Position numbers and translations under genes: made by a program. Positions 1-64,000 of a stretch of DNA of 64,000 bases are shown here, one piece after another. The notes beneath the pieces were generated by a model. It worked only from the letters and a program-made list of their open reading frames with translations. It ran no database searches and was not told where the DNA came from. Every line of letters begins with the position of its first letter. The stretch's first letter is position 1. Origin of the DNA: Klebsiella pneumoniae (lineage in GTDB: Bacteria > Pseudomonadota > Gammaproteobacteria > Eutrophobiales > Eutrophobiaceae); assembly GCA_945878555.1 (NCBI GenBank), contig CAMDWI010000009.1, positions 62,001 to 126,000 of the forward strand, given 5' to 3'.

Positions 1-595
1 CATCTGTTCCAATAAACGCCAGCATCGTTGCCATATCAGGACGTATCATGCCTGAACCCTTTGCGATCCCTGTCACTGTGACGGTTTTACCATCAAGCTG
101 TATTTGCCTGGAAATGCCCTTGGTCATCGTATCTGTCGTGATGATAGTGCTGGCACATTTCATCCAGTTCTGTTCGGAAAGGTCGGCGATTAACACCGGT
201 AATGCACTGTTTATTTTCTCGACAGGTAAATCCTGGCCGATAACACCTGTAGAAAACGGGAGTACCATTTCTGCTGTACAACCGGCAAGACTGGCAAGTG
301 ATGTGCAGGTTGAGATTGCATCAGTAATTCCTTTAATTCCTGTGCCAGCATTCGCATTACCGGCATTTATCAGACAAAATCGGTGTCTGTCATACTGACA
401 ATGCCGTTTTGCAACGGTAACAGGCGCTGCACAGAACCCGTTTTTTGTAAATACAGCACTGACGGTGGCATCGTCGGCGAATTCAATCAGGGCAAGGTCT
501 GCGCGTGTTCGTGTATAAATGCCAGCGCTGGTAGTTGCCAGTCGTATGCCGGGTATCGGCAACAGTTCTACTGCAGGATTAAGTCTGACGGCCAT
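1..595 (-). CDS. argJ: ArgJ, glutamate N-acetyltransferase (5' part, runs off the window)
   Basis: The minus-strand frame opens with ATG at 595 and stays open to the window edge, giving about 198 residues of the N-terminal half. It encodes the arginine-pathway enzyme that moves the acetyl group from N-acetylornithine to glutamate. The visible part has the family signature GIRLATTSAGIY near the start, the INAGNANAGTG loop, STGVIGQ, and the self-cleavage region KGSGMIRPDMATML close to the edge, where the Ala-Thr bond is cut and Thr becomes the nucleophile of the beta chain. It begins 29 bp after the secA stop on the same strand, so it may be cotranscribed with secA. The C-terminal half cannot be assessed. 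Confidence 0.95.
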   Translation of the reverse strand, partial: MAVRLNPAVELLPIPGIRLATTSAGIYTRTRADLALIEFADDATVSAVFTKNGFCAAPVTVAKRHCQYDRHRFCLINAGNANAGTGIKGITDAISTCTSLASLAGCTAEMVLPFSTGVIGQDLPVEKINSALPVLIADLSEQNWMKCASTIITTDTMTKGISRQIQLDGKTVTVTGIAKGSGMIRPDMATMLAFIGTD

Positions 596-624
596 TTATA
601 TAGCTGGAACTCTTTATCTGCTAA

Positions 625-3330
625 TCAAGAATCGGCCAGTCGACCATGACATTGCTTGAATTTCTTGCCGGAACCACATGGACAAGGTTCATTTCTACCC
701 ACCTTTTTCTCTTCACGGACAAATGGCGCTTTTTCCTCCGGAGTTGTTTCAACACTCTCTCCGGTAAATGTATTCGGTGCTGCAGGATGGCTGAACTCCA
801 TCTGTTTGGGTGGTTCATGTTTTTCAACCGGCAAGATGTCCTGCTCGGTTCGTACCTGCACCCTCGAGAGGATGTTGATCACGTCCTTTTTTATGTTTTC
901 CAGCATTTCACCAAACATGGCAAATGCCTCACGCTTGTATTCCTGCTTGGGATTTTTGGCCGCATAACTCCGCAGTCCTATGCCCTGACGCAGATGATCC
1001 ATCGCTACCAGATGTTCTTTCCAGTGACGATCCAGCACGTCCAGCATAAAATCCTTTTCAATGCGACGCATCAACTCTGCGGGTATGACTTTCTCCCTTT
1101 CAGACACATGCGAGTCAATCAGTCCGGATATTTTTTCCTTTAGCGATTCTTCATGCAATTCGGCATCTGCATCTAGCCAGTCCTGTATGTCCAGCTTCAA
1201 CGTAAATGCATGCTCGATTGCCTCGGCAAGTCCCTTGACATCCCATACTTCATGCATACTTCCTGCCGGAACATAGGTCTCTATCATGTCCCTCACAATA
1301 TCATTACGCATGTTCCTGATGTCAGTAGCGATATCATCAACTTCAAGCAACTCATTACGCCACTCGTAGATAACCTTGCGTTGGTCATTGGCAACGTCAT
1401 CATATTCAAGCAAGTGTTTACGCAGGTCAAAATTATGCCCTTCAACCTTGCGCTGTGCATTCTCTATGGCGCGACTTACCAGATTGGATTCAATCGCCTC
1501 ACCCTCCTGCATACCCAGTTTCTGCATGATAGATGCCATACGGTCTGATGCAAATATGCGCATCAAATTGTCTTCAAGCGAAAGATAAAAGCGGCTGGAC
1601 CCCGGATCGCCCTGTCTACCTGAACGTCCTCTCAATTGATTGTCAATGCGGCGGGACTCGTGCCTTTCGGTGCCTATTACACGCAGGCCTCCATTATTCA
1701 ATACCTGGTCATGCACTGCCTGCCATTCTTTCCGTATCCTCTCCAGCTCCGCCGGTTCAGGATTCTCCAGTAATTTAATCTGGGCTTCATAATTTCCACC
1801 GAGCACGATATCCGTGCCCCGGCCAGCCATATTCGTCGCTATGGTAACCCTGCCAGGCGTACCGGCCTGCATGATGATTTCCGCCTCTTTTTCATGGTAT
1901 TTTGCATTCAGTACCTGATGTTTGATTTTTTCATTCTTCAGGATATTGGACAAATATTCGGAAATCTCGATGGAAGTGGTGCCAACCAGTACCGGTTGCC
2001 CACGTTTGACACAGTCCTTGATGTCTTCGATGATGGCCTTGAATTTTTCCTTTGCTGACAGATATATAACGTCCGGCTCATCATTGCGGACCATATGTTT
2101 GTGGGTTGGAATAACAATTACCTCCAGCCCGTAAATCTGCTGGAATTCGAATGCTTCGGTATCTGCAGTACCGGTCATTCCGGCCAGTTTTTTGTATAAT
2201 CTGAAATAATTCTGATAGGTTATGGTTGCAAGCGTCTGGTTTTCATTCTGGATTGTGACCCCTTCCTTCGCTTCTATGGCCTGATGCAGGCCATCGGACC
2301 ACCTTCTGCCAGGCATTGTTCTGCCGGTAAATTCATCCACAATAATTACTTCGTTGTCTTTTACGATATAATCAACGTCCTTGTGGAACAGGGAATTTGC
2401 CCGCAAAGCCGAATTTATATGGTGCATGACCTGGATATTCACAGGATCATAAAGACTCTGTCCGTGTTTAATTATGCCCGCATCTACCAGAATTTGTTCC
2501 AGCTTTTCATGCCCATTTTCTGTCAAAAAAGCCTGTCTGGTTTTTTCATCTATCGTGTAATCACCTGTAGGGTCATCTTCGCCAGACAGTTGCAAGGCAG
2601 GGACAATCCTGTTGATTGCCATGTAGAGATCTGAGCGGTCATCCACGGTTCCAGAAATGATTAGAGGTGTTCTGGCTTCATCAATCAGGATTGAGTCGAC
2701 CTCATCAACAACAGCGTAATTCAATTTACCCTGTACCCGATCGGCCTGACGGAATGCCATATTGTCACGCAGGTAGTCAAACCCGAATTCGTTATTGGTA
2801 CCGTACACAATGTCGCAACTGTACGCTGCACGCCTTTCATCACGGGACAGACCGGAAACAATTACGCCAACAGTCAGACCGAGAAATCCATATACCTTAC
2901 CCATCCATTCAGAATCACGGCGAGCAAGATAATCATTTACGGTTATGATGTGAACTCCGTTTCCTGACAATGCATTCAGGTAAGCAGGCAAAGTCGCTAC
3001 AAGCGTCTTGCCTTCGCCGGTTCGCATTTCTGCAATCTTCCCTTGATGTAAAACCAGGCCACCAATCAACTGCACATCAAAATGCCGCATACCCAGTGTT
3101 CGTTTACTCGCTTCACGCACGAGAGCAAAGGCCTCGGGGAGGATATCATCCAGTGATGTACCTGCAGCCACCCTGTTTTTGAACTCAATTGTTTTTGCAG
3201 GGAAGTCTGAATCCTGATACCCGGAAATTTCTGACTCCAGCGCATTGATTCCAGTAACTGTCTTGCCTAACTGACGAACTACTCGTTCATTACGGCTACC
3301 AAAAATTCCGGTTATGATTTTTCGAAACAT
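625..3330 (-). CDS. secA: SecA preprotein translocase ATPase
   Basis: This 901-residue protein is the motor that pushes unfolded preproteins through SecYEG. The Walker A motif MRTGEGKT lies at about residues 102-109 and the DEVD Walker B box at about 209-212. The linker and C-tail end in a [13 protein letters not shown] zinc-binding motif used for SecB contact. Length matches the usual 900 residues. The start [14 protein letters not shown] is typical of the family. It sits between a cell-wall M23 peptidase and argJ, the common gammaproteobacterial order lpxC - M23 - secA - argJ. No secM-like arrest peptide gene is seen upstream. Confidence 0.99.
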
Positions 3331-3536
3331 TGTTATTTCAATTTATCCAAATTTGGGTTGCATAGTTCAGACCTGATTTACAGGGGGTGAACTGGAGTAG
3401 ATATGGTTCAATTGCCGGATTTCAATGGGTAAACAAGATAACCAGGCGGACATCCGCTATATCAAGACCAGAATAAACCGGAAAACGTCTCTTCCGGGAG
3501 GTGATATTAAACGAAAACGGGAGAATAGTGGACGTT
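3331..3536 (-). other. secA leader region with two small hairpins
   Basis: The 206-bp gap between the M23 peptidase stop and the secA start holds no credible ORF. Two inverted repeats are visible: CCGGAA/TTCCGG at 3478-3497, soon after the M23 stop and followed on the minus strand by a T-rich stretch (possibly a weak terminator), and GCGGA/TCCGC with a 2-nt loop at 3446-3457. An untranslated secA leader or promoter is likely here, but no convincing -35/-10 pair was found. Confidence 0.35.
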
Positions 3537-4472
3537 TTACTTGAGGGAGAGGTATTTTTTGGGATCTACATGCTGTCCGTTACGGATAACCTCGAAATGT
3601 ACATGTGTACCCGTGCTTCTGCCCGTGCTACCCATCGTGGCTATAACCTCACCTTTTTCGACCTTTTCACCTACGCTTACCAGGTTCTTGTTATTGTGGG
3701 CGTATCGGGTTACATATCCATTGCCATGGCTGATTTCAATCAGGTTTCCATAACCTGGATGCACCCCGGACCAGGTAATGATACCTGCCGCAACTGCTAC
3801 CACCGGCGTACCGACTTTCCCGGAAAAATCCAGGCCTTCATGAAATTCGCGCTTGCCAGAGACAGGATCTGTACGGTAACCAAATAATGAGGACAAGTAA
3901 CCACCAAGTGAGGGTTTACCACCTGGCGAGGTTTCTTCCTGCAAGGTCCGGTTAATCAACATCGACTCCATTGCCGTCAGTTTTTCAGACCTGTCCCTGA
4001 GGACATATTCCATCTCATTAAACGTTTTCAGCAAATCAGACATGGAAACCGGTGACTCACCTGACTCCTGCAATGGTCCTCCAAGGCCCGGGGGATTTTC
4101 GATGCCGAACTCGATATCATCCAGATTGGCCATGGCAGCCAGCCTTGACCCAAGCGCGTCCAGTCTCATGACATAACCTTGTAACATACTCAAGCGACCG
4201 GCCATCGCATCAATCGATTTCTCGGTATTGATTTTCAACTCTTGCAGGGATTTGTCTTGAGCAGCAATTTCGGTCTGCCAAACAGCCTGTGTCTGGAATC
4301 TTGCTGCGTTTAAAATTTCAACTGATTCCTGCCTGGCATGCTGGTACCCTTTATAAAACGCCGCTACACCGGATACCATAATAAAACAGACGAGCAGATA
4401 TAGTGTGAATGGTCGGAGTTCCAGCTTGAAGCTGCGATTCCTGGCGTTTGATATTAATATTACATTTATCAT
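3537..4472 (-). CDS. Membrane-anchored M23 family metallopeptidase
   Basis: This 311-residue protein has a short cytoplasmic N-terminus, one membrane segment at about residues 23-41, a periplasmic helical or coiled-coil region, and a C-terminal M23 (LytM-type) domain. Metal and catalytic motifs are intact: HEGLD after FGYRTDP supplies the first His and Asp, and HVHFEV near the C-terminus supplies the HxH pair. It should either cut peptidoglycan cross-links or peptides, or act near the divisome. Proteins of this architecture commonly lie between lpxC and secA in Gammaproteobacteria. The start is only 26 bp from divergently transcribed dciA. An EnvC/NlpD-type activator role is less likely because the zinc ligands are present. 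Confidence 0.93.
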   Translation of the reverse strand: MINVILISNARNRSFKLELRPFTLYLLVCFIMVSGVAAFYKGYQHARQESVEILNAARFQTQAVWQTEIAAQDKSLQELKINTEKSIDAMAGRLSMLQGYVMRLDALGSRLAAMANLDDIEFGIENPPGLGGPLQESGESPVSMSDLLKTFNEMEYVLRDRSEKLTAMESMLINRTLQEETSPGGKPSLGGYLSSLFGYRTDPVSGKREFHEGLDFSGKVGTPVVAVAAGIITWSGVHPGYGNLIEISHGNGYVTRYAHNNKNLVSVGEKVEKGEVIATMGSTGRSTGTHVHFEVIRNGQHVDPKKYLSLK

Positions 4473-4498
4473 TCTTTCTATGATCTACAATAGTTTAC

Positions 4499-4951
4499 AT
4501 GCCACAAGATAAATTTCGCCCCACCAACATCAGGGATATAGCATTGAATAATAATGATATTCTCGCCAATCTCTATAAACATTCACTTGCAATACTGGCT
4601 GTTCAACATGCTGTCAGGCATGGACTCGACCCATCACTTGCCCCACACATACATATAGCCAGCCTGGACCCAAAAACCATTACTGTATATACCGATAATC
4701 AGGCATGGGCCACAAAGCTCCGGTTTCAAACGGTAGAAGTCCTGACAATTGCCAGAAAGTCGTCTGGCTACAATGGACTCGAATCGCTTAGAATCCGGGT
4801 AAGTCCTGCCCTGATTGATCACTCCAGAACTACTGAAACTCCTGTTGCCATGTCTACCACTACCTCCAGACTTCTGGCAAAAGTAGCTGAAAACATTAAC
4901 GATACCGCCCTTCAGGATGCACTGAAAAACCTGTCTAGGAACAGCAAATAG
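4499..4951 (+). CDS. dciA: DciA-like (DUF721) replicative helicase loader/operator
   Basis: This 150-residue plus-strand gene is embedded among minus-strand genes. The N-terminal half, with the pattern WATKLRFQ inside an alpha/beta KH-like module, matches the DUF721 family. DciA proteins interact with and load the replicative helicase DnaB in bacteria that lack the phage-derived DnaC loader. Position between lpxC (convergent, 5 bp away) and the M23/secA pair is the conserved gammaproteobacterial location. The C-terminal tail is probably disordered. There is no Shine-Dalgarno sequence. A TACAAT hexamer at 4486-4491 lies only 7 nt before the ATG, so the mRNA may be leaderless. Confidence 0.85.
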   Translation: MPQDKFRPTNIRDIALNNNDILANLYKHSLAILAVQHAVRHGLDPSLAPHIHIASLDPKTITVYTDNQAWATKLRFQTVEVLTIARKSSGYNGLESLRIRVSPALIDHSRTTETPVAMSTTTSRLLAKVAENINDTALQDALKNLSRNSK

Positions 4952-4956
4952 TTATT

Positions 4957-5868
4957 TTATAAAACTGCTACCGGTTGCATGAACATGATAGGTAATTCTG
5001 ATTCATTCTCGAATGTAACCAGTTCCCATGCTGTTTTATCAGCCATTAGCGTTCGTAGCAACCTGTTATTCAATTCATGCCCGGATTTAAACCCGCGGAA
5101 CGAACCGATCAGGCTATGGCCAAGCAGATATAAGTCACCGATGGCATCCAGGATTTTGTGTTTTACACATTCATCCTCATAACGAAGTCCATCCTCATTT
5201 ATTACCCTGTAATCATCTACAACAATTGCGTTGTCCAGACTACCACCCAGCGCAAGGTTCTTCTGTCTTAATAATTCGACCTCTCGCATAAATCCGAACG
5301 TACGCGCACGGCTGACTTCTTTCACAAACGAGGTAGTCGAAAAATCAATCTCGGCCTCACAATTCTTTTCATTGAATGCCGGATGACGGAACTGGATAGT
5401 GAAGCCAACCTTGAATCCGCTGAATGGTTCAAATCTGGCCCACTTGTCTCCGTCCTTAACCTCTATCGGCTTCAGTATCCTGATAAACTGTTTCGATGCG
5501 TTCTGTTCAACCACGCCAGATGACTGAATCAGGAAAACAAACGGACCTGCACTTCCATCCATGATCGGGACTTCTTCAGCACTCAGATCAATTATTGCGT
5601 TATCTATACCAAATCCTGCGAGCGCAGACAAGAGGTGCTCAACAGTCGATATATGTACCCCATCCTTGACCAGGCAAGTGGAGAGTTGTGTTTGACCAAC
5701 ATTCTCCGGAGTCGCTTGTATTTCTACAACAGGGTCTATATCGACTCGACGGAATACGATACCAGAATTCGCTGGGGCGGGACGGAGCGTCAGGTATACC
5801 TTCTTTCCACTATGTAAACCGACGCCAGTAGCCCTTATCACATTTTTGAGTGTTCTCTGCTTTATCAT
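4957..5868 (-). CDS. lpxC: LpxC, UDP-3-O-acyl-N-acetylglucosamine deacetylase
   Basis: This 303-residue cytoplasmic zinc enzyme catalyses the committed step of lipid A synthesis. Zinc ligands are visible as H78 (in [10 protein letters not shown]), H237 and D241 (in [10 protein letters not shown]). The general-acid His is H264 in KSGHELNN. Length matches the roughly 305 residues usual for the family. It follows ftsZ on the same strand but has its own candidate promoter in the 134-bp gap, as in other Gammaproteobacteria. The start [21 protein letters not shown] is canonical. Confidence 0.99.
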
Positions 5869-5925
5869 TATTGTTATTTATCCCTAGCGGTACACCCAAA
5901 GCCCCCTTCTAACGGCCAAACTGCC

Positions 5926-5954
5926 GTTTTACGGGCAAATTTTATGGCTGTCAA
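5926..5954 (-). promoter_or_regulatory. Candidate sigma70 promoter of lpxC
   Basis: On the minus strand a perfect TTGACA (-35, 5949-5954) is followed after 17 bp by TAAAAC (-10, 5926-5931). This would start a leader of about 50 nt before the lpxC ATG at 5868. An inverted repeat AACGGC/GCCGTT (5911-5928) overlaps the -10 box and the predicted start, and could be an operator or an early mRNA hairpin. Confidence 0.6.
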
Positions 5955-6002
5955 GCCTCAACTTGTCATATTCGTCTCCGAAGATTCATCATTTAAATAA
6001 AA

Positions 6003-7139
6003 TCAGTCTGCCTGACGCCGCAAAAATGCAGGGATATCCAGATAATCCGGATCCTGACTGGCGACTGCTGCAACAGCGGCATTTCCACCTTTGTTACGGA
6101 TTACTGTGGGACGTTCGAAATCCCTGTAGTCCAGTTTGTTGTTCGTTTCAACAATTTTTACCCGGGATACTTCTTCCCTCGCGGCATGACCAAGACCGGT
6201 TGCCACGATGGTGACCCTGAGCTCTCCACTCATTTCAGGGTCTATTACTGTACCTACCACTACTGTGGCATTGTCCGAGGCAAACTGCTTTATCGTACTA
6301 CCTACTTCTTCAAACTCACCAATCGAAAAATCCAGACCAGCGGTAATGTTGACCAAAATACCCTTTGCCCCTGCCAGGTTGATATCTTCCAGTAACGGAC
6401 TGGAAATAGCGGCTTCCGCAGCTACCCGCGCACGATCCTCTCCCTGTGCCTTGCCCGATCCCATCATAGCCATGCCCATTTCAGACATGACAGTCCTCAC
6501 GTCAGCGAAGTCGACATTAATAAGGCCAGGGCAAGTAATCAGCTGTGCAATACCCTGAACCGCGCCCAGCAACACATCATTTGCCGCCGCGAACGCGTTC
6601 AGCAGACTGACATCACGCCCCAGAACAGTCATCAATTTTTCATTGGGTATCGTAATAAGTGAATCCACGAACTGACTGAGATCCCTGATACCATTGTCCG
6701 CTATCTGGGCCCGCTTTTTGCCTTCGAATGAAAATGGTCTGGTAACGACTGCTACCGTCAGGATTCCCATCTCCTTGGCAACCTGTGCGACCACAGGAGC
6801 GGCACCGGTTCCGGTACCACCACCCATGCCGGCGGTGATGAAGACCATATCGCTACCTTCCAGCACATCCATGATACGGTCCCTGTCTTCCAGTGCTGAC
6901 TGTCTGCCTACATCAGGATCCGCACCTGCACCCAGACCTTTGGTCACGTTTCCACCAAGCTGGAGTATTGTCCTGGCTGAAGAATTCTTCAGGGCCTGTG
7001 CGTCGGTATTGGCGCAGATAAAGTCAACTCCTTCAATCTCACCCTTCAACATATGTTCTACAGCATTTCCGCCGCCGCCACCCACTCCAATCACCTTGAT
7101 TATTGCCGTCTGGTTTGCAGACTCGACTAGTTCAAACAT
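6003..7139 (-). CDS. ftsZ: FtsZ, tubulin-like cell division GTPase
   Basis: This 378-residue protein polymerises into the Z ring. The N-terminal [13 protein letters not shown] and the tubulin signature [12 protein letters not shown] are present. The C-terminal tail [16 protein letters not shown] is the conserved peptide that binds FtsA and ZipA. A strong GGAGG ribosome-binding site precedes the ATG. It is the last division gene of the dcw operon, 34 bp after ftsA, and is followed by lpxC. Confidence 0.99.
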
Positions 7140-7173
7140 TCGTATATCCTCCGGTTGTATTAAAATTTAAATT

Positions 7174-8409
7174 CTAGAAATTGCCCTGAAACCAGCTTTT
7201 CATTTTTTCAAAAATTCCGCGCACTCCTGTATCCAGCGAATTGTTATGTGTCGTCTCGCGTGCCTGTCTTTGTCCGAATAACAGCAGACCTACACCGGTT
7301 GCATAAATCGGATTTTTGACTACATCGGACAACCCGGTAACGTATTGGGGCACACCCACCCTTACCGGCATGTGAAATATTTCCTCGGCGAGTTCAATAA
7401 CACCTTCCATCTTGGAGCTGCCGCCAGTGAGCACGATCCCTGCTGCGATCAGGTCTTCATAACCACTACGTTGCAACTCTGATCTGACCAGGGTAAACAG
7501 TTCTTCATACCGCGGTTCAACAACTTCCGCCAGCGTTTGTCGTGCCAGTCTGCGCGCGGGTCGTTCACCCACACTGGGCACTTCGATGGTTTCATCCTGG
7601 TTTGCAAGTTGAGTCAGGGCACAGGCATATCTGACCTTGATATCTTCGGCGTATTGCGTAGGTGTCCTTAGTGCAACAGCAATATCATTGGTAACCTGGT
7701 CTCCGGCGATCGGTATTACAGCAGTGTGGTGTATGGAGCCATCTACAAAAACAGCTATATCGGTAGTACCTCCACCAATATCAACCAGACAGACACCCAG
7801 TTCCTTTTCGTCATCAGTGAGTACTGCATAACTGGAGGCCAGTTGTTCAAGAATAATATCGTCTACTTCAAGCCCGCATCGGCGTACACATTTTATGATG
7901 TTCTGTGCTGCGCTGACAGCGCCGGTTACCATATGAACCTTGGCTTCCAGACGTACACCGGACATGCCTATCGGTTCCTTAATCCCCTCCTGACTGTCAA
8001 TGATGAATTCCTGGGGAAGTATATGCAGCATTTTCTGATCTGCCGGGATCGCAACCGCCCGGGCTGCATCAATTACCCTGTCGACATCACCTGTTGATAC
8101 CTCGTTATCTCGAATCGCCACTATCCCGTGTGAATTCAGGCTGCGTATATGGCTACCTGCTATACCGGCATAAACCGAGTGTATCTCACATCCGGCCATT
8201 AACTCGGCTTCCTCAATTGCTCGCTGGATTGAATGCACTGTCGATTCGATATTCACAACCACACCTTTCTTCAGTCCGCGTGATCGGCAAGACCCGATGC
8301 CAACAATTTCAATCTCGCCGCCTGGCAGCATCTCACCGACTATCGCGACCACTTTTGATGTGCCGATATCCAGACCAACAATCAGATTCTTTTCAGATTT
8401 TTTCGCCAT
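7174..8409 (-). CDS. ftsA: FtsA, actin-like divisome membrane tether
   Basis: This 411-residue actin/Hsp70-fold ATPase anchors FtsZ to the membrane and signals to the septal synthase. It opens with LIVGLDIGTSKVVAIVGE (phosphate-1 loop), contains a phosphate-2 type loop VDIGGGTTDIAVF and an adenosine motif TGGSSKMEG, and ends in the amphipathic helix SWFQGNF that binds membrane. I chose the ATG at 8409 rather than the upstream in-frame ATG at 8430: it has an AGGA ribosome-binding site at the right distance and gives the family's usual N-terminus. It overlaps the end of ftsQ by 17 bp, which suggests translational coupling. Confidence 0.98.
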   Translation of the reverse strand: MAKKSEKNLIVGLDIGTSKVVAIVGEMLPGGEIEIVGIGSCRSRGLKKGVVVNIESTVHSIQRAIEEAELMAGCEIHSVYAGIAGSHIRSLNSHGIVAIRDNEVSTGDVDRVIDAARAVAIPADQKMLHILPQEFIIDSQEGIKEPIGMSGVRLEAKVHMVTGAVSAAQNIIKCVRRCGLEVDDIILEQLASSYAVLTDDEKELGVCLVDIGGGTTDIAVFVDGSIHHTAVIPIAGDQVTNDIAVALRTPTQYAEDIKVRYACALTQLANQDETIEVPSVGERPARRLARQTLAEVVEPRYEELFTLVRSELQRSGYEDLIAAGIVLTGGSSKMEGVIELAEEIFHMPVRVGVPQYVTGLSDVVKNPIYATGVGLLLFGQRQARETTHNNSLDTGVRGIFEKMKSWFQGNF

Positions 8410-9253
8410 GTTTTTCCTGTACCACTTCAATTTGAACCTTGTTATCTGTTTTCTTCATCAATGCAAATCCATTGGTATATCGCATGTCGATATATTCAAT
8501 CTTATCCATACTGACTGCGCTGTCAGCAGGAAGATATTCAAGCAACCTCTGCAACCGCGTGATGATTCCGGTCTTGCCCAGACGGATAATCGGGCCGGTA
8601 TCCAGCTGTAGTTCCCACGAACGTCTCTCACTGAGAGACAATTGCTGCAGCCTGACGCCTTCAGGCAGGATGCCCTGTATACGCCTGAAATAATCCATTA
8701 CCTGGCGACTGGAGTTCTCGGGGCCACTGACCACCGGCAGACCTGCCGGATAACTGGCAGGATCCGGACTGAATACTTCCGCCTCTGCATTCAACAGACC
8801 CTTATTACCCCAGCGTGCAACTGGCACCTGTTCGCGGATGGTCACAGTAATCCGGTCAGGCCAGACCCGTTTGACAGCCACTTCATGGATCCAGGGTTCC
8901 TGCAATAATGCGTCCTGTATCATGTCAACATTCACGCTGAAAAATCCCCCCCGGACGACATCGCTGACACGCGCCTGTAATGTTGCCGGTGACATATGGG
9001 AGAACTCACCAGCTACCCCGACATTTTTTATAGGCAGGGTCTCAGGATCTGTAATCTTGTAGGTCGCAACACCAATTAATACCAGTATAAAAATCGTAAA
9101 CGCCGCACCCGGTACAAGATAAGCCCCACGGCCAGGCTGCTGGACAGACGGGACAGGTGCGGAATTTTCATCCAGTGCCTGCAAACGGATTACTGGTTCA
9201 TGTATGGCAGATGTCTGATCATCATCAAAAGAAGAAATCAGTGGTGTAGTCAT
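8393..9253 (-). CDS. ftsQ: FtsQ, divisome scaffold protein
   Basis: This 286-residue bitopic protein has a cytoplasmic N-terminus of about 45 residues and one membrane segment (about 48-66). A POTRA domain begins near LPIKNVGVAGEFSHMSP, followed by the FtsQ beta domain with EPWIHEVAVKRVWPD and REQVPVARWG. It recruits FtsB/FtsL to the septum. Its start overlaps the ddl stop by 4 nt, so the two genes are probably coupled. The length is typical. Confidence 0.97.
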   Translation of the reverse strand: MTTPLISSFDDDQTSAIHEPVIRLQALDENSAPVPSVQQPGRGAYLVPGAAFTIFILVLIGVATYKITDPETLPIKNVGVAGEFSHMSPATLQARVSDVVRGGFFSVNVDMIQDALLQEPWIHEVAVKRVWPDRITVTIREQVPVARWGNKGLLNAEAEVFSPDPASYPAGLPVVSGPENSSRQVMDYFRRIQGILPEGVRLQQLSLSERRSWELQLDTGPIIRLGKTGIITRLQRLLEYLPADSAVSMDKIEYIDMRYTNGFALMKKTDNKVQIEVVQEKHGEKI

Positions 9254-10209
9254 TTTATCACCTGCGTCAGCGCGTGCCTGGGCGCCAGACTGCTTTCGAG
9301 TATAGTGATGACCAGTGCATCAAAATCGATCCCGGCCTGTCTGGCTGCCATCGGTACCAGACTATGACTGGTCATACCCGGAACGGTATTCAATTCAATC
9401 AGCCAGGGTTTGCCTGCCTGATCGACAAATAAATCGATACGTCCCCAACCAGTGGCACCACTCGCATTAAATGCTGCCAGAATCAGCGACGCCAGGTGTG
9501 TCTCCTGATCTGGTGGCAGACCGCACGGACACACATAGCGCGTGGAGTCTGCGAGATACTTGGCCTCATAATCGTAAAACTCTCTTGGTGTTTCCAGCCG
9601 TATCAGCGGCAATACCTTTCCGGCAAGTATGCCTGCCGTATATTCAGTACCCTGAATCCAGCGCTCAGCGATAACGTCTGAATCAAGTGCACGCGCCCTG
9701 GCAATCGCACTCTCGAGTTCATTAACCTGCTTTACCTTCGTTGCGCCACAACTTGACCCTTCATGCACAGGCTTGATCATCACCGGGAAGCCAAGTTCAT
9801 CTGCTACACGAGCAATTTCTGCGGGTCCATCCATCACAATAAAATCAGGCGTCGGGAGGCCACAGGATCTCCATACATGTTTAGTGCGGGCCTTGTCCAT
9901 CGCCAATGCCGAGGCCAGTACACTGCTGCCGGTATAGGGTATGCCGAGACTCTGCAAGGCACCCTGAATTACACCATCTTCTCCGCCACGGCCATGCAAT
10001 GCGATAAATGCACGATCAAAATGCCCTTCCAGCAAACCGGTCACTGGTTGTTCTCTGGTGTCATACGGATGAGCATTCACGCCCTGGCGCAACAAGGCCG
10101 CAAGTACCGCATTGCCAGTATCAAGCGAAACCTCACGCTCGGCAGAATTCCCACCCATCAGAACGGCCACCTTGCCAAATACATTTTTGAAATTCGCGTT
10201 ATTCATCAA
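9250..10209 (-). CDS. ddl: D-alanine--D-alanine ligase
   Basis: This 319-residue ATP-grasp enzyme makes the D-Ala-D-Ala dipeptide used by MurF. Family motifs include VLMGGNSAEREVSLDTG at the N-terminus, LHGRGGEDGVIQG, the ATP-grasp segment MIKPVHEGSSCGATKV, and the metal/product site WLIELNTVPGMTSHSLVP. It lies between murB (start directly after the ddl stop in transcription order reversed, adjacent at 10209/10210) and ftsQ in the standard dcw order. The length corresponds to the DdlB type. Confidence 0.98.
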   Translation of the reverse strand: MMNNANFKNVFGKVAVLMGGNSAEREVSLDTGNAVLAALLRQGVNAHPYDTREQPVTGLLEGHFDRAFIALHGRGGEDGVIQGALQSLGIPYTGSSVLASALAMDKARTKHVWRSCGLPTPDFIVMDGPAEIARVADELGFPVMIKPVHEGSSCGATKVKQVNELESAIARARALDSDVIAERWIQGTEYTAGILAGKVLPLIRLETPREFYDYEAKYLADSTRYVCPCGLPPDQETHLASLILAAFNASGATGWGRIDLFVDQAGKPWLIELNTVPGMTSHSLVPMAARQAGIDFDALVITILESSLAPRHALTQVIK

Positions 10210-11154
10210 CTATTCTTCACCAATCATTCTGACTTCAGGAACCAGCGTGACATTGTGATTTGCAGACACCACAGTCTGTACATGCCGGATTAACCTTTCG
10301 ATATCGCCCGCCGTTGCCTTTCCCTGGTTAATAATAAAATTTGCGTGTTTCATTGAAACTGCGGCCTCACCAATGACATAACCTTTCAGGCCGCATGCCT
10401 CAATCAGTCTGGCCGCAGGCATATCAGGCGCCGGATTCCGGAATACGGAACCACAGCTTGGTTCACCCATGGGCTGGGTCTGGCTCCGCCTCGACAGGAA
10501 CTCACTCAGTGTATTACTGCCTGTAGAATGGGTATCGGGCTCCAACTGCAGCAGCGCTGACAAAAACCATTCTTCTGCCGGCCTGGTCACTGAACGATAA
10601 CCGATAACGAATTCCGATTTGTCGCGCTCGTGCAATTCTCCCTTCCGGTTGATCGTTACTACTGATTTCACTATGTTCCATGTCTCGGAACCCCATGCAC
10701 CTGCATTCATTGCCAGTGCGCCGCCAACTGTTCCTGGTATTCCTACAAGAAATTCTGCACCGGTCAGCCCGGCTTTCACCGTATGTCTGGCCAGTTTTGC
10801 ACAGGGCAACCCGCTACCTGCACGTATCTGACTTGATGGCAGATCTTCCAGTTCACTCATCACATTTTTCGTGGCGATGACTGTGCCGCGTATTCCACCG
10901 TCCCGCACCAGCAAATTGCTTCCAAGTCCGATCCATGTCAGTGGTTCGTCCGCTGCCAGTTGTGAAAGAAACAGCTTCAGGTCTTCAAGGTCATCAGGCA
11001 CAAAAAAACAGTCAGCAGGACCACCGACACGCCACGAAGTATGCCTGGACATAGGTTCGTCATATCTGAGCCTGCCTTTCAGGCCCTGTTGTGATCTGGC
11101 GCCGGTCATCTTGTAGTTCTCATGCCCATATACCTGTTTGTGAATATCCGGCAT
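10210..11154 (-). CDS. murB: MurB, UDP-N-acetylenolpyruvoylglucosamine reductase
   Basis: This 314-residue FAD enzyme reduces the enolpyruvyl group to give UDP-MurNAc. It has the TSWRVGGPADCFF FAD-binding region, LGSNLLVRDGGIRGTVI, GIPGTVGGALAMNAGAWG, and GSVFRNP supplying the catalytic Ser. The C-terminal proton-donor Glu is in LVPEVRMIGEE. The short form without the long insert indicates type II MurB, not the E. coli type I. The annotated ATG is 6 bp after the murC stop; an in-frame ATG at 11109 would give a more usual N-terminus of 299 residues. Confidence 0.97.
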   Translation of the reverse strand: MPDIHKQVYGHENYKMTGARSQQGLKGRLRYDEPMSRHTSWRVGGPADCFFVPDDLEDLKLFLSQLAADEPLTWIGLGSNLLVRDGGIRGTVIATKNVMSELEDLPSSQIRAGSGLPCAKLARHTVKAGLTGAEFLVGIPGTVGGALAMNAGAWGSETWNIVKSVVTINRKGELHERDKSEFVIGYRSVTRPAEEWFLSALLQLEPDTHSTGSNTLSEFLSRRSQTQPMGEPSCGSVFRNPAPDMPAARLIEACGLKGYVIGEAAVSMKHANFIINQGKATAGDIERLIRHVQTVVSANHNVTLVPEVRMIGEE

Positions 11155-11160
11155 CCTGCT

Positions 11161-12582
11161 CTATCCGCTAACCTGGCTGTAACGACTGATCAGTTCCGGC
11201 CCCAGACTGCCTATATCGCCGGCACCCATAATGAGGATAATGTCCTTGTCACCGGCGACTGCAGGTAGTCTTGCGGCAACACTTTCCCGATTATCAATCA
11301 ACACAGGATGCTTGCCATCTCGTGTGGTAATCCCTTCACATAGTGAACGACTGTCTGCACCGGCGATCGGCATTTCGCCAGCCGGATAGACATTTAATAG
11401 TATCAACGTATCCACATCCGCCAGTACTTCACGAAATTCCCTGAACAGGTCCCGTGTACGTGTGTAGCGATGCGGCTGAAATATAACCAGGATGCCCTGA
11501 CCCGGCCAACCTGTCCTGATTGCAGACAATGTTGCCCGAAGCTCACTGGGATGGTGAGCGTAATCATCTACCACCATCAGTTGCCTGTTACCGATACGGA
11601 TATGACCGAGGACATTACAACGTCTGGCAATACCCTGGAAATTTTGTAATGCCCGGACGATCGAGTCATCTGAAATGCCCAGTTCAGCAGCTATCGCAAT
11701 TGCCCCCAGCGCATTCAGCACATTATGTCTACCTGGCAGGTTCAGATTGACATGCAACCACTCCGGCTTGCCCGGTGCGGATACGGTAAATGCAGTGTGG
11801 GTCCGGTCATATCTGATATCTGTTGCAATAAAATCGGCCTTTTGTTCAATTCCGTAAGTAACAAAAGATTTGCCCAACTGGGGCATTATGTCCCTCACGC
11901 CCTTGTCATCCATACACAAAACTGCCAGCCCGTAAAAGGGCAGGCGTTGTAAAAAGTCGAGAAAGGTCTGACTGAGTTTCGCAAAGTCACCCTGATAGGT
12001 CTCAAGATGGTCCGCGTCTATATTTGTCAGAATTGCCATAACCGGTTGCAGGTGCAAAAAGGACGCATCACTCTCATCCGCTTCTGCCACCAGATATTTA
12101 CCACTACCGAGTCTGGCATTTGAACCGATACTGTTTAGTTGCCCGCCGATAACAAATGTCGGATCGAGACCTTCCTCTGCCAGCAGGCTCGCCACCAGAC
12201 TGGTCGTGGTAGTTTTGCCATGAGTGCCGGCGATGGCAATACCGTGCCTGAACCGCATGATCTCTGCCAGCATTTGCGCCCTGGGGATCACAGGTATCCG
12301 TTTACTGCGGGCAGCAAGCACCTCGGGATTGTCCGGTGCCACAGCGCTTGATACCACAACAACATCGCTACCACTGACCTGATCCGCATTGTGACCCTGT
12401 CTGACGTCTATACCCATTTTTTGCAAGCGCTCGGTCGCCGCACCTGACTTCATGTCGGAGCCTGAAATCTTGTAGCCAAGGTTATGCAATATCTCGGCTA
12501 TGCCACTCATGCCTGCACCACCAATACCGACAAAGTGTATATGTCTGGTTCTACCCATGGTTGCGTCTTTCATTTCAGGCAT
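11161..12582 (-). CDS. murC: MurC, UDP-N-acetylmuramate--L-alanine ligase
   Basis: This is a Mur ligase of about 473 residues from the chosen start. It adds L-Ala to UDP-MurNAc. HIHFVGIGGAGMSGIAE marks the N-terminal nucleotide-binding fold, GTHGKTTTTSLV is the ATP loop and EADESDASFLHL follows. The open frame extends upstream to 12714, but the extra 44 residues overlap murG and do not resemble MurC. The ATG at 12582 overlaps the murG stop by 8 nt and gives MPEMKDATMGRTRHIHFVG, close to known MurC starts; ATGs at 12573 and 12558 are alternatives. Confidence 0.97.
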   Translation of the reverse strand: MPEMKDATMGRTRHIHFVGIGGAGMSGIAEILHNLGYKISGSDMKSGAATERLQKMGIDVRQGHNADQVSGSDVVVVSSAVAPDNPEVLAARSKRIPVIPRAQMLAEIMRFRHGIAIAGTHGKTTTTSLVASLLAEEGLDPTFVIGGQLNSIGSNARLGSGKYLVAEADESDASFLHLQPVMAILTNIDADHLETYQGDFAKLSQTFLDFLQRLPFYGLAVLCMDDKGVRDIMPQLGKSFVTYGIEQKADFIATDIRYDRTHTAFTVSAPGKPEWLHVNLNLPGRHNVLNALGAIAIAAELGISDDSIVRALQNFQGIARRCNVLGHIRIGNRQLMVVDDYAHHPSELRATLSAIRTGWPGQGILVIFQPHRYTRTRDLFREFREVLADVDTLILLNVYPAGEMPIAGADSRSLCEGITTRDGKHPVLIDNRESVAARLPAVAGDKDIILIMGAGDIGSLGPELISRYSQVSG

Positions 12583-13660
12583 GACCAACCCCCATACAGA
12601 TATTACTGATTTCAGAGGTTGCATCCGGGAAGGCCTTGCTCCTGGCAATCGTCGCCATGTCCAGCAATTGCCTGCGCTCACTGTAGAATCGGGACAAGAG
12701 GTCCCTGATGCCATTCACTGTCAGGTCTGACTGTGGAATCAGGATTGCCGCCCCGGCATCGCTGAGATAGCGCGCATTCGCAGTCTGATGATCGTCCACG
12801 GCATGGGGATACGGGACCAGTATTGACGCGATACCCGCCGAACATATCTCGCCGATGGTCGATGCACCGGCACGACACAGGACCATATCTGCCCACGAAT
12901 ATGCCGCTGCCATATCATTGATATATGCGTCGACCCTGGCCTGATGTAGCTGATGTCTTGCATACAGATCACGGGTCATATCAATATGTGTTGCGCCGGT
13001 CTGGTGCCAGACCTCAATCTGCACCCGATCCGGTAACGACGACAATACCTCCGGCAACAGTTCGTTTAATGCCTTTGCCCCCAGACTGCCGCCCAGCACC
13101 AGCAGACGCAGGGGATTGTGCGGTCTGCTACCGATCCTGGTCTGCGGGGTATCAAGTTTGCGTATTTCCATACGCACCGGGTTGCCCGTTGTTATGACAT
13201 GCTTGCCCACCAGCGCCCCCGGAAAACCGAGCATCACCGTCCGTGCCAATGGGGCCAGCAGGCGATTGGTCAGGCCGGCAATAGCATTTTGTTCGTGGAT
13301 AAATAGTGGAATACGCAACAACCAGGCCGCTATCCCGCCGGGCCCACTGACGAAACCGCCAAGTCCGATTACAGCATCCGGTTTATATCTGATCATGATT
13401 ATCAGCGACTGCAACAATGCCAGCATCAGCATCAAAGGTGCCATCACACGTCGCAACAAGGTTTTACCTCGCAGACCCCTGATATGAATCAGTAGCAGCG
13501 GGAACCCGTTTTCGGGAACCACACGTGCCTCTATTCCGTTACGCGTACCAATCCATAACAAGCGGCTACCCTGTTCTCGCAGGTACTGGGCAACCGCCAG
13601 TGCGGGATACACGTGCCCCCCTGTTCCACCTGCCATCACAAGTATGGTTTTTTCAGCCAT
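12575..13660 (-). CDS. murG: MurG, lipid II-forming GlcNAc transferase
   Basis: This 361-residue GT-B glycosyltransferase adds GlcNAc to lipid I on the inner face of the membrane. It has the N-terminal glycine-rich loop MAGGTGGHVYPALAVA, the acceptor loop HEQNAIAGLTNR, LVLGGSLGAKALNELLPE, and the UDP-GlcNAc site CRAGASTIGEI followed by PYPHAVDDHQTANA. Its start overlaps ftsW by 8 bp. Length and motifs are fully typical. Confidence 0.99.
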   Translation of the reverse strand: MAEKTILVMAGGTGGHVYPALAVAQYLREQGSRLLWIGTRNGIEARVVPENGFPLLLIHIRGLRGKTLLRRVMAPLMLMLALLQSLIIMIRYKPDAVIGLGGFVSGPGGIAAWLLRIPLFIHEQNAIAGLTNRLLAPLARTVMLGFPGALVGKHVITTGNPVRMEIRKLDTPQTRIGSRPHNPLRLLVLGGSLGAKALNELLPEVLSSLPDRVQIEVWHQTGATHIDMTRDLYARHQLHQARVDAYINDMAAAYSWADMVLCRAGASTIGEICSAGIASILVPYPHAVDDHQTANARYLSDAGAAILIPQSDLTVNGIRDLLSRFYSERRQLLDMATIARSKAFPDATSEISNICMGVGHA

Positions 13661-14846
13661 GAGCAGGTGCCCTCGCTGAAGCCGGTACTTTTTTGGGTAA
13701 CCGGTTTTCCATCTCGACTCGGATCAGGAAAGACAGCAGGACACAGGAGATTACCATGCTGTTATTGCCGTAACTTATCAAGGGCAGGGTCAGACCCTTG
13801 GTGGGCAGTACGCCCATATTGACACCCATATTGATAAATGCCTGGATGCCGATAATCAGTCCGATACCATAGGCAAGATAGGCAGAAAAAAGCTTGCCTG
13901 CCTGCTGGGCGGCTTCCCCGATCAGGAATGCGCGCCAGACAACCAGAAAATATAATGTGATAACAAATACAGTACCGACCAGGCCAAATTCCTCTGCCAG
14001 TACAGCATAAACAAAATCGGTATGCGCTTCCGGCAGGTAAAACAGCTTCTGGATACTGCTACCCAGGCCTACCCCGAACCATTCACCCCGGCCAAACGCA
14101 ATCAGGGCCTGACTTAACTGGAAGCCGGTATTAAAAGGATCCTGCCAGGGGTCCATAAAGCTGGTGAGTCGCTGCAGACGGTACGGCGATAACACCGCAA
14201 GACTTAACAGTGCACCAATGGCAGCGATTACCCACAGGAAAAAACGGCTAAGGGGAATACCCCCCATAAATAACATGCCAAGAGCAGTACCAAATATCAC
14301 AACGGTCGAACCATAATCCGGTTCAAGCAATAACAGACCGGCAACAACTGTCAATACAATCACGGGATGGATGAATCCGGCCAGTGTGGTACGTATTTTT
14401 TCTTCATGTCGCACCATGTATCCCGCCAGGTAAATAATCACGCAGATTTTAGCGAGTTCAGAACTCTGCAGGTTCAGCGGTCCGATACTGATCCAGCGCA
14501 TACCACCATTGACTTCCCTGCCTATACCGGGAATAAGCACCGCAACCAGCAACAGCAATCCCATTAGCAGGAAGTAGCTGCTCAATTTTTGCCATAAAGC
14601 CAAAGGCGTATTGATCACAAAAAATGCACCACAAAGACCAATTACCACAGAAATCAACTGACGCCAGAAATAATAAAGCGGGCTGCCGTGTAATTTGTCC
14701 GCCATGGTAATTGACGAGGACGCCACCATAACCAGTCCGGCCAACAGTAAAAATAGACTGACGCATACCAGCACGAAATCATACGGTGTCGAGGACAAAT
14801 TGCGTCCCGGCAGGTTTTCAACCGGTTTTGCCTGGGCTCGGCTCAC
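13653..14846 (-). CDS. ftsW: FtsW, septal peptidoglycan glycosyltransferase (SEDS family)
   Basis: This 397-residue polytopic protein has about ten membrane segments. SEDS polymerases use lipid II to build septal glycan together with FtsI. The extracytoplasmic GREVNGGMRWISIGPLNLQSSELAK stretch, LLLEPDYGS, and the C-terminal NMGVNMGVLPTKGLTLPLISYGNNS loop are hallmark motifs, including the proposed catalytic Asp in EPDYG. It overlaps murD by 4 bp and murG by 8 bp in the dcw operon. Confidence 0.98.
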   Translation of the reverse strand: MSRAQAKPVENLPGRNLSSTPYDFVLVCVSLFLLLAGLVMVASSSITMADKLHGSPLYYFWRQLISVVIGLCGAFFVINTPLALWQKLSSYFLLMGLLLLVAVLIPGIGREVNGGMRWISIGPLNLQSSELAKICVIIYLAGYMVRHEEKIRTTLAGFIHPVIVLTVVAGLLLLEPDYGSTVVIFGTALGMLFMGGIPLSRFFLWVIAAIGALLSLAVLSPYRLQRLTSFMDPWQDPFNTGFQLSQALIAFGRGEWFGVGLGSSIQKLFYLPEAHTDFVYAVLAEEFGLVGTVFVITLYFLVVWRAFLIGEAAQQAGKLFSAYLAYGIGLIIGIQAFINMGVNMGVLPTKGLTLPLISYGNNSMVISCVLLSFLIRVEMENRLPKKVPASARAPAHG

Positions 14847-16231
14847 CGACGCCCTCCTGTCAGGCTGATAACAGCCTCAATAAAACGGTGTCCACGGTCC
14901 TGATAGTCCCTGAACATATCCAGGCTGGCACATGCGGGAGACAATAGTACCTTGTCTCCGGGCCGCGCCACTTCGGCCGCCGTCCTGACAGCGGCCTCCA
15001 TCCCCGTGGCAAAATAAATCTGCGTCCTTCCAGCCAGGGCAGTTGCTATCCGGTTTGCATCACGGCCTATCAGTACCGTTGCATGCACCCGACCACTTAC
15101 CGAATCAGCCAGTTCTGTAAAATCAGCGCCCTTACCATCACCACCTGCAATCAGCACGATGTCATTATCACGGGCAAGACCCTCGATAGCTGCACAACTT
15201 GCGCCAGGGTTTGTCCCTTTAGAGTCGTTGATCCAGGTGACGCCGTTGAAATCCGCAACCCACTCACAGCGATGCGGCAAACCGCTGTAGGTCTTCAGCA
15301 CATCTGCCATTTTTTCGAACGGCAATCCTATCGCCTGCCCCATCGCCAGGGCTGCCAGCGCATTCGCAATATTGTGCCGCCCTTTCAGCATTATCGAAGC
15401 TACCGGTATCAGCAGTGTATTACCCTGACACAACCACTCCTGCCCATCGTGCTGCCGTAATCCGAAATCACCGGCGTCCGGCTCAAGCAGTGAAAATCCG
15501 ATTGTTTTTCTGTCAGCGAGTTTCATCGCGGAGACGCGGCTATCGTCCTTGTTTATTACCATCGTACCGGTACCTGCATAGATACGTTGTTTGGCCCCTG
15601 CGTACTCATCAAGTCCGGCATATCGATCCATATGATCAGCGCTGATATTCAGGACTACCGAAACGGCAGCATCCAGTGAGGTGACGGTTTCGAGCTGGAA
15701 ACTGGATAGTTCAAGCACATAAAAGTCAGGTGCGGGCTTTTCCAGGAAATCCAGGGCAGGCGTACCAAAATTTCCACCAAGACAAACATCCAGACCGCAA
15801 GCAGCGATCATCGTGCTGATTAATGATGCCACCGTGCTTTTTCCGTTCGAGCCGGTTATGGCAACCACAGGTGCATTCGCGTGCGTTGCGAACAGTTCGA
15901 TATCGCCTGTTAGCTGAGTCCCCTGAGACCTCGCATGTTGAATCGCCGGATGCGCAGCCGGGACACCGGGGCTGATAACCAGCAAGGCGGCGGAGGCAAA
16001 CAACCCCGGATCAAACTCTCCGGTATAGACCTCAACATCAGGATAATGCCGGACAAAGTTTTCCAGTTCCGGAGGACTGTTGCGGCTGTCAGCAATAGCA
16101 AATGGCTGTCCACGTCGTGCCAGAAACCGGGCGCAGGACAAACCGGTCTTGCCCATACCGATTATTATGGTCTGGTGCGACGTCTGTTTTGCCTGCATGT
16201 TATCTGTCATACGCTGACTGTTCTCATTCAT
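14843..16231 (-). CDS. murD: MurD, UDP-MurNAc-L-alanine--D-glutamate ligase
   Basis: This 462-residue Mur ligase adds D-Glu to the nucleotide precursor. It has IIIGMGKTGLSCARFLARRG at the N-terminus, ATP loop GSNGKSTVASLI, and the central-domain NISADHMDRY and NDSKGTNPGA segments. The final LSPACASLDMFRDYQDRGHRF is the family's C-terminal signature. It starts 6 bp after mraY. The first 15 or so residues before the Rossmann strand are slightly longer than usual; in-frame ATGs at codons 8 and 12 are alternatives. Confidence 0.98.
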   Translation of the reverse strand: MNENSQRMTDNMQAKQTSHQTIIIGMGKTGLSCARFLARRGQPFAIADSRNSPPELENFVRHYPDVEVYTGEFDPGLFASAALLVISPGVPAAHPAIQHARSQGTQLTGDIELFATHANAPVVAITGSNGKSTVASLISTMIAACGLDVCLGGNFGTPALDFLEKPAPDFYVLELSSFQLETVTSLDAAVSVVLNISADHMDRYAGLDEYAGAKQRIYAGTGTMVINKDDSRVSAMKLADRKTIGFSLLEPDAGDFGLRQHDGQEWLCQGNTLLIPVASIMLKGRHNIANALAALAMGQAIGLPFEKMADVLKTYSGLPHRCEWVADFNGVTWINDSKGTNPGASCAAIEGLARDNDIVLIAGGDGKGADFTELADSVSGRVHATVLIGRDANRIATALAGRTQIYFATGMEAAVRTAAEVARPGDKVLLSPACASLDMFRDYQDRGHRFIEAVISLTGGRR

Positions 16232-16237
16232 TACTGG

Positions 16238-17320
16238 CTACCGGATCTTCAGACTGGCAAGGCCAATCAGGACAAGGATAAATGTAATAATCCAGAACCG
16301 GACTATGACCCGGGGTTCCGGCCAGCCTTTCAATTCATAATGATGATGCAGCGGGGCCATCCTGAAGATACGTTTGCCGGTCAGCTTGAATGAGCCGACC
16401 TGCAGGATCACCGATACTGTCTCGATCACAAAAACACCGCCCATGATAAACAGCACGAGCTCCTGACGAACCACGATTGCGACGATACCCAGAGCAGCAC
16501 CAAGGGCAAGCGCGCCGATATCGCCCATAAATACCTGTGCGGGATAAGTGTTGAACCAGAGAAAGCCCAGACCCGATCCGACCAGTGCACCGAGAAAGAC
16601 ACAAATTTCACCCACCCCGGATACATACGGAATACCGAGGTATCCGGCAAAACGGACATTACCGGCAGCATAGGCAAAAATAGCCAGCGCGGCGGCGACC
16701 ATAACGGATGGCAATATTGCCAGACCATCCAGCCCATCGGTCAGATTGACAGCATTACTTGAACCGACTATGACCAGGTAGGCGAGAATGATAAAGACCC
16801 AGCCCAGATCCAGGGAGAATGTCTTAATAAAGGGAATGATCAGCTGGGTCTCTACCGGGGTCTGCGCAGTGAAATACAGAAACATTGCCGCAGTCAGACC
16901 GATTATTGATTGCCAGAAATATTTCCAGCGGGCAGGCAGTCCGCGGGGATTGCGACGTACCACCTTTCTGTAATCATCCACATAACCGACGATGCCAAAC
17001 GCAAATGTAACCAGACAGACGATCACAACATAACGATTTGACAGGTCGGCCCAGCAAAGTGTGCTGAATGCGATAGAAACGATTATCAGCAATCCACCCA
17101 TTGTTGGTGTCCCGGCCTTTCCCAGATGGGTCTCCGGTCCGTCATCTCGAACGACCTGACCCACATTGTACCTGCCGAGGTATGCAATCAGCGTCGGCCC
17201 TACCATCAATGCGATAAACAGTGAGGTCAACGCACCCAGAATGGTGCGCAAGGTGATGTACTGGAAAACATTGAATCCACTGTAGTACTGGGCCAGATAT
17301 TCAGAGAGCCAGAGCAGCAT
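16238..17320 (-). CDS. mraY: MraY, phospho-MurNAc-pentapeptide transferase
   Basis: This 360-residue enzyme with ten membrane segments transfers phospho-MurNAc-pentapeptide to undecaprenyl phosphate, making lipid I. Visible motifs are [13 protein letters not shown], the YVDDYRKV Asp pair, [35 protein letters not shown], and the His-rich [16 protein letters not shown] loop. Its start shares one base with the murF stop. Length is exactly that of the family. Confidence 0.99.
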
Positions 17321-18678
17321 TATCCCTTACCTTCCATCAGTGATTTAACTACCCGATCCATTGCCATGAACCGTGACCCCTTCACCAGCAGGGTAACATC
17401 TACATCAATCTCCCTGTGCAGCGCCTCCAGCAGATCCTCTATACGTTCAAAGTGGCGGGCACCCTGACCAAACATCTCTACTGCGTATTTACTGGCAGTT
17501 CCAATTGCGTACAAACGGTCCACACCTTGCAGTCGCGCGGCTTCACCTGCCTGTCTGTGCATATCAACCGTATAGTCTCCCAGCTCACCCATATCGCCAA
17601 AAACCAGCCAGTGTTTCCCGGGACAGGCCATCAGCGTGTGGATACCTGCCTTCAATGAAGCCAGATTGGCGTTATAGGTATCATCAAGCACCCTGATACC
17701 GGCAGCGGTAATCAGCAGTTGCAAACGGCCTTGCACGGCCGGCATGTTTTCAAGGCCCAGTCTGATGTCATCAAATTCAAGCTCTACGGCTGTGCAGCAG
17801 GCGGCCGTCGCCAACGCATTCATCACATTGTGGTTACCTGGCAAGGACAGCTTCACCGGACCTGAACTGGACGGCGTGTCCAACCAGAATCGGGTATGTC
17901 CATTTTCTGCATCCAGCTGAATATTGCTGGCACACACATCGGCCTGGTTAGCTATACCGAAACTAATCTGCCTGAACTGTGAGGAGACCTCTTTCCAGAA
18001 ACCGGCGTAATCATCATCTGCATTTATGACTGCCGTTCCTTCTGGCCCAAGTCCCGAATAGATTTCGGCCTTGGCCCTCGCAACTCCCTCCAGGGATCCG
18101 AATCCCTCCAGATGCGCAGGCGCACACTGGGTGATTACAGCCACGTCTGGCCTGGCAAGCCTGCTTAACATGGCAATCTCGCCAGCGTGGTTTGCACCCA
18201 TTTCAATGACAGCATATTCATGTTCATCACCCAGACCAAACAAGGTCAGGGGAACGCCAATATCATTGTTAAGGTTTCCTCGTGTGGACAATACCTGTGC
18301 CCTCTGACCCAACACAGAACGGATCATTTCCTTGACCGTGGTCTTGCCGTTGCTACCAGTCACGGCCAGCAAGGGAATATCAAATTCATTTCGCCATGAG
18401 CCTGCGAGGCTGGCCATGGTCTGCCGTGTATCCTTCGCAACCAGTAACGGGATCGTTTGGTCAGCTCCTTCCTGTTCAACCAGGGCGGCACAAGCACCAT
18501 TCTCCATCGCCGCACCGATATAATTGTGCCCATCAAACTTCTCACCGCGCAGCGCTATAAACAGATTACCTTTCTGTACAGTCCGGCTATCGATACTGCA
18601 ACCGGTAAAACGCACATCCGCGTTCATAACCCTGGCACCACTGCGACTTGCGGCTTCAGACAGATTCATCGAAATCAT
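17320..18678 (-). CDS. murF: MurF, UDP-MurNAc-tripeptide--D-Ala-D-Ala ligase
   Basis: This 452-residue Mur ligase completes the pentapeptide using the product of Ddl. The N-terminal domain contains [26 protein letters not shown], the ATP loop is [12 protein letters not shown], followed by [13 protein letters not shown] and [10 protein letters not shown], and the C-terminal domain has [16 protein letters not shown] and [12 protein letters not shown]. It overlaps murE by 4 bp and mraY by 1 bp. Confidence 0.98.
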
Positions 18679-20189
18679 GACGTCTGCTCCAGCAAGGTCC
18701 TGACCATATCCCTGTCACTAAAGTTGAGTTTTATACCGCTGACTTCCTGCCAGGTTTCATGGCCCTTGCCAGCAATCAAAACGACATCTTCCGGGGCAGA
18801 GGTCGTGATAGCGGTAATGATTGCCAGCTCGCGATCTGTATACACCTCTACTGGCACAAGACCACTCATCCCCTTCTTGATATCGTCGATAATGTCACCC
18901 GACAACTCGGAGCGAGGATTGTCACTGGTCAGGATTACCCTGTCCGCACCGGTCTCTGCTATGCGGCCCATTTGCGGGCGTTTACCCCGATCCCGATCAC
19001 CACCACATCCAAACACACATACCAGCTTGCCCCGGCAATGTCCGCGTAGTGAATTGAGCGCCTGCTCGAGTGCATCTGGTGTATGTGAATAATCAACAAT
19101 AATGGCAGGCGTGTTTGCATTACCGAAATATTCCATCCGGCCCGGAACACCCTGAACCCTGGACAGTCGCTCAAGAGCACTTTCAAACGGCACGTTGTGC
19201 AGACAAAGTACTGACAAGGTGGCGAGTAGATTCCAGGCGTTGAACTTCCCGGTCAGATGTGAGAGCAGTTCACCACTGCCCCACGGACTGTTTATCTCCA
19301 GCAATAAAGCGTTTATGTCCTGCCTTTTGACCCTGCCTTCAACCATTGCAGGGACTTGTCTGACGTTGACACTGTCATACAGGCCATAACTGACCGTATT
19401 CACCTGACCGGAGAACTCTGCTATCAGGCGGGCACCAAATTCATCGTCTGCGTTTATGACTGCCTGTTGTAATCCGGCAGACTGGAACAGTTTTTTCTTT
19501 GCATTCGCATATGCTGCCATATCAGGGTGATAATCCAGATGGTCACGACTCAGATTGGTGAATACAGCTGCATCAAACAGCACACCATTCACCCTGCCCT
19601 GATCAAGGGCATGCGAAGACACCTCCATCGCCACATCACGGACGTGACTGCTGCGGAACTGCTCCAGTATGCGCTGGACAGTAATTGCATCCGGTGTGGT
19701 ATTGGCAGATGCGGTCAGTTCGCCGAATACACCGAATCCCAGCGTTCCGATAATCCCCACAGCGTTACTACTATCAGCAGACAGGGTCTGCCCCAGATAC
19801 CAGGCTATTGAAGTCTTGCCATTGGTTCCGGTAATGCCGGTAACACGCAGGTCGTGAGAAGGGTGGGCATAAAAGCGGTCCGCGATCAGTCCTGTCTTCG
19901 CTTGCAGATCCGGTATCCTGCATACCGGTACCGGCAAGAATAATGGCTCCAGCTTGATCGAACTGTCTACCAGTATCGCAGCCGCACCGTTGGCGATTGC
20001 CTCATGCATGAACCGGACACCACTGGTACGAATTCCTTCCAGCGCGATAAACAGATTTCCCGGGCGAATCCTGCGACTGTCCAGCTCCATACCGGATATC
20101 TGCCTGTCTGCGGCGGCGGGAACATCGCTAATCCCGGCAAGCAGTGTTGTCAGTGATGGGATGTCAGAGCTGGTATGTCTGGCCATCAT
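18675..20189 (-). CDS. murE: MurE, UDP-MurNAc-L-Ala-D-Glu--meso-DAP ligase
   Basis: This 504-residue Mur ligase adds the third stem-peptide residue. The N-terminal DSRRIRPGNLFIALEG segment, the GTNGKTSIAWYLG ATP loop and the NLSRDHLDYH motif are all in place. The DNPRSE motif is the signature that selects meso-diaminopimelate instead of L-lysine, as expected for a Gram-negative wall. Overlaps of 4 bp with both ftsI and murF suggest coupled translation. Confidence 0.98.
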   Translation of the reverse strand: MMARHTSSDIPSLTTLLAGISDVPAAADRQISGMELDSRRIRPGNLFIALEGIRTSGVRFMHEAIANGAAAILVDSSIKLEPLFLPVPVCRIPDLQAKTGLIADRFYAHPSHDLRVTGITGTNGKTSIAWYLGQTLSADSSNAVGIIGTLGFGVFGELTASANTTPDAITVQRILEQFRSSHVRDVAMEVSSHALDQGRVNGVLFDAAVFTNLSRDHLDYHPDMAAYANAKKKLFQSAGLQQAVINADDEFGARLIAEFSGQVNTVSYGLYDSVNVRQVPAMVEGRVKRQDINALLLEINSPWGSGELLSHLTGKFNAWNLLATLSVLCLHNVPFESALERLSRVQGVPGRMEYFGNANTPAIIVDYSHTPDALEQALNSLRGHCRGKLVCVFGCGGDRDRGKRPQMGRIAETGADRVILTSDNPRSELSGDIIDDIKKGMSGLVPVEVYTDRELAIITAITTSAPEDVVLIAGKGHETWQEVSGIKLNFSDRDMVRTLLEQTS

Positions 20190-21919
20190 CTTGAATTCTT
20201 CGGTAAATTCGCATTACTGTTCGCCGTCACCAGACTGCTTTCCAGCTCCGGGATTTTGTCCGGGGCGATATCCAGAATACGCAGGGCCCCCTGCATAACC
20301 CTCGAAAAGACCGGAGCGGCAACCAGCCCGCCAAAATGCTCGCCGCCTGCCGGTTCGTCAATCACGATGGCCATGACCAGTCGCGGATTGCTGACCGGTG
20401 CCATACCCGCGAACAACGAGAGATACTTGTCTTCCGCGTAACCGCTACTGGTTGATTTATGGGCCGTACCGGTCTTTCCGGCAACCCGATACAAGGGAAC
20501 ATTTGCCCTCTGCCCGGTACCACCGGGTTCAACCACTTTTTCTATCATGAACATCAGCTTGGCAGTGATTTCTTCAGGCAAGACACGAGTACCTTCCTCA
20601 ATCCGATCCACTTTCTGGAATGTGACCGGGCGAAGGATTCCACCGGAAGCGATGACTGAATAGGCCTGTGCCAATTGCAGCGTCGTGACCGCCATACTGT
20701 GGCCGAATGCAATGGAGGCAAGATCCAGTTCTGTCCAGTTAGTGTAGTTAAAAAGCACACCGGGTGACTCTCCGGGAAAACCACTGCCTGTCTGTACACC
20801 AAAACCCACATCCTGCAATACCTGCCACAAGGGCTTCGGGCCAAGCGCAAGTCCGATCTTGCCAGCACCAACATTGCTCGACTTCTGGATGATCCCGGCA
20901 AGATCAAGGGCGCCATAATTGTGTATGTCCTTGATGACATGATTACTGACCCTTAACTGGCCCGGAGCTGTATCAATCACCGAATCCATACCATACATGC
21001 CGGACAACAATGCAGCGGCCATCGTAAAGGGCTTCAGTGTTGAGCCCGGTTCAAACACGTCAGTTATCGCCCGGTTACGAAAATATTCGGTTTTCTGCCC
21101 GGCACGGTTATTCGGGTTATAGGACGGATACACAGCGATCGCCATGATTTCTCCGGTATTTGAATCCAGCATGACCAGTGAGCCACCCCGTGCATTGTTG
21201 CTACTGACAGCGGTAGCCAGCTCACGATAGGCCAGATACTGGACCCGGCGATCAATACTTAATGCCAGAGTCTTGCCCGGGTTTGCCGGTTGTATACTCT
21301 CGACATCCCGTACGATTCTGCCCAACCTGTCCTTCAAAACCTGCTTCGCACCCGGCACTCCTTTCAGCCAGGTCTCGTAGGCAAGTTCAATCCCTTCCTG
21401 CCCGGTATCATCCACATTCGTAAAACCAACCAGATGTGCTGTCACTTCCCCTGCAGGATAATAGCGTTTGAATTCCTGTTGTTGATATACACCGTTTATA
21501 CCCAGATTCATTATTTCACGAGAACGTTCGGGTGAAACATGACGTTTCAGGTACACAAACTCCCTGCCTATCCGTTCCTTGAGCATTTGCAGCAGTGCAT
21601 CTGGTTCCATATCTATTAACCTGGCCAGCGCCGGAACAGACTGGGGATTGTCCATCACCTGTTTGGGTATTGCCCAAATCGAGTCGACAGGGGTACTGAT
21701 AGCCAATGGCTCGTTGTTGCGGTCGGTAATCATGCCTCTGTGGGCAGGTATTTTTACCACACGTAACGAACGACTCTCACCTTCTGTGCGCAAAAAGTCC
21801 TTGTTCAGGATCTGCAAGTAAAATGCCCGCCATACCAGCAATCCGGAAATCAGGACGAAAAACACCACTATCAGCTGGCGCCGGAATGGATAGGTAATTG
21901 ATGTATCCTGTTGTTTCAC
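20186..21919 (-). CDS. ftsI: FtsI (PBP3), septal peptidoglycan transpeptidase
   Basis: This 577-residue class B penicillin-binding protein has one membrane anchor at about residues 15-33, a periplasmic dimerisation domain, and a transpeptidase domain. The active-site motifs are complete: STLK at 293-296 (nucleophile S293), SSN at 347-349 and KTG at 482-484. It cross-links septal peptidoglycan in partnership with FtsW, which is encoded in the same operon. It overlaps ftsL and murE by 4 bp each. Confidence 0.99.
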   Translation of the reverse strand: MKQQDTSITYPFRRQLIVVFFVLISGLLVWRAFYLQILNKDFLRTEGESRSLRVVKIPAHRGMITDRNNEPLAISTPVDSIWAIPKQVMDNPQSVPALARLIDMEPDALLQMLKERIGREFVYLKRHVSPERSREIMNLGINGVYQQQEFKRYYPAGEVTAHLVGFTNVDDTGQEGIELAYETWLKGVPGAKQVLKDRLGRIVRDVESIQPANPGKTLALSIDRRVQYLAYRELATAVSSNNARGGSLVMLDSNTGEIMAIAVYPSYNPNNRAGQKTEYFRNRAITDVFEPGSTLKPFTMAAALLSGMYGMDSVIDTAPGQLRVSNHVIKDIHNYGALDLAGIIQKSSNVGAGKIGLALGPKPLWQVLQDVGFGVQTGSGFPGESPGVLFNYTNWTELDLASIAFGHSMAVTTLQLAQAYSVIASGGILRPVTFQKVDRIEEGTRVLPEEITAKLMFMIEKVVEPGGTGQRANVPLYRVAGKTGTAHKSTSSGYAEDKYLSLFAGMAPVSNPRLVMAIVIDEPAGGEHFGGLVAAPVFSRVMQGALRILDIAPDKIPELESSLVTANSNANLPKNSR

Positions 21920-22179
21920 TTGGCCAGTAATACAATTGATTTGGTTTCAGGCTCAACCATGTTCAGCTGTGTCCGTGCAACCAGCTCAACCCTGTCGTCA
22001 GTTGCCCATGTGCTCTGCTCAAGCTGGAGTCGCCCCCATTCTTCATTCAACTCATCACGGGTCGAATCGAGCTTTTGTAATTCGCCGAATATCCGTCTCG
22101 CCTGGTGCTGCGACACCACTACTTGTACGGCTGAGAAAAAAACAGCTGCGCCCAGCGTCAATGTGAATATCATTTTCAT
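21916..22179 (-). CDS. ftsL: FtsL, divisome coiled-coil protein
   Basis: This 87-residue bitopic protein has an N-terminal membrane segment (residues about 3-22) followed by a periplasmic heptad-like helix rich in Leu, Arg and Glu. Assignment rests on size, architecture and position between rsmH and ftsI, with 4-bp overlaps on both sides; FtsL sequences diverge widely. It is expected to form a complex with FtsB and FtsQ and to activate FtsWI. Confidence 0.93.
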   Translation of the reverse strand: MKMIFTLTLGAAVFFSAVQVVVSQHQARRIFGELQKLDSTRDELNEEWGRLQLEQSTWATDDRVELVARTQLNMVEPETKSIVLLAK

Positions 22180-23120
22180 GCGGTCAATTTCACTGCCGTC
22201 CGCAGGACCGCACTGCGGGCACGCGGATTTGACGAAACTTCTTCAGGAGACGGGCGTTGTGCCTTGCCTGCAAGCCGCATCCTTGGTTTGATCATGTCAG
22301 CAGTAACAGGGACTTCTCTGGGATACGGATCACTGATTGAACGTTCACGCATGAACCGCTTGACGATACGATCCTCAAGCGAATGGAAACTGATAACGAG
22401 CAGGCGTCCATTTATCGCTAGAACTTCGAAGGCCTGAACAAGACCGGCGCCCAGTTCCTCAAGTTCGTTATTGATATATATCCGTATTGCCTGGAATGTG
22501 CGTGTGGCGGGATGTTTTTTCAATTCACGTGAGGGAATTGCCGCTGAAATTATGCCCGCCAGTTCTGCCGTTGTTTCAACCGGCTTCTCCGACCTTGCAA
22601 TCACAATGGCGGAGGCAATCCGTTTTGAAAATTTTTCCTCGCCATATACCTTGAGCACATTGGCTATCTCGAACAATTCTGCTGTATTTATCCAGTCGGC
22701 TGCACTCATGCCCGTTCCAGGATCCATCCTCATATCAAGGTTCCCGTCCCGGCTGAAACTGAAACCGCGTTCGCTGTCATCCAGCTGCGGCGATGAAACA
22801 CCCAGGTCAAACAGGATGCCGTTAATCTGGCCAACCTTGCCCAGCGCCGTAATATTACTTGCCAGCTCGGAAAACGGGGCATGAACAACGTGAACACGTG
22901 GGTCCAGTGCAGATAATTCGCCGGCATTGCGAATTGCATCCGGATCCTTGTCAAATACAACGAGTCTCCCGTTTTCCCCCAGGCGTTCAAGGATTGCACG
23001 GCTATGTCCGCCACGGCCGAAGGTACAATCAACATAAAGACCGTCCGGCTGGATATCAAGACCATGCAATACTTCATCCAAAAGCACTGGCGTGTGGACA
23101 TAAGTGTCAGTATTCATCAA
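22176..23120 (-). CDS. rsmH: RsmH, 16S rRNA m4C1402 methyltransferase
   Basis: This 314-residue SAM-dependent enzyme (formerly MraW) methylates N4 of C1402 in the ribosomal P site. It begins with HTPVLLDEVLHGLDI and has the SAM-binding motif DCTFGRGGHSRAIL, VFDKDPDAIRNA, the catalytic-loop LFDLGVSSPQLDDSERGFSF, and LVISFHSLEDRIVKRFM. It lies 25 bp after mraZ, its usual place at the head of the dcw operon. Confidence 0.99.
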   Translation of the reverse strand: MMNTDTYVHTPVLLDEVLHGLDIQPDGLYVDCTFGRGGHSRAILERLGENGRLVVFDKDPDAIRNAGELSALDPRVHVVHAPFSELASNITALGKVGQINGILFDLGVSSPQLDDSERGFSFSRDGNLDMRMDPGTGMSAADWINTAELFEIANVLKVYGEEKFSKRIASAIVIARSEKPVETTAELAGIISAAIPSRELKKHPATRTFQAIRIYINNELEELGAGLVQAFEVLAINGRLLVISFHSLEDRIVKRFMRERSISDPYPREVPVTADMIKPRMRLAGKAQRPSPEEVSSNPRARSAVLRTAVKLTA

Positions 23121-23145
23121 TCTGGATATGTGGTTTCAGCATTTT

Positions 23146-23604
23146 CTAGAGGGACAATGGTTTGAGAGCATCTGACGGCTCACTGTCATCGCTGCCCAGT
23201 TGTCCCAGCCACTGGTCACGTTGTTCCTGCCAGCTGGTCTGATCCCATATTTCAAATTTGTTTCCCTGGCCCAGTATCACCGCCTGTCGTTTTATCCCTG
23301 CATAATCACGCAACTCCTGTGACAGCAGGATTCGCCCCTGGGCATCAAGCTGGCAATCCGTAGCATAACCTCGCATCATCTGCTTGGCCCTGCGGCTCTG
23401 TTTGTCGAAATCTGAGAGTACGGCCAGTTTGTTTTCAATCAACTCCCATTCGGTAATCGGATATAACCAGATAGTCCGATCCAGGGGGCTGAGCGTTTGA
23501 ACGAGGCAACCCGCCGCAATTGAAGTCAATCGCTCACGGAAGCGGCTGGGGACAGCCAAACGTCCCTTATTATCAATACTGACCGAGCTAAAACCTCGAA
23601 ACAC
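23146..23604 (-). CDS. mraZ: MraZ, dcw operon transcriptional regulator
   Basis: This 152-residue protein has two AbrB-like (SpoVT-type) domains, each carrying the DxxGR signature: SIDNKGRLAVPSRFRE in the first half and QLDAQGRILLSQELRD in the second. It starts with GTG at 23604, as is common for mraZ. MraZ forms ring-shaped oligomers that bind GTGG-type repeats upstream of its own gene and repress the operon. Three such repeats are present just upstream. The C-terminal extension after residue about 142 is not conserved. Confidence 0.98.
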   Translation of the reverse strand: MFRGFSSVSIDNKGRLAVPSRFRERLTSIAAGCLVQTLSPLDRTIWLYPITEWELIENKLAVLSDFDKQSRRAKQMMRGYATDCQLDAQGRILLSQELRDYAGIKRQAVILGQGNKFEIWDQTSWQEQRDQWLGQLGSDDSEPSDALKPLSL

Positions 23605-23633
23605 GCAAAAACCCCTGTTTTAATCAAAAAAAA

Positions 23634-23660
23634 CCACTTTTCACCACATTTCCCCACCAC
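23634..23660 (-). promoter_or_regulatory. MraZ operator: three GTGG boxes at 10-bp period
   Basis: On the minus strand, GTGG occurs at 23654-23657, 23644-23647 and 23634-23637, exactly one helical turn apart, in the pattern TGGGN-N5 repeated three times. An extra GTGG at 23657-23660 abuts the first. The boxes lie between the -10 element and the mraZ start codon. This matches the known MraZ recognition layout of short direct repeats with 5-nt spacers. Confidence 0.8.
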
Positions 23661-23665
23661 TGGAA

Positions 23666-23695
23666 ACTATAGAAACTTCACGACGATACTGTCAA
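23666..23695 (-). promoter_or_regulatory. mraZ/dcw operon promoter
   Basis: A perfect TTGACA (-35, 23690-23695) and TATAGT (-10, 23666-23671) are separated by 18 bp on the minus strand. Transcription would begin around 23659, inside the first MraZ box, giving a leader of about 55 nt. This is the strongest promoter match seen in the window. Confidence 0.8.
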
Positions 23696-23699
23696 GCGA

Positions 23700-23946
23700 A
23701 TCTTGTGTTTTTCTGATGGAAATCTGCCTTTATTTACAGTGACTTATGAGAGAAAAGTTGAAGAAACAGCCAGGTAAGTTATGAGCCGAAAAAATATGTC
23801 TTTTAATTCATAAAGTTGAATAATTTAATTAATGTAAAATCAAGAATAAGCCTTGTCAGGCGTTGTTGACTGTCTTGCAGGTAGCAGCAGAATCTTTTGA
23901 GAACCGGATACCCAAGGCAGGATCCGGGAGGGTTTAATGAAAACGA
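23700..23946. other. AT-rich spacer between rnpB and the dcw promoter
   Basis: No credible gene is seen. Just beyond the rnpB 3' end, an inverted repeat CCGGAT/ATCCGG (23904-23927) could form a weak terminator stem on the minus strand but lacks a good T tract. The rest is AT-rich. A 61-codon minus-strand frame here has no coding character. Confidence 0.4.
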
Positions 23947-24280
23947 GTTGAGTCGGCCTGTAAGCCGGGTTCTGTCTTGGACAATCATTCATCTGGGCCG
24001 CACGTCACCGCACGGCTCTAGCGGCCTACCCGGGAACGATGCGGGCCGCACCAATGTTCCCCTATTTGGCCTTGCTCCTGACGGGGTTTACCCTGCCATA
24101 TCTGTTGCCAGATACGCGGTGTGCTCTTACCACACCATTTCACCCTTACCCTTTTCAGGGCGGTATATTTTCTGTGGCACTTTCCGTCGACTCACGTCGC
24201 CCAGGCGTTACCTGGCGTCACGCCCTGTGGAGCCCGGACTTTCCTCCCTCGAAAGAGCGATTGTCCGGCCGACTCGACGC
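23947..24280 (-). ncRNA. rnpB: RNase P RNA (bacterial type A)
   Basis: The minus strand carries universally conserved RNase P RNA blocks: GAGGAAAGTCCGGGCTCC near the 5' end, CAGGTAACGCCTGG, GGGTAAGGGTGAAA, GGTAAGAGCACACCGC, GGAGCAAGGCCAAATAG and, at the 3' end, AGACAGAACCCGGCTTA. The outer helix P1 is formed by GAGTCGGCC (5') and GGCCGACTC (3', 23950-23958). Total length of about 334 nt and the A-type core are normal. It processes the 5' ends of tRNAs. Ends are estimated from the P1 pairing. Confidence 0.97.
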
Positions 24281-24345
24281 ACAGTTAAAATCATTACATA
24301 AGGACACGCAAGCGATATATTTCCTGTGAATGTGCTCTAGACAAA

Positions 24346-25194
24346 TTATTTTTTTTCCTGCAACACCAGACCCAGTTCATACAGCTGATTTCTGTTTATT
24401 CCGGTAATCCTGGAGGTCAGCGCTGCCGCCTGTTTCAGAGGTAACTCATCCAGTAACAGACCCAGTATTCTCTCACTTTCTATCAGTGAAGTTTCACGAT
24501 CATCTGTACTGCCATGGACCAGTACGACAAATTCGCCCTTCTGGGGGATAGTATCCTGCTCTATCAGGCTACAGAGTTGCTGTAAAGTGCCCGTCTTTAT
24601 TGACTCAAACTTCTTGGTCAGTTCTCTGGCGATTGTAGCTGATCGGTCCGGCCCAAATACCCTGAGGGCATCCTCAATAAAGCCGGCAATGCGGTGTGGT
24701 GTCTCATAAAATACCAGTGTTCTGGGTTCGGCCTTTAACGATTGTAAATAACGTATCCTGGCTGCCTGGCGGTCCGGTGGGTAACCCTCAAACACGAATT
24801 TGTCTGTAGGCAACCCGGCGGCGGATAACGCACAAATCAATGCACTCGGCCCTGGTACAGGAACCACCTGTATGTCAGATGCATGGGCAGCCTTGACCAC
24901 ACGGTAGCCCGGATCGTTTATCAGCGGGGTACCTGCATCCGAAATCAATGCAATGTCCTTTCCGGCCAGCAACAAATCTATCAGGCCTTTTTCACTCTCA
25001 CGTTCATTAAAGTCATGGTAGGACAAAAAACGCGCATTGATGCCAAAGCGTGTCAGTAACTGTTTACTGTGACGCGTATCCTCTGCTGCAATCAGCTCCA
25101 CCTGATTCAGTACGGCCAGGGCGCGGGATGTAATATCTTCCAGATTACCGATGGGGGTTGCCACGATATAGAGTATTCCGCACCGGTTTGACAC
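24346..25194 (-). CDS. rsmI: RsmI, 16S rRNA 2'-O-ribose C1402 methyltransferase
   Basis: This SAM-dependent tetrapyrrole-methylase-fold enzyme of about 282 residues modifies the same nucleotide (C1402) as RsmH. It has LYIVATPIGNLEDITSRAL at the N-terminus, AAEDTRHSKQLL, LISDAGTPLINDPGY, VPVPGPSALICALSAAGLPTD and the FYETPHRI segment. I prefer GTG at 25194 because AGGTGG stands about 7 nt upstream; the GTG at 25206 would add four residues without a clear ribosome-binding site. It is divergent from lpoA, a standard gammaproteobacterial arrangement. Confidence 0.98.
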   Translation of the reverse strand: MSNRCGILYIVATPIGNLEDITSRALAVLNQVELIAAEDTRHSKQLLTRFGINARFLSYHDFNERESEKGLIDLLLAGKDIALISDAGTPLINDPGYRVVKAAHASDIQVVPVPGPSALICALSAAGLPTDKFVFEGYPPDRQAARIRYLQSLKAEPRTLVFYETPHRIAGFIEDALRVFGPDRSATIARELTKKFESIKTGTLQQLCSLIEQDTIPQKGEFVVLVHGSTDDRETSLIESERILGLLLDELPLKQAAALTSRITGINRNQLYELGLVLQEKK

Positions 25195-25236
25195 AATAAA
25201 CCCCACCTGATTAGTCTGGTTCTCAAAGAATCAGTA

Positions 25237-25242
25237 TATAAT
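25237..25242 (+). promoter_or_regulatory. Candidate -10 element of lpoA
   Basis: A perfect TATAAT lies in the 47-bp gap between rsmI and lpoA, ending 11 bp before the lpoA ATG at 25254. No good -35 is present. If used, the transcript would have a leader of only about 4-5 nt, which fits the absence of a Shine-Dalgarno sequence before lpoA. Confidence 0.4.
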
Positions 25243-25253
25243 AAAGCCCTGTT

Positions 25254-27128
25254 ATGCGAGCCACATTACTCCCGATAATTGTATTTTTGTTCATTTCCGG
25301 CTGTGAATCCGGAAACGTCCGCAACACATCCGTTCCAGACGCCCCTGTAGATGCACAGGCAGTGGCATTCTATAGCAACAAAGATTTTCAACAGGCTGCT
25401 TCTGAATATCTGCGGCTGGCTGGCACCGACCGCAGGAATGCTGCCCATTACCTGATATATGCCGCAGAGGCGTATGTGCGCCTGGAACAATACGAAGATG
25501 CTGAGTCCACTATCAACAGTCTTGGGGCAGACCAGAGGGATAGTATCTTACAACCACTCGCCAACCTGTTACTCGCCAGAATCGCGTTGACCCGAAACGA
25601 GGTTGATCAAGCCGCTTCCTTGCTACCACATTCCCCACCGCAAGACTCAGGCGTAAATTTCATCACCGTCTGGTATATAACCCGTTCACTACTGTCAGAA
25701 ATGCAGGGCAGGCGTTCTGATGCCATTTTGACCAGAATCATGCTGGGTAATTATCTCGATGAGCCTTCCGCAATCGAAGACAACACCAATAAAATCTGGG
25801 AACACCTGGCGGTAACTAATCCTGGTGAGTTTGCACAGCTTGCCTCCAGGGCAGTCGCTAACCTTAAGCCCTGGTTAGAACTTGCAGCTCTGAACAAATC
25901 GCTGGTATCCAGTAAATCGGAACTGGAAAATGCAGTAAAAACCTGGGTAGCTGCATATCCGAATCATCCGGCCAACCCACAGATTACAGCGAGGATACTT
26001 GCTGATAGCGAAAGTTTTCACACATCACCAGCTCACATTGCATTGTTATTACCCCTGAGTGGCGTTTACGAACGATATTCAGAGCGTATACGTGACGGAT
26101 TTCTTGCCGCCTGGTTTGAGGAACAGGCCTACAAACCTGTTATCAGGATTTACAATACTGATGGGTCGAACATCGCCGAAGTGTATAACAAGGCAATCGA
26201 TGCAGGTGCAGAGTTTATTGTCGGACCACTGGAAAAGGATGCGGTAAAGGCCCTGACGACTTTGAGCCCTCTACCCGTCAGGACACTGGCGCTAAACCAG
26301 ATCGAATCCGTTGAGACATCAGTAACACCTGAAAGCGGACTGACCAAACTCCCGGATCTTTTGCAGTTTGGTTTGCCACCGGAAGATGAAGCACAGGAAG
26401 TTGCCCGTCGCGGGATACTGGAAGGCTATAAACGTGTACTGATAATCAGCCCGGCTGACGACTTTGGTAACAGGGTGGTTAATGCCTTTCAGAATGAATG
26501 GAAGCGGCTGGGTGGCAGGGTACTGGAGCGTGTAAGTTATGAAAACTTTACTGATGAGTTTATTGCTCCCGTGAAACAACTACTGAATATCGACAGTAGT
26601 GAGACGCGGATAGCCCTGTTAAAACAACGGTTAGGAAGAAGCATCAGTGTATCGAGCAGGTTAAGAAATGATGCGGATTTTATATTTATGGTCGGAACCA
26701 GCGCAATCGCCCGCCAGGTCGTCCCACATTTGCGATTTTTCAGGGCCGATACAATACCAATTTATACAATTTCCAGTGTCTATAGCGGTATTCCTGACCC
26801 ACAGACTGATATAGACCTTAACGGTGTTGAGTTTGTAGATATGCCCTGGGTGTTTAATACATCCGGTAATTTACGAACGCGACTGATTCAAGGACTGGAA
26901 ACTAATGACTCTGGCCTGCCCCGCTATTACGCATTTGGAATTGATGCATTCAGGCTGATCCCACGTCTGGGTCAACTAATGCTTGATAAAAATAACAGAT
27001 ACCCTGGAGAAACCGGTTTGCTTTATCTGACAACCCGGGGTGTAATTCATCGCAATCTGACCTGGGCGAGATTTATTGATGGGCAGGCACAGGTAGTGAA
27101 AATCGGCACCCCCACCCTGGATAAATGA
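25254..27128 (+). CDS. lpoA: LpoA, lipoprotein activator of penicillin-binding protein 1A
   Basis: This 624-residue outer-membrane lipoprotein has signal peptide MRATLLPIIVFLFISGC, with a lipobox ending at Cys17. The N-terminal half (about residues 30-250) is helical, TPR-like. The C-terminal half (about 262-610) resembles periplasmic binding proteins, with IALLLPLSGVYERYSERIRDGFLAAW at its start. LpoA reaches through the peptidoglycan to stimulate PBP1A transpeptidation. The order lpoA-yraN-diaA-dolP, divergent from rsmI, is the conserved locus. It overlaps yraN by 4 bp. Confidence 0.95.
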   Translation: MRATLLPIIVFLFISGCESGNVRNTSVPDAPVDAQAVAFYSNKDFQQAASEYLRLAGTDRRNAAHYLIYAAEAYVRLEQYEDAESTINSLGADQRDSILQPLANLLLARIALTRNEVDQAASLLPHSPPQDSGVNFITVWYITRSLLSEMQGRRSDAILTRIMLGNYLDEPSAIEDNTNKIWEHLAVTNPGEFAQLASRAVANLKPWLELAALNKSLVSSKSELENAVKTWVAAYPNHPANPQITARILADSESFHTSPAHIALLLPLSGVYERYSERIRDGFLAAWFEEQAYKPVIRIYNTDGSNIAEVYNKAIDAGAEFIVGPLEKDAVKALTTLSPLPVRTLALNQIESVETSVTPESGLTKLPDLLQFGLPPEDEAQEVARRGILEGYKRVLIISPADDFGNRVVNAFQNEWKRLGGRVLERVSYENFTDEFIAPVKQLLNIDSSETRIALLKQRLGRSISVSSRLRNDADFIFMVGTSAIARQVVPHLRFFRADTIPIYTISSVYSGIPDPQTDIDLNGVEFVDMPWVFNTSGNLRTRLIQGLETNDSGLPRYYAFGIDAFRLIPRLGQLMLDKNNRYPGETGLLYLTTRGVIHRNLTWARFIDGQAQVVKIGTPTLDK

Positions 27129-27490
27129 AACTCAGCGCCCTCCAGTTCGGCAAACAGGCAGAACAGACTGCGCTGGATTATCTTGAAAACTCCGGGCTGA
27201 TTGAAGTAACTCGTAATTTCAGGTCCCGTACCGGTGAAATTGATCTGATCATGCTCGACCGGACTACCCTGGTATTTATTGAGGTCAGATCGAGAAACAG
27301 TAACAGTTTCATTAGCCCGCTCGAAACAATTGATTACAGAAAGCAACGTAAAATTGTGTTGACCAGCCGGTTTTTCTTGCAAAGGTACAAGGGTGAATAT
27401 GAATGTTGCCGCTTTGATATAATCACCCTCACTGGTAAAATTGATTCACCACAGATCGACTGGATAAAAAATGCATTCTTCGTTGAATAA
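27125..27490 (+). CDS. yraN: YraN, UPF0102 family nuclease-fold protein
   Basis: This 121-residue protein of the UPF0102 family has a restriction-endonuclease-like (PD-(D/E)xK) fold. The GEIDLIMLDRTTLVFIEVRSR segment contains the Asp and the ExK-type (E-V-R here) residues of that fold. Overlap of 4 bp with lpoA suggests coupled translation. Its cellular role is not established; it is widely conserved at this locus. The Lys of the ExK motif is replaced by Arg, so catalytic activity is uncertain. Confidence 0.93.
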   Translation: MKLSALQFGKQAEQTALDYLENSGLIEVTRNFRSRTGEIDLIMLDRTTLVFIEVRSRNSNSFISPLETIDYRKQRKIVLTSRFFLQRYKGEYECCRFDIITLTGKIDSPQIDWIKNAFFVE

Positions 27491-28117
<627 letters not shown>

Positions 28118-28123
28118 ATCCAG

Positions 28124-28702
28124 ATGCAAAAGCATGATCTCAAACTGTATTGTTTTTTACTGTCCACGTTGTTAATTCAAGGCTGCGCAGCGGTCGCCGT
28201 CACTGGTGTTGCCGCAGGCACGTCGGTTGCGACTGACACGCGCACAACCGGGACAGTTATTGAAGATCAAAGTATTGAGTTCAAGGCCGGTCGGGCATTT
28301 TCAGCCGACAAGGAACTGGATGATAAAGCCCATATCAACACAACCAGCTATAATACTGTTGTACTGCTCACTGGTGAGGCGCCAACGGAAGAACTCCGCC
28401 AGCGTGCCGTTGAACTGGTCAGGAATATTGCGCGGGTAACCCACGTCCATAACGAAATATCGATTGCAGCTCCCAGTTCACTGATGTCAAGAAGTAGCGA
28501 TTCAGTCATAACCTCCAAGGTCAAGACCAAACTGCTGGCTGACAAGGAGGTTTCCGGCATGAATACCAAGGTGGTAACCGAGAAAGGCATCGTGTATCTG
28601 ATGGGTCTGTCATCGCGTCGTCAGGCGGATCGGGCTACCGAAATCGCCAGGACTACTGGTGGCGTTCAGAAGGTAGTCAAATTATTCCAGTATACTGACT
28701 AA
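28124..28702 (+). CDS. dolP: DolP/YraP, dual BON-domain outer-membrane lipoprotein
   Basis: This 192-residue lipoprotein has a lipobox LIQGC after a hydrophobic signal (Cys at about residue 24). Two BON domains follow: about residues 45-112, with NTVVLLTGEAPTEELRQRA, and about 125-190, with KGIVYLMGLSSRRQADRA. BON domains bind anionic phospholipid. DolP supports outer-membrane integrity and proper BAM function at division sites. It lies 6 bp after diaA, probably the last gene of the lpoA operon. Confidence 0.94.
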   Translation: MQKHDLKLYCFLLSTLLIQGCAAVAVTGVAAGTSVATDTRTTGTVIEDQSIEFKAGRAFSADKELDDKAHINTTSYNTVVLLTGEAPTEELRQRAVELVRNIARVTHVHNEISIAAPSSLMSRSSDSVITSKVKTKLLADKEVSGMNTKVVTEKGIVYLMGLSSRRQADRATEIARTTGGVQKVVKLFQYTD

Positions 28703-28740
28703 TCACAGATTCCACATATTGTGAGCCAGGTAGAGAATGA

Positions 28741-29124
28741 TTATTTAACAACTGTAAAGATCGGCTTTTTCGGTGTATCTGCCGTTTCCGTATCTGGTGA
28801 AATTTCACTGACACCGGGCTCCTCCGGGAAGACCATACCCTTGCCATTTTCACGGGAATACAAGGCGATCACCGCATTTACTGGGACACAAATCGGCTGG
28901 CTTTTACCACCAAATCTGGCAGCAAAACTGATCTGTTCATTTCCCAAAATAAGCCCTTGAACTGCTGACGCCGAAAGATTCAATACGATTTTGCCATCTT
29001 CGATAAACTGTTCTGGCACCCGGGTGCCAGGTAATGTCGCATTAACCAGCATATGCGGGGTCAGACTGTTATCAACGATCCATTCATGGATAGCGCGTAT
29101 CAGGAAGGGCCTGCTCGAATTCAT
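28741..29124 (-). CDS. sspB: SspB, ClpXP specificity-enhancing factor
   Basis: This 127-residue adaptor delivers ssrA-tagged peptides to ClpXP. The open frame extends upstream to 29322, but that part overlaps sspA and does not resemble SspB. The ATG at 29124 gives the typical MNSSRPFLIRAIHEWIVDN start. Core motifs are GKIVLNLSASAV, FAARFGGKSQPICVPVNAV and IYSREN-like LYSRENGKGM. The C-terminal tail (KKPIFTVVK) matches the ClpX-binding XB peptide of SspB. It is 22 bp after sspA. Confidence 0.97.
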   Translation of the reverse strand: MNSSRPFLIRAIHEWIVDNSLTPHMLVNATLPGTRVPEQFIEDGKIVLNLSASAVQGLILGNEQISFAARFGGKSQPICVPVNAVIALYSRENGKGMVFPEEPGVSEISPDTETADTPKKPIFTVVK

Positions 29125-29146
29125 ATAAATATGCGCCTGCAGGCAA

Positions 29147-29776
29147 TCAGGCAGCGCGTAGTTCCCGTTCACGGGTTGAAAGGCTAATCCGGAACGCTTC
29201 ACGCTCAAACAACCTGCTGGCATATTGTTGTAACGGCCTCGCCGATACAGGCAGGCGAATTCCAAAATAATCCAGACGCCAAAGTAACGGCGCCATGCAA
29301 CAGTCAACCAGTGTGTACTCATCAGACATAAAAAAGGGCTTCTGGGTAAAAGCCGCTGATATAGCCGTCAAGTGGTCGCGAATATTCTCTCTGGCACCAT
29401 CCACCAGGGAGGCATCTTCACTGGAGATATCCTCAATTGATGAATACAAATCACGGATAACCCGAAATCTGATTTGGCGGTTACTTGCCCTGGCAACCGG
29501 ATCGACCGGCATCAGTGGTGGATGAGGGAACCGTTCGTCCAGATATTCCATTATGATCTGGGCATCATACAGAACCAGATCACGATCTATCAGTGTCAAT
29601 GTCGTGTTATACGGATTTAACTCGACAATTTCTTCGGGCAAACTGTCTCCGCTTACATAATTGATATCTACATTTATATCCTTTTCTGCCAGAACTATCC
29701 GTACTGCATGTCCGATAGCACTGATACTGTCAGAATACAGGACCATGACTGAGCGCCTGTTTGCCACACTCGTCAT
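29147..29776 (-). CDS. sspA: SspA, stringent starvation protein A
   Basis: This 209-residue protein has a glutathione-S-transferase-like fold. The N-terminal thioredoxin-like domain contains SVMVLYSDSISAIGHAVRIVLAEK, where the catalytic Ser/Cys of true GSTs is missing. The helical C-terminal domain follows, with LVDCCMAPLLWRLDYFGI. SspA binds RNA polymerase and changes transcription in stationary phase and acid stress. The sspA-sspB pair downstream of petABC is standard in Gammaproteobacteria. Confidence 0.97.
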   Translation of the reverse strand: MTSVANRRSVMVLYSDSISAIGHAVRIVLAEKDINVDINYVSGDSLPEEIVELNPYNTTLTLIDRDLVLYDAQIIMEYLDERFPHPPLMPVDPVARASNRQIRFRVIRDLYSSIEDISSEDASLVDGARENIRDHLTAISAAFTQKPFFMSDEYTLVDCCMAPLLWRLDYFGIRLPVSARPLQQYASRLFEREAFRISLSTRERELRAA

Positions 29777-29847
29777 ATCATCTGCTCTCCTGTAGATATT
29801 CTTCCGGGTGAATTTTTTATTTATATGCCGCCTTGACCGGATATCTC

Positions 29848-30606
29848 TTAATGCACGTCTTTCCAGTATTCCTTCTTGAGGAAATAGACAATGATTAACA
29901 AAAACACCAGATAAAATATTACCCAGATACCAAATGAATACCGTTGGAGCTTGATGGGTTCACCCATGTACACCATGAAATTGACCAGATCGCCTACAAT
30001 CTGCTCATAGGTCTGCCCCTGATATACTGCCGGCAGTGCAGCTGGTGGCGCGACCAGTTCCAGATGGGATATCCTTTTCACAGCTATACCGTCTGATCCG
30101 GTCTCTTCCACCATGACCGGCTTTTGCCAGCCCTGCAATTCCCATAACACATGTGGCATTGCTACATCCTTAAACATCAGGTTATTCACACCGGAAGGTT
30201 TTGAAGGGTCCACGTAGAATGTCAGCAGATAGTTGTATAACCATTCTGCACCACGTGCACGCGCCGTGACGGAAAGATCCGGTGGGGCAATGCCAAAAAA
30301 GGAAGTTGCGTCCTCCTTAGACATGGCAACCGTCATAGTATCGCCAACCTTGTCGGTGCCGAACATGAAGTTCTGCAACAGGACACTGTCAGGGATACCC
30401 AGGTCTTTGCCCATGCGGTTATAACGCATATAGGCAGCAGAATGACAACTCAGACAATAATTTACAAATGTCCGAGCCCCCCTCTGTAATGCCTCCTGAT
30501 CGGAAAGATCCGGGGTAAATTGATGTCCACCACCAGCTTCCCCCGCTGCCCAGGCACTCGTGCCCGCAAATAACATCATCATTAAAAGAAAGGAACGCAT
30601 CATCAC
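29848..30606 (-). CDS. petC: Cytochrome c1 subunit of the bc1 complex
   Basis: This 252-residue subunit of respiratory complex III has a cleavable N-terminal signal ending near AWA. The c-type haem motif is CLSCH at about residues 51-55, and the methionine ligand lies probably in DVAMPHVLWELQG. One C-terminal membrane anchor, IWVIFYLVFLLIIVYFLKKEYW, fixes it to the inner membrane. Electrons pass from the Rieske centre to soluble cytochrome c. It overlaps petB by 4 bp. Confidence 0.98.
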   Translation of the reverse strand: MMMRSFLLMMMLFAGTSAWAAGEAGGGHQFTPDLSDQEALQRGARTFVNYCLSCHSAAYMRYNRMGKDLGIPDSVLLQNFMFGTDKVGDTMTVAMSKEDATSFFGIAPPDLSVTARARGAEWLYNYLLTFYVDPSKPSGVNNLMFKDVAMPHVLWELQGWQKPVMVEETGSDGIAVKRISHLELVAPPAALPAVYQGQTYEQIVGDLVNFMVYMGEPIKLQRYSFGIWVIFYLVFLLIIVYFLKKEYWKDVH

Positions 30607-31835
30607 ATTCTCACCCTGTCTGGAACCGGCTTGTCATTATCGGTACTTGTATAAAATGGCATTAACAGGAAAAACAGGAAGTAAACTGCTGAAAATCCCC
30701 TGGCCATCCATGTAAATAATGGTGTTGGAGCCTGCATACCCAGCCAACCGAGTGCTACGAAGCTGATTGTAAATGCAGTTAATGCAAACCTGTACTTCCA
30801 GCCACGATAACGTATGGACTTGACTGGACTGCGATCCAGCCAGGGCAGGAAACAGAACAGCACCGTGGCCAGCCCCATCGCGATTACGCCACCCAGCTGG
30901 CTTGGCACTGCCCTGAGAATTGCGTAGAACGGCGTAAAATACCATACCGGGGCGATATGCTCCGGCGTCTTTAGCGGGTCTGCAGGTACAAAGTTCGCAT
31001 GCTCAAGGAAATAGCCGTTCATCTCTGGCCAGAAAAACACCACCGAAGCAAACAGGATCAGGAACACCACCACACCAACTGTATCTTTCACTGTGTAATA
31101 GGGGTGGAACGGAATACCATCTAGCGGAATTCCATTTGCATCCTTGTGTTTCTTGATTTCTACTCCATCAGGATTGTTGGACCCTACCTCATGCAACGCA
31201 ATGATGTGCGCACCCACCAGTCCGCAAATAACCAGTGGCAAGGCTATTACATGAAATGCGAAAAAGCGGTTCAGTGTTACATCAGAAACCACGAAATCAC
31301 CACGTATCCACAATGACAATTCCTCACCTACCACCGGCAAGGCACCAAACAATGAGATAATTACCTGCGCACCCCAATAGGACATCTGGCCCCATGGCAA
31401 GAGATAGCCAAAGAACGCCTCTCCCATCAAGGTAAAGTATATGAGCATGCCTATCAGCCACAACAGTTCCCGCGGTTTCTTGAATGAACCGTATAGTAAC
31501 GCCCGGTACATATGCAGGTAGACCACGATAAAAAATGCCGATGCGCCGGTTGAGTGCATATAGCGTATCCACCAACCCCACTCCACATCACGCATGATAT
31601 ATTCCACCGATGCAAAGGCGAGGTCAGCTGCCGGCTTGTAATTCATGGTCAACCAGATTCCGGTTACAAGCTGGATAGCCAGAACAACCATTGAAAGCAC
31701 GCCAAAGTAATACCAGAAATTAAAGTTTTTGGGCGCGTAATACTGTGCTGCGTGCTTGTTCCATTCCTCTATTAACGGGAAACGATCATCAATCCAGTCG
31801 CGGAAGGCCAGAAGATATTTGGTCGCTGTATTCAT
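30603..31835 (-). CDS. petB: Cytochrome b subunit of the bc1 complex
   Basis: This 410-residue, eight-helix protein carries both b haems and the quinol/quinone sites. Recognisable are HSTGASAFFIVVYLHMYRALLYGS with haem His residues, GYLLPWGQMSYWGA, the second His pair in FAFHVIALPLVICGLVGAHI, and the PEW-like motif as PVWYFTPFYAILRAVP (the usual PEWYF is here PVWYF). Start and stop overlap petA and petC by 4 bp each, giving a compact petABC operon. Confidence 0.98.
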   Translation of the reverse strand: MNTATKYLLAFRDWIDDRFPLIEEWNKHAAQYYAPKNFNFWYYFGVLSMVVLAIQLVTGIWLTMNYKPAADLAFASVEYIMRDVEWGWWIRYMHSTGASAFFIVVYLHMYRALLYGSFKKPRELLWLIGMLIYFTLMGEAFFGYLLPWGQMSYWGAQVIISLFGALPVVGEELSLWIRGDFVVSDVTLNRFFAFHVIALPLVICGLVGAHIIALHEVGSNNPDGVEIKKHKDANGIPLDGIPFHPYYTVKDTVGVVVFLILFASVVFFWPEMNGYFLEHANFVPADPLKTPEHIAPVWYFTPFYAILRAVPSQLGGVIAMGLATVLFCFLPWLDRSPVKSIRYRGWKYRFALTAFTISFVALGWLGMQAPTPLFTWMARGFSAVYFLFFLLMPFYTSTDNDKPVPDRVRM

Positions 31836-32434
31836 GACAGTACTCCAGAATCGTCTCCAATCAAGATCTTGGTTTCACTCAGATACATATGCGGCGGGAC
31901 CACCAGGTTGGTTGGAGCGGGGACACCTTTAAATACCCTGCCAGCAAGATCGAAACGACTACCATGACAAGGACAGAAAAAGCCACCTTTCCAGGCATTA
32001 CCCAGATTATGGTCGGCACCACCTTCGGCATCAACAAATGTAGGAGAGCAACCCAGATGGGTACACAATCCCAGTACTATCAGATATTCGGGTTTGACCG
32101 AGCGATATTCATTTTTTGCATATTCAGGCTGCTGCTGCTCTTCCGAGGCGGGATCTCTCACTTCTGGATCAAGCGCCTTGATACCATTCAAGGAGGTTTC
32201 ATCACGACGCAATATCCATACAGGTTTACCCTGCCACTGGACGATCTTCAGTTCACCTGGCTGCAACTCGCCAATCTCTACCTCGACAGGAGCACCTATG
32301 GCCTTGGTTTTGGCGCTAGGAGACAGCGTGGATATGAATGGTATGGTAGTTGCCACCGCACCTGCTCCACCTACAACCGATGCTGTCGTAGTCAAAAACC
32401 GCCTTCTGTTAATATCAATTCCTTCTACACTCAT
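31832..32434 (-). CDS. petA: Rieske iron-sulfur subunit of the bc1 complex
   Basis: This 200-residue protein carries the 2Fe-2S cluster. The N-terminus has a twin-arginine motif RRRFLTTTASVVGG that acts as an uncleaved Tat-type membrane anchor. Cluster ligands are in CTHLGC and CPCHGS. The open frame continues to 32542, but the ATG at 32434 gives the canonical MSVEGIDINRRRFL start and is preceded by a GGGGA-type ribosome-binding site. It is the first gene of petABC. Confidence 0.98.
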   Translation of the reverse strand: MSVEGIDINRRRFLTTTASVVGGAGAVATTIPFISTLSPSAKTKAIGAPVEVEIGELQPGELKIVQWQGKPVWILRRDETSLNGIKALDPEVRDPASEEQQQPEYAKNEYRSVKPEYLIVLGLCTHLGCSPTFVDAEGGADHNLGNAWKGGFFCPCHGSRFDLAGRVFKGVPAPTNLVVPPHMYLSETKILIGDDSGVLS

Positions 32435-32483
32435 TAGCGTTATTTCCCCAAACTTAATGAAGTTGCCAGCCACCCGGAACAGA

Positions 32484-32511
32484 ATTATAACACGATATAA
32501 CAAGTGTTTAA
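32484..32511 (-). promoter_or_regulatory. Candidate petABC promoter
   Basis: On the minus strand a perfect TATAAT (-10, 32484-32489) lies 16 bp downstream of TTAAAC (-35, 32506-32511, weak match). It is located in the 155-bp divergent gap between petA and degS, about 50 bp before the petA ATG. Confidence 0.5.
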
Positions 32512-32589
32512 GTAAACTCTGCCATCCTGACTGAATGTGCATAGATCGGGTAGCACCGACATGGCAATATAGGCCATAATTGCAGCCCT

Positions 32590-33735
32590 ATGTCCCTGAT
32601 CCACCTGAAAAATACACTGAAATTCCTGTTCCGGTTTAGTCTGGCCGGACTAGTAGCAGCCTGTATTTTGTTGTTAGCATTCCCAGACAGACTGTTACCT
32701 GTCACTTACAGGCAGCAAAATAATATCGCGATTGCAGATAAAAATCCCGTTGTAATTGCATCTTATCATGAAGCCATTAATCAGACTTCCCCGGCCGTCG
32801 TGAATGTCTATGCCACACAGATACTCACCCGTCAGATTAACCCCTTGTTTCAGGACCCTGCATTCCAGCGTTTTTTCAGCGAACAGGGGCAGCAACAACA
32901 GATAAATAATAATATGGGGTCCGGCGTGATACTGAATCAGGCCGGTTATCTTTTAACAAATGCGCATGTAATCGAAAAGGCCCTGGATATCCAGGTCACA
33001 CTTACCGATGGTCGCCAAACCAGTGCAGAGGTCATTGGTATTGATGAGGAAACCGATTTGGCTGTACTGCGGATTCAGCTGGAGAACCTTCCAGTCGCCC
33101 TCACCGGAAGCTCTGAATCACTCCGGGTAGGAGATGTGGTTCTGGCCATAGGTAATCCCTATAACTTTGGCCAGACCGTGACACAGGGTATCGTGAGTGC
33201 GACCCGTCGCAGTCGTGTCGGTGTCAGCCTGATTGAGGACTTTATACAGACGGACGCCGCAATCAATCCGGGCAACTCGGGTGGCGCATTGATAAATTCC
33301 CGGGGAGAAATTATTGGTATTAACACGGCAAACTACTCTGATACAGGTGGGTCACAGGGAATCGGTTTTGCCATACCCATAGATCTTGCCATCAATGTAA
33401 TGCAGCAATTGATCAGTCGAGGGTTTGTTGAACGTGGCTGGCTAGGTATCGTCCCCCAACCGGTTCCTACAGATATTGCCAGCGCTCTGAATCTGGAGAA
33501 CTCGGGTGTTTTTGTCACCGCTGTGTTTAATGATAGCCCGGCCGCCAACGCTGGCGTCATGCCCGGTGATATTATCACCAAAATCAACGGGAGTTCACTC
33601 ACCGATGCGCAACAGGCTGTACTGAAAATCTCTGGAGTCATGCCCGGTGAAATGATTAATCTGGACATAATCAGGGGCTGGCAGGAACTGTTTATCACGA
33701 CTGAAGTTACCCAGCGCCCAAAACTGGTTCGCTAG
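32590..33735 (+). CDS. degS: DegS/AlgW-type periplasmic serine protease
   Basis: This 381-residue inner-membrane-anchored trypsin-like protease has one PDZ domain. Membrane segment at about residues 12-31; catalytic triad H126 (TNAHVI), D156 (EETDLAVL) and S230 (NPGNSGGAL). The single PDZ domain covers about residues 280-375. DegS/AlgW senses unfolded outer-membrane proteins and makes the first cut in anti-sigma factor RseA/MucA. The single PDZ and membrane anchor favour DegS over DegP. Location next to hisD-hisG-murA matches algW of Pseudomonas. No clear ribosome-binding site precedes the ATG; CATAAT stands at 32575-32580. Confidence 0.95.
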   Translation: MSLIHLKNTLKFLFRFSLAGLVAACILLLAFPDRLLPVTYRQQNNIAIADKNPVVIASYHEAINQTSPAVVNVYATQILTRQINPLFQDPAFQRFFSEQGQQQQINNNMGSGVILNQAGYLLTNAHVIEKALDIQVTLTDGRQTSAEVIGIDEETDLAVLRIQLENLPVALTGSSESLRVGDVVLAIGNPYNFGQTVTQGIVSATRRSRVGVSLIEDFIQTDAAINPGNSGGALINSRGEIIGINTANYSDTGGSQGIGFAIPIDLAINVMQQLISRGFVERGWLGIVPQPVPTDIASALNLENSGVFVTAVFNDSPAANAGVMPGDIITKINGSSLTDAQQAVLKISGVMPGEMINLDIIRGWQELFITTEVTQRPKLVR

Positions 33736-33807
33736 ACCACTGTTCCGGATCCGATAAACCTCCAATGAACAGGTTTCGAACCAGTGTTATTCAATGCGAG
33801 GCAACAA

Positions 33808-35106
33808 TTACCTGCGTGTCCGATATTCTGCAGAACGGGCATGTGCGGTCAGACCTTCACCACGGGCGAGAATCGAAGCAGTACTGGCCAGTGCAGATGC
33901 CGACTCCGCGCTGCATTTGATGATGGACGAACGTTTCTGGAAGTCGTACACACCCAGCGGTGATGAAAAACGGGCTGACCGGGCAGTGGGCAATACATGG
34001 TTCGGACCGACACAATAATCACCGAGTGACTCAGCTGCATACGAACCCAGAAAAATAGCGCCTGCATTACGAATTTTAGGCAGTAAGGCCTCCGGATCAG
34101 TTACCGGCAATTGCAGATGTTCCGGTGCGAATTGGTTAACTATCTCCACCGCCGCGTCAAGATTTTCTGCGTAAATCATGGCACCATGATTTTCCAGTGA
34201 TTTGCGGATGATATTGGCACGCTCCATCTCCGGCAGCAACCTTTCGATACTCTGCATAACCCTGCCCAGATAGTCCTGGTCTGTGCTCACAAGTATTGAT
34301 CGTGCATCTTCATCATGTTCAGCCTGTGCAAACAGGTCCATCGCGATCCAGTCTGGATCACAACTGCCATCAGCCACAATCAGCACTTCTGATGGCCCCG
34401 CAATCATATCAATACCAACCGTCCCGAATACCAGCCGTTTTGCAGCTGCGACATAGCGATTGCCCGGGCCAACAATCTTGTCTACTTCAGGTACGGTTTC
34501 AGTTCCAAATGCCAGTGCTGCAACAGCCTGCGCACCTCCGACTGTAAATATCCGGTCCACACCGGCGATCTGCGCAGCGACGAGTACAGCCGGATTCAGT
34601 TCCCCACCGGGAGCCGGGACAACCATAATCACTTCGTCTACTCCAGCCACTCTGGCAGGAATAGCATTCATCAAAACCGAAGACGGGTAGGATGCGCGGC
34701 CGCCGGGCACATAAATACCAGCCCGTTCAACAGGCATAATCTGTTGTCCCAGCACGATACCCTGCGCATCCGTGTAGGACCAGGATTCCAGCTTCTGGTG
34801 TTCGGCGTAGCTGGTGATCCTGGCGGCGGCATGTTCCAGCGAGCGTAGCAGTTCTGGTGAGATCTCATTGCGGACATTTTTCAACCTGACTGCGGGAATT
34901 TCCAGATCTGCCATCTTGATGCTGCGCCTGTCAAATCGATTCGTATACTCCACCAGTGCAGCATCGCCCCGGTCTCGGACATCATTAATTATGTCGCTGA
35001 CCGTGCGTGTCAGTTCTGTATCCATTTGCATATTAACTGACAACAGCTTTTTCAGACTTGCTTTAAAGTCACTGTCTGAATGGGTCAGACGTAATACGTT
35101 AATCAT
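33808..35106 (-). CDS. hisD: Histidinol dehydrogenase
   Basis: This 432-residue zinc- and NAD-dependent enzyme performs the last two oxidations of histidine synthesis. Motifs include the NAD-region [27 protein letters not shown] broken over the Rossmann fold, [22 protein letters not shown] (zinc ligands Gln, His) and FAPEHLQL with the catalytic Glu-His pair. It overlaps hisG by 8 bp. The usual neighbour hisC is absent downstream. Confidence 0.99.
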
Positions 35107-35749
35107 GATTCATTGCCGCCGAAATGGAATCTACCAACTGTCGTACCATGGTCTTTTTCATCTTCATCGCCGCCTTGTTCACAATCAGGCGTGAGCTAAT
35201 CTCGCATATGGTCTCGACCGCCACCAGCCCGTTTGCCCGTAATGTATTTCCGGTATCTACCAGATCAACAATCTTGTCAGACAGACCCAGCATTGGAGCA
35301 AGTTCCATCGAACCGTATAACTTGATAATTTCCACCTGGACACCACGCGCGGCAAAGTAGTTTTTTGTTGTATTGATATATTTTGTTGCTACCCGTAAGC
35401 GGCCACTATTTCTGGCAGCTCCCTGCGGTTCAGCCAACATCAACCTGCATCTGGCAATACCGAGATCCAGTGGTTCATAAAGCTCGGTACCTTCATACTC
35501 AAGCAGCACATCCTTGCCGGTAATTCCCACATCTGCTGCACCATATTCAACATAAGTGGGCACATCCGTCGCGCGTATGATAATAATTCTGACACCTGGC
35601 ATGGAAGTTTCCAGAATCAGCTTGCGTGAGGTATCCGGATCATCTGTCGGCTTGATTCCTGCCCGGACCAGCAATGGCAACAATTCCTTGAAGATCCTGC
35701 CTTTGGATACAGCTATGGTCAGCCGGTTTGTATTCAGTGGTTCTATCAT
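35099..35749 (-). CDS. hisG: ATP phosphoribosyltransferase catalytic subunit, short form
   Basis: This 216-residue enzyme commits ATP and PRPP to histidine synthesis. It starts with [18 protein letters not shown], has [21 protein letters not shown], and the PRPP-binding region [13 protein letters not shown] followed by [14 protein letters not shown]. It is the short form lacking the C-terminal regulatory domain, so by family knowledge it should need HisZ for activity and feedback control; no hisZ is seen in the window. Confidence 0.98.
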
Positions 35750-35771
35750 TGATATTATTTAATTCCTGGTT

Positions 35772-37073
<1,302 letters not shown>

Positions 37074-37091
37074 TTAATATTAATTTCCCGG

Positions 37092-37343
37092 TTAAACGAC
37101 CCGCAGGCCTTTTTCCTTTTCCCATAGGTCAGGTGTGAGTGTCCGGATCGACAATGCATGGATATCCGAACCAACCTTGCCTCCGAGAGATTTGTATACC
37201 AGTTGATGCTGTTGCACCATCGATTTCCCGGCGAATAAATCACTGACCACTATCGCAGAGAAATGTCTGCCATCTCCGTCTACCTCGACATGTGCTCCTG
37301 GTAGTCCGGCGACTATCTCTAACCTGATTTGTTCAACATCCAT
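37092..37343 (-). CDS. ibaG: IbaG/YrbA, BolA-family protein
   Basis: This 83-residue BolA-fold protein probably binds a 2Fe-2S cluster together with a monothiol glutaredoxin. The BolA core is visible as AHVEVDGDGRHFSAIVVSDLF and VQQHQLVYKSLGGKVGSDIHALSIRTLTP written in two blocks, with the conserved invariant His in DIHALSI. I use ATG 37343 because GAGG lies 9 nt upstream; the in-frame ATG at 37358 has none. The ibaG-murA pair downstream of mla genes is conserved in Proteobacteria. Confidence 0.95.
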   Translation of the reverse strand: MDVEQIRLEIVAGLPGAHVEVDGDGRHFSAIVVSDLFAGKSMVQQHQLVYKSLGGKVGSDIHALSIRTLTPDLWEKEKGLRVV

Positions 37344-37358
37344 CCTGTCCAACCTCAT

Positions 37359-37510
37359 AAGTTATGGCTTTGCGCATACTATAATCTATCCGGGTAAAAT
37401 AACTAACAGTTGTGGATGAACCATTAAAATTGACCGATACCAGTTATCGGCAGACGGGCGTTTCTGACCGGATTAAGCTGCCTGCTCGCGCAGGGAGGTG
37501 TGAATTACCC
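37359..37510 (-). other. Short gap where mlaB would be expected
   Basis: Only 152 bp separate mlaC from ibaG, too little for the STAS protein MlaB (about 100 residues) usually found here. No frame in it resembles a STAS domain. A TATAGT hexamer on the minus strand (37378-37383), 17 bp after a weak TTAGTT, is a possible promoter for ibaG-murA. Confidence 0.4.
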
Positions 37511-38161
37511 TCAGGGGGTCTGGGTGACCTCAATATTCTGGTTTCTTTCAACGAGTCTGTATATCAATTTGTCCAGGCCACTGCTTCTGATCTCGGAAGC
37601 AAACGAACCGCGGTAGGTTGATACCAGACTTACACCATCAACGGAAACGTCTACAACTTTCCACGCCCCGTCTACACTGTGCATTCTATATTGTATAGGA
37701 ATCGACCCGGCACCCTTTGCACCCTTGACTTCTGTCCTGACCAGAACCAGAGAGGATCCTTCGCTGGTTTGTTCAGGATGATAGACGATTTCATTTTCTG
37801 AATACTGTTTGAGCGCATTTGCGTATGTCCTGACCAGTAAGGTCTTGAATTGCTCGACAAAATCCTTTTGTTGTTGTTCGTTCGCGTTTTTCCAGGCAGC
37901 ACCCAGTACAAATCTGGACATGCTGTAGAAATCAAAATGAGGTATGACCAGTTCATTGATCAATTCATAGATCTTTCCCGGACTCGCCTCAAGCTGGTCC
38001 TTTTCTGCATGCAGACGTTCCAGCACCCGGGTTGAAGTATTTTTAACTACATCAGCTGCACCTTCAGCAGCAAGAACAGGTCTGGCAGCTACTGCGAGTA
38101 TAACCAGGCATAATACCAGGGCTGAAATTACGCTGTGTATTTTGAATTCCGATTGTTTCAT
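37511..38161 (-). CDS. mlaC: MlaC/Ttg2D-family periplasmic lipid carrier
   Basis: This 216-residue protein starts with signal peptide MKQSEFKIHSVISALVLCLV..., cut near VLAAEG, followed by an MlaC (NTF2-like) domain. Motifs include IPHFDFYSMSRFVLGAAWKN, FKTLLVRTYANAL and GAWKVVDVSVDGVSLVSTYRG. The frame continues upstream to 38347, but ATG 38161 has a GAGGA ribosome-binding site and begins the signal peptide. MlaC ferries phospholipids between the outer and inner membrane. No mlaD, mlaE, mlaF or mlaB lies nearby; instead an MMPL/RND gene is directly upstream. HpnM, the MlaC relative of hopanoid loci, is the other possible assignment. Confidence 0.92.
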   Translation of the reverse strand: MKQSEFKIHSVISALVLCLVILAVAARPVLAAEGAADVVKNTSTRVLERLHAEKDQLEASPGKIYELINELVIPHFDFYSMSRFVLGAAWKNANEQQQKDFVEQFKTLLVRTYANALKQYSENEIVYHPEQTSEGSSLVLVRTEVKGAKGAGSIPIQYRMHSVDGAWKVVDVSVDGVSLVSTYRGSFASEIRSSGLDKLIYRLVERNQNIEVTQTP

Positions 38162-38367
38162 CTCTGTTTCCTCTATCCTGCAACCTGACATTGATACCAA
38201 ACGTAAAGTTCCATATCGCGTGCAGGCCACGGTCTTGCGCCCATGCCAATTGAAATTAAAACCTGCAATCTTGAGGGCATACGTATTGTCGGTCGCAGTA
38301 TAGCAGAATGCCTGGGTACAGGATAAGTAACTGATTATTGGATACAATTTTTACTGTGATACAGGTA

Positions 38368-40830
38368 TCAGTGGAAGGGTTTTACCAGCAATATCAGCTT
38401 GGGCAACAAGGTCAGGGAGGCCAACAGGGCAATAGACATTGCCAGCGCTGTCAACATACCAAAATAAACCGTTGGCACGAAACTGGAGAAGAACAGCACA
38501 GAGAAACCCACGATAATAATAATTGCCGTATAAAAAACGGCCTTGCCGATATGTGCGTGGCAATAACGCAGTGTAGCAAGATAGTCTCCGTTCTGACGTG
38601 CAAATTCCTCACGAAAGCGGTAGATATAGTGTATACAGTTGTCTACCGCGATACCAATCGTGATCGAGGCTATCGTGATCGTCATCATATCCAGTGGTAT
38701 ACCTGCCCACCCCATCAGTCCAAGAATAATACCGGCAGCGAGAATATTGGGAATAATTCCGATTATGGCCAGTGTCAACGATCTGAACAATACCATTAAC
38801 ATCAGGGCTATTCCGGCCATCACGACTCCCAGAGTCTGAATCTGGGACTTGAACAGGCTCTGCAACATATTATTGTACAACACCATCAGACCGGTTAACT
38901 CGTAGTCGTCCTGACCAAAGCCAAGCTTCTGCTCCATATCTGCAGCGATTCTGGCAAGTAACTCATTTCGTCTCAATTCCGGGAGGGAATCCATTATCCG
39001 GGCAGAAATGCGTGCCTGATTATCGCTGATGGAAACATAAGGACTGATAATACTCGCCTTCAATTGCTCAGGTATACGCTTGTTGATAATCGCAAGTTCA
39101 AAGGCATCGAACGGTTGCCCTTCATTTAGCGATTCTGCCACACGGATAACCGAGGCAAGTGAGAGGACCTTTCCCGACTCAGGCAATCCATCCAGATAAT
39201 CATGGACGGCCTTTATCCTGTCAACCTTATATGCGGTAAACCAGGCGTCGGCAGGATCCGTTTCAAGGCCGCCAAAAAGATCTTCAAGATCATCGTCGGT
39301 GGTAGTCTCAGTCTCGCCGTATTCATCTACCGGATCAAAGCGGATGACGATATCAAGCGGTGTTGTCCCCCCCAGCTTTTCATCTATCATCTTTAATCCG
39401 CTGTGAATTTCAGTTGATTCGTCAAAGTAATTGATAAAACTGTTTTCCACCCGTAACTTCATTATTCCGGTAACACTGACCACTGCCAACAGTAGTGATA
39501 TCACCAGGATGGTTCTGCCATAGCTTTCCGTCACTCTGGCAAGTACAGCCGTAAACGGTGTGGTCTCAGAATCTGCGGATGCCCTTGCGGGCTTTTTCAG
39601 CAATACAAGTACGGACGGAAATAACACAAACGAGGCAATACAGGTAAGCGCAAGGCCCAGTGTCATCATCCAGCCAAAATCAATTATCGGTTTTATATCA
39701 CTGACCACCAGTGATCCAAAACCTATCATTGTGGTAAGCGCTGTATACAGGCAGGGCAAGAACATTCTTCGGGTCATCTCCAGCACCAGTTCATACTGTG
39801 ACAGTTCAGGTTTGTCACGGAGTAGCTGTCGGTAACGGACAACCAGATGAACATTCATGGATATGGTAATAATCAACATCAACGAGACAAAGTTTGATGA
39901 AATTACCGTCACCTGCCAGCCGACCAGGCCCATCATGCCAGTCAATATCAGGCAAGCAAAGGCACAACTTGCCAATGGCAACACTACCCAGCGGGGCTCC
40001 CGGAAAATAATTGCCAGCGTAAAAACCAGAAACAGGAATATGCCAACACCAAAAATTGCCAGGTCATTTCTGATGAAGGAAATCATGTCATCAGTCACCA
40101 TGGTCAATCCACCCAGATGCACTCTGCCAAACTGCTGATATCCGTCGATAATCTCCCTTATAGCCCTGATATTATTATGGTTCGCGGTATCAAACAGATG
40201 TTTCTGTTTTACATATTCGTCCTGTGCCCGTAACAATTCCTGTTGTTCTGCCCCGGATAATTCCTGCTGACTTTTTATAATCAACAAGCGGTTCCTGTTT
40301 TTCTGGGCCTGCAGGTATTCAGCGTTATTTTTCAGGTTGACCTGTAATGCTGTAGTTGTCCCATCCGCACTCAATACCAGATTACTGTAGAGCGGACTTT
40401 CCAGCAGTTCCTTGCGGGCAACATTACGATCAGTTCCAGGATCAGCCAGTGTGGTATAGTTTCTGACAACATCGACCAGCTTGCCCCCGCCAGGCGTAAC
40501 CAGCGGCACATCAATCAATGAAACTACGGAACTTACCATAGGTAACTGGCTTAATTCGTCACGCAGACGTCTGATATGCTCCAGAGATTCAGCGGAAAAC
40601 AGGTCCTCATCCGGCGTAAATGTCACAAACAGAAAGTCCTGGGTACCAAATCGTTCGCTGACTTCGCGGAACACACGTAATTTGGAGTCACTCTCCAGCA
40701 ACAGCGAATCGGCAGAGGCATCAAGTCGGAAATCTTTTAAAAACCAGATTGCAACCAGACACAACAGCCCCAGACAAACCAGAACTGTGCGCGGCGAACC
40801 CAGGACATAACGACTGTAAAGATGCGTCAT
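38368..40830 (-). CDS. MMPL/RND-superfamily membrane transporter, probably for lipids
   Basis: This 820-residue protein has the duplicated RND plan: one membrane helix near residue 15-32, a large periplasmic loop, a five-helix bundle (about 255-420), a second helix near 440-460, a second loop, and a final bundle (about 665-815). It contains MVTDDMISFIRNDLAIFG and TIGIAVDNCIHYIYRFREEFAR, typical of the MMPL family; the Asp in the latter is a likely proton-relay residue. The second loop has an acidic insert around ETETTTDDDLEDLFGG. It resembles HpnN-type and other proton-driven lipid exporters more than drug pumps. It lies 207 bp upstream of mlaC on the same strand, with which it may work. Confidence 0.85.
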   Translation of the reverse strand: MTHLYSRYVLGSPRTVLVCLGLLCLVAIWFLKDFRLDASADSLLLESDSKLRVFREVSERFGTQDFLFVTFTPDEDLFSAESLEHIRRLRDELSQLPMVSSVVSLIDVPLVTPGGGKLVDVVRNYTTLADPGTDRNVARKELLESPLYSNLVLSADGTTTALQVNLKNNAEYLQAQKNRNRLLIIKSQQELSGAEQQELLRAQDEYVKQKHLFDTANHNNIRAIREIIDGYQQFGRVHLGGLTMVTDDMISFIRNDLAIFGVGIFLFLVFTLAIIFREPRWVVLPLASCAFACLILTGMMGLVGWQVTVISSNFVSLMLIITISMNVHLVVRYRQLLRDKPELSQYELVLEMTRRMFLPCLYTALTTMIGFGSLVVSDIKPIIDFGWMMTLGLALTCIASFVLFPSVLVLLKKPARASADSETTPFTAVLARVTESYGRTILVISLLLAVVSVTGIMKLRVENSFINYFDESTEIHSGLKMIDEKLGGTTPLDIVIRFDPVDEYGETETTTDDDLEDLFGGLETDPADAWFTAYKVDRIKAVHDYLDGLPESGKVLSLASVIRVAESLNEGQPFDAFELAIINKRIPEQLKASIISPYVSISDNQARISARIMDSLPELRRNELLARIAADMEQKLGFGQDDYELTGLMVLYNNMLQSLFKSQIQTLGVVMAGIALMLMVLFRSLTLAIIGIIPNILAAGIILGLMGWAGIPLDMMTITIASITIGIAVDNCIHYIYRFREEFARQNGDYLATLRYCHAHIGKAVFYTAIIIIVGFSVLFFSSFVPTVYFGMLTALAMSIALLASLTLLPKLILLVKPFH

Positions 40831-40904
40831 ATCAGCAGACAGGACCGGGACACCCGGGCTGACTCCATACTGTAGAAGTTAGCAATACCATGAACATGTC
40901 CGAT

Positions 40905-41513
40905 TTAATCCAGCAGGATTTCTCCATTTATTATTCGGGACAGCGTATCCACGTATAACCGGTGTTCAATTTGTAATACACGTTCACCCAGTGTCTCAGG
41001 CGTGTCATTTGCCAGCACGGGCAGACATTGTTGTGCAAGTATCCTGCCGGTATCGTAATCATCGGCTACAAGATGCACTGTCGCACCGGTTTCAGTGTCT
41101 CCGGAGGCCAGCACCTGCTCATGCACTTTCATGCCATACATACCCTTGCCACCGTGTTTTGGCAACAAGGCGGGATGAATGTTGATAATCCTGCCTGAAT
41201 AGGCGGCCAGTGTTTCAGGCCCGATTTTTTTCATGTATCCGGCAAGCACAACCAGATCAACCCGGTGTTTGTGTAATATATCGCACATGGCTCTATCCAG
41301 CATATCAGGATCCGGATAGTTTCTAACGCTGATATGATAGGCCGGTATGCCCTCACTGGCTGCTCTATCCAGAGCACCTGAAGAACCATTGTTGCTTATC
41401 ACCACTACCGGATCTGCATTCAGCAGCCGTTCCTTGCACGCATCAATAATGGCCTGCATGTTACTGCCACGATGTGATGCGAGAAAGCCGAGTCGGAGCT
41501 TATGAATACCCAT
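40905..41513 (-). CDS. purN: Phosphoribosylglycinamide formyltransferase PurN
   Basis: This enzyme of about 202 residues transfers a formyl group from 10-formyl-THF to GAR in purine synthesis. Motifs: LGFLASHRGSNMQAIIDAC (phosphate loop), VVLAGYMKKIGPE, and NIHPALLPKHGGKGMYGMKVHE with catalytic Asn-His, followed by GATVHLVADDYDTGRIL supplying the Asp. The HGGKGMYGMKVH loop resembles the Firmicutes/Bacteroidetes type more than E. coli PurN. The start at 41513 lies just after the pdxB stop; the frame also allows ATG 41543. purM, the frequent partner, is not adjacent. Confidence 0.95.
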   Translation of the reverse strand: MGIHKLRLGFLASHRGSNMQAIIDACKERLLNADPVVVISNNGSSGALDRAASEGIPAYHISVRNYPDPDMLDRAMCDILHKHRVDLVVLAGYMKKIGPETLAAYSGRIINIHPALLPKHGGKGMYGMKVHEQVLASGDTETGATVHLVADDYDTGRILAQQCLPVLANDTPETLGERVLQIEHRLYVDTLSRIINGEILLD

Positions 41514-41514
41514 A

Positions 41515-42675
41515 TTATTTATACAAGCCACTTTCCTGTACATTAAAACCGGTTCTTCTTAACTGTTCACTTGTGACGGAGTATATGTCGTCCATTATTA
41601 CTGTCATTGATCCAAATTCACGCCGCAGTGGATAGCTGTTTCTCAGCCCGGAAAAATAACTGGCCCGAAGTTCCGGACTTAAATCAAGTATATGCCTTAG
41701 TGCCCCACTGTCTGCACGTACATCGTAACTTGCAAGCACAGCGGTCTGCACTGCCTCAAGCGGGTTGTTATAATCACCTGGCGCGACCCGGTTAAACTCG
41801 GGCACGGGTAACTCAGGCAGCATGGATTCATCGGGTTCCCGATTAAAATGATGACACGCCTGCCTGAATACTGTCAGCGTACCACGCAGCTTCGCATCAG
41901 TGCTGTAACCGGCTATGTGGGGAGTTGCGATGACCGTCTTCGCCAGCAAGTCCGGATTTATGGCGGGTTCATTTTCCCAGACATCAAGCACAACGGCACT
42001 TTGCGGATTATCGTTTTTGAAATCGATTAATGCGGCCTCATTTATGACACCGCCACGTGATGCGTTTATCAATATTACATCCTTGCGCAGACTCGCCAAC
42101 CGTTTGTCATCAAGCATATGCCATGTCGCATGCTCGCCCTGTTTTGTTAACGGGACGTGCAGGCTTATGATATCCGCCTCAAGCACCTGTTCAAGGGGCC
42201 GTAAGGGCAAGGCACTGCCTTGTTGTTGTAACGGCGGGTCATTCAGCAGGCAACGCACACCCAGCGACTGTAAGATATTATATAACGCTGTACCTGCGTA
42301 CCCACAGCCGATTATGCCGACAGTTTTATCAATAAGGTCCGCTGGTCTCTCCCCGGCAAGCACACACAGACAGCTCAGGACATATTCAGCGACCGACCGT
42401 GCGTTACACCCCGGTGCCTGGGCAAACATGATATTTCTTTCATGCAGGTATTGCGTATCAATATGGTCGATGCCGCTGGTTGCACTTCCGACAAATCTTA
42501 CCGGGGAGCCTTGTAACAGGTGGCTGTTTACCATCGTCACGGTCCTGGTAATCAGCATATCGGCATCTGACAAATCCCGGGAGGTAATTTGCCGTCCGTC
42601 AAGCAACACCACCTTGCCGAGGGCGCTGAACAAGTGCTCAACATACGGAATCGCACTATCTGCCACAATTTTCAT
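41515..42675 (-). CDS. pdxB: Erythronate-4-phosphate dehydrogenase PdxB
   Basis: This 386-residue D-2-hydroxyacid dehydrogenase oxidises 4-phosphoerythronate in the DXP-dependent pathway to pyridoxal phosphate. It starts MKIVADSAIPYVEHLFSALG and contains SATSGIDHID, PGCNARSVAEYVL, NAD-binding TVGIIGCGYAGTALYNIL, and the catalytic Arg/Glu/His region with INASRGGVINEAAL, LDVWENEP and TPHIAGYS. The C-terminal dimerisation domain (about 290-380) distinguishes PdxB from other 2-hydroxyacid dehydrogenases. Confidence 0.97.
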   Translation of the reverse strand: MKIVADSAIPYVEHLFSALGKVVLLDGRQITSRDLSDADMLITRTVTMVNSHLLQGSPVRFVGSATSGIDHIDTQYLHERNIMFAQAPGCNARSVAEYVLSCLCVLAGERPADLIDKTVGIIGCGYAGTALYNILQSLGVRCLLNDPPLQQQGSALPLRPLEQVLEADIISLHVPLTKQGEHATWHMLDDKRLASLRKDVILINASRGGVINEAALIDFKNDNPQSAVVLDVWENEPAINPDLLAKTVIATPHIAGYSTDAKLRGTLTVFRQACHHFNREPDESMLPELPVPEFNRVAPGDYNNPLEAVQTAVLASYDVRADSGALRHILDLSPELRASYFSGLRNSYPLRREFGSMTVIMDDIYSVTSEQLRRTGFNVQESGLYK

Positions 42676-42748
42676 GTATCAGCGAGAGATGCTGCCAGAC
42701 CCTGGCTGACAGGTAAACCGGAAAGTCCGGCCAGTAATACGAGGGATT

Positions 42749-43684
42749 TCAGGGACGGTCAGGTAAATCTGCGCCTTCCCTTTCTACGGGCATCAGGTCT
42801 TTTCTGCTGATCCCGAGCGCGATGGTCACCGGACTGGCAATATAAACAGAGGAAAAGGTACCAATTACGATACCCAGAATAAGTATGGTTGAAAACGCAT
42901 GGAGTGATTCACCGCCGAGGAAAAATAGTGCGCCGAGTACGAGCAAGGTAGTCACACCTGTCATGATGGTGCGGCTCAGAGTCTGGTTCAATGAAGTATT
43001 AAATACCTCGACGACAGTTGCATTACGCATGCGTCTGAAGTTATCACGGATACGATCATAGACGACGATAGTGTCGTTCAGCGAATAACCGATAACGGTA
43101 AGCACGGCTGCCAGCGCACCGAGGTCAAAACTCATCTGGGTCAGGGAGAAAAACCCGAAGGTAATCATCACGTCATGTACCAGGGCAGCGATGGCGCCTA
43201 CTGCAAACCTGGCCTGGAAACGGACAGAAACATAGGCCAGAATACCCAGCAAGGCAAACAAGGTTGCCAGACCACCACTCTCGGCAAGTTCGTCACCGAC
43301 CTGCGCACCGACAAATTCTATACGCCGCATCTCGATCTGCTGCCCGCCCTGTTTCAACACGGCAAGCACCCTGTTACCAACCTCGGCATTGTCAAGTTCC
43401 GCCACCGGTGCCAACCGGATCAGTACTTCGCGGGCAGATCCATAGTTCTGGATTACCGCACCGGCGAATTCGGAATTGTCCAGCAAGGTACGGGCTTCAT
43501 CGAGGTCCGCCGCCTCTGCATATCCAAGCTCAACCAGCGTACCACCGGTAAAGTCGAGTCCGAAATTCAGCCCCCTGGTAAGCAAGAGGACGAGCGACAG
43601 GACTATGATTATGGCGGATAGAATGATGGCCTTGCGCTGCTGGCCAATAAAATCAAAGTTCGTTTGTTTGCTGAAAAATTCCAT
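42749..43684 (-). CDS. secF: SecF, protein-export membrane subunit
   Basis: This 311-residue protein has six membrane segments and works with SecD to use the proton motive force for late steps of Sec export. It has FDFIGQQRKAIILSAI at the first helix, GLNFGLDFTGGTLVELGY, and VLTVIGYSLNDTIVVYDRIRDNFR with the conserved charged residues of helix 4. It is 27 bp after secD in the yajC-secD-secF operon. Confidence 0.99.
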   Translation of the reverse strand: MEFFSKQTNFDFIGQQRKAIILSAIIIVLSLVLLLTRGLNFGLDFTGGTLVELGYAEAADLDEARTLLDNSEFAGAVIQNYGSAREVLIRLAPVAELDNAEVGNRVLAVLKQGGQQIEMRRIEFVGAQVGDELAESGGLATLFALLGILAYVSVRFQARFAVGAIAALVHDVMITFGFFSLTQMSFDLGALAAVLTVIGYSLNDTIVVYDRIRDNFRRMRNATVVEVFNTSLNQTLSRTIMTGVTTLLVLGALFFLGGESLHAFSTILILGIVIGTFSSVYIASPVTIALGISRKDLMPVEREGADLPDRP

Positions 43685-43711
43685 ATCTGCTGTCTTTTTT
43701 TCTCAGGGAGC

Positions 43712-45571
43712 CTAGATTGATAACGCCTTGATGCGGCGTCCACCGTACATCAGATTGATTATGCCTCGCGTGACCGTGATTGCTGTAAACATCGAGCAGA
43801 CGATACCGAGAGACAGTGTGACTGCAAAGCCCTTGACCGGGCCTGTACCAAATCCATAGAGAACCAGTGCGGCAATCAACGTCGTAATATTCGAATCGGC
43901 AATGGATGAAAATGCCTTGTCGTATCCGGCTACGATACTTGCATGCGGCGAATTGCCATTACGCAACTCCTCGCGAATACGCTCATATATCAATACGTTT
44001 GCATCTACCGCCATACCGACGGTCAGCACGATACCGGCGATACCTGGCAACGTCAGCGTCGCCTGCAGCAGGGACAACAAGGCCACTGTCATAACCAGAT
44101 TCAACGTAAGTGCAATATTGGCTGCAATTCCGAATATCCGGTAATACACCAGCATAAACGCGAGCACGAGCATAAAACCGACGACAACCGAATTGATACC
44201 CTGCCGGATATTTTCCTGTCCCAGACTCGGACCCACCGTACGTTCTTCAACAATTTCTATCGGCGCTGCCAAAGCACCGGCGCGTAACAACAACGCCAGA
44301 TTTCGCGCTTCCTGGGGCGAATCGAGGCCAGTTATCTGAAAGCGTTTACCGAGTCGGTCCTGGATGGTCGCATTACTGATGACTTCCTCGACTACCTGTT
44401 TCTTCTTGACCTCCTGCCCGTTTTCCACAACAGTCTCGGTCTTGTTTTCTATAAACACGATGGCCATGTTTTTTCCAATCTGTTCAGCAGTGGCCTGACT
44501 AAACATACGCTCGCCGCGGCCATCCAGTGTTATGCTGACATTCGGGCCGCCTGTCATCGAATCGATGCCGGATGCGGCATCAATAATATATTCTCCGGTC
44601 AGCATGACCTGCCGTTTAACCAGCAACTGCATTCCGTCACGGGTGTTATACAGCTTCGAACCCGCAGGCACCCTGCCCTCAACGGCTGCCTGCACATCAT
44701 TCTCCTGGTCCACCATACGAAACTCCAGTGTGGCGGTTGCACCCAGTATTTCCTTTGCCCTTGCCGTGTCCTGAACACCGGGTAACTGAACGACAATCCG
44801 GTTCAGTCCCTGCTGCTGTATTACCGGCTCGGCAACGCCCAGCTCGTTCACCCGGTTTCTTAACGTGGTGATATTCTGTTGGAGGGCGCTTCTGCGTGTC
44901 TCGACCAGCGAAGCATCAGTCAATTTTGCCAGTGCCGGAAACTCACCGGAATTATCTCGCAACACCGTCACATCCAGCTCGAGATAATTCGTTTCGATAA
45001 TCGAGATGGCCTGGTCGCGCTGTTGCTGATCACGAAAACGGATTTGCACCCCGCCCGCCTCGTTGCGACTGATAGTCTTGTAACGGATATTCTGGTCACG
45101 GAGCAATGTGCGCAGATCCGAGACATAACGATCATCCGCCTTGGCCATCGCCGCTTCCATGTCTACTTCGAGCAGGAAGTTAACACCACCCCGCAGATCA
45201 AGACCCAGAAACATCGGTTCTGCGCCCAGCAGTTCGAGCCACTCCGGTGTTGCCGGGGCCAGATTGAGCGCAACTACGAGTTTATTACCCAGCGCTTTTT
45301 TGAGCGCATCCTGTGCCTTCAGCTGTATCTCTTCATTGGCAAACCGAATCAGCATACTGCCATCGGTAAACTCGATTGGCGTATATTCAAGCTGTGCGGC
45401 ATCCAGCGCAGCTTCAACCTCAAACCTGGCCAGCTCACTTACCTGACCTCCACCGGGTGCAGTGATTTGTACAGCAGGATCCTTGCCAAACACATTCGGC
45501 AAGGCATACAGAACAGAGACAACCACGACCAACAGGATCAGTGCATATTTCCAGGCGGGATAACGGTTCAT
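43712..45571 (-). CDS. secD: SecD, protein-export membrane subunit
   Basis: This 619-residue protein has one N-terminal helix, a large periplasmic domain (P1 head and base, about residues 35-445), and five C-terminal membrane helices. MFLGLDLRGGVNFLLEVDM and TVGMAVDANVLIYERIREELRNG are family signatures; the latter holds the Asp needed for proton coupling. It partners with SecF downstream and YajC upstream. Confidence 0.99.
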   Translation of the reverse strand: MNRYPAWKYALILLVVVVSVLYALPNVFGKDPAVQITAPGGGQVSELARFEVEAALDAAQLEYTPIEFTDGSMLIRFANEEIQLKAQDALKKALGNKLVVALNLAPATPEWLELLGAEPMFLGLDLRGGVNFLLEVDMEAAMAKADDRYVSDLRTLLRDQNIRYKTISRNEAGGVQIRFRDQQQRDQAISIIETNYLELDVTVLRDNSGEFPALAKLTDASLVETRRSALQQNITTLRNRVNELGVAEPVIQQQGLNRIVVQLPGVQDTARAKEILGATATLEFRMVDQENDVQAAVEGRVPAGSKLYNTRDGMQLLVKRQVMLTGEYIIDAASGIDSMTGGPNVSITLDGRGERMFSQATAEQIGKNMAIVFIENKTETVVENGQEVKKKQVVEEVISNATIQDRLGKRFQITGLDSPQEARNLALLLRAGALAAPIEIVEERTVGPSLGQENIRQGINSVVVGFMLVLAFMLVYYRIFGIAANIALTLNLVMTVALLSLLQATLTLPGIAGIVLTVGMAVDANVLIYERIREELRNGNSPHASIVAGYDKAFSSIADSNITTLIAALVLYGFGTGPVKGFAVTLSLGIVCSMFTAITVTRGIINLMYGGRRIKALSI

Positions 45572-45600
45572 GCTTCAGGTTCTTCCAGTCAATTACAGGT

Positions 45601-45930
45601 TTAGGACGCCTTGATTGTACCCTTGGGCATCAGGGCGGAAACGGCTTGCTTTTGTATCTTGATCTCAGTTTCCTTTGCAACCTCAAGGACAATAAAATTG
45701 TCACCTACTTCCACTATCTTGCCGAGCAAGCCCCCGGTGGTCACAATCTCGTCACCTTTGGCAAGGTTTTCAATCAGTTTTTTATGCTCCTTTGCCTGCT
45801 TCATCTGCGGGCGCATCAGCATGAAATAAAATATCGCAAAAAACAGTACCATCATCACCAGAAAGGAGCCGCTGCCTCCCCCTGCCGGGGCCGCCTGAGC
45901 GTACGCACTGCTTATGAAAAATTCTGTCAT
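45601..45930 (-). CDS. yajC: YajC, Sec translocase accessory subunit
   Basis: This 109-residue protein has a single membrane segment (about residues 19-38, SFLVMMVLFFAIFYFMLMRPQMKQAKEH core) and a small cytoplasmic domain with the motif GDEIVTTGGLLGKIVEV. YajC associates with SecDF. The frame can start with TTG at 45951, but ATG 45930 gives the canonical MTEFFISSAYAQ start. It is 29 bp upstream of secD. Confidence 0.97.
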   Translation of the reverse strand: MTEFFISSAYAQAAPAGGGSGSFLVMMVLFFAIFYFMLMRPQMKQAKEHKKLIENLAKGDEIVTTGGLLGKIVEVGDNFIVLEVAKETEIKIQKQAVSALMPKGTIKAS

Positions 45931-46051
45931 TTGATAACTCTTGCCGTTCAAAGGGCGCCATTATGCCACAGACAAACTTTTTTGCGCGTTTTTATCTGCT
46001 ACCGTTTCGAACAAGACCTCAGGGCTTACCCGGTAGCTAAACCGGCTAAAA

Positions 46052-47206
<1,155 letters not shown>

Positions 47207-47234
47207 CTACTACTACTGCGAACGCATACAAGCA

Positions 47235-48278
47235 TTATAAAGTCCCTGTCGCTTGAGTCTGTAAAATCATCATCGCATCGCCATAACTGAAAAAGCGATA
47301 ACGTGCCTCCACCGCATGCTTGTAAGCCTCCAGCGTGCGTTGCGTACCTGCAAACGCACAAACCAGCATCAGCAAGGTCGATTCCGGCAAGTGAAAATTC
47401 GTTATCAGCCCGTCTATTACCCGGAACTGATATCCAGGATAAATAAAGATCCCGGTTTCACCCTGTACCGACTGCAAGGTTCCGGTTACTGAAGCTGACT
47501 CCAGACAGCGCACTACTGTCGTGCCTACAGCAATTATTCTGCCCCCGTTGGCGCGAGTTTCCCGGATTTGAGCGCACAGATTTTCGTCCACGCTGAACCA
47601 TTCGCTGTGCATGACATGGTCTGTTAGCTGTTCGGCACGGACCGGCTTGAAGGTACCGGCACCGACATGCAAGGTCACAAATCCGGTTTTGATCCCCTTA
47701 TCCTTGAGACGTTTTATCAGTTCAGTCGAGAAATGCAGTCCCGCTGTCGGCGCCGCCACGGCACCGGGATGACGCGCATACACTGTCTGGTAGCGTTCGC
47801 GGTCAAAGCCGGTATCTTCCCGTTTAATATAAGGAGGCAAGGGCATATGTCCATGTCTCTCCAGCAAGGTCATTACCGTGACCTCACTGTGTCCTGTCAG
47901 TTCATATAGCTCACCCTGTCGGCCCACCACTTCAAGGCTGTCCGCATTATCCAGAAAAATGACAGTGCCGGGTTTCGGTGATTTGCTGGCCTTGATCTGC
48001 GCCAGCACGCTGTGCTCACCGGTAACCCGCTCCACCAGGATCTCGACCTTACCCCCCGTGTCCTTGTGCCCGAACAGCCGTGCAGGAATAACCCGGCTGT
48101 CATTAAAAATGAGCAGATCCTCCGGCAATAACAACTCCGGCATCACGTTAAACTGTTTATCGGTAACAGCGCCGGAATTCCGATCCATGACCAACAGGCG
48201 ACTGTCTTCCCTGTTTGGTTCGGGTCGCTGGGCAATCAGGTCTTCAGGGAGGAAATAGGTAAAATCACTGCGCTTCAT
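47235..48278 (-). CDS. queA: QueA, S-adenosylmethionine:tRNA ribosyltransferase-isomerase
   Basis: This 347-residue enzyme converts preQ1 in tRNA to epoxyqueuosine, the step after Tgt. It starts MKRSDFTYFLPEDLIAQRP and has IFNDSRVIPARLFG, PLPPYIKREDTGFDRERYQTVYAR, GAVAAPTAGLHFS, and the C-terminal TNFHLPESTLLMLVCAF. Start, length and position before tgt are all typical. Confidence 0.99.
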   Translation of the reverse strand: MKRSDFTYFLPEDLIAQRPEPNREDSRLLVMDRNSGAVTDKQFNVMPELLLPEDLLIFNDSRVIPARLFGHKDTGGKVEILVERVTGEHSVLAQIKASKSPKPGTVIFLDNADSLEVVGRQGELYELTGHSEVTVMTLLERHGHMPLPPYIKREDTGFDRERYQTVYARHPGAVAAPTAGLHFSTELIKRLKDKGIKTGFVTLHVGAGTFKPVRAEQLTDHVMHSEWFSVDENLCAQIRETRANGGRIIAVGTTVVRCLESASVTGTLQSVQGETGIFIYPGYQFRVIDGLITNFHLPESTLLMLVCAFAGTQRTLEAYKHAVEARYRFFSYGDAMMILQTQATGTL

Positions 48279-48323
48279 CGAGCGAATATTATCAGAAAGA
48301 TGAATAAATCGATGGATAAAGGT

Positions 48324-48351
48324 TTTACAGCAGACGAACTTTGCCTATACT
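48324..48351 (+). promoter_or_regulatory. Promoter of tRNA-Leu
   Basis: TTTACA (-35, 48324-48329) and TATACT (-10, 48346-48351), 16 bp apart, stand just upstream of the tRNA. Each box matches consensus at five of six positions. It is followed by a short leader before the tRNA at 48365. Confidence 0.7.
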
Positions 48352-48364
48352 TGCACCCCTTCGT

Positions 48365-48451
48365 GCCGGGGTGGCGGAACTGGTAGACGCGCCAGACTCA
48401 AAATCTGGTTCAGGAAACTGAGTGGGGGTTCGATTCCCTTCCCCGGCACCA
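48365..48451 (+). tRNA. tRNA-Leu (anticodon CAA)
   Basis: This 87-nt gene forms a complete cloverleaf: acceptor stem GCCGGGG/CCCCGGC, D-arm with GGTAGAC, anticodon stem CCAGA/TCTGG with loop CTCAAAA (anticodon CAA, reading UUG), a long class II variable arm, and T-arm GGGGG-TTCGATT-CCCTT. Discriminator A is followed by an encoded CCA (48449-48451). It lies at the junction between the housekeeping block and the accessory region. Confidence 0.98.
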
Positions 48452-48702
48452 TACTTGTCACCGACTGACTGGGCATTTCATAAGTTTCCTTGTAAGAGTC
48501 CCTAATAAATAACTATTACATCTGGTAAACAGCTACTGTCCAATTCCTTACCCCGTATCGTCCGCATTTTTGCATAAACGCAACACATCTTAAATATTGA
48601 CAACAGCGCAGTTATTCTAGATTATCTCGCAAGCTGTAACAGTTATTATTAATAAATAACAAACTCTTAAATACTTTTAATTCACAGATGTAGGGGGGGC
48701 TT
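48452..48702 (+). other. AT-rich upstream region of the first TonB receptor
   Basis: This 251-bp gap holds no gene. It contains the receptor promoter (48597-48625), an inverted repeat GTTATT/AATAAC with a 7-nt loop at 48642-48660 inside the predicted leader, and a run of seven G (48693-48699) 3 nt before the ATG. No terminator with a T tract was seen after the tRNA. Confidence 0.5.
48597..48625 (+). promoter_or_regulatory. Promoter of the first TonB receptor gene
   Basis: A perfect TTGACA (48597-48602) is followed after exactly 17 bp by GATTAT (48620-48625), then C. The same TTGACA-N17-GATTATC arrangement precedes the second receptor gene at 51774-51803, although the spacer sequences differ. 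The predicted leader is about 70 nt. Confidence 0.55.
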
Positions 48703-51588
48703 ATGCCTAATTTACCCGAGCTTAACAAGCTTCGTAGTTGTATTTTGTCTGCCATTGCAGTCTCGGCAATCACAACCGTACCTTCGTTGGTACATGCCCA
48801 AGGTCTCGAAGAAATCGTCGTAACTGCCCAGAGACGTGTGCAGTCTTTACAGGAAGTACCTATCTCAATCGATACGTTCAGCGGCATCGAATTGACCAAA
48901 CAGGGTTTCCGTACGATGGAAGATATGGGGCAGTTTTCCCCTTCGGTCGAAATGAACGAATCGCTGCATGAACACTCTGTCACCATTCGTGGTATGGGCA
49001 ATGACGTAGCCGCCATGAGTGTCGAGCAATCCGCGCCGATCTTCGTCGATGGTGTCCATTTCGGACGACCCTCCATGATCAAGGGTGCGTTCATGGATGT
49101 GGAACGTGTTGAAGTACTTACCGGTCCGCAGCCGGTCTACTTCGGCCAGAACGCAACAGCTGGAGCTTTCAGTATTACCACCAGACGCCCGTCGACGGAA
49201 GCCTGGGAAGGTGATGCAACCGCCGAATTTGGTAATTTCGGTCGCGTCAATTTTGAGGGTGGCATTGGCGGTCCGATCAGCGATACGCTCGCTGTCCGCT
49301 TTGCCGGTCAGTGGGACCACACGGGTGGACACCTGACTGATGTGTTCACCGGGAATACCTTTCCCAATCGCACCGACTATGGTAGCCGTGTAACCCTGGT
49401 TTGGAAACCGAATGAGCGCTACGAAGGTACGGCTAAAATAGAGTATCTGAATCGTCGTTCCGATGGTGATACAAACACGGTGTGTGGTTATGAGGTCGAT
49501 GAGCCCCGGCATGACAATTATGCAATCATGATCCCGGGAGAGATCCCCGAATTTACTGACGAGATTGTGCCGTTACCGGATTGTAACGATGGATTTGGCA
49601 AGATCGGCATCCAGGAAGGCACCGGTCTGTTCCCGGCCCCGATCCCGGGTATCAATAACGACGATGCCCGTTCCGGTCTGCTCGACATCCGCGACCTGGC
49701 CCGGGAAATCATGCCGGACGGTAACCTGAAGTCGCGCGAACCGATGGAGGCCATCAACGTCCGTATGAGCGGCACCTATACGTTCGACAATGAAATCGCG
49801 ATGGAAGGTATCTTCGGCATGGTCAACTACGATCGCGATACATTCGAATCATCGGACGAATCGCCGTATCTGATGGAAGCGGCCTTCCGAACCGAGCAGT
49901 TTGATATGTACAGTGGCGAGCTCCGGTTTACTTCGCCAACAGGTGGTCAGATGGAATGGTCAGCTGGTGTCTATTATCAAGCCGAGGCACTGGATATGGA
50001 TCCGGTCTATACGATGCGTGCCGAGATCCGTCAGCCCTTGCGTGTCCATCATCCTTACCAGGACTCCGAATGGCGAAGTGCATTTGCCACTTTCACATTC
50101 AACTTCTGGGATGAGAAGGCCTCGATCGATATTGGCGGCCGTTATTCCGATGTAGATAAAAATGGTGGTATTACAGCCCAGTATGCGACATGGATCTTCG
50201 ATATAAATCCGGATCCAGACAACAATGGTCTTGTAGAGTCTACCGAACACCGTTCAGATGCTGCTGGCGGTGATCGCGTACGCAACGCATTGAGCGGGGG
50301 AAATGAAGGACCCGGAGAGGCGTTGATCAACTGCCAGACCGGCCTGGATTTCTACGGTAATGCACCTGACCGAGACTTCCTTGGTCGTCAGGTAGCGCTG
50401 GCACAATGCGGACCCTATGCCGGCAGGGCAGGCTTCTGGACCCACGAGTTCAACGAGACGGATATCCCGGACGCCTGGGATACCAGGTCTCCTATCGCGC
50501 TCGGGCCGTTGGTCTATGGTATCAATGGCCGGGATAACGGACCGTTCAAGGATACCTACGGCGAGGACAGCTTCGACCCGCAGGTGACCTTGCGTTATCG
50601 TCCAAATGATGAACATTCGCTTTATTTCAAATGGGCGAAGGCATTCAAGGCTGGTGGTTTCGATACTTCCGATCGTGGTATCTCACGTGGCGGTCTGCTC
50701 TACCCGACAGCTACCGGTGACTCGGTCAGTTTCGATGCAGATGGACAGAAAGAATTTTCCTATCTGGCCGAACATGCAGAAAACTTCGAATTGGGAGCCA
50801 GAGGTAACCTGTTTGACAATCAGCTCCGCTATGGCGTGACCCTGTTCCACATGGAGATCGCGGACCTGCAAGTCGAGACCGAGATCGCTGATATCAATCA
50901 ACTGCTCACGACCGGCCAGGCACCGACGGGCCGTTACCTGACCAACGCGGGCATGCAGCGGAACAAGGGTGTTGAGTTTGACTTTACCTGGGCGGCGACC
51001 GAACAGCTGACGCTGCGTGCGGCCGGTGTGGTTCAGGACTCGATCATGCTTGACTACTTCGGCGGCTGTACCGAAATCGAATCGCTGAATGCCGATTCCG
51101 GGCCCTGTATCAGTATTGCTGAAGCGCGTGAGTTTCTCGGGTTGCCGGCGACCGGCACGTTGTCCACTGTCGATAACGCCCGCGTCAATGCGCTGGAAGG
51201 CAGTATTGACCGCTCTGGTGCCAAGGCCCCACGGGCGCCAGACTGGAAGGTCATACTCGGTGCGGATTACGAGCAACCGCTGTTCGGAAACTATATCGGT
51301 TCGGTCAGCTCGAAGATGGCCATCTCGGACGGTTATACAGAAGATACGCTCGGTTTTACCATGATACAGCAGTGGCCGACCCATGCGGACCTGAATACGA
51401 CCATCAGTTTTGGTGATGCCGACAAGACCTGGGATGTAGGTCTCTATGCACGCAATATACTCGGTGCCCGCAAGAAGTTTTATCCCGAGTTCGCCGATGA
51501 GGCTGAGCAGCCTGGTATCCAGTCCGACGATATGCCCCAGTCTGCCTGGTTTAACTATGGTATCCAGTTTAATTACTACTATAGATAG
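48703..51588 (+). CDS. TonB-dependent outer-membrane receptor, copy 1
   Basis: This 961-residue receptor has a signal peptide ending near VHAQG, a TonB-box-like LEEIVVTAQRR at about residues 35-45, a plug domain (about 50-160) with SVTIRGMG and VEVLTGPQPVYFGQNATAGA, and a beta barrel ending in an aromatic-rich NYYYR strand. Apart from one Cys in the signal, it has just six cysteines, in three close pairs predicted in extracellular loops. It resembles receptors of non-siderophore type common in marine bacteria, but the substrate cannot be told from sequence. It is paralogous to the next gene along its whole length. G7 immediately precedes the start region. Confidence 0.95.
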   Translation: MPNLPELNKLRSCILSAIAVSAITTVPSLVHAQGLEEIVVTAQRRVQSLQEVPISIDTFSGIELTKQGFRTMEDMGQFSPSVEMNESLHEHSVTIRGMGNDVAAMSVEQSAPIFVDGVHFGRPSMIKGAFMDVERVEVLTGPQPVYFGQNATAGAFSITTRRPSTEAWEGDATAEFGNFGRVNFEGGIGGPISDTLAVRFAGQWDHTGGHLTDVFTGNTFPNRTDYGSRVTLVWKPNERYEGTAKIEYLNRRSDGDTNTVCGYEVDEPRHDNYAIMIPGEIPEFTDEIVPLPDCNDGFGKIGIQEGTGLFPAPIPGINNDDARSGLLDIRDLAREIMPDGNLKSREPMEAINVRMSGTYTFDNEIAMEGIFGMVNYDRDTFESSDESPYLMEAAFRTEQFDMYSGELRFTSPTGGQMEWSAGVYYQAEALDMDPVYTMRAEIRQPLRVHHPYQDSEWRSAFATFTFNFWDEKASIDIGGRYSDVDKNGGITAQYATWIFDINPDPDNNGLVESTEHRSDAAGGDRVRNALSGGNEGPGEALINCQTGLDFYGNAPDRDFLGRQVALAQCGPYAGRAGFWTHEFNETDIPDAWDTRSPIALGPLVYGINGRDNGPFKDTYGEDSFDPQVTLRYRPNDEHSLYFKWAKAFKAGGFDTSDRGISRGGLLYPTATGDSVSFDADGQKEFSYLAEHAENFELGARGNLFDNQLRYGVTLFHMEIADLQVETEIADINQLLTTGQAPTGRYLTNAGMQRNKGVEFDFTWAATEQLTLRAAGVVQDSIMLDYFGGCTEIESLNADSGPCISIAEAREFLGLPATGTLSTVDNARVNALEGSIDRSGAKAPRAPDWKVILGADYEQPLFGNYIGSVSSKMAISDGYTEDTLGFTMIQQWPTHADLNTTISFGDADKTWDVGLYARNILGARKKFYPEFADEAEQPGIQSDDMPQSAWFNYGIQFNYYYR

Positions 51589-51620
51589 AAAACACCTGCT
51601 ACAAGGTTGTTGAGTACTGA

Positions 51621-51653
51621 CCCCGGGATGGAGACATACCCGGGGTTTTTTTT
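51621..51653 (+). terminator. Rho-independent terminator after receptor 1
   Basis: Stem CCCCGGG (51621-51627) pairs with CCCGGGG (51639-51645) and is followed by eight T. It lies 32 bp after the stop, so the two receptor genes are separate transcription units. Confidence 0.9.
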
Positions 51654-51773
51654 ATCCTGAACTGACAATCCTGGTCTGATTGCGGAAAGGTTACCCGGAT
51701 TGTCCCTGCAAAAATGTGTCTTGGCCAAGGTACTCTTCAGAATCCAGACACCCGTCTACCAGCATTTTTTTGG

Positions 51774-51802
51774 TTGACATCTCTGACTCAAATCAGGATT
51801 AT
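51774..51802 (+). promoter_or_regulatory. Promoter of the second TonB receptor gene
   Basis: TTGACA (51774-51779), 17-bp spacer, GATTAT (51797-51802) followed by C, as upstream of copy 1. The spacer holds a small inverted repeat CTGA/TCAG that could be an operator half-site pair. The predicted leader is about 80 nt and ends with G8 at 51876-51883. Confidence 0.55.
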
Positions 51803-51887
51803 CAACATGTCGAATAAACATAATGGCAAAGAGGCAGCTGTTACACACATATAATAAAATTACACATAATATAATGGGGGGGGCTCC

Positions 51888-54809
51888 ATGCGTAAATTTT
51901 CAGAGGTAGCGAGACTACGCAGCTGTATATCGGCTGCGATTGCATTATCAGCAACAACTTATTATTCAACATCACTCCATGCACAGGCACTTGAGGAAAT
52001 CGTAGTCACCGCACAGCGCCGGGTACAAACACTGCAGGAGGTTCCTATATCCATCCAGGCCGTATCCGGACTCGAACTGACCCAGAACGGCTTTAGAACG
52101 ATGGAAGACATGTCATCGTTCGCCCCTTCGGTCGAAATCAATGAATCACTGCATGAATGGTCTGTAACCATCCGCGGCATGGGCAATGATGTGGCCAATA
52201 TGTCTGTCGAACAATCTGCACCTATTTTTGTTGACGGTGTGCATTTCGGTCGGCCCTCCATGATCAAGGGCGCCTTTCTGGATCTGGAGCGGGTCGAGGT
52301 GCTAACCGGACCACAACCTATCTATTTTGGCCAGAACGCCACGGCAGGGGCTTTCAGCCTGACCACTCGGAAACCGACGGAAACCTGGGAGGGTGAGGCC
52401 ACCGCCGAGTTTGGAAACTTCGGGCGTACCACATTTGAAGGCGGCATAGGTGGACCGGTCTCGGAGTCTGTAGGTATACGTCTGGCAGGCAAATGGGACT
52501 CAACCGATGGTCATATTACTGACGCCTTCACCGGCAATATGTTCCCGCACCGGGAAGACAGCTCGGCACGCCTGACAGCCTTGTGGAAGGTGTCCGAAAA
52601 TTTTGAGGTGCTGGCCAAGGCGGAAGTCACCAAGCGGCGATCCAACGGTGATACCAACGTGGTTTGTGAAACTGATTTCCCGCCTCCGGTAGACAGCGGT
52701 TTTAATTCCATCGATGTCGGGGCCGTGCTGGTTCCGGGTCGAGCACCTACCTATGATGCTTTATATGATCAAAGACAGATTCCAGACTGTACAGAAGACG
52801 GTTTCAAGGCTTTTGGCGTACAGGAAGGCACAGGGAGTTTTCTTGCCCCACTTCAGGGTATAAACAATGATGATGGCCGCTCCGGTGCTCTAGATATACG
52901 TGCATTGGCCGCCGAAACCATGCCTGGCGGTAACCTGGCATCACGTGAACCACTGGATGCCTGGAACTACCGTCTGGGACTCACCTACGAACTTGATAGC
53001 GGAATCACACTCGAATCCAGCACAGGGCTGGTGGATTACCAGCGGGAAACCTTTGAATCTACCGACGAGTCACCATTTCTCATGGAAGCGGCCCGGCGTA
53101 CCGAATTATTCGATATGTGGAGCCAGGAGTTTCGTATCAGTAGCCCAAGCGGTGGACGGATTGAATGGTCAGCAGGCGCGTATTACCAGAAGGAAGAGTT
53201 GGCACTGCAAGGCGTCTATACGATGCGTGCCAATCTGGTACAGCCTTTGCACGTCATAGACCCGTACAACAATGCCGAGTGGAAGAGTGCGTTTGCAAAC
53301 TTCACTTTTAATTTCCTTGATGAAAAGGCCTCGATTGATATCGGTGGTCGCTACTCCGATGTATCAAAAGACGGTGGTCTTGATACTAAAGTTGCTACCT
53401 ATATTTTTGATATCAACCCGGACTCCGTCGTTGCCACAGGCCGTTTGGCCAATGGAAACCCTGTTGTTGATGTTGTAGGAGACAACCGGATTTATGCGAT
53501 ACAGCACCGTCCGGCGGCGGGTGGAGGCGATGTAGTCAGGGAAGTGACATCAAATATCATCAGTTGTGAGACAGGCCTGACCCCCACCGGCGGTACTCCG
53601 AGTACAGCATGGACGAACGGAATACCCAATCATCCGGGTAAACCCGGACTCCAGCAGTGTGGTCAATATGCAGGCAGGGCCGGTTACTGGACCCATGAGT
53701 GGAGGGATTCTGCTGATGTACCTGAGGCCTGGGATACCCGTGCACCGATTGCGCTTGGACCACTGTTATACGGTATCAGACGCGATCCCGGTCCGTTCCG
53801 CGATGTCTACGGTGAGGACAGTTTCGACCCGCAGATTACACTGCGTTACCGTCCGACCTCAAACCATTCGGTATACGCCAAATGGGCCAAGGCATTCAAG
53901 GCCGGTGGTTTTGATACCAGTGACCGCGGTGTACCCAGAGGTGGTTTACGCTATAACGAGTTTAATCCCACCACAGCAGGGCGTTTCGATGAAGACGGAC
54001 AGAAGGAATTCACCTATCTGGCCGAACATGCCAGCGTATATGAACTGGGGGCAAGAGGTGACCTTTTTGATGGCAGAATGCGATATGGCTTAACCTTGTT
54101 CTATCAGAAGATACGGGATCTGCAGCTTGAAACCGAGGTTGCCAGTTTTGATGCGCTGCTCAGTGGCACACCTTCGACAGGCCGCTATATGACCAACGCA
54201 GGCGCTCAACGAAACAGGGGTCTGGATTTCGAATTTGGATGGGCAGCATCTGATCGTCTCACCTTGACGGTTGCTGGTGTTATTCAGGATTCGGTCATGC
54301 TCGAGTTTATTGGCGGGTGTACTGATGCCGAGGCTGATAATGCTGACACAGGAGACTGCTTTAGTGATGCAGAGTCGCTAGAACTTACAGCTGGTTCTCC
54401 ACTGGGGGCAAGCACAGTGCTTGGGGGGCTCATTGATCGCGCCGGTTACAAGGCCCCACGTGCACCCGACTGGAAGGTCATCATGGGGGGTGATTACGAA
54501 CAGCCGATATTTGACCAGTATGTGGCCAAGCTAAACAGCAAGCTGGCAATCTCGGACTCCTATACCCAGGACACGCTCGGATTCACCTATGTCGTGGCCT
54601 GGCCGGTCCATTACGATCTGAACCTGCTTGCCGGTATCGGCTCAGCTGAAGGGACCTGGGATATTAATGTCTATGGTCGCAACTTCTTTGGCGCCAGACA
54701 GAAGTACTACCCGGAACATGAGGCGGACTTCCGGGGTATCGTGGAGGAAGATATGCCGGCCTCCAGTTTCTTTACCTATGGCATACAGTTTAATTATCAT
54801 TTCAAATAG
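51888..54809 (+). CDS. TonB-dependent outer-membrane receptor, copy 2
   Basis: This 973-residue paralogue of the preceding receptor has the same plan: signal peptide ending at LHAQA, LEEIVVTAQRR TonB-box-like motif, plug with SVTIRGMG and VLTGPQPIYFGQNATAGA, and a barrel ending NYHFK. The six mature cysteines sit in equivalent places (VCETDF...PDCTEDG; SCETGL...QQCGQYAG; GGCTDAE...GDCFSD), so three disulfide-closed loops are likely conserved. Long exact blocks such as KWAKAFKAGGFDTSDRG are shared, while loops differ, suggesting duplication followed by ligand divergence. G8 lies 4 nt before the ATG. Confidence 0.95.
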   Translation: MRKFSEVARLRSCISAAIALSATTYYSTSLHAQALEEIVVTAQRRVQTLQEVPISIQAVSGLELTQNGFRTMEDMSSFAPSVEINESLHEWSVTIRGMGNDVANMSVEQSAPIFVDGVHFGRPSMIKGAFLDLERVEVLTGPQPIYFGQNATAGAFSLTTRKPTETWEGEATAEFGNFGRTTFEGGIGGPVSESVGIRLAGKWDSTDGHITDAFTGNMFPHREDSSARLTALWKVSENFEVLAKAEVTKRRSNGDTNVVCETDFPPPVDSGFNSIDVGAVLVPGRAPTYDALYDQRQIPDCTEDGFKAFGVQEGTGSFLAPLQGINNDDGRSGALDIRALAAETMPGGNLASREPLDAWNYRLGLTYELDSGITLESSTGLVDYQRETFESTDESPFLMEAARRTELFDMWSQEFRISSPSGGRIEWSAGAYYQKEELALQGVYTMRANLVQPLHVIDPYNNAEWKSAFANFTFNFLDEKASIDIGGRYSDVSKDGGLDTKVATYIFDINPDSVVATGRLANGNPVVDVVGDNRIYAIQHRPAAGGGDVVREVTSNIISCETGLTPTGGTPSTAWTNGIPNHPGKPGLQQCGQYAGRAGYWTHEWRDSADVPEAWDTRAPIALGPLLYGIRRDPGPFRDVYGEDSFDPQITLRYRPTSNHSVYAKWAKAFKAGGFDTSDRGVPRGGLRYNEFNPTTAGRFDEDGQKEFTYLAEHASVYELGARGDLFDGRMRYGLTLFYQKIRDLQLETEVASFDALLSGTPSTGRYMTNAGAQRNRGLDFEFGWAASDRLTLTVAGVIQDSVMLEFIGGCTDAEADNADTGDCFSDAESLELTAGSPLGASTVLGGLIDRAGYKAPRAPDWKVIMGGDYEQPIFDQYVAKLNSKLAISDSYTQDTLGFTYVVAWPVHYDLNLLAGIGSAEGTWDINVYGRNFFGARQKYYPEHEADFRGIVEEDMPASSFFTYGIQFNYHFK

Positions 54810-54829
54810 GTCTTGATTATGTAACACAG

Positions 54830-54863
54830 GCCCCGGATATCTTGCATATCCGGGGCTTTTTTT
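54830..54863 (+). terminator. Rho-independent terminator after receptor 2
   Basis: An 11-bp perfect stem, GCCCCGGATAT (54830-54840) with ATATCCGGGGC (54846-54856), has a 5-nt loop and is followed by seven T. Confidence 0.95.
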
Positions 54864-54886
54864 GCCCCGCCGTCCGTGACACCGGG

Positions 54887-54915
54887 TTAATCTTGCAACA
54901 AGCGTCTGTTATGAT
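54887..54915 (+). promoter_or_regulatory. Candidate promoter of the yqhA-like gene
   Basis: TATGAT (-10, 54910-54915) lies 17 bp after a weak TTAATC (-35, 54887-54892), about 30 bp before the ATG at 54947 and just after the receptor terminator. Confidence 0.4.
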
Positions 54916-54946
54916 GACTTCTTGTTAATACCCGGAACCTGTTGCC

Positions 54947-55471
54947 ATGAAAAATCATCCTCTCGAACTTGCCATCGAACGCGGTCTGTTTTTCAGTCGC
55001 TGGCTGATGGCACCGATGTATATCGGACTGGTAGGCGGGTTAATCCTGCTTCTCTATACGTTTGGCATGGAACTTATCCACCTGTTTACACACCTGACCG
55101 AGTTGACACAAAATGATGTCATTCTGGGCATATTGTCACTGATAGACCTGTCACTGGCAGGTAATCTGTTACTGATAGTGATTTTTTCCGGTTACGAGAA
55201 TTTCGTCTCCAAGATTAATACGGGTGGACACGAAGACCAGTTTGAATGGAAAGGTACCGTCGATTTTTCCACGCTGAAACTGAAACTGATTGCCTCCATC
55301 GTGGCCATTTCCGGGATACATCTGCTGAAGGTGTTTATGGATGTTGGTAAGGTAACTGAATCCCAGATTATGTGGATGGTTATCATCCACGTCGTCTTTG
55401 TTATATCCGGAGTATTGCTCGCACTGATGGATCGCATTGTCATCAGCACCAAGGTCGCAAAATCGAAATAA
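54947..55471 (+). CDS. yqhA: YqhA/UPF0114 family membrane protein
   Basis: This 174-residue inner-membrane protein has four predicted membrane segments: about 19-38, 60-83, 108-128 and 140-160. It opens with ERGLFFSRWLMAPMYIGLVGGLILL in two blocks and has SLIDLSLAGNLLLIVIFSGYENFVSKI, both signatures of the UPF0114 (YqhA) family. The function of the family is not established. It is followed by an MscS-like gene and mscL on the same strand. Confidence 0.9.
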   Translation: MKNHPLELAIERGLFFSRWLMAPMYIGLVGGLILLLYTFGMELIHLFTHLTELTQNDVILGILSLIDLSLAGNLLLIVIFSGYENFVSKINTGGHEDQFEWKGTVDFSTLKLKLIASIVAISGIHLLKVFMDVGKVTESQIMWMVIIHVVFVISGVLLALMDRIVISTKVAKSK

Positions 55472-55521
55472 CCGCTTTATATACTTGACCCCTGCCGGAT
55501 AAATAGTTATACAAAGACATC

Positions 55522-57237
55522 GTGAACTTTCATCGACTCCTGCTTATCGTCCTCCTGCTACTGCCGCTGTCAATGGCAGTCAACCGCGTCATTGCCCAGG
55601 ATCAGGCCCCAGAAGAGTTGTCAGCGGCTGATTCCAAGCTGCAACAAGCGCGTGACCAACTGCAATCCATCCAGCAATCTCTTGTGGAAAAACGTCAGCA
55701 ACTGGATCAGTTACGCGGTCAGCTGGCAAAACTGACCGATGGTGTAGAACGTGAAGAACTGCAAAAGCGTATCAGTCAGGAAGAGGCTGACATGAGTACG
55801 CTGCGTCGTTCATTCGAGAATATTGCGCTCGGCGGGGTGGATTCCAGTGTATTTGATCCGACAAAGCAGAACCTTCAGTTTGACTGGCAGCAGGAATTAA
55901 AACTTATCCTGGAACCACTGTTCCAGAAAATGAAGGAACTGACAGACAAACCTCGCCAGATTGAGCAACTGAAAAGCCGTCTGGTAATTCTGGAAAACAA
56001 ACAACGGGTAATAAGTCGAGCACTCGAAAATCTCGGACTGCTACGTACGGATGAACTGGATGCCGGCACGCGTAAATGGCTCGACGTCATTCATCAGGCC
56101 TGGACCCAGCAGTACAACGACATCATGCGGGACCAGGACATCACCCGCCTGAGGCTGAATGTGATGCTGGATGATGATGATACTTTCCTCAGTCGCATCC
56201 ATCAGTCCATGACTGATTTTATCACTGGCAGTGGCCGTAATCTTGCCCTGTCACTGGCTGCATTTGTGTCTACCTTGCTGTTGATGAAGGCCATGTTTTA
56301 CCTGTACAACCGCCTGAGCGGAAACAGCATCAGAATGTCCATAGGCAGGAGGATATTCACCTACGGCTATCACGCACTGACGCTGGTTTTGTCCATTCTT
56401 GCCGCCCTGGTGGTCCTGTACCTGCTCGGTGACATGATGCTGCTGGTCATCGCGGTCATCCTTCTGGTACTGATGCTGGTGGGCTTACGCAACAAAGTAC
56501 CCTTTATCATCGAAGAAACACGGATGTTGCTGGATTTAGGACCGGTACGGGAGCATGAACGGGTAATCTACCGTGACCTGCCCTGGATGGTTCGTTCACT
56601 GGGCGTATATTCACACCTTAATAACCCGGCGCTGGAAGGCGTATTGCGCCTGCCGATGACAGACGTGATGGGGCTGGTCTCCCGCCCGGTACGTGATGAT
56701 GAACCATGGTTCCCTACACGGACCGGCGACTGGGTCATGTTTGGAGACGGCAGCATGGGCCAGATTTTGCGCCAGACTCCGGATATGGTGCAGCTACGTT
56801 CCCGGGGCAGCATCCTGAACTGGAACACGGCTGATTTCCTCAAGGAGAATCTGCGCAACCTTTCGCAAGGTTTCAATGTGTCAATTACATTTGGTATTGA
56901 CTACAGGCACCAGTCCATCAGTACGACTGAGGTACCGGCCATCCTGAAACTCGCGATTGAGAATGCACTGAAACAGTCGGATATCGGCAAACATATCGAA
57001 ACCCTGCTGGTCGAGTTCCAGGATGCAGGCGCCTCTTCACTGAACTACCTGATAAATGTCAGTGTAAATGGTGAGGCAGCAGACAGCTATTACGCTATCG
57101 GCCGACTGTTACAGCGCGTGTGTGTGGACTGCTGTAATACCCATGACTGGGTAATCCCTTTCAATCAGTTAACCCTGAATGCAGGCGCGGGTTTTGAAAC
57201 AACATCTTCCGCGCTATTTCCGGGAACCCGGCAGTGA
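55522..57237 (+). CDS. MscS-like mechanosensitive channel protein with periplasmic coiled coil
   Basis: This 571-residue protein starts with GTG. A signal peptide (about 1-25) is followed by Gln/Leu/Glu-rich coiled coils at about 35-105 and 140-190, three or four membrane segments between about 235 and 325, and a cytoplasmic region. The stretch around residue 395-440 (TGDWVMFGDGSMGQILRQ, then NTADFLKENLRNLSQGF) resembles the beta domain of MscS, including the position where the pore-lining segment meets the beta layer. The C-terminal third fits an alpha/beta domain. The pore helix is less clear than in canonical MscS, so channel function is inferred. It could be a regulator or non-conducting relative. 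Confidence 0.7.
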   Translation: MNFHRLLLIVLLLLPLSMAVNRVIAQDQAPEELSAADSKLQQARDQLQSIQQSLVEKRQQLDQLRGQLAKLTDGVEREELQKRISQEEADMSTLRRSFENIALGGVDSSVFDPTKQNLQFDWQQELKLILEPLFQKMKELTDKPRQIEQLKSRLVILENKQRVISRALENLGLLRTDELDAGTRKWLDVIHQAWTQQYNDIMRDQDITRLRLNVMLDDDDTFLSRIHQSMTDFITGSGRNLALSLAAFVSTLLLMKAMFYLYNRLSGNSIRMSIGRRIFTYGYHALTLVLSILAALVVLYLLGDMMLLVIAVILLVLMLVGLRNKVPFIIEETRMLLDLGPVREHERVIYRDLPWMVRSLGVYSHLNNPALEGVLRLPMTDVMGLVSRPVRDDEPWFPTRTGDWVMFGDGSMGQILRQTPDMVQLRSRGSILNWNTADFLKENLRNLSQGFNVSITFGIDYRHQSISTTEVPAILKLAIENALKQSDIGKHIETLLVEFQDAGASSLNYLINVSVNGEAADSYYAIGRLLQRVCVDCCNTHDWVIPFNQLTLNAGAGFETTSSALFPGTRQ

Positions 57238-57543
57238 CCCTGTACGGCCGGGGCGCAGGCGCATACGAATATTAAAATCCAGTCAAATTCACACACTCGC
57301 GTTACCTGACCGCGTCTTGTGTCAGATCATTTACCAGATTCATCCGATTTTCAGGTTACCCAAATCCGGAAAGGATGTTAAAACGAAAGGCGATTTCCGG
57401 TACTGATCCGCTTTTGAATTTGTTATATTTGCTCCCTAAAAAAACCAGGCCACAGACACATGAATTCAGTTAATATTCAAACCGTTAGTCTGACTTCGTG
57501 ATTTATCCTGTTACGTTAAATCCTCAACATTTAAGGAGCATTT
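57238..57543. other. Gap before mscL with no recognised feature
   Basis: These 306 bp hold no credible gene: a short frame at 57179-57406 overlaps the end of the channel gene out of phase and lacks a ribosome-binding site. A T/A-rich TTATATTTG around 57431-57440 could be a -10 region for mscL, but no matching -35 was found. No terminator stem with a T tract is visible. Confidence 0.4.
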
Positions 57544-57954
57544 ATGTCATTACTGAATGAATTCAAGGCGTTCGCTATCCGGGGGAACGTTGTCGACATG
57601 GCGGTAGGCATCATCATGGGGGCCGCTTTTGGGAAAATTGTATCTTCGTTGGTTAACGATATTATCATGCCACCCATCGGCATGATAATCGGAGGTGTCA
57701 GCTTCCACGAGTTGGCTTTTACTCTAAAGGAGGCAGAAGGCGAGGCCTCTGCTGTTGCAATCAAGTATGGTATGTTTATCCAGTCGATTGTTGATTTTCT
57801 GATTATCTCTGCTGCGATCTTCGTTGCGGTAAAGGTGATCAACCGCCTGCAGAGACAAAAGCAGGAAGTAGTTGAAGCTGCTCCGCCGCCCCCAAGCCAG
57901 GAAGTTCAGATACTTACTGATATCCGTAATCTGCTGGCTGATCGCATCAAATAA
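57544..57954 (+). CDS. mscL: MscL, large-conductance mechanosensitive channel
   Basis: This 136-residue protein opens under extreme membrane tension and releases solutes on osmotic downshock. The N-terminal amphipathic helix and first pore helix [24 protein letters not shown], periplasmic loop, second helix [25 protein letters not shown] in two blocks, and C-terminal helical bundle after [14 protein letters not shown] are all present. A strong AAGGAG site lies 5 nt before the ATG. Length matches E. coli MscL. Confidence 0.98.
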
Positions 57955-58364
57955 CAGTTCAAAATATTCACGGCAGTTCGGTGTCAGCCCATTTGTTTAT
58001 ATTCCTCGGGGTGATTTAGCCGCAGGGATGCGGCGATCTGCATCCACCAATATTTTTACAATGTTACTGATATGATTTTTTGGCAGGTGGGATGGGTAAC
58101 TGGTTATTCAGCAAGTATCCAGCGATTATATGTACACAATTATTGCATGATCGCATACCGAAAAGTTTCTTAATTACAGATAAATATAGGCTATACTTTT
58201 GCATTCTCCCCACCATCAAACCGGGGAAGGTAGGTGACAGAGGGGTTCTCGGGGGATGGCTGATTCAAGCAAGTCATTGAAATGCTAATCTGGTTATATC
58301 TTTCGCAAGCCAGCCCTGGTTCTGTACTGTTCAAACAATAACCACTTTTATTGCGAGATTACAC
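57955..58364 (+). other. Long upstream region and leader of the first porin gene
   Basis: These 410 bp contain no credible gene: the 66- and 67-codon frames here lack ribosome-binding sites and family features. A promoter-like pair, TTAATT (58170-58175) and TATACT (58192-58197) 16 bp apart, would start a leader of about 160 nt. The first half of this leader is rich in G/C blocks (CTCCCC, CCGGGG, GAGGGGTTCTCGGGGG at about 58207-58254) and could fold into hairpins. It does not match any riboswitch I recognise. Confidence 0.45.
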
Positions 58365-59795
58365 ATGAAGCTTCCTGATGTATCGCGGTTTATGCACGGA
58401 TTAAGTACCATGATGGCGTTACTGGTCATAAGCACTATGCCCGCATACGCGGATGAACTGGATGATCTGAAAAAGCAGATCGAAATTCTTGCCGGGAAGA
58501 TTGAAGAACTTGAAAAACAACGTGCCATCCAGCAGGCCGGGAATATCAGTTCAACAAACATTGCCTCTGACAATATCGAACAAAAACCGGTGGAAACTGA
58601 AATAACTCCACCACTTGCACCAAAAACAGCGGTAATTACGGCAGGTGATATCCCGGGATCATTCAAGATCCCCGATACAAATACCTCTTTCAGGATATAC
58701 GGTTTTGCGCAGGCAAATCTGATATATGACATGGCCGGCCGGCCGGCATCACGCAACGGTGATTCAGCATCAATTGCCTCCGCACCGTTAAACGACAGTC
58801 CCGAATACCGTATGCGGGGAGACGCACGTATTGGTGCGCGTGACTCCCGACTCGGCATAAGCACATTCACACCAACAGAATACGGGGACTTCCGGACGGT
58901 ATTAGAGGGTGACTTCAATACCTCACCTGCTGGCAAGAGTACGCGAGCAACGACCAGTCGTGCTTCGTTTTCCGTTCGTCATGCCTACGGCGAAATCGGA
59001 AATTTTCTGGCTGGCCAGACCTTCACGACCTACATGGACATTTCTGCGTTTACCGAAAAGCTCAATGGCAGCGGGCCTATCGGCAGGACCTTCATGCGTC
59101 AGGGTATGTTGCGTTACACGCATCGTATAGATGAGCATAGTCGATTTGCCATTGCGCTTGAGAACCCGCGCGGTGATTTTATTGATGCCGATGACGAGAC
59201 GCTGGATGACAGCGTGCCAGACCTGACGGCGCACTATCGCTACCAGACGGATCGCTGGCATATGCAGTTCAGCGGCGTTGTACGACGTCTGGGTATAGAT
59301 GACGGAGGACCAACCGGTGTCTACGGTGGAATAAACGACAATGCGACAGGCTGGGGTCTGCAGCATTCTACAGCCTTTACACTTGGTGCCAGCAAGGACC
59401 GTATTTCCTGGTATATCAATTTCGGTGACGGCCTGGGTCGCTACGCCGACTCCGGTGTGGATCAGGGAGCTTCCATCACCCGCGAGGGAACACTCGACAC
59501 CCAGTTTACCTATGGTGGTTTCATCTCCTACCAACACTGGTGGACGGAAACGCTACGCAGTAATATTGATCTTGGCATGATGCATCATGATCTTAACCCG
59601 CTCGAAGAAGCCTTGTTTCCGGATATTGAACGTGACAGTAACCGCCGGATACTTTCCAGTCATTCAAACATAATCTGGTCGCCTCTGGACCGCATTACGC
59701 TCGGTCTTGAATATATATGGGGTAAACGCAAGGTGCATGACGGGCGTGAGGGCGTCGTTCGACGCCTGCAGTTCACCTCCATCTACAATTTCTGA
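58365..59795 (+). CDS. DcaP-like outer-membrane porin, copy 1
   Basis: This 476-residue protein has a signal peptide ending near PAYADE, a short coiled coil (ELDDLKKQIEILAGKIEELEKQ, about 29-50), a linker, and a 16-strand-type barrel from about residue 98. The barrel start FKIPDTNTSFRIYGFAQANLIYDM and the terminal QFTSIYNF with C-terminal Phe fit the DcaP family of trimeric porins, which have a periplasmic coiled-coil stalk and favour negatively charged solutes such as dicarboxylates. It has no strong ribosome-binding site. Copy 2 starts 8 bp after its stop. Confidence 0.88.
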   Translation: MKLPDVSRFMHGLSTMMALLVISTMPAYADELDDLKKQIEILAGKIEELEKQRAIQQAGNISSTNIASDNIEQKPVETEITPPLAPKTAVITAGDIPGSFKIPDTNTSFRIYGFAQANLIYDMAGRPASRNGDSASIASAPLNDSPEYRMRGDARIGARDSRLGISTFTPTEYGDFRTVLEGDFNTSPAGKSTRATTSRASFSVRHAYGEIGNFLAGQTFTTYMDISAFTEKLNGSGPIGRTFMRQGMLRYTHRIDEHSRFAIALENPRGDFIDADDETLDDSVPDLTAHYRYQTDRWHMQFSGVVRRLGIDDGGPTGVYGGINDNATGWGLQHSTAFTLGASKDRISWYINFGDGLGRYADSGVDQGASITREGTLDTQFTYGGFISYQHWWTETLRSNIDLGMMHHDLNPLEEALFPDIERDSNRRILSSHSNIIWSPLDRITLGLEYIWGKRKVHDGREGVVRRLQFTSIYNF

Positions 59796-59803
59796 AACCC
59801 GCC

Positions 59804-61099
59804 ATGGTCAGAAAGGCATGTCTGGTTACATTTGTGCTTTCACTTGTTTCCAGCCCCTTGCCAGCGGATGAACTTGATGAGCTGAAACTGCAACTGGCTG
59901 ACCTGAAACGGCGACTGGAACAACTCGAACAACCGCAACCACAGGCGGCTGAAAGTGCAGAGCTGCCGGATAACGTTGTCACCTCTGGAGATGTACACGG
60001 TAGCTGGAAGATACCCGGGACCGACAGTTCGATGCGTTTAGGTGGATTCATACGTGCACACATGATCTATGATATCGGACCGCGACCCACGTCCAGCGGT
60101 GGTGATGTTGCCTCGATCCATACCGCGATTCTGGAAGGCACACCTGAATATCAAAACCGGGGCGACACCCGAATCGCCGGCAGGGATGCCCGTATCAATG
60201 TCGAGACCTACACGCCGACGGCATATGGCCAGATGCACACATTTATTCAGGCTGACTTCAAGGGTGACCCGGATAACAAGGGCAGCCGCGCAACGACCAG
60301 CCGCAGCACCTTTTCCATGCGCCATGCCTATGCTGAAGTGGGAAATTTTCTGGCAGGCATTACATATTCAAATTACCTGGATGCCACCGTATTCGGTGAC
60401 AAGGTCGATGCAACCGGACCCACCGGTCGCACCATGATCCGTCAGGGACAAATCCGATATACCCATCATCTGGATGACTACCGTGAATTTGCCATTGCCA
60501 TTGAAAACCCCCACGGTGATTTCGTTGACGCGGATGATGAGAATCTTGACGATGGGTATCCGGATTTCACCATGCGTTTTCGTCATGAAACCGACCGCTG
60601 GCATTACCAGTTCAGTGGTATGTTGCGCCGCATAGGAATTGACGATGGACTCGGCCTGGATGATACCGCTCTTTCCTGGGCACTGAATCACTCCGGACTG
60701 TTTATGTTTCCGGGTGACAGGGACCGTATCACCTGGTATCTCAATTTTGGTGATGGTATCGGACGCTACCTTGAAGGCGGCAAGGATCAGGGTGCATCAA
60801 TCACTCCGAACGGTAAACTGGATACCCAGTCTGGTTACGGCGGCTTCGTGACCTATAAACACTGGTGGACCCCGGAGCTGTCAACCAATCTGGACCTGGG
60901 CATAGGCTACTATGACCTGAATCCGGAAGAGGATGCACAGGCCAACGAACGCTTGTTGTCCAGTCATATCAATCTGATTTGGGTCCCGTTGGAACAGCTG
61001 GAACTGGGGCTGGAGTATGTCTGGGGCCATCGCCGGGTGCATGACGGCAGGGAGGGCGAGATTAGCCGGGTTCAGGTCAATTCAATTTTCATCTTCTAA
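59804..61099 (+). CDS. DcaP-like outer-membrane porin, copy 2
   Basis: This 431-residue paralogue has signal peptide ending near PLPADE, coiled coil ELDELKLQLADLKRRLEQLE, and a barrel of the same type ending VNSIFIF. Shared blocks with copy 1 include ENPRGDF/ENPHGDF, DADDE-LDD, RWH-QFSG-RR-GIDDG, KHWWT and VHDGREG. It lacks the longer linker of copy 1. With an 8-bp spacing and no evident ribosome-binding site, it is probably translated by coupling. Mixed trimers of the two copies are possible but unproven. Its 3' end overlaps the convergent gene at 61089-61391 by 11 bp. Confidence 0.88.
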   Translation: MVRKACLVTFVLSLVSSPLPADELDELKLQLADLKRRLEQLEQPQPQAAESAELPDNVVTSGDVHGSWKIPGTDSSMRLGGFIRAHMIYDIGPRPTSSGGDVASIHTAILEGTPEYQNRGDTRIAGRDARINVETYTPTAYGQMHTFIQADFKGDPDNKGSRATTSRSTFSMRHAYAEVGNFLAGITYSNYLDATVFGDKVDATGPTGRTMIRQGQIRYTHHLDDYREFAIAIENPHGDFVDADDENLDDGYPDFTMRFRHETDRWHYQFSGMLRRIGIDDGLGLDDTALSWALNHSGLFMFPGDRDRITWYLNFGDGIGRYLEGGKDQGASITPNGKLDTQSGYGGFVTYKHWWTPELSTNLDLGIGYYDLNPEEDAQANERLLSSHINLIWVPLEQLELGLEYVWGHRRVHDGREGEISRVQVNSIFIF

Positions 61100-61391
61100 A
61101 TGTCTGTTCCGAAATCCTGTCCAGCAACTCCATCTCCATCACCCACATACACAATAACAGTCGCTCGCCCGGCTCTATTGCAGCAATCATGGCTTGTTGG
61201 GCAACGGTGTCACCGCGTAACTTTTTCAGTCTGATAACTCCGGCGCTGATCGCCCCGGTCATTTTATCATCAAGATTCAGGTCCACCACATCCAGCAGGC
61301 TTGCCTGTTCAACAGTATCAAGACCAAATAATTCAACTAGTAACTGCTCATGCAGCATATCATCCCTGTCACTGTTCATAGCTGTATTCAC
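61089..61391 (-). CDS. Hypothetical 100-residue acidic-helical protein
   Basis: This minus-strand frame is convergent with porin copy 2 (11-bp overlap) and lies just beyond the terminator of the ThDP enzyme. The protein is Leu/Met/Asp/Glu-rich and probably helical, with no signal peptide, membrane segment or motif I recognise. It has a normal protein-like composition, unlike the Ser-rich opposite frame. Start is GTG 61391 (GAGG only 2 nt upstream) or ATG 61379. The ThDP terminator leaves it without an obvious promoter unless read-through occurs. Function unknown. Confidence 0.55.
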   Translation of the reverse strand: MNTAMNSDRDDMLHEQLLVELFGLDTVEQASLLDVVDLNLDDKMTGAISAGVIRLKKLRGDTVAQQAMIAAIEPGERLLLCMWVMEMELLDRISEQTFRR

Positions 61392-61416
61392 TGCCTCACC
61401 ATTACCAGTCCGGAAA

Positions 61417-61451
61417 TAAAAAACGCCCCGGCAGACTCACTGCCGGGGCGT
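61417..61451 (-). terminator. Rho-independent terminator of the cytochrome-ThDP operon
   Basis: On the minus strand a 12-bp perfect stem ACGCCCCGGCAG/CTGCCGGGGCGT with a 5-nt loop (61423-61451) is followed by six T. It lies 28 bp after the ThDP enzyme stop. Confidence 0.93.
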
Positions 61452-61478
61452 ATGGAAAGGTAATACACCAGGCGACTC

Positions 61479-63377
61479 TCAGACCTTGCGGTCACGTTGC
61501 TCCGCCAGCGAGAATTTCTGGTAATTGGTCACTTCTGCACCAATACCCAGACGACGGGTATGCACGTCCAGCATGAAGGGTCTACCCTCGGCCAGTGTGC
61601 GCAACCCGGTACGAATCGCATCTTTCAGCTGATCTGAATTCGTGACGACCGCACCGGGAATATTATAGGCGGCAGCCAGCTTGGTGAAATCGACTATCGG
61701 ATTGCCCAGATAGGAAATGTAGTCACGGTTGGCCTGGCCGGCGGGGCCATTCCGTCCCATCATCTGCCAGCGCGTCTCTTCATAGGTATGGTTGTTGAAT
61801 ATCACGGTCATGACCGGAATGTCGTAACGAGACATCGTCCACAACGAATCGGTCTGTCCAAACAGAAAACCGCCATCTCCCTGCATTGAAATGACCTGGC
61901 GGTTCGGCAGGGCCAGTTTCACACCAACCGAGGCACCGGTACCCCATCCGAGCGCACGCCCTTCGGTACGGCCGATTTTCAACATCGCGTCATCGGCAAA
62001 CGGGAACATACCCAGCGTCTTGTATTCGGTCCCCTGCTCGGCGACGATAACGGCGTCTTTCTCCATCTGCTGTCGCAATTCATACACGAGGGCCGGCCAT
62101 GGCACAGGTGAGCCCTTGCTCATACGCCCTGCCGCCAGTCTGGCCGCCATGACGCCTTTAGTATGGCCGGCAACGATACGTCGGCGTTCCTCGGTCAGTT
62201 TTTTCAATTGCGCCGGGGTTGCCAGCGTTTTCACGGCGGCCACCAGATCTTTTGCCACCTCGGCCAGGTTACCCACCAGTGCAGCCACCAATGGCGCATT
62301 CCTGCCTATTGTATTCTCATCAACACTGGCATGAATCTCACGTATGGCATTGTTACGACCACCATAACCATTACGACGTGTGCGGGCCCCGAAATTAATA
62401 TACAGGTCTATCGGTTTTGGATTGCGTTGCAGATAGCCCGCAACCTGGTCATCCTCACCAACCCAGAGCGGGTGCGTGTTCGGGAAGTCAACTGTAATGC
62501 TGCGATACTGAATCACGGGAATGGCAAGTAATTCACATAATTCGACCAGTGCTGCCCTGGCATTGCAGTGCCCAACCTCGGGACCGACCTCCATCAACGG
62601 AGAATCTGCACTGAGCAGTACCTTCGCCGCCCGGACCACTTCATCCGCATCCGGCCGGATACTCATCGGCGTATTCAGGGCCTCCCGTGAGTAGATCGTG
62701 CCAGTCACCTCCTTGTACATCAGATCGCGCGGTGTCCTGATATAGGTCGGGCCACCCGGTAATACACTGGCCACCTTGTAGGCCTTGCGCACCCATTCAG
62801 ACAGGCGCTCGGGCTGGTTCGCGGTCCAGGTCCACTTGGTATAAAAGCGGGCGGCTTCTTCCCAGTTATCAATGTCCTCGTGACTGTCCGTACCTTCGGC
62901 GGTTGAATCAGCATGATCGCTCATAATGACCAGCGGCGTCCGGTCTTTCATTGAGTTGTACATATTCGAGGTCGAGTGTGGCAGACCTACCCGGCTGTAA
63001 AAACCGAATGCCGGTTTGCCGGTCACCTTGGCATAACCATCGGCCATTGCCACCACTTGTCCTTCCTGGGTCGCCTGGATCAGCTGGATCTGCGGACGGC
63101 TGACCAGCGCATCAACTATCGGTCCGAGACCGGAACCGTTGGAACAAAAAAGGTAAGGTGTACCGGTCTCGGCCATCTGTTCGAGGATCAAATCGCCGCC
63201 GGTACCGGTGATTGTACGTACATATTCCTTTGGCAATTCTCCGCCGGGAATAAATGGTTCGACCGCGGCCATCGCCGATTTAGCCGCCGTCATAGTGTAA
63301 CTTGCGGCTGCCATACCGCTGAGAAATCCACGCCGTGAAATCCTGGCATTTATAAGGTCTTTGACTAGTTCACGCAT
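61479..63377 (-). CDS. Tat-exported thiamine-diphosphate-dependent enzyme (acetolactate synthase / benzoylformate decarboxylase family)
   Basis: This 632-residue protein has a twin-arginine signal: SRRGFLSG at residues 14-21, a hydrophobic stretch and a cleavage-like SAMAAVE near 35-40. It then shows the full three-domain ThDP plan: pyrimidine-binding domain (about 53-225) with cofactor-activating Glu E105 in QATQEGQVVAMADGYAKVTGKP, a central domain (about 245-380), and the diphosphate domain (about 425-615) with GDG at 500-502, 25 residues, then NN at 528-529. Related enzymes decarboxylate or ligate 2-oxo acids in the cytoplasm; export of a folded holoenzyme is unusual. The upstream partner is a c-type cytochrome. 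Substrate unknown. AGGGGG ribosome-binding site. Confidence 0.9.
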   Translation of the reverse strand: MRELVKDLINARISRRGFLSGMAAASYTMTAAKSAMAAVEPFIPGGELPKEYVRTITGTGGDLILEQMAETGTPYLFCSNGSGLGPIVDALVSRPQIQLIQATQEGQVVAMADGYAKVTGKPAFGFYSRVGLPHSTSNMYNSMKDRTPLVIMSDHADSTAEGTDSHEDIDNWEEAARFYTKWTWTANQPERLSEWVRKAYKVASVLPGGPTYIRTPRDLMYKEVTGTIYSREALNTPMSIRPDADEVVRAAKVLLSADSPLMEVGPEVGHCNARAALVELCELLAIPVIQYRSITVDFPNTHPLWVGEDDQVAGYLQRNPKPIDLYINFGARTRRNGYGGRNNAIREIHASVDENTIGRNAPLVAALVGNLAEVAKDLVAAVKTLATPAQLKKLTEERRRIVAGHTKGVMAARLAAGRMSKGSPVPWPALVYELRQQMEKDAVIVAEQGTEYKTLGMFPFADDAMLKIGRTEGRALGWGTGASVGVKLALPNRQVISMQGDGGFLFGQTDSLWTMSRYDIPVMTVIFNNHTYEETRWQMMGRNGPAGQANRDYISYLGNPIVDFTKLAAAYNIPGAVVTNSDQLKDAIRTGLRTLAEGRPFMLDVHTRRLGIGAEVTNYQKFSLAEQRDRKV

Positions 63378-63440
63378 ATTGCGCCCCCTGCATAAAATAA
63401 TTTATAAAAAAACACAGATGAAGTTTTGCCTGTGTAGATA

Positions 63441-63737
63441 TCAGTTCTCTTTCACAGCAAAATTATCGATCAGATATTTCTTCACAGTCTCCATTTCGCT
63501 TTCGTGGATTGCCGCACCCCTGGCAACCATGTCATAAAAATAGGTTTCCCATTCCTCTGCAGTCAGCTTCTTGTGCGAGTTGGTGATATTATCCAGGCCA
63601 TGGCAGGCAGTGCAGGCAGTCAATATCTTGTCCATGCCCTCACCCGCCGGCAGTCCCTGAGACTGGCCAGCAACGGGTAGTACGATTCCTGTTACCATCA
63701 GCAGGACACGTAAATCCCGCCAGATTATTTTTTTCAT
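63441..63737 (-). CDS. Small periplasmic c-type cytochrome
   Basis: This 98-residue precursor has a signal peptide MKKIIWRDLRVLLMVTGIVL ending near AGQSQG, one haem-binding CTACH at residues 42-46 and candidate methionine ligands M70 (YDMVARGA) or M82. The mature domain of about 70 residues resembles the single-haem electron-transfer subunits that accompany periplasmic dehydrogenases. The frame extends to 63812, but ATG 63737 begins a proper signal peptide and follows GGGGGC. It ends 63 bp before the Tat-ThDP enzyme on the same strand, so the two form a probable operon. Confidence 0.9.
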   Translation of the reverse strand: MKKIIWRDLRVLLMVTGIVLPVAGQSQGLPAGEGMDKILTACTACHGLDNITNSHKKLTAEEWETYFYDMVARGAAIHESEMETVKKYLIDNFAVKEN

Positions 63738-63812
63738 GATTGCCCCCAAGACAATTTGATGGTCATTTTTGTGAGGATAAGAATAGACCTCAACTCCGGT
63801 GGTGTCCATCAA

Positions 63813-64000
63813 AATACCTCGCCTGGAACAGGCAAAATTACACTTGCACCAGATTTACACATTCCCGAGTTAAACGGCGTGGGCACATGATTTCAGGTCT
63901 GATCGCCGCTAGTATCAGGCCCGTGCCAGCCCGTTGCGCGCCCCCGGATCACTGCCAGTAAATGATGCACATCAGTCCGGGGCCTGTCGAGTAACAGTGT
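63813..64000. other. Upstream edge region with no assignable gene
   Basis: This holds the presumed promoter of the cytochrome-ThDP operon, but no convincing -35/-10 pair was found. A minus-strand frame open from the window edge to a stop at 63893 might be the 3' end of another gene, but it shows no recognisable motif. The plus-strand frame at 63740-63961 looks spurious. Confidence 0.3.

Follow-up and report, generated by a model that had tools for sequence, protein, structure and literature searches.

A Tat-type ThDP enzyme paired with a monohaem cytochrome c: a probable periplasmic dehydrogenase

The 64,000-nucleotide stretch of genomic DNA analysed here (the window) encodes, in a single two-gene unit, a POX-family ThDP-dependent enzyme with a Tat-type signal and a secreted monohaem cytochrome c, and this pairing is conserved across phyla. 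We consider it probable that the pair functions as a periplasmic ThDP dehydrogenase that uses its cytochrome c as electron acceptor. A more specific reading, which we advance tentatively as one possible account, is that a flavin-free, Tat-exported ThDP enzyme transfers single electrons directly to a dedicated periplasmic cytochrome c, as a new respiratory class that evolved at least two times with different cytochromes. The unit comprises the following features.

63441..63737, minus strand: window cytochrome, a secreted monohaem cytochrome c of SorB/QHNDH type, 98 aa, first gene of the pair
63600..63614, minus strand: haem-binding CTACH, residues 42-46 of the window cytochrome
61479..63377, minus strand: window enzyme, POX-family, ThDP-dependent, with Tat-type signal, 632 aa, ATG start, TPP_enzyme N/M/C
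63321..63338, minus strand: Tat twin-arginine motif SRRGFL, residues 14-19 of the window enzyme, with conserved RR
63063..63065, minus strand: codon of catalytic Glu105 (in TQEGQ) of the window enzyme
61791..61880, minus strand: ThDP/Mg motif GDG-X25-NN, residues 500-529 of the window enzyme
61451-61423, minus strand: intrinsic terminator closing the two-gene unit, a 12-pair stem then TTTTTATTTC

The first-pass annotation, made from the letters alone, had described a complete ThDP enzyme behind a Tat signal, and this description is borne out. The TPP_enzyme N, M and C domains each score above their Pfam cut-offs, Glu105 is unchanged in all aligned homologues whose sequence spans it, and GDG begins at residue 500 and NN at residue 528, with a spacing of exactly 25. 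The window enzyme thus has all of the hallmarks of the POX-type ThDP superfamily (TPP N/M/C, a catalytic Glu and GDG-X(25-30)-NN), and its twin-arginine motif, together with the conservation of that motif, marks it at the sequence level as a Tat substrate. It is under strong purifying selection, with dN/dS of 0.034-0.036 against the same-genus genomes G009 and G010. The closest sequences among solved structures are benzoylformate decarboxylases (BFDC; E ~1e-34), and no NCBIfam equivalog cut-off is reached: the window enzyme scores 185 bits against a cut-off of 493 for the benzoylformate decarboxylase model NF005485 and 164 bits against 538 for the acetolactate synthase model TIGR00118, and we reject both assignments. 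Identity as a benzoylformate decarboxylase is further rejected on Tyr127, which occupies the position of BFDC His70 and is Tyr or Phe in close relatives. In plasmid records, the matches were all to ordinary ThDP enzymes, at no more than 25-28%.

The upstream gene is, as had been proposed, that of a secreted single-haem cytochrome, which carries a Sec-type signal and a single CTACH. In Pfam its match falls below the cut-off (Cytochrome_CBB3, E 0.016), a profile built from its own family detects it clearly, and the NCBIfam SorB model matches it clearly (1.3e-7), yet at 31.6 bits against an equivalog cut-off of 93, so that we assign it to the same family and reject SorB itself. Identity with the SorAB system is likewise rejected, since the molybdenum subunit SorA is absent beside the window cytochrome, whose neighbour is a ThDP enzyme. 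Across the aligned partner cytochromes, all 13 of which match the SorB model (best 8.6e-17), there is a common CXXCH, an invariant Trp63, Gly74 and Tyr88-Leu89, as well as Met70, the presumed axial ligand, which is invariant across the family alignment. When a profile of these partners is compared with solved structures, quinohemoprotein amine dehydrogenase (QHNDH, 2.2e-8) and SorB, the haem subunit of sulfite dehydrogenase (1.7e-7), come out on top. Membership in this family, whose haem subunits take electrons from periplasmic dehydrogenases, points to a role for the window cytochrome as an electron-acceptor subunit. Selection on it is moderate (dN/dS 0.15-0.18 against G009 and G010). Several partner cytochromes carry additional domains (L010:9827-10414, L012:1609-2124 and L100:5414-5980); one is fused to a beta-lactamase-superfamily domain (L090:4745-5740), and helix-hairpin-helix domains are fused in three members of the alignment. 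Among the frames examined, we find no natural fusion of a ThDP enzyme with a cytochrome.

A gap of 63 bp separates the cytochrome gene from the enzyme gene on the same strand, and the terminator 3' of the pair is the best-scoring in its region, in keeping with the two-gene unit and strong terminator first described. Immediately beyond the terminator lies a gene for a 100-aa protein with no Pfam match (window 61089-61391, minus strand); in G009, too, the pair is followed by such a protein, of 90 aa (L084:7998-8270). Two DcaP-type outer-membrane porin genes in tandem (window 58365-59795 and 59804-61099, plus strand) converge on the pair, and a DcaP-type-like gene adjoins the pair in G009 too.

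The first-pass annotation had staked its reading on retention of both the Tat signal and the cytochrome neighbour in homologues, and both are retained. We compared 56 loci of the window enzyme's lineage (lineage 1). Wherever the N-terminus is intact (53/53 homologues), the twin arginine is present, and the catalytic Glu and GDG motif persist in all homologues that cover them. A cytochrome gene adjoins the enzyme gene in all 12 close relatives (at least 57% identity; Gammaproteobacteria and Acidobacteriota), sometimes upstream and sometimes downstream, as in the Acidobacteriota loci L010 (Luteitalea sp.) and L012 (Candidatus Sulfopaludibacter sp.), where it lies downstream rather than upstream. 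The source genome has a second copy, 59% identical to the window enzyme and likewise preceded by a cytochrome; the pair is present in each of the same-genus genomes G007-G010, and L007 encodes an enzyme 95% identical to that of the window. Beyond these the enzyme is rare: homologues occur in 2 of 369 sampled genomes of the class besides the source genome, and 398 sampled genomes of the phylum contained none apart from the source genome's own.

Counted over the 56 loci, there are 28 same-strand CXXCH frames within 200 bp of the enzyme gene (21 kb) versus 8 at 0.2-6 kb (513 kb); frame calls in GC-rich loci are mechanical, and a few of the frames in such loci may be spurious. On the opposite strand, no CXXCH frame lies directly beside the enzyme gene. 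The IlvB-type ThDP enzymes that these genomes also encode, which served as a control, have neither a cytochrome neighbour (0/26) nor a Tat signal (0). Moreover, distances among the enzymes are correlated with those among their cytochromes (r 0.76 for 16 pairs, 0.82 in the core), and 0 of 5000 permutations in each case reached such values. Pairing is less general than export: at 30 of the 56 loci no cytochrome gene adjoins the enzyme gene, yet every intact one has the Tat signal, and because roughly half of the remoter Tat-ThDP homologues stand without a cytochrome alongside, export alone does not imply the proposed function. One Acidobacteriota Tat-ThDP group keeps the BFDC-type His with no cytochrome alongside (L058-L061, L064-L074, L079, L102, L104 and L108), and none of the 19 tree members that keep this His has an adjacent cytochrome. 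The enzymes of this group may act in the periplasm as non-oxidative decarboxylases, in itself an uncommon arrangement.

A second, distant lineage in the same genus is represented by a third ThDP enzyme from the source genome (L003 / L080:5790-8137, C11), only 27% identical to the window enzyme. Its N-terminus likewise carries a twin arginine, and the gene directly after it encodes a cytochrome c from another family. With its relatives (L149-L159), the family includes nine lineage-2 loci, one of which has lost its N-terminus to a contig end, and a cytochrome gene lies a few bases after each. These cytochromes are c550/CBB3-like, and the SorB model does not match them. The two nearest Tat-less relatives of lineage 2 have no cytochrome; in the tree, lineage 2 groups with such Tat-less, cytochrome-less relatives, and the AU test rejects a single origin of both Tat lineages (p 7.7e-6). 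Because lineage 2 is not sister to lineage 1, export and cytochrome pairing seem to have originated jointly on at least two occasions. In G008, a single cluster of same-strand genes surrounding a TonB-type receptor (L081:429-8269) holds both types of pair, and upstream lie SurA-like and repeated amidohydrolase genes.

POX-family ThDP enzymes are, to our knowledge, cytoplasmic catalysts. BFDC is cytoplasmic and non-oxidative, pyruvate oxidase and pyruvate:quinone oxidoreductase (POX and PoxB) are cytoplasmic, FAD-dependent enzymes with O2 or quinone as acceptor, and cyclohexane-1,2-dione hydrolase is cytoplasmic and oxidises its product with NAD+. The window enzyme resembles BFDC (MdlC; PDB 1BFD, 6A50) in its three TPP domains, catalytic Glu and GDG-NN motif, but differs in its Tat signal, in Tyr127 for His70 and in its cytochrome partner. 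POX and PoxB oxidise the enamine, as we propose for the window enzyme, but have neither a Tat signal nor a cytochrome c partner; the same is true of cyclohexane-1,2-dione hydrolase (PDB 2PGN), a POX-family ThDP enzyme among the window enzyme's matches. The cytochrome has parallels elsewhere. The sulfite dehydrogenase SorAB (PDB 2BLF), a permanent heterodimer (PMC4760952), joins a periplasmic catalytic subunit to a small monohaem cytochrome of the window cytochrome's family, but its catalytic subunit is a molybdoenzyme rather than a ThDP enzyme. In quinohemoprotein amine dehydrogenase (PDB 1JJU, 1JMX), a haem domain of the same family is fed by a periplasmic dehydrogenase, but there the alpha subunit has two haems, the cofactor is CTQ and the catalytic chemistry is unrelated.

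After decarboxylation, the ThDP carbanion/enamine is protonated (as in PDC and BFDC), ligated (AHAS) or oxidised (POX). The periplasm has no NAD pool, so any oxidation in that compartment requires a quinone, flavin or cytochrome as acceptor. In the mechanism that we propose, the ThDP enzyme would fold and load ThDP/Mg in the cytoplasm before export by Tat. Once in the periplasm, it would bind a carbonyl substrate, with a 2-oxo acid the likeliest and an aldehyde or alpha-diketone possible, and decarboxylate or cleave it to give the ThDP-bound carbanion/enamine. Two electrons would pass from this enamine, in single steps, to the monohaem cytochrome c, which could hand them on to the respiratory chain, and hydrolysis of the acyl-ThDP would release a carboxylic acid. 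The source genome encodes TatC and three COX1-type oxidases. Of the periplasmic enzyme-cytochrome reading with which the analysis began, the pairing and the export signal stand firmly; oxidation, an enzyme-cytochrome complex, flavin-free ThDP-to-haem transfer and the class of substrate are what we infer. An AlphaFold model built from seven sequences (pLDDT 55, pTM 0.42) is too poor to locate a docking site or cofactor pocket.

Both residues that usually protonate the carbanion are replaced in the window enzyme: Thr535 stands in place of the PDC/HACL Glu (PMC13327070, Table 1) and Tyr127 in place of BFDC His70. POX also has no carbanion-protonating Glu (I480; PMC13327070). In lineage 1, both protonating residues are absent from 24 of 26 cytochrome-paired enzymes versus 4 of 28 unpaired enzymes (Fisher 3.7e-9), a contrast that comes down to just one or two changes in the phylogeny; in lineage 2, moreover, the alignment shows both residues. 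We therefore reject loss of these residues as an independent marker of oxidative function, and take it in the cytochrome-paired enzymes as no more than a hint of oxidation.

Genomic context bears on both partners. Four further SorB-type cytochrome domains occur in the source genome (L145:4460-4828, L146:3900-4208, L147:2612-3979 and L148:3122-4957); those of L145 and L146 adjoin metallo-beta-lactamase-type or amidohydrolase genes, not known dehydrogenases, so adjacency alone is no proof of electron transfer. The surroundings of the more distant pairs include further oxidoreductases of FAD or GMC type and, at L093, a flavoprotein with a CXXCH motif. Paralogue group B has as neighbours an aromatic-ring hydroxylase, a cupin, a class II aldolase and a PQQ dehydrogenase, and other paralogues lie near amidohydrolases; as a clue to substrate, the aromatic-type catabolic genes near group B are suggestive only.

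Other readings of the pair deserve consideration. The exported ThDP enzyme could be a non-oxidative decarboxylase or carboligase, with the cytochrome serving another periplasmic dehydrogenase of the pathway, for example an aldehyde-oxidising one. The benzoylformate decarboxylases as nearest solved structures, the His-keeping Tat-ThDP relatives without a cytochrome, which may be plain decarboxylases, and the amidohydrolase and metallo-beta-lactamase-type neighbours of other SorB-type cytochromes in the source genome are consistent with such an arrangement. We nevertheless judge it unlikely, as the unit in the window and in most close relatives consists of enzyme and cytochrome only, with no intervening dehydrogenase, and as the pairing has outlived a change in gene order and arose again in lineage 2 with another cytochrome family. 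It is more doubtful still that the two genes specify an enzyme with FAD, like pyruvate oxidase or PoxB, in which electrons would pass from ThDP through FAD to cytochrome c. The POX-family fold would allow for this, and the window enzyme retains, at residues 330-332, the GAR of acetolactate synthase. By contrast, relatives have GTR, GAK or GNK at this site, the GMLGMHG stretch of the source genome's acetolactate synthase is missing from the window enzyme, and its central domain, by sequence comparison, best matches FAD-free BFDC rather than the FAD enzymes, a likeness that would favour direct ThDP-to-haem transfer.

That the genes encode two unrelated secreted proteins, neighbours by chance or merely by history, seems to us highly improbable. 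Some distant homologues do have no cytochrome neighbour, but the strand-biased enrichment, the mirror-tree signal, conservation across phyla in both gene orders, lineage 2 and the absence of cytochrome neighbours in the IlvB-type control all argue otherwise, and conservation together with the dN/dS values excludes chance.

In the literature searched, which did not extend to most subscription journals, we found no description of a design that combines a ThDP enzyme, Tat export or a periplasmic location, and a cytochrome c. The window pair, in a freshwater bacterium, suggests an undescribed oxidation of carbon compounds outside the inner membrane. The exported-type ThDP family occurs in 32 of the 297 sampled genomes of Acidobacteriota, often in multiple copies and up to at least four in a genome, so the activity may be common in that phylum. 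If the proposed periplasmic ThDP dehydrogenase is real, 2-oxo acids, aldehydes or diketones would be oxidised without uptake and without NAD, and an electron path from a ThDP radical to haem would be open to study.
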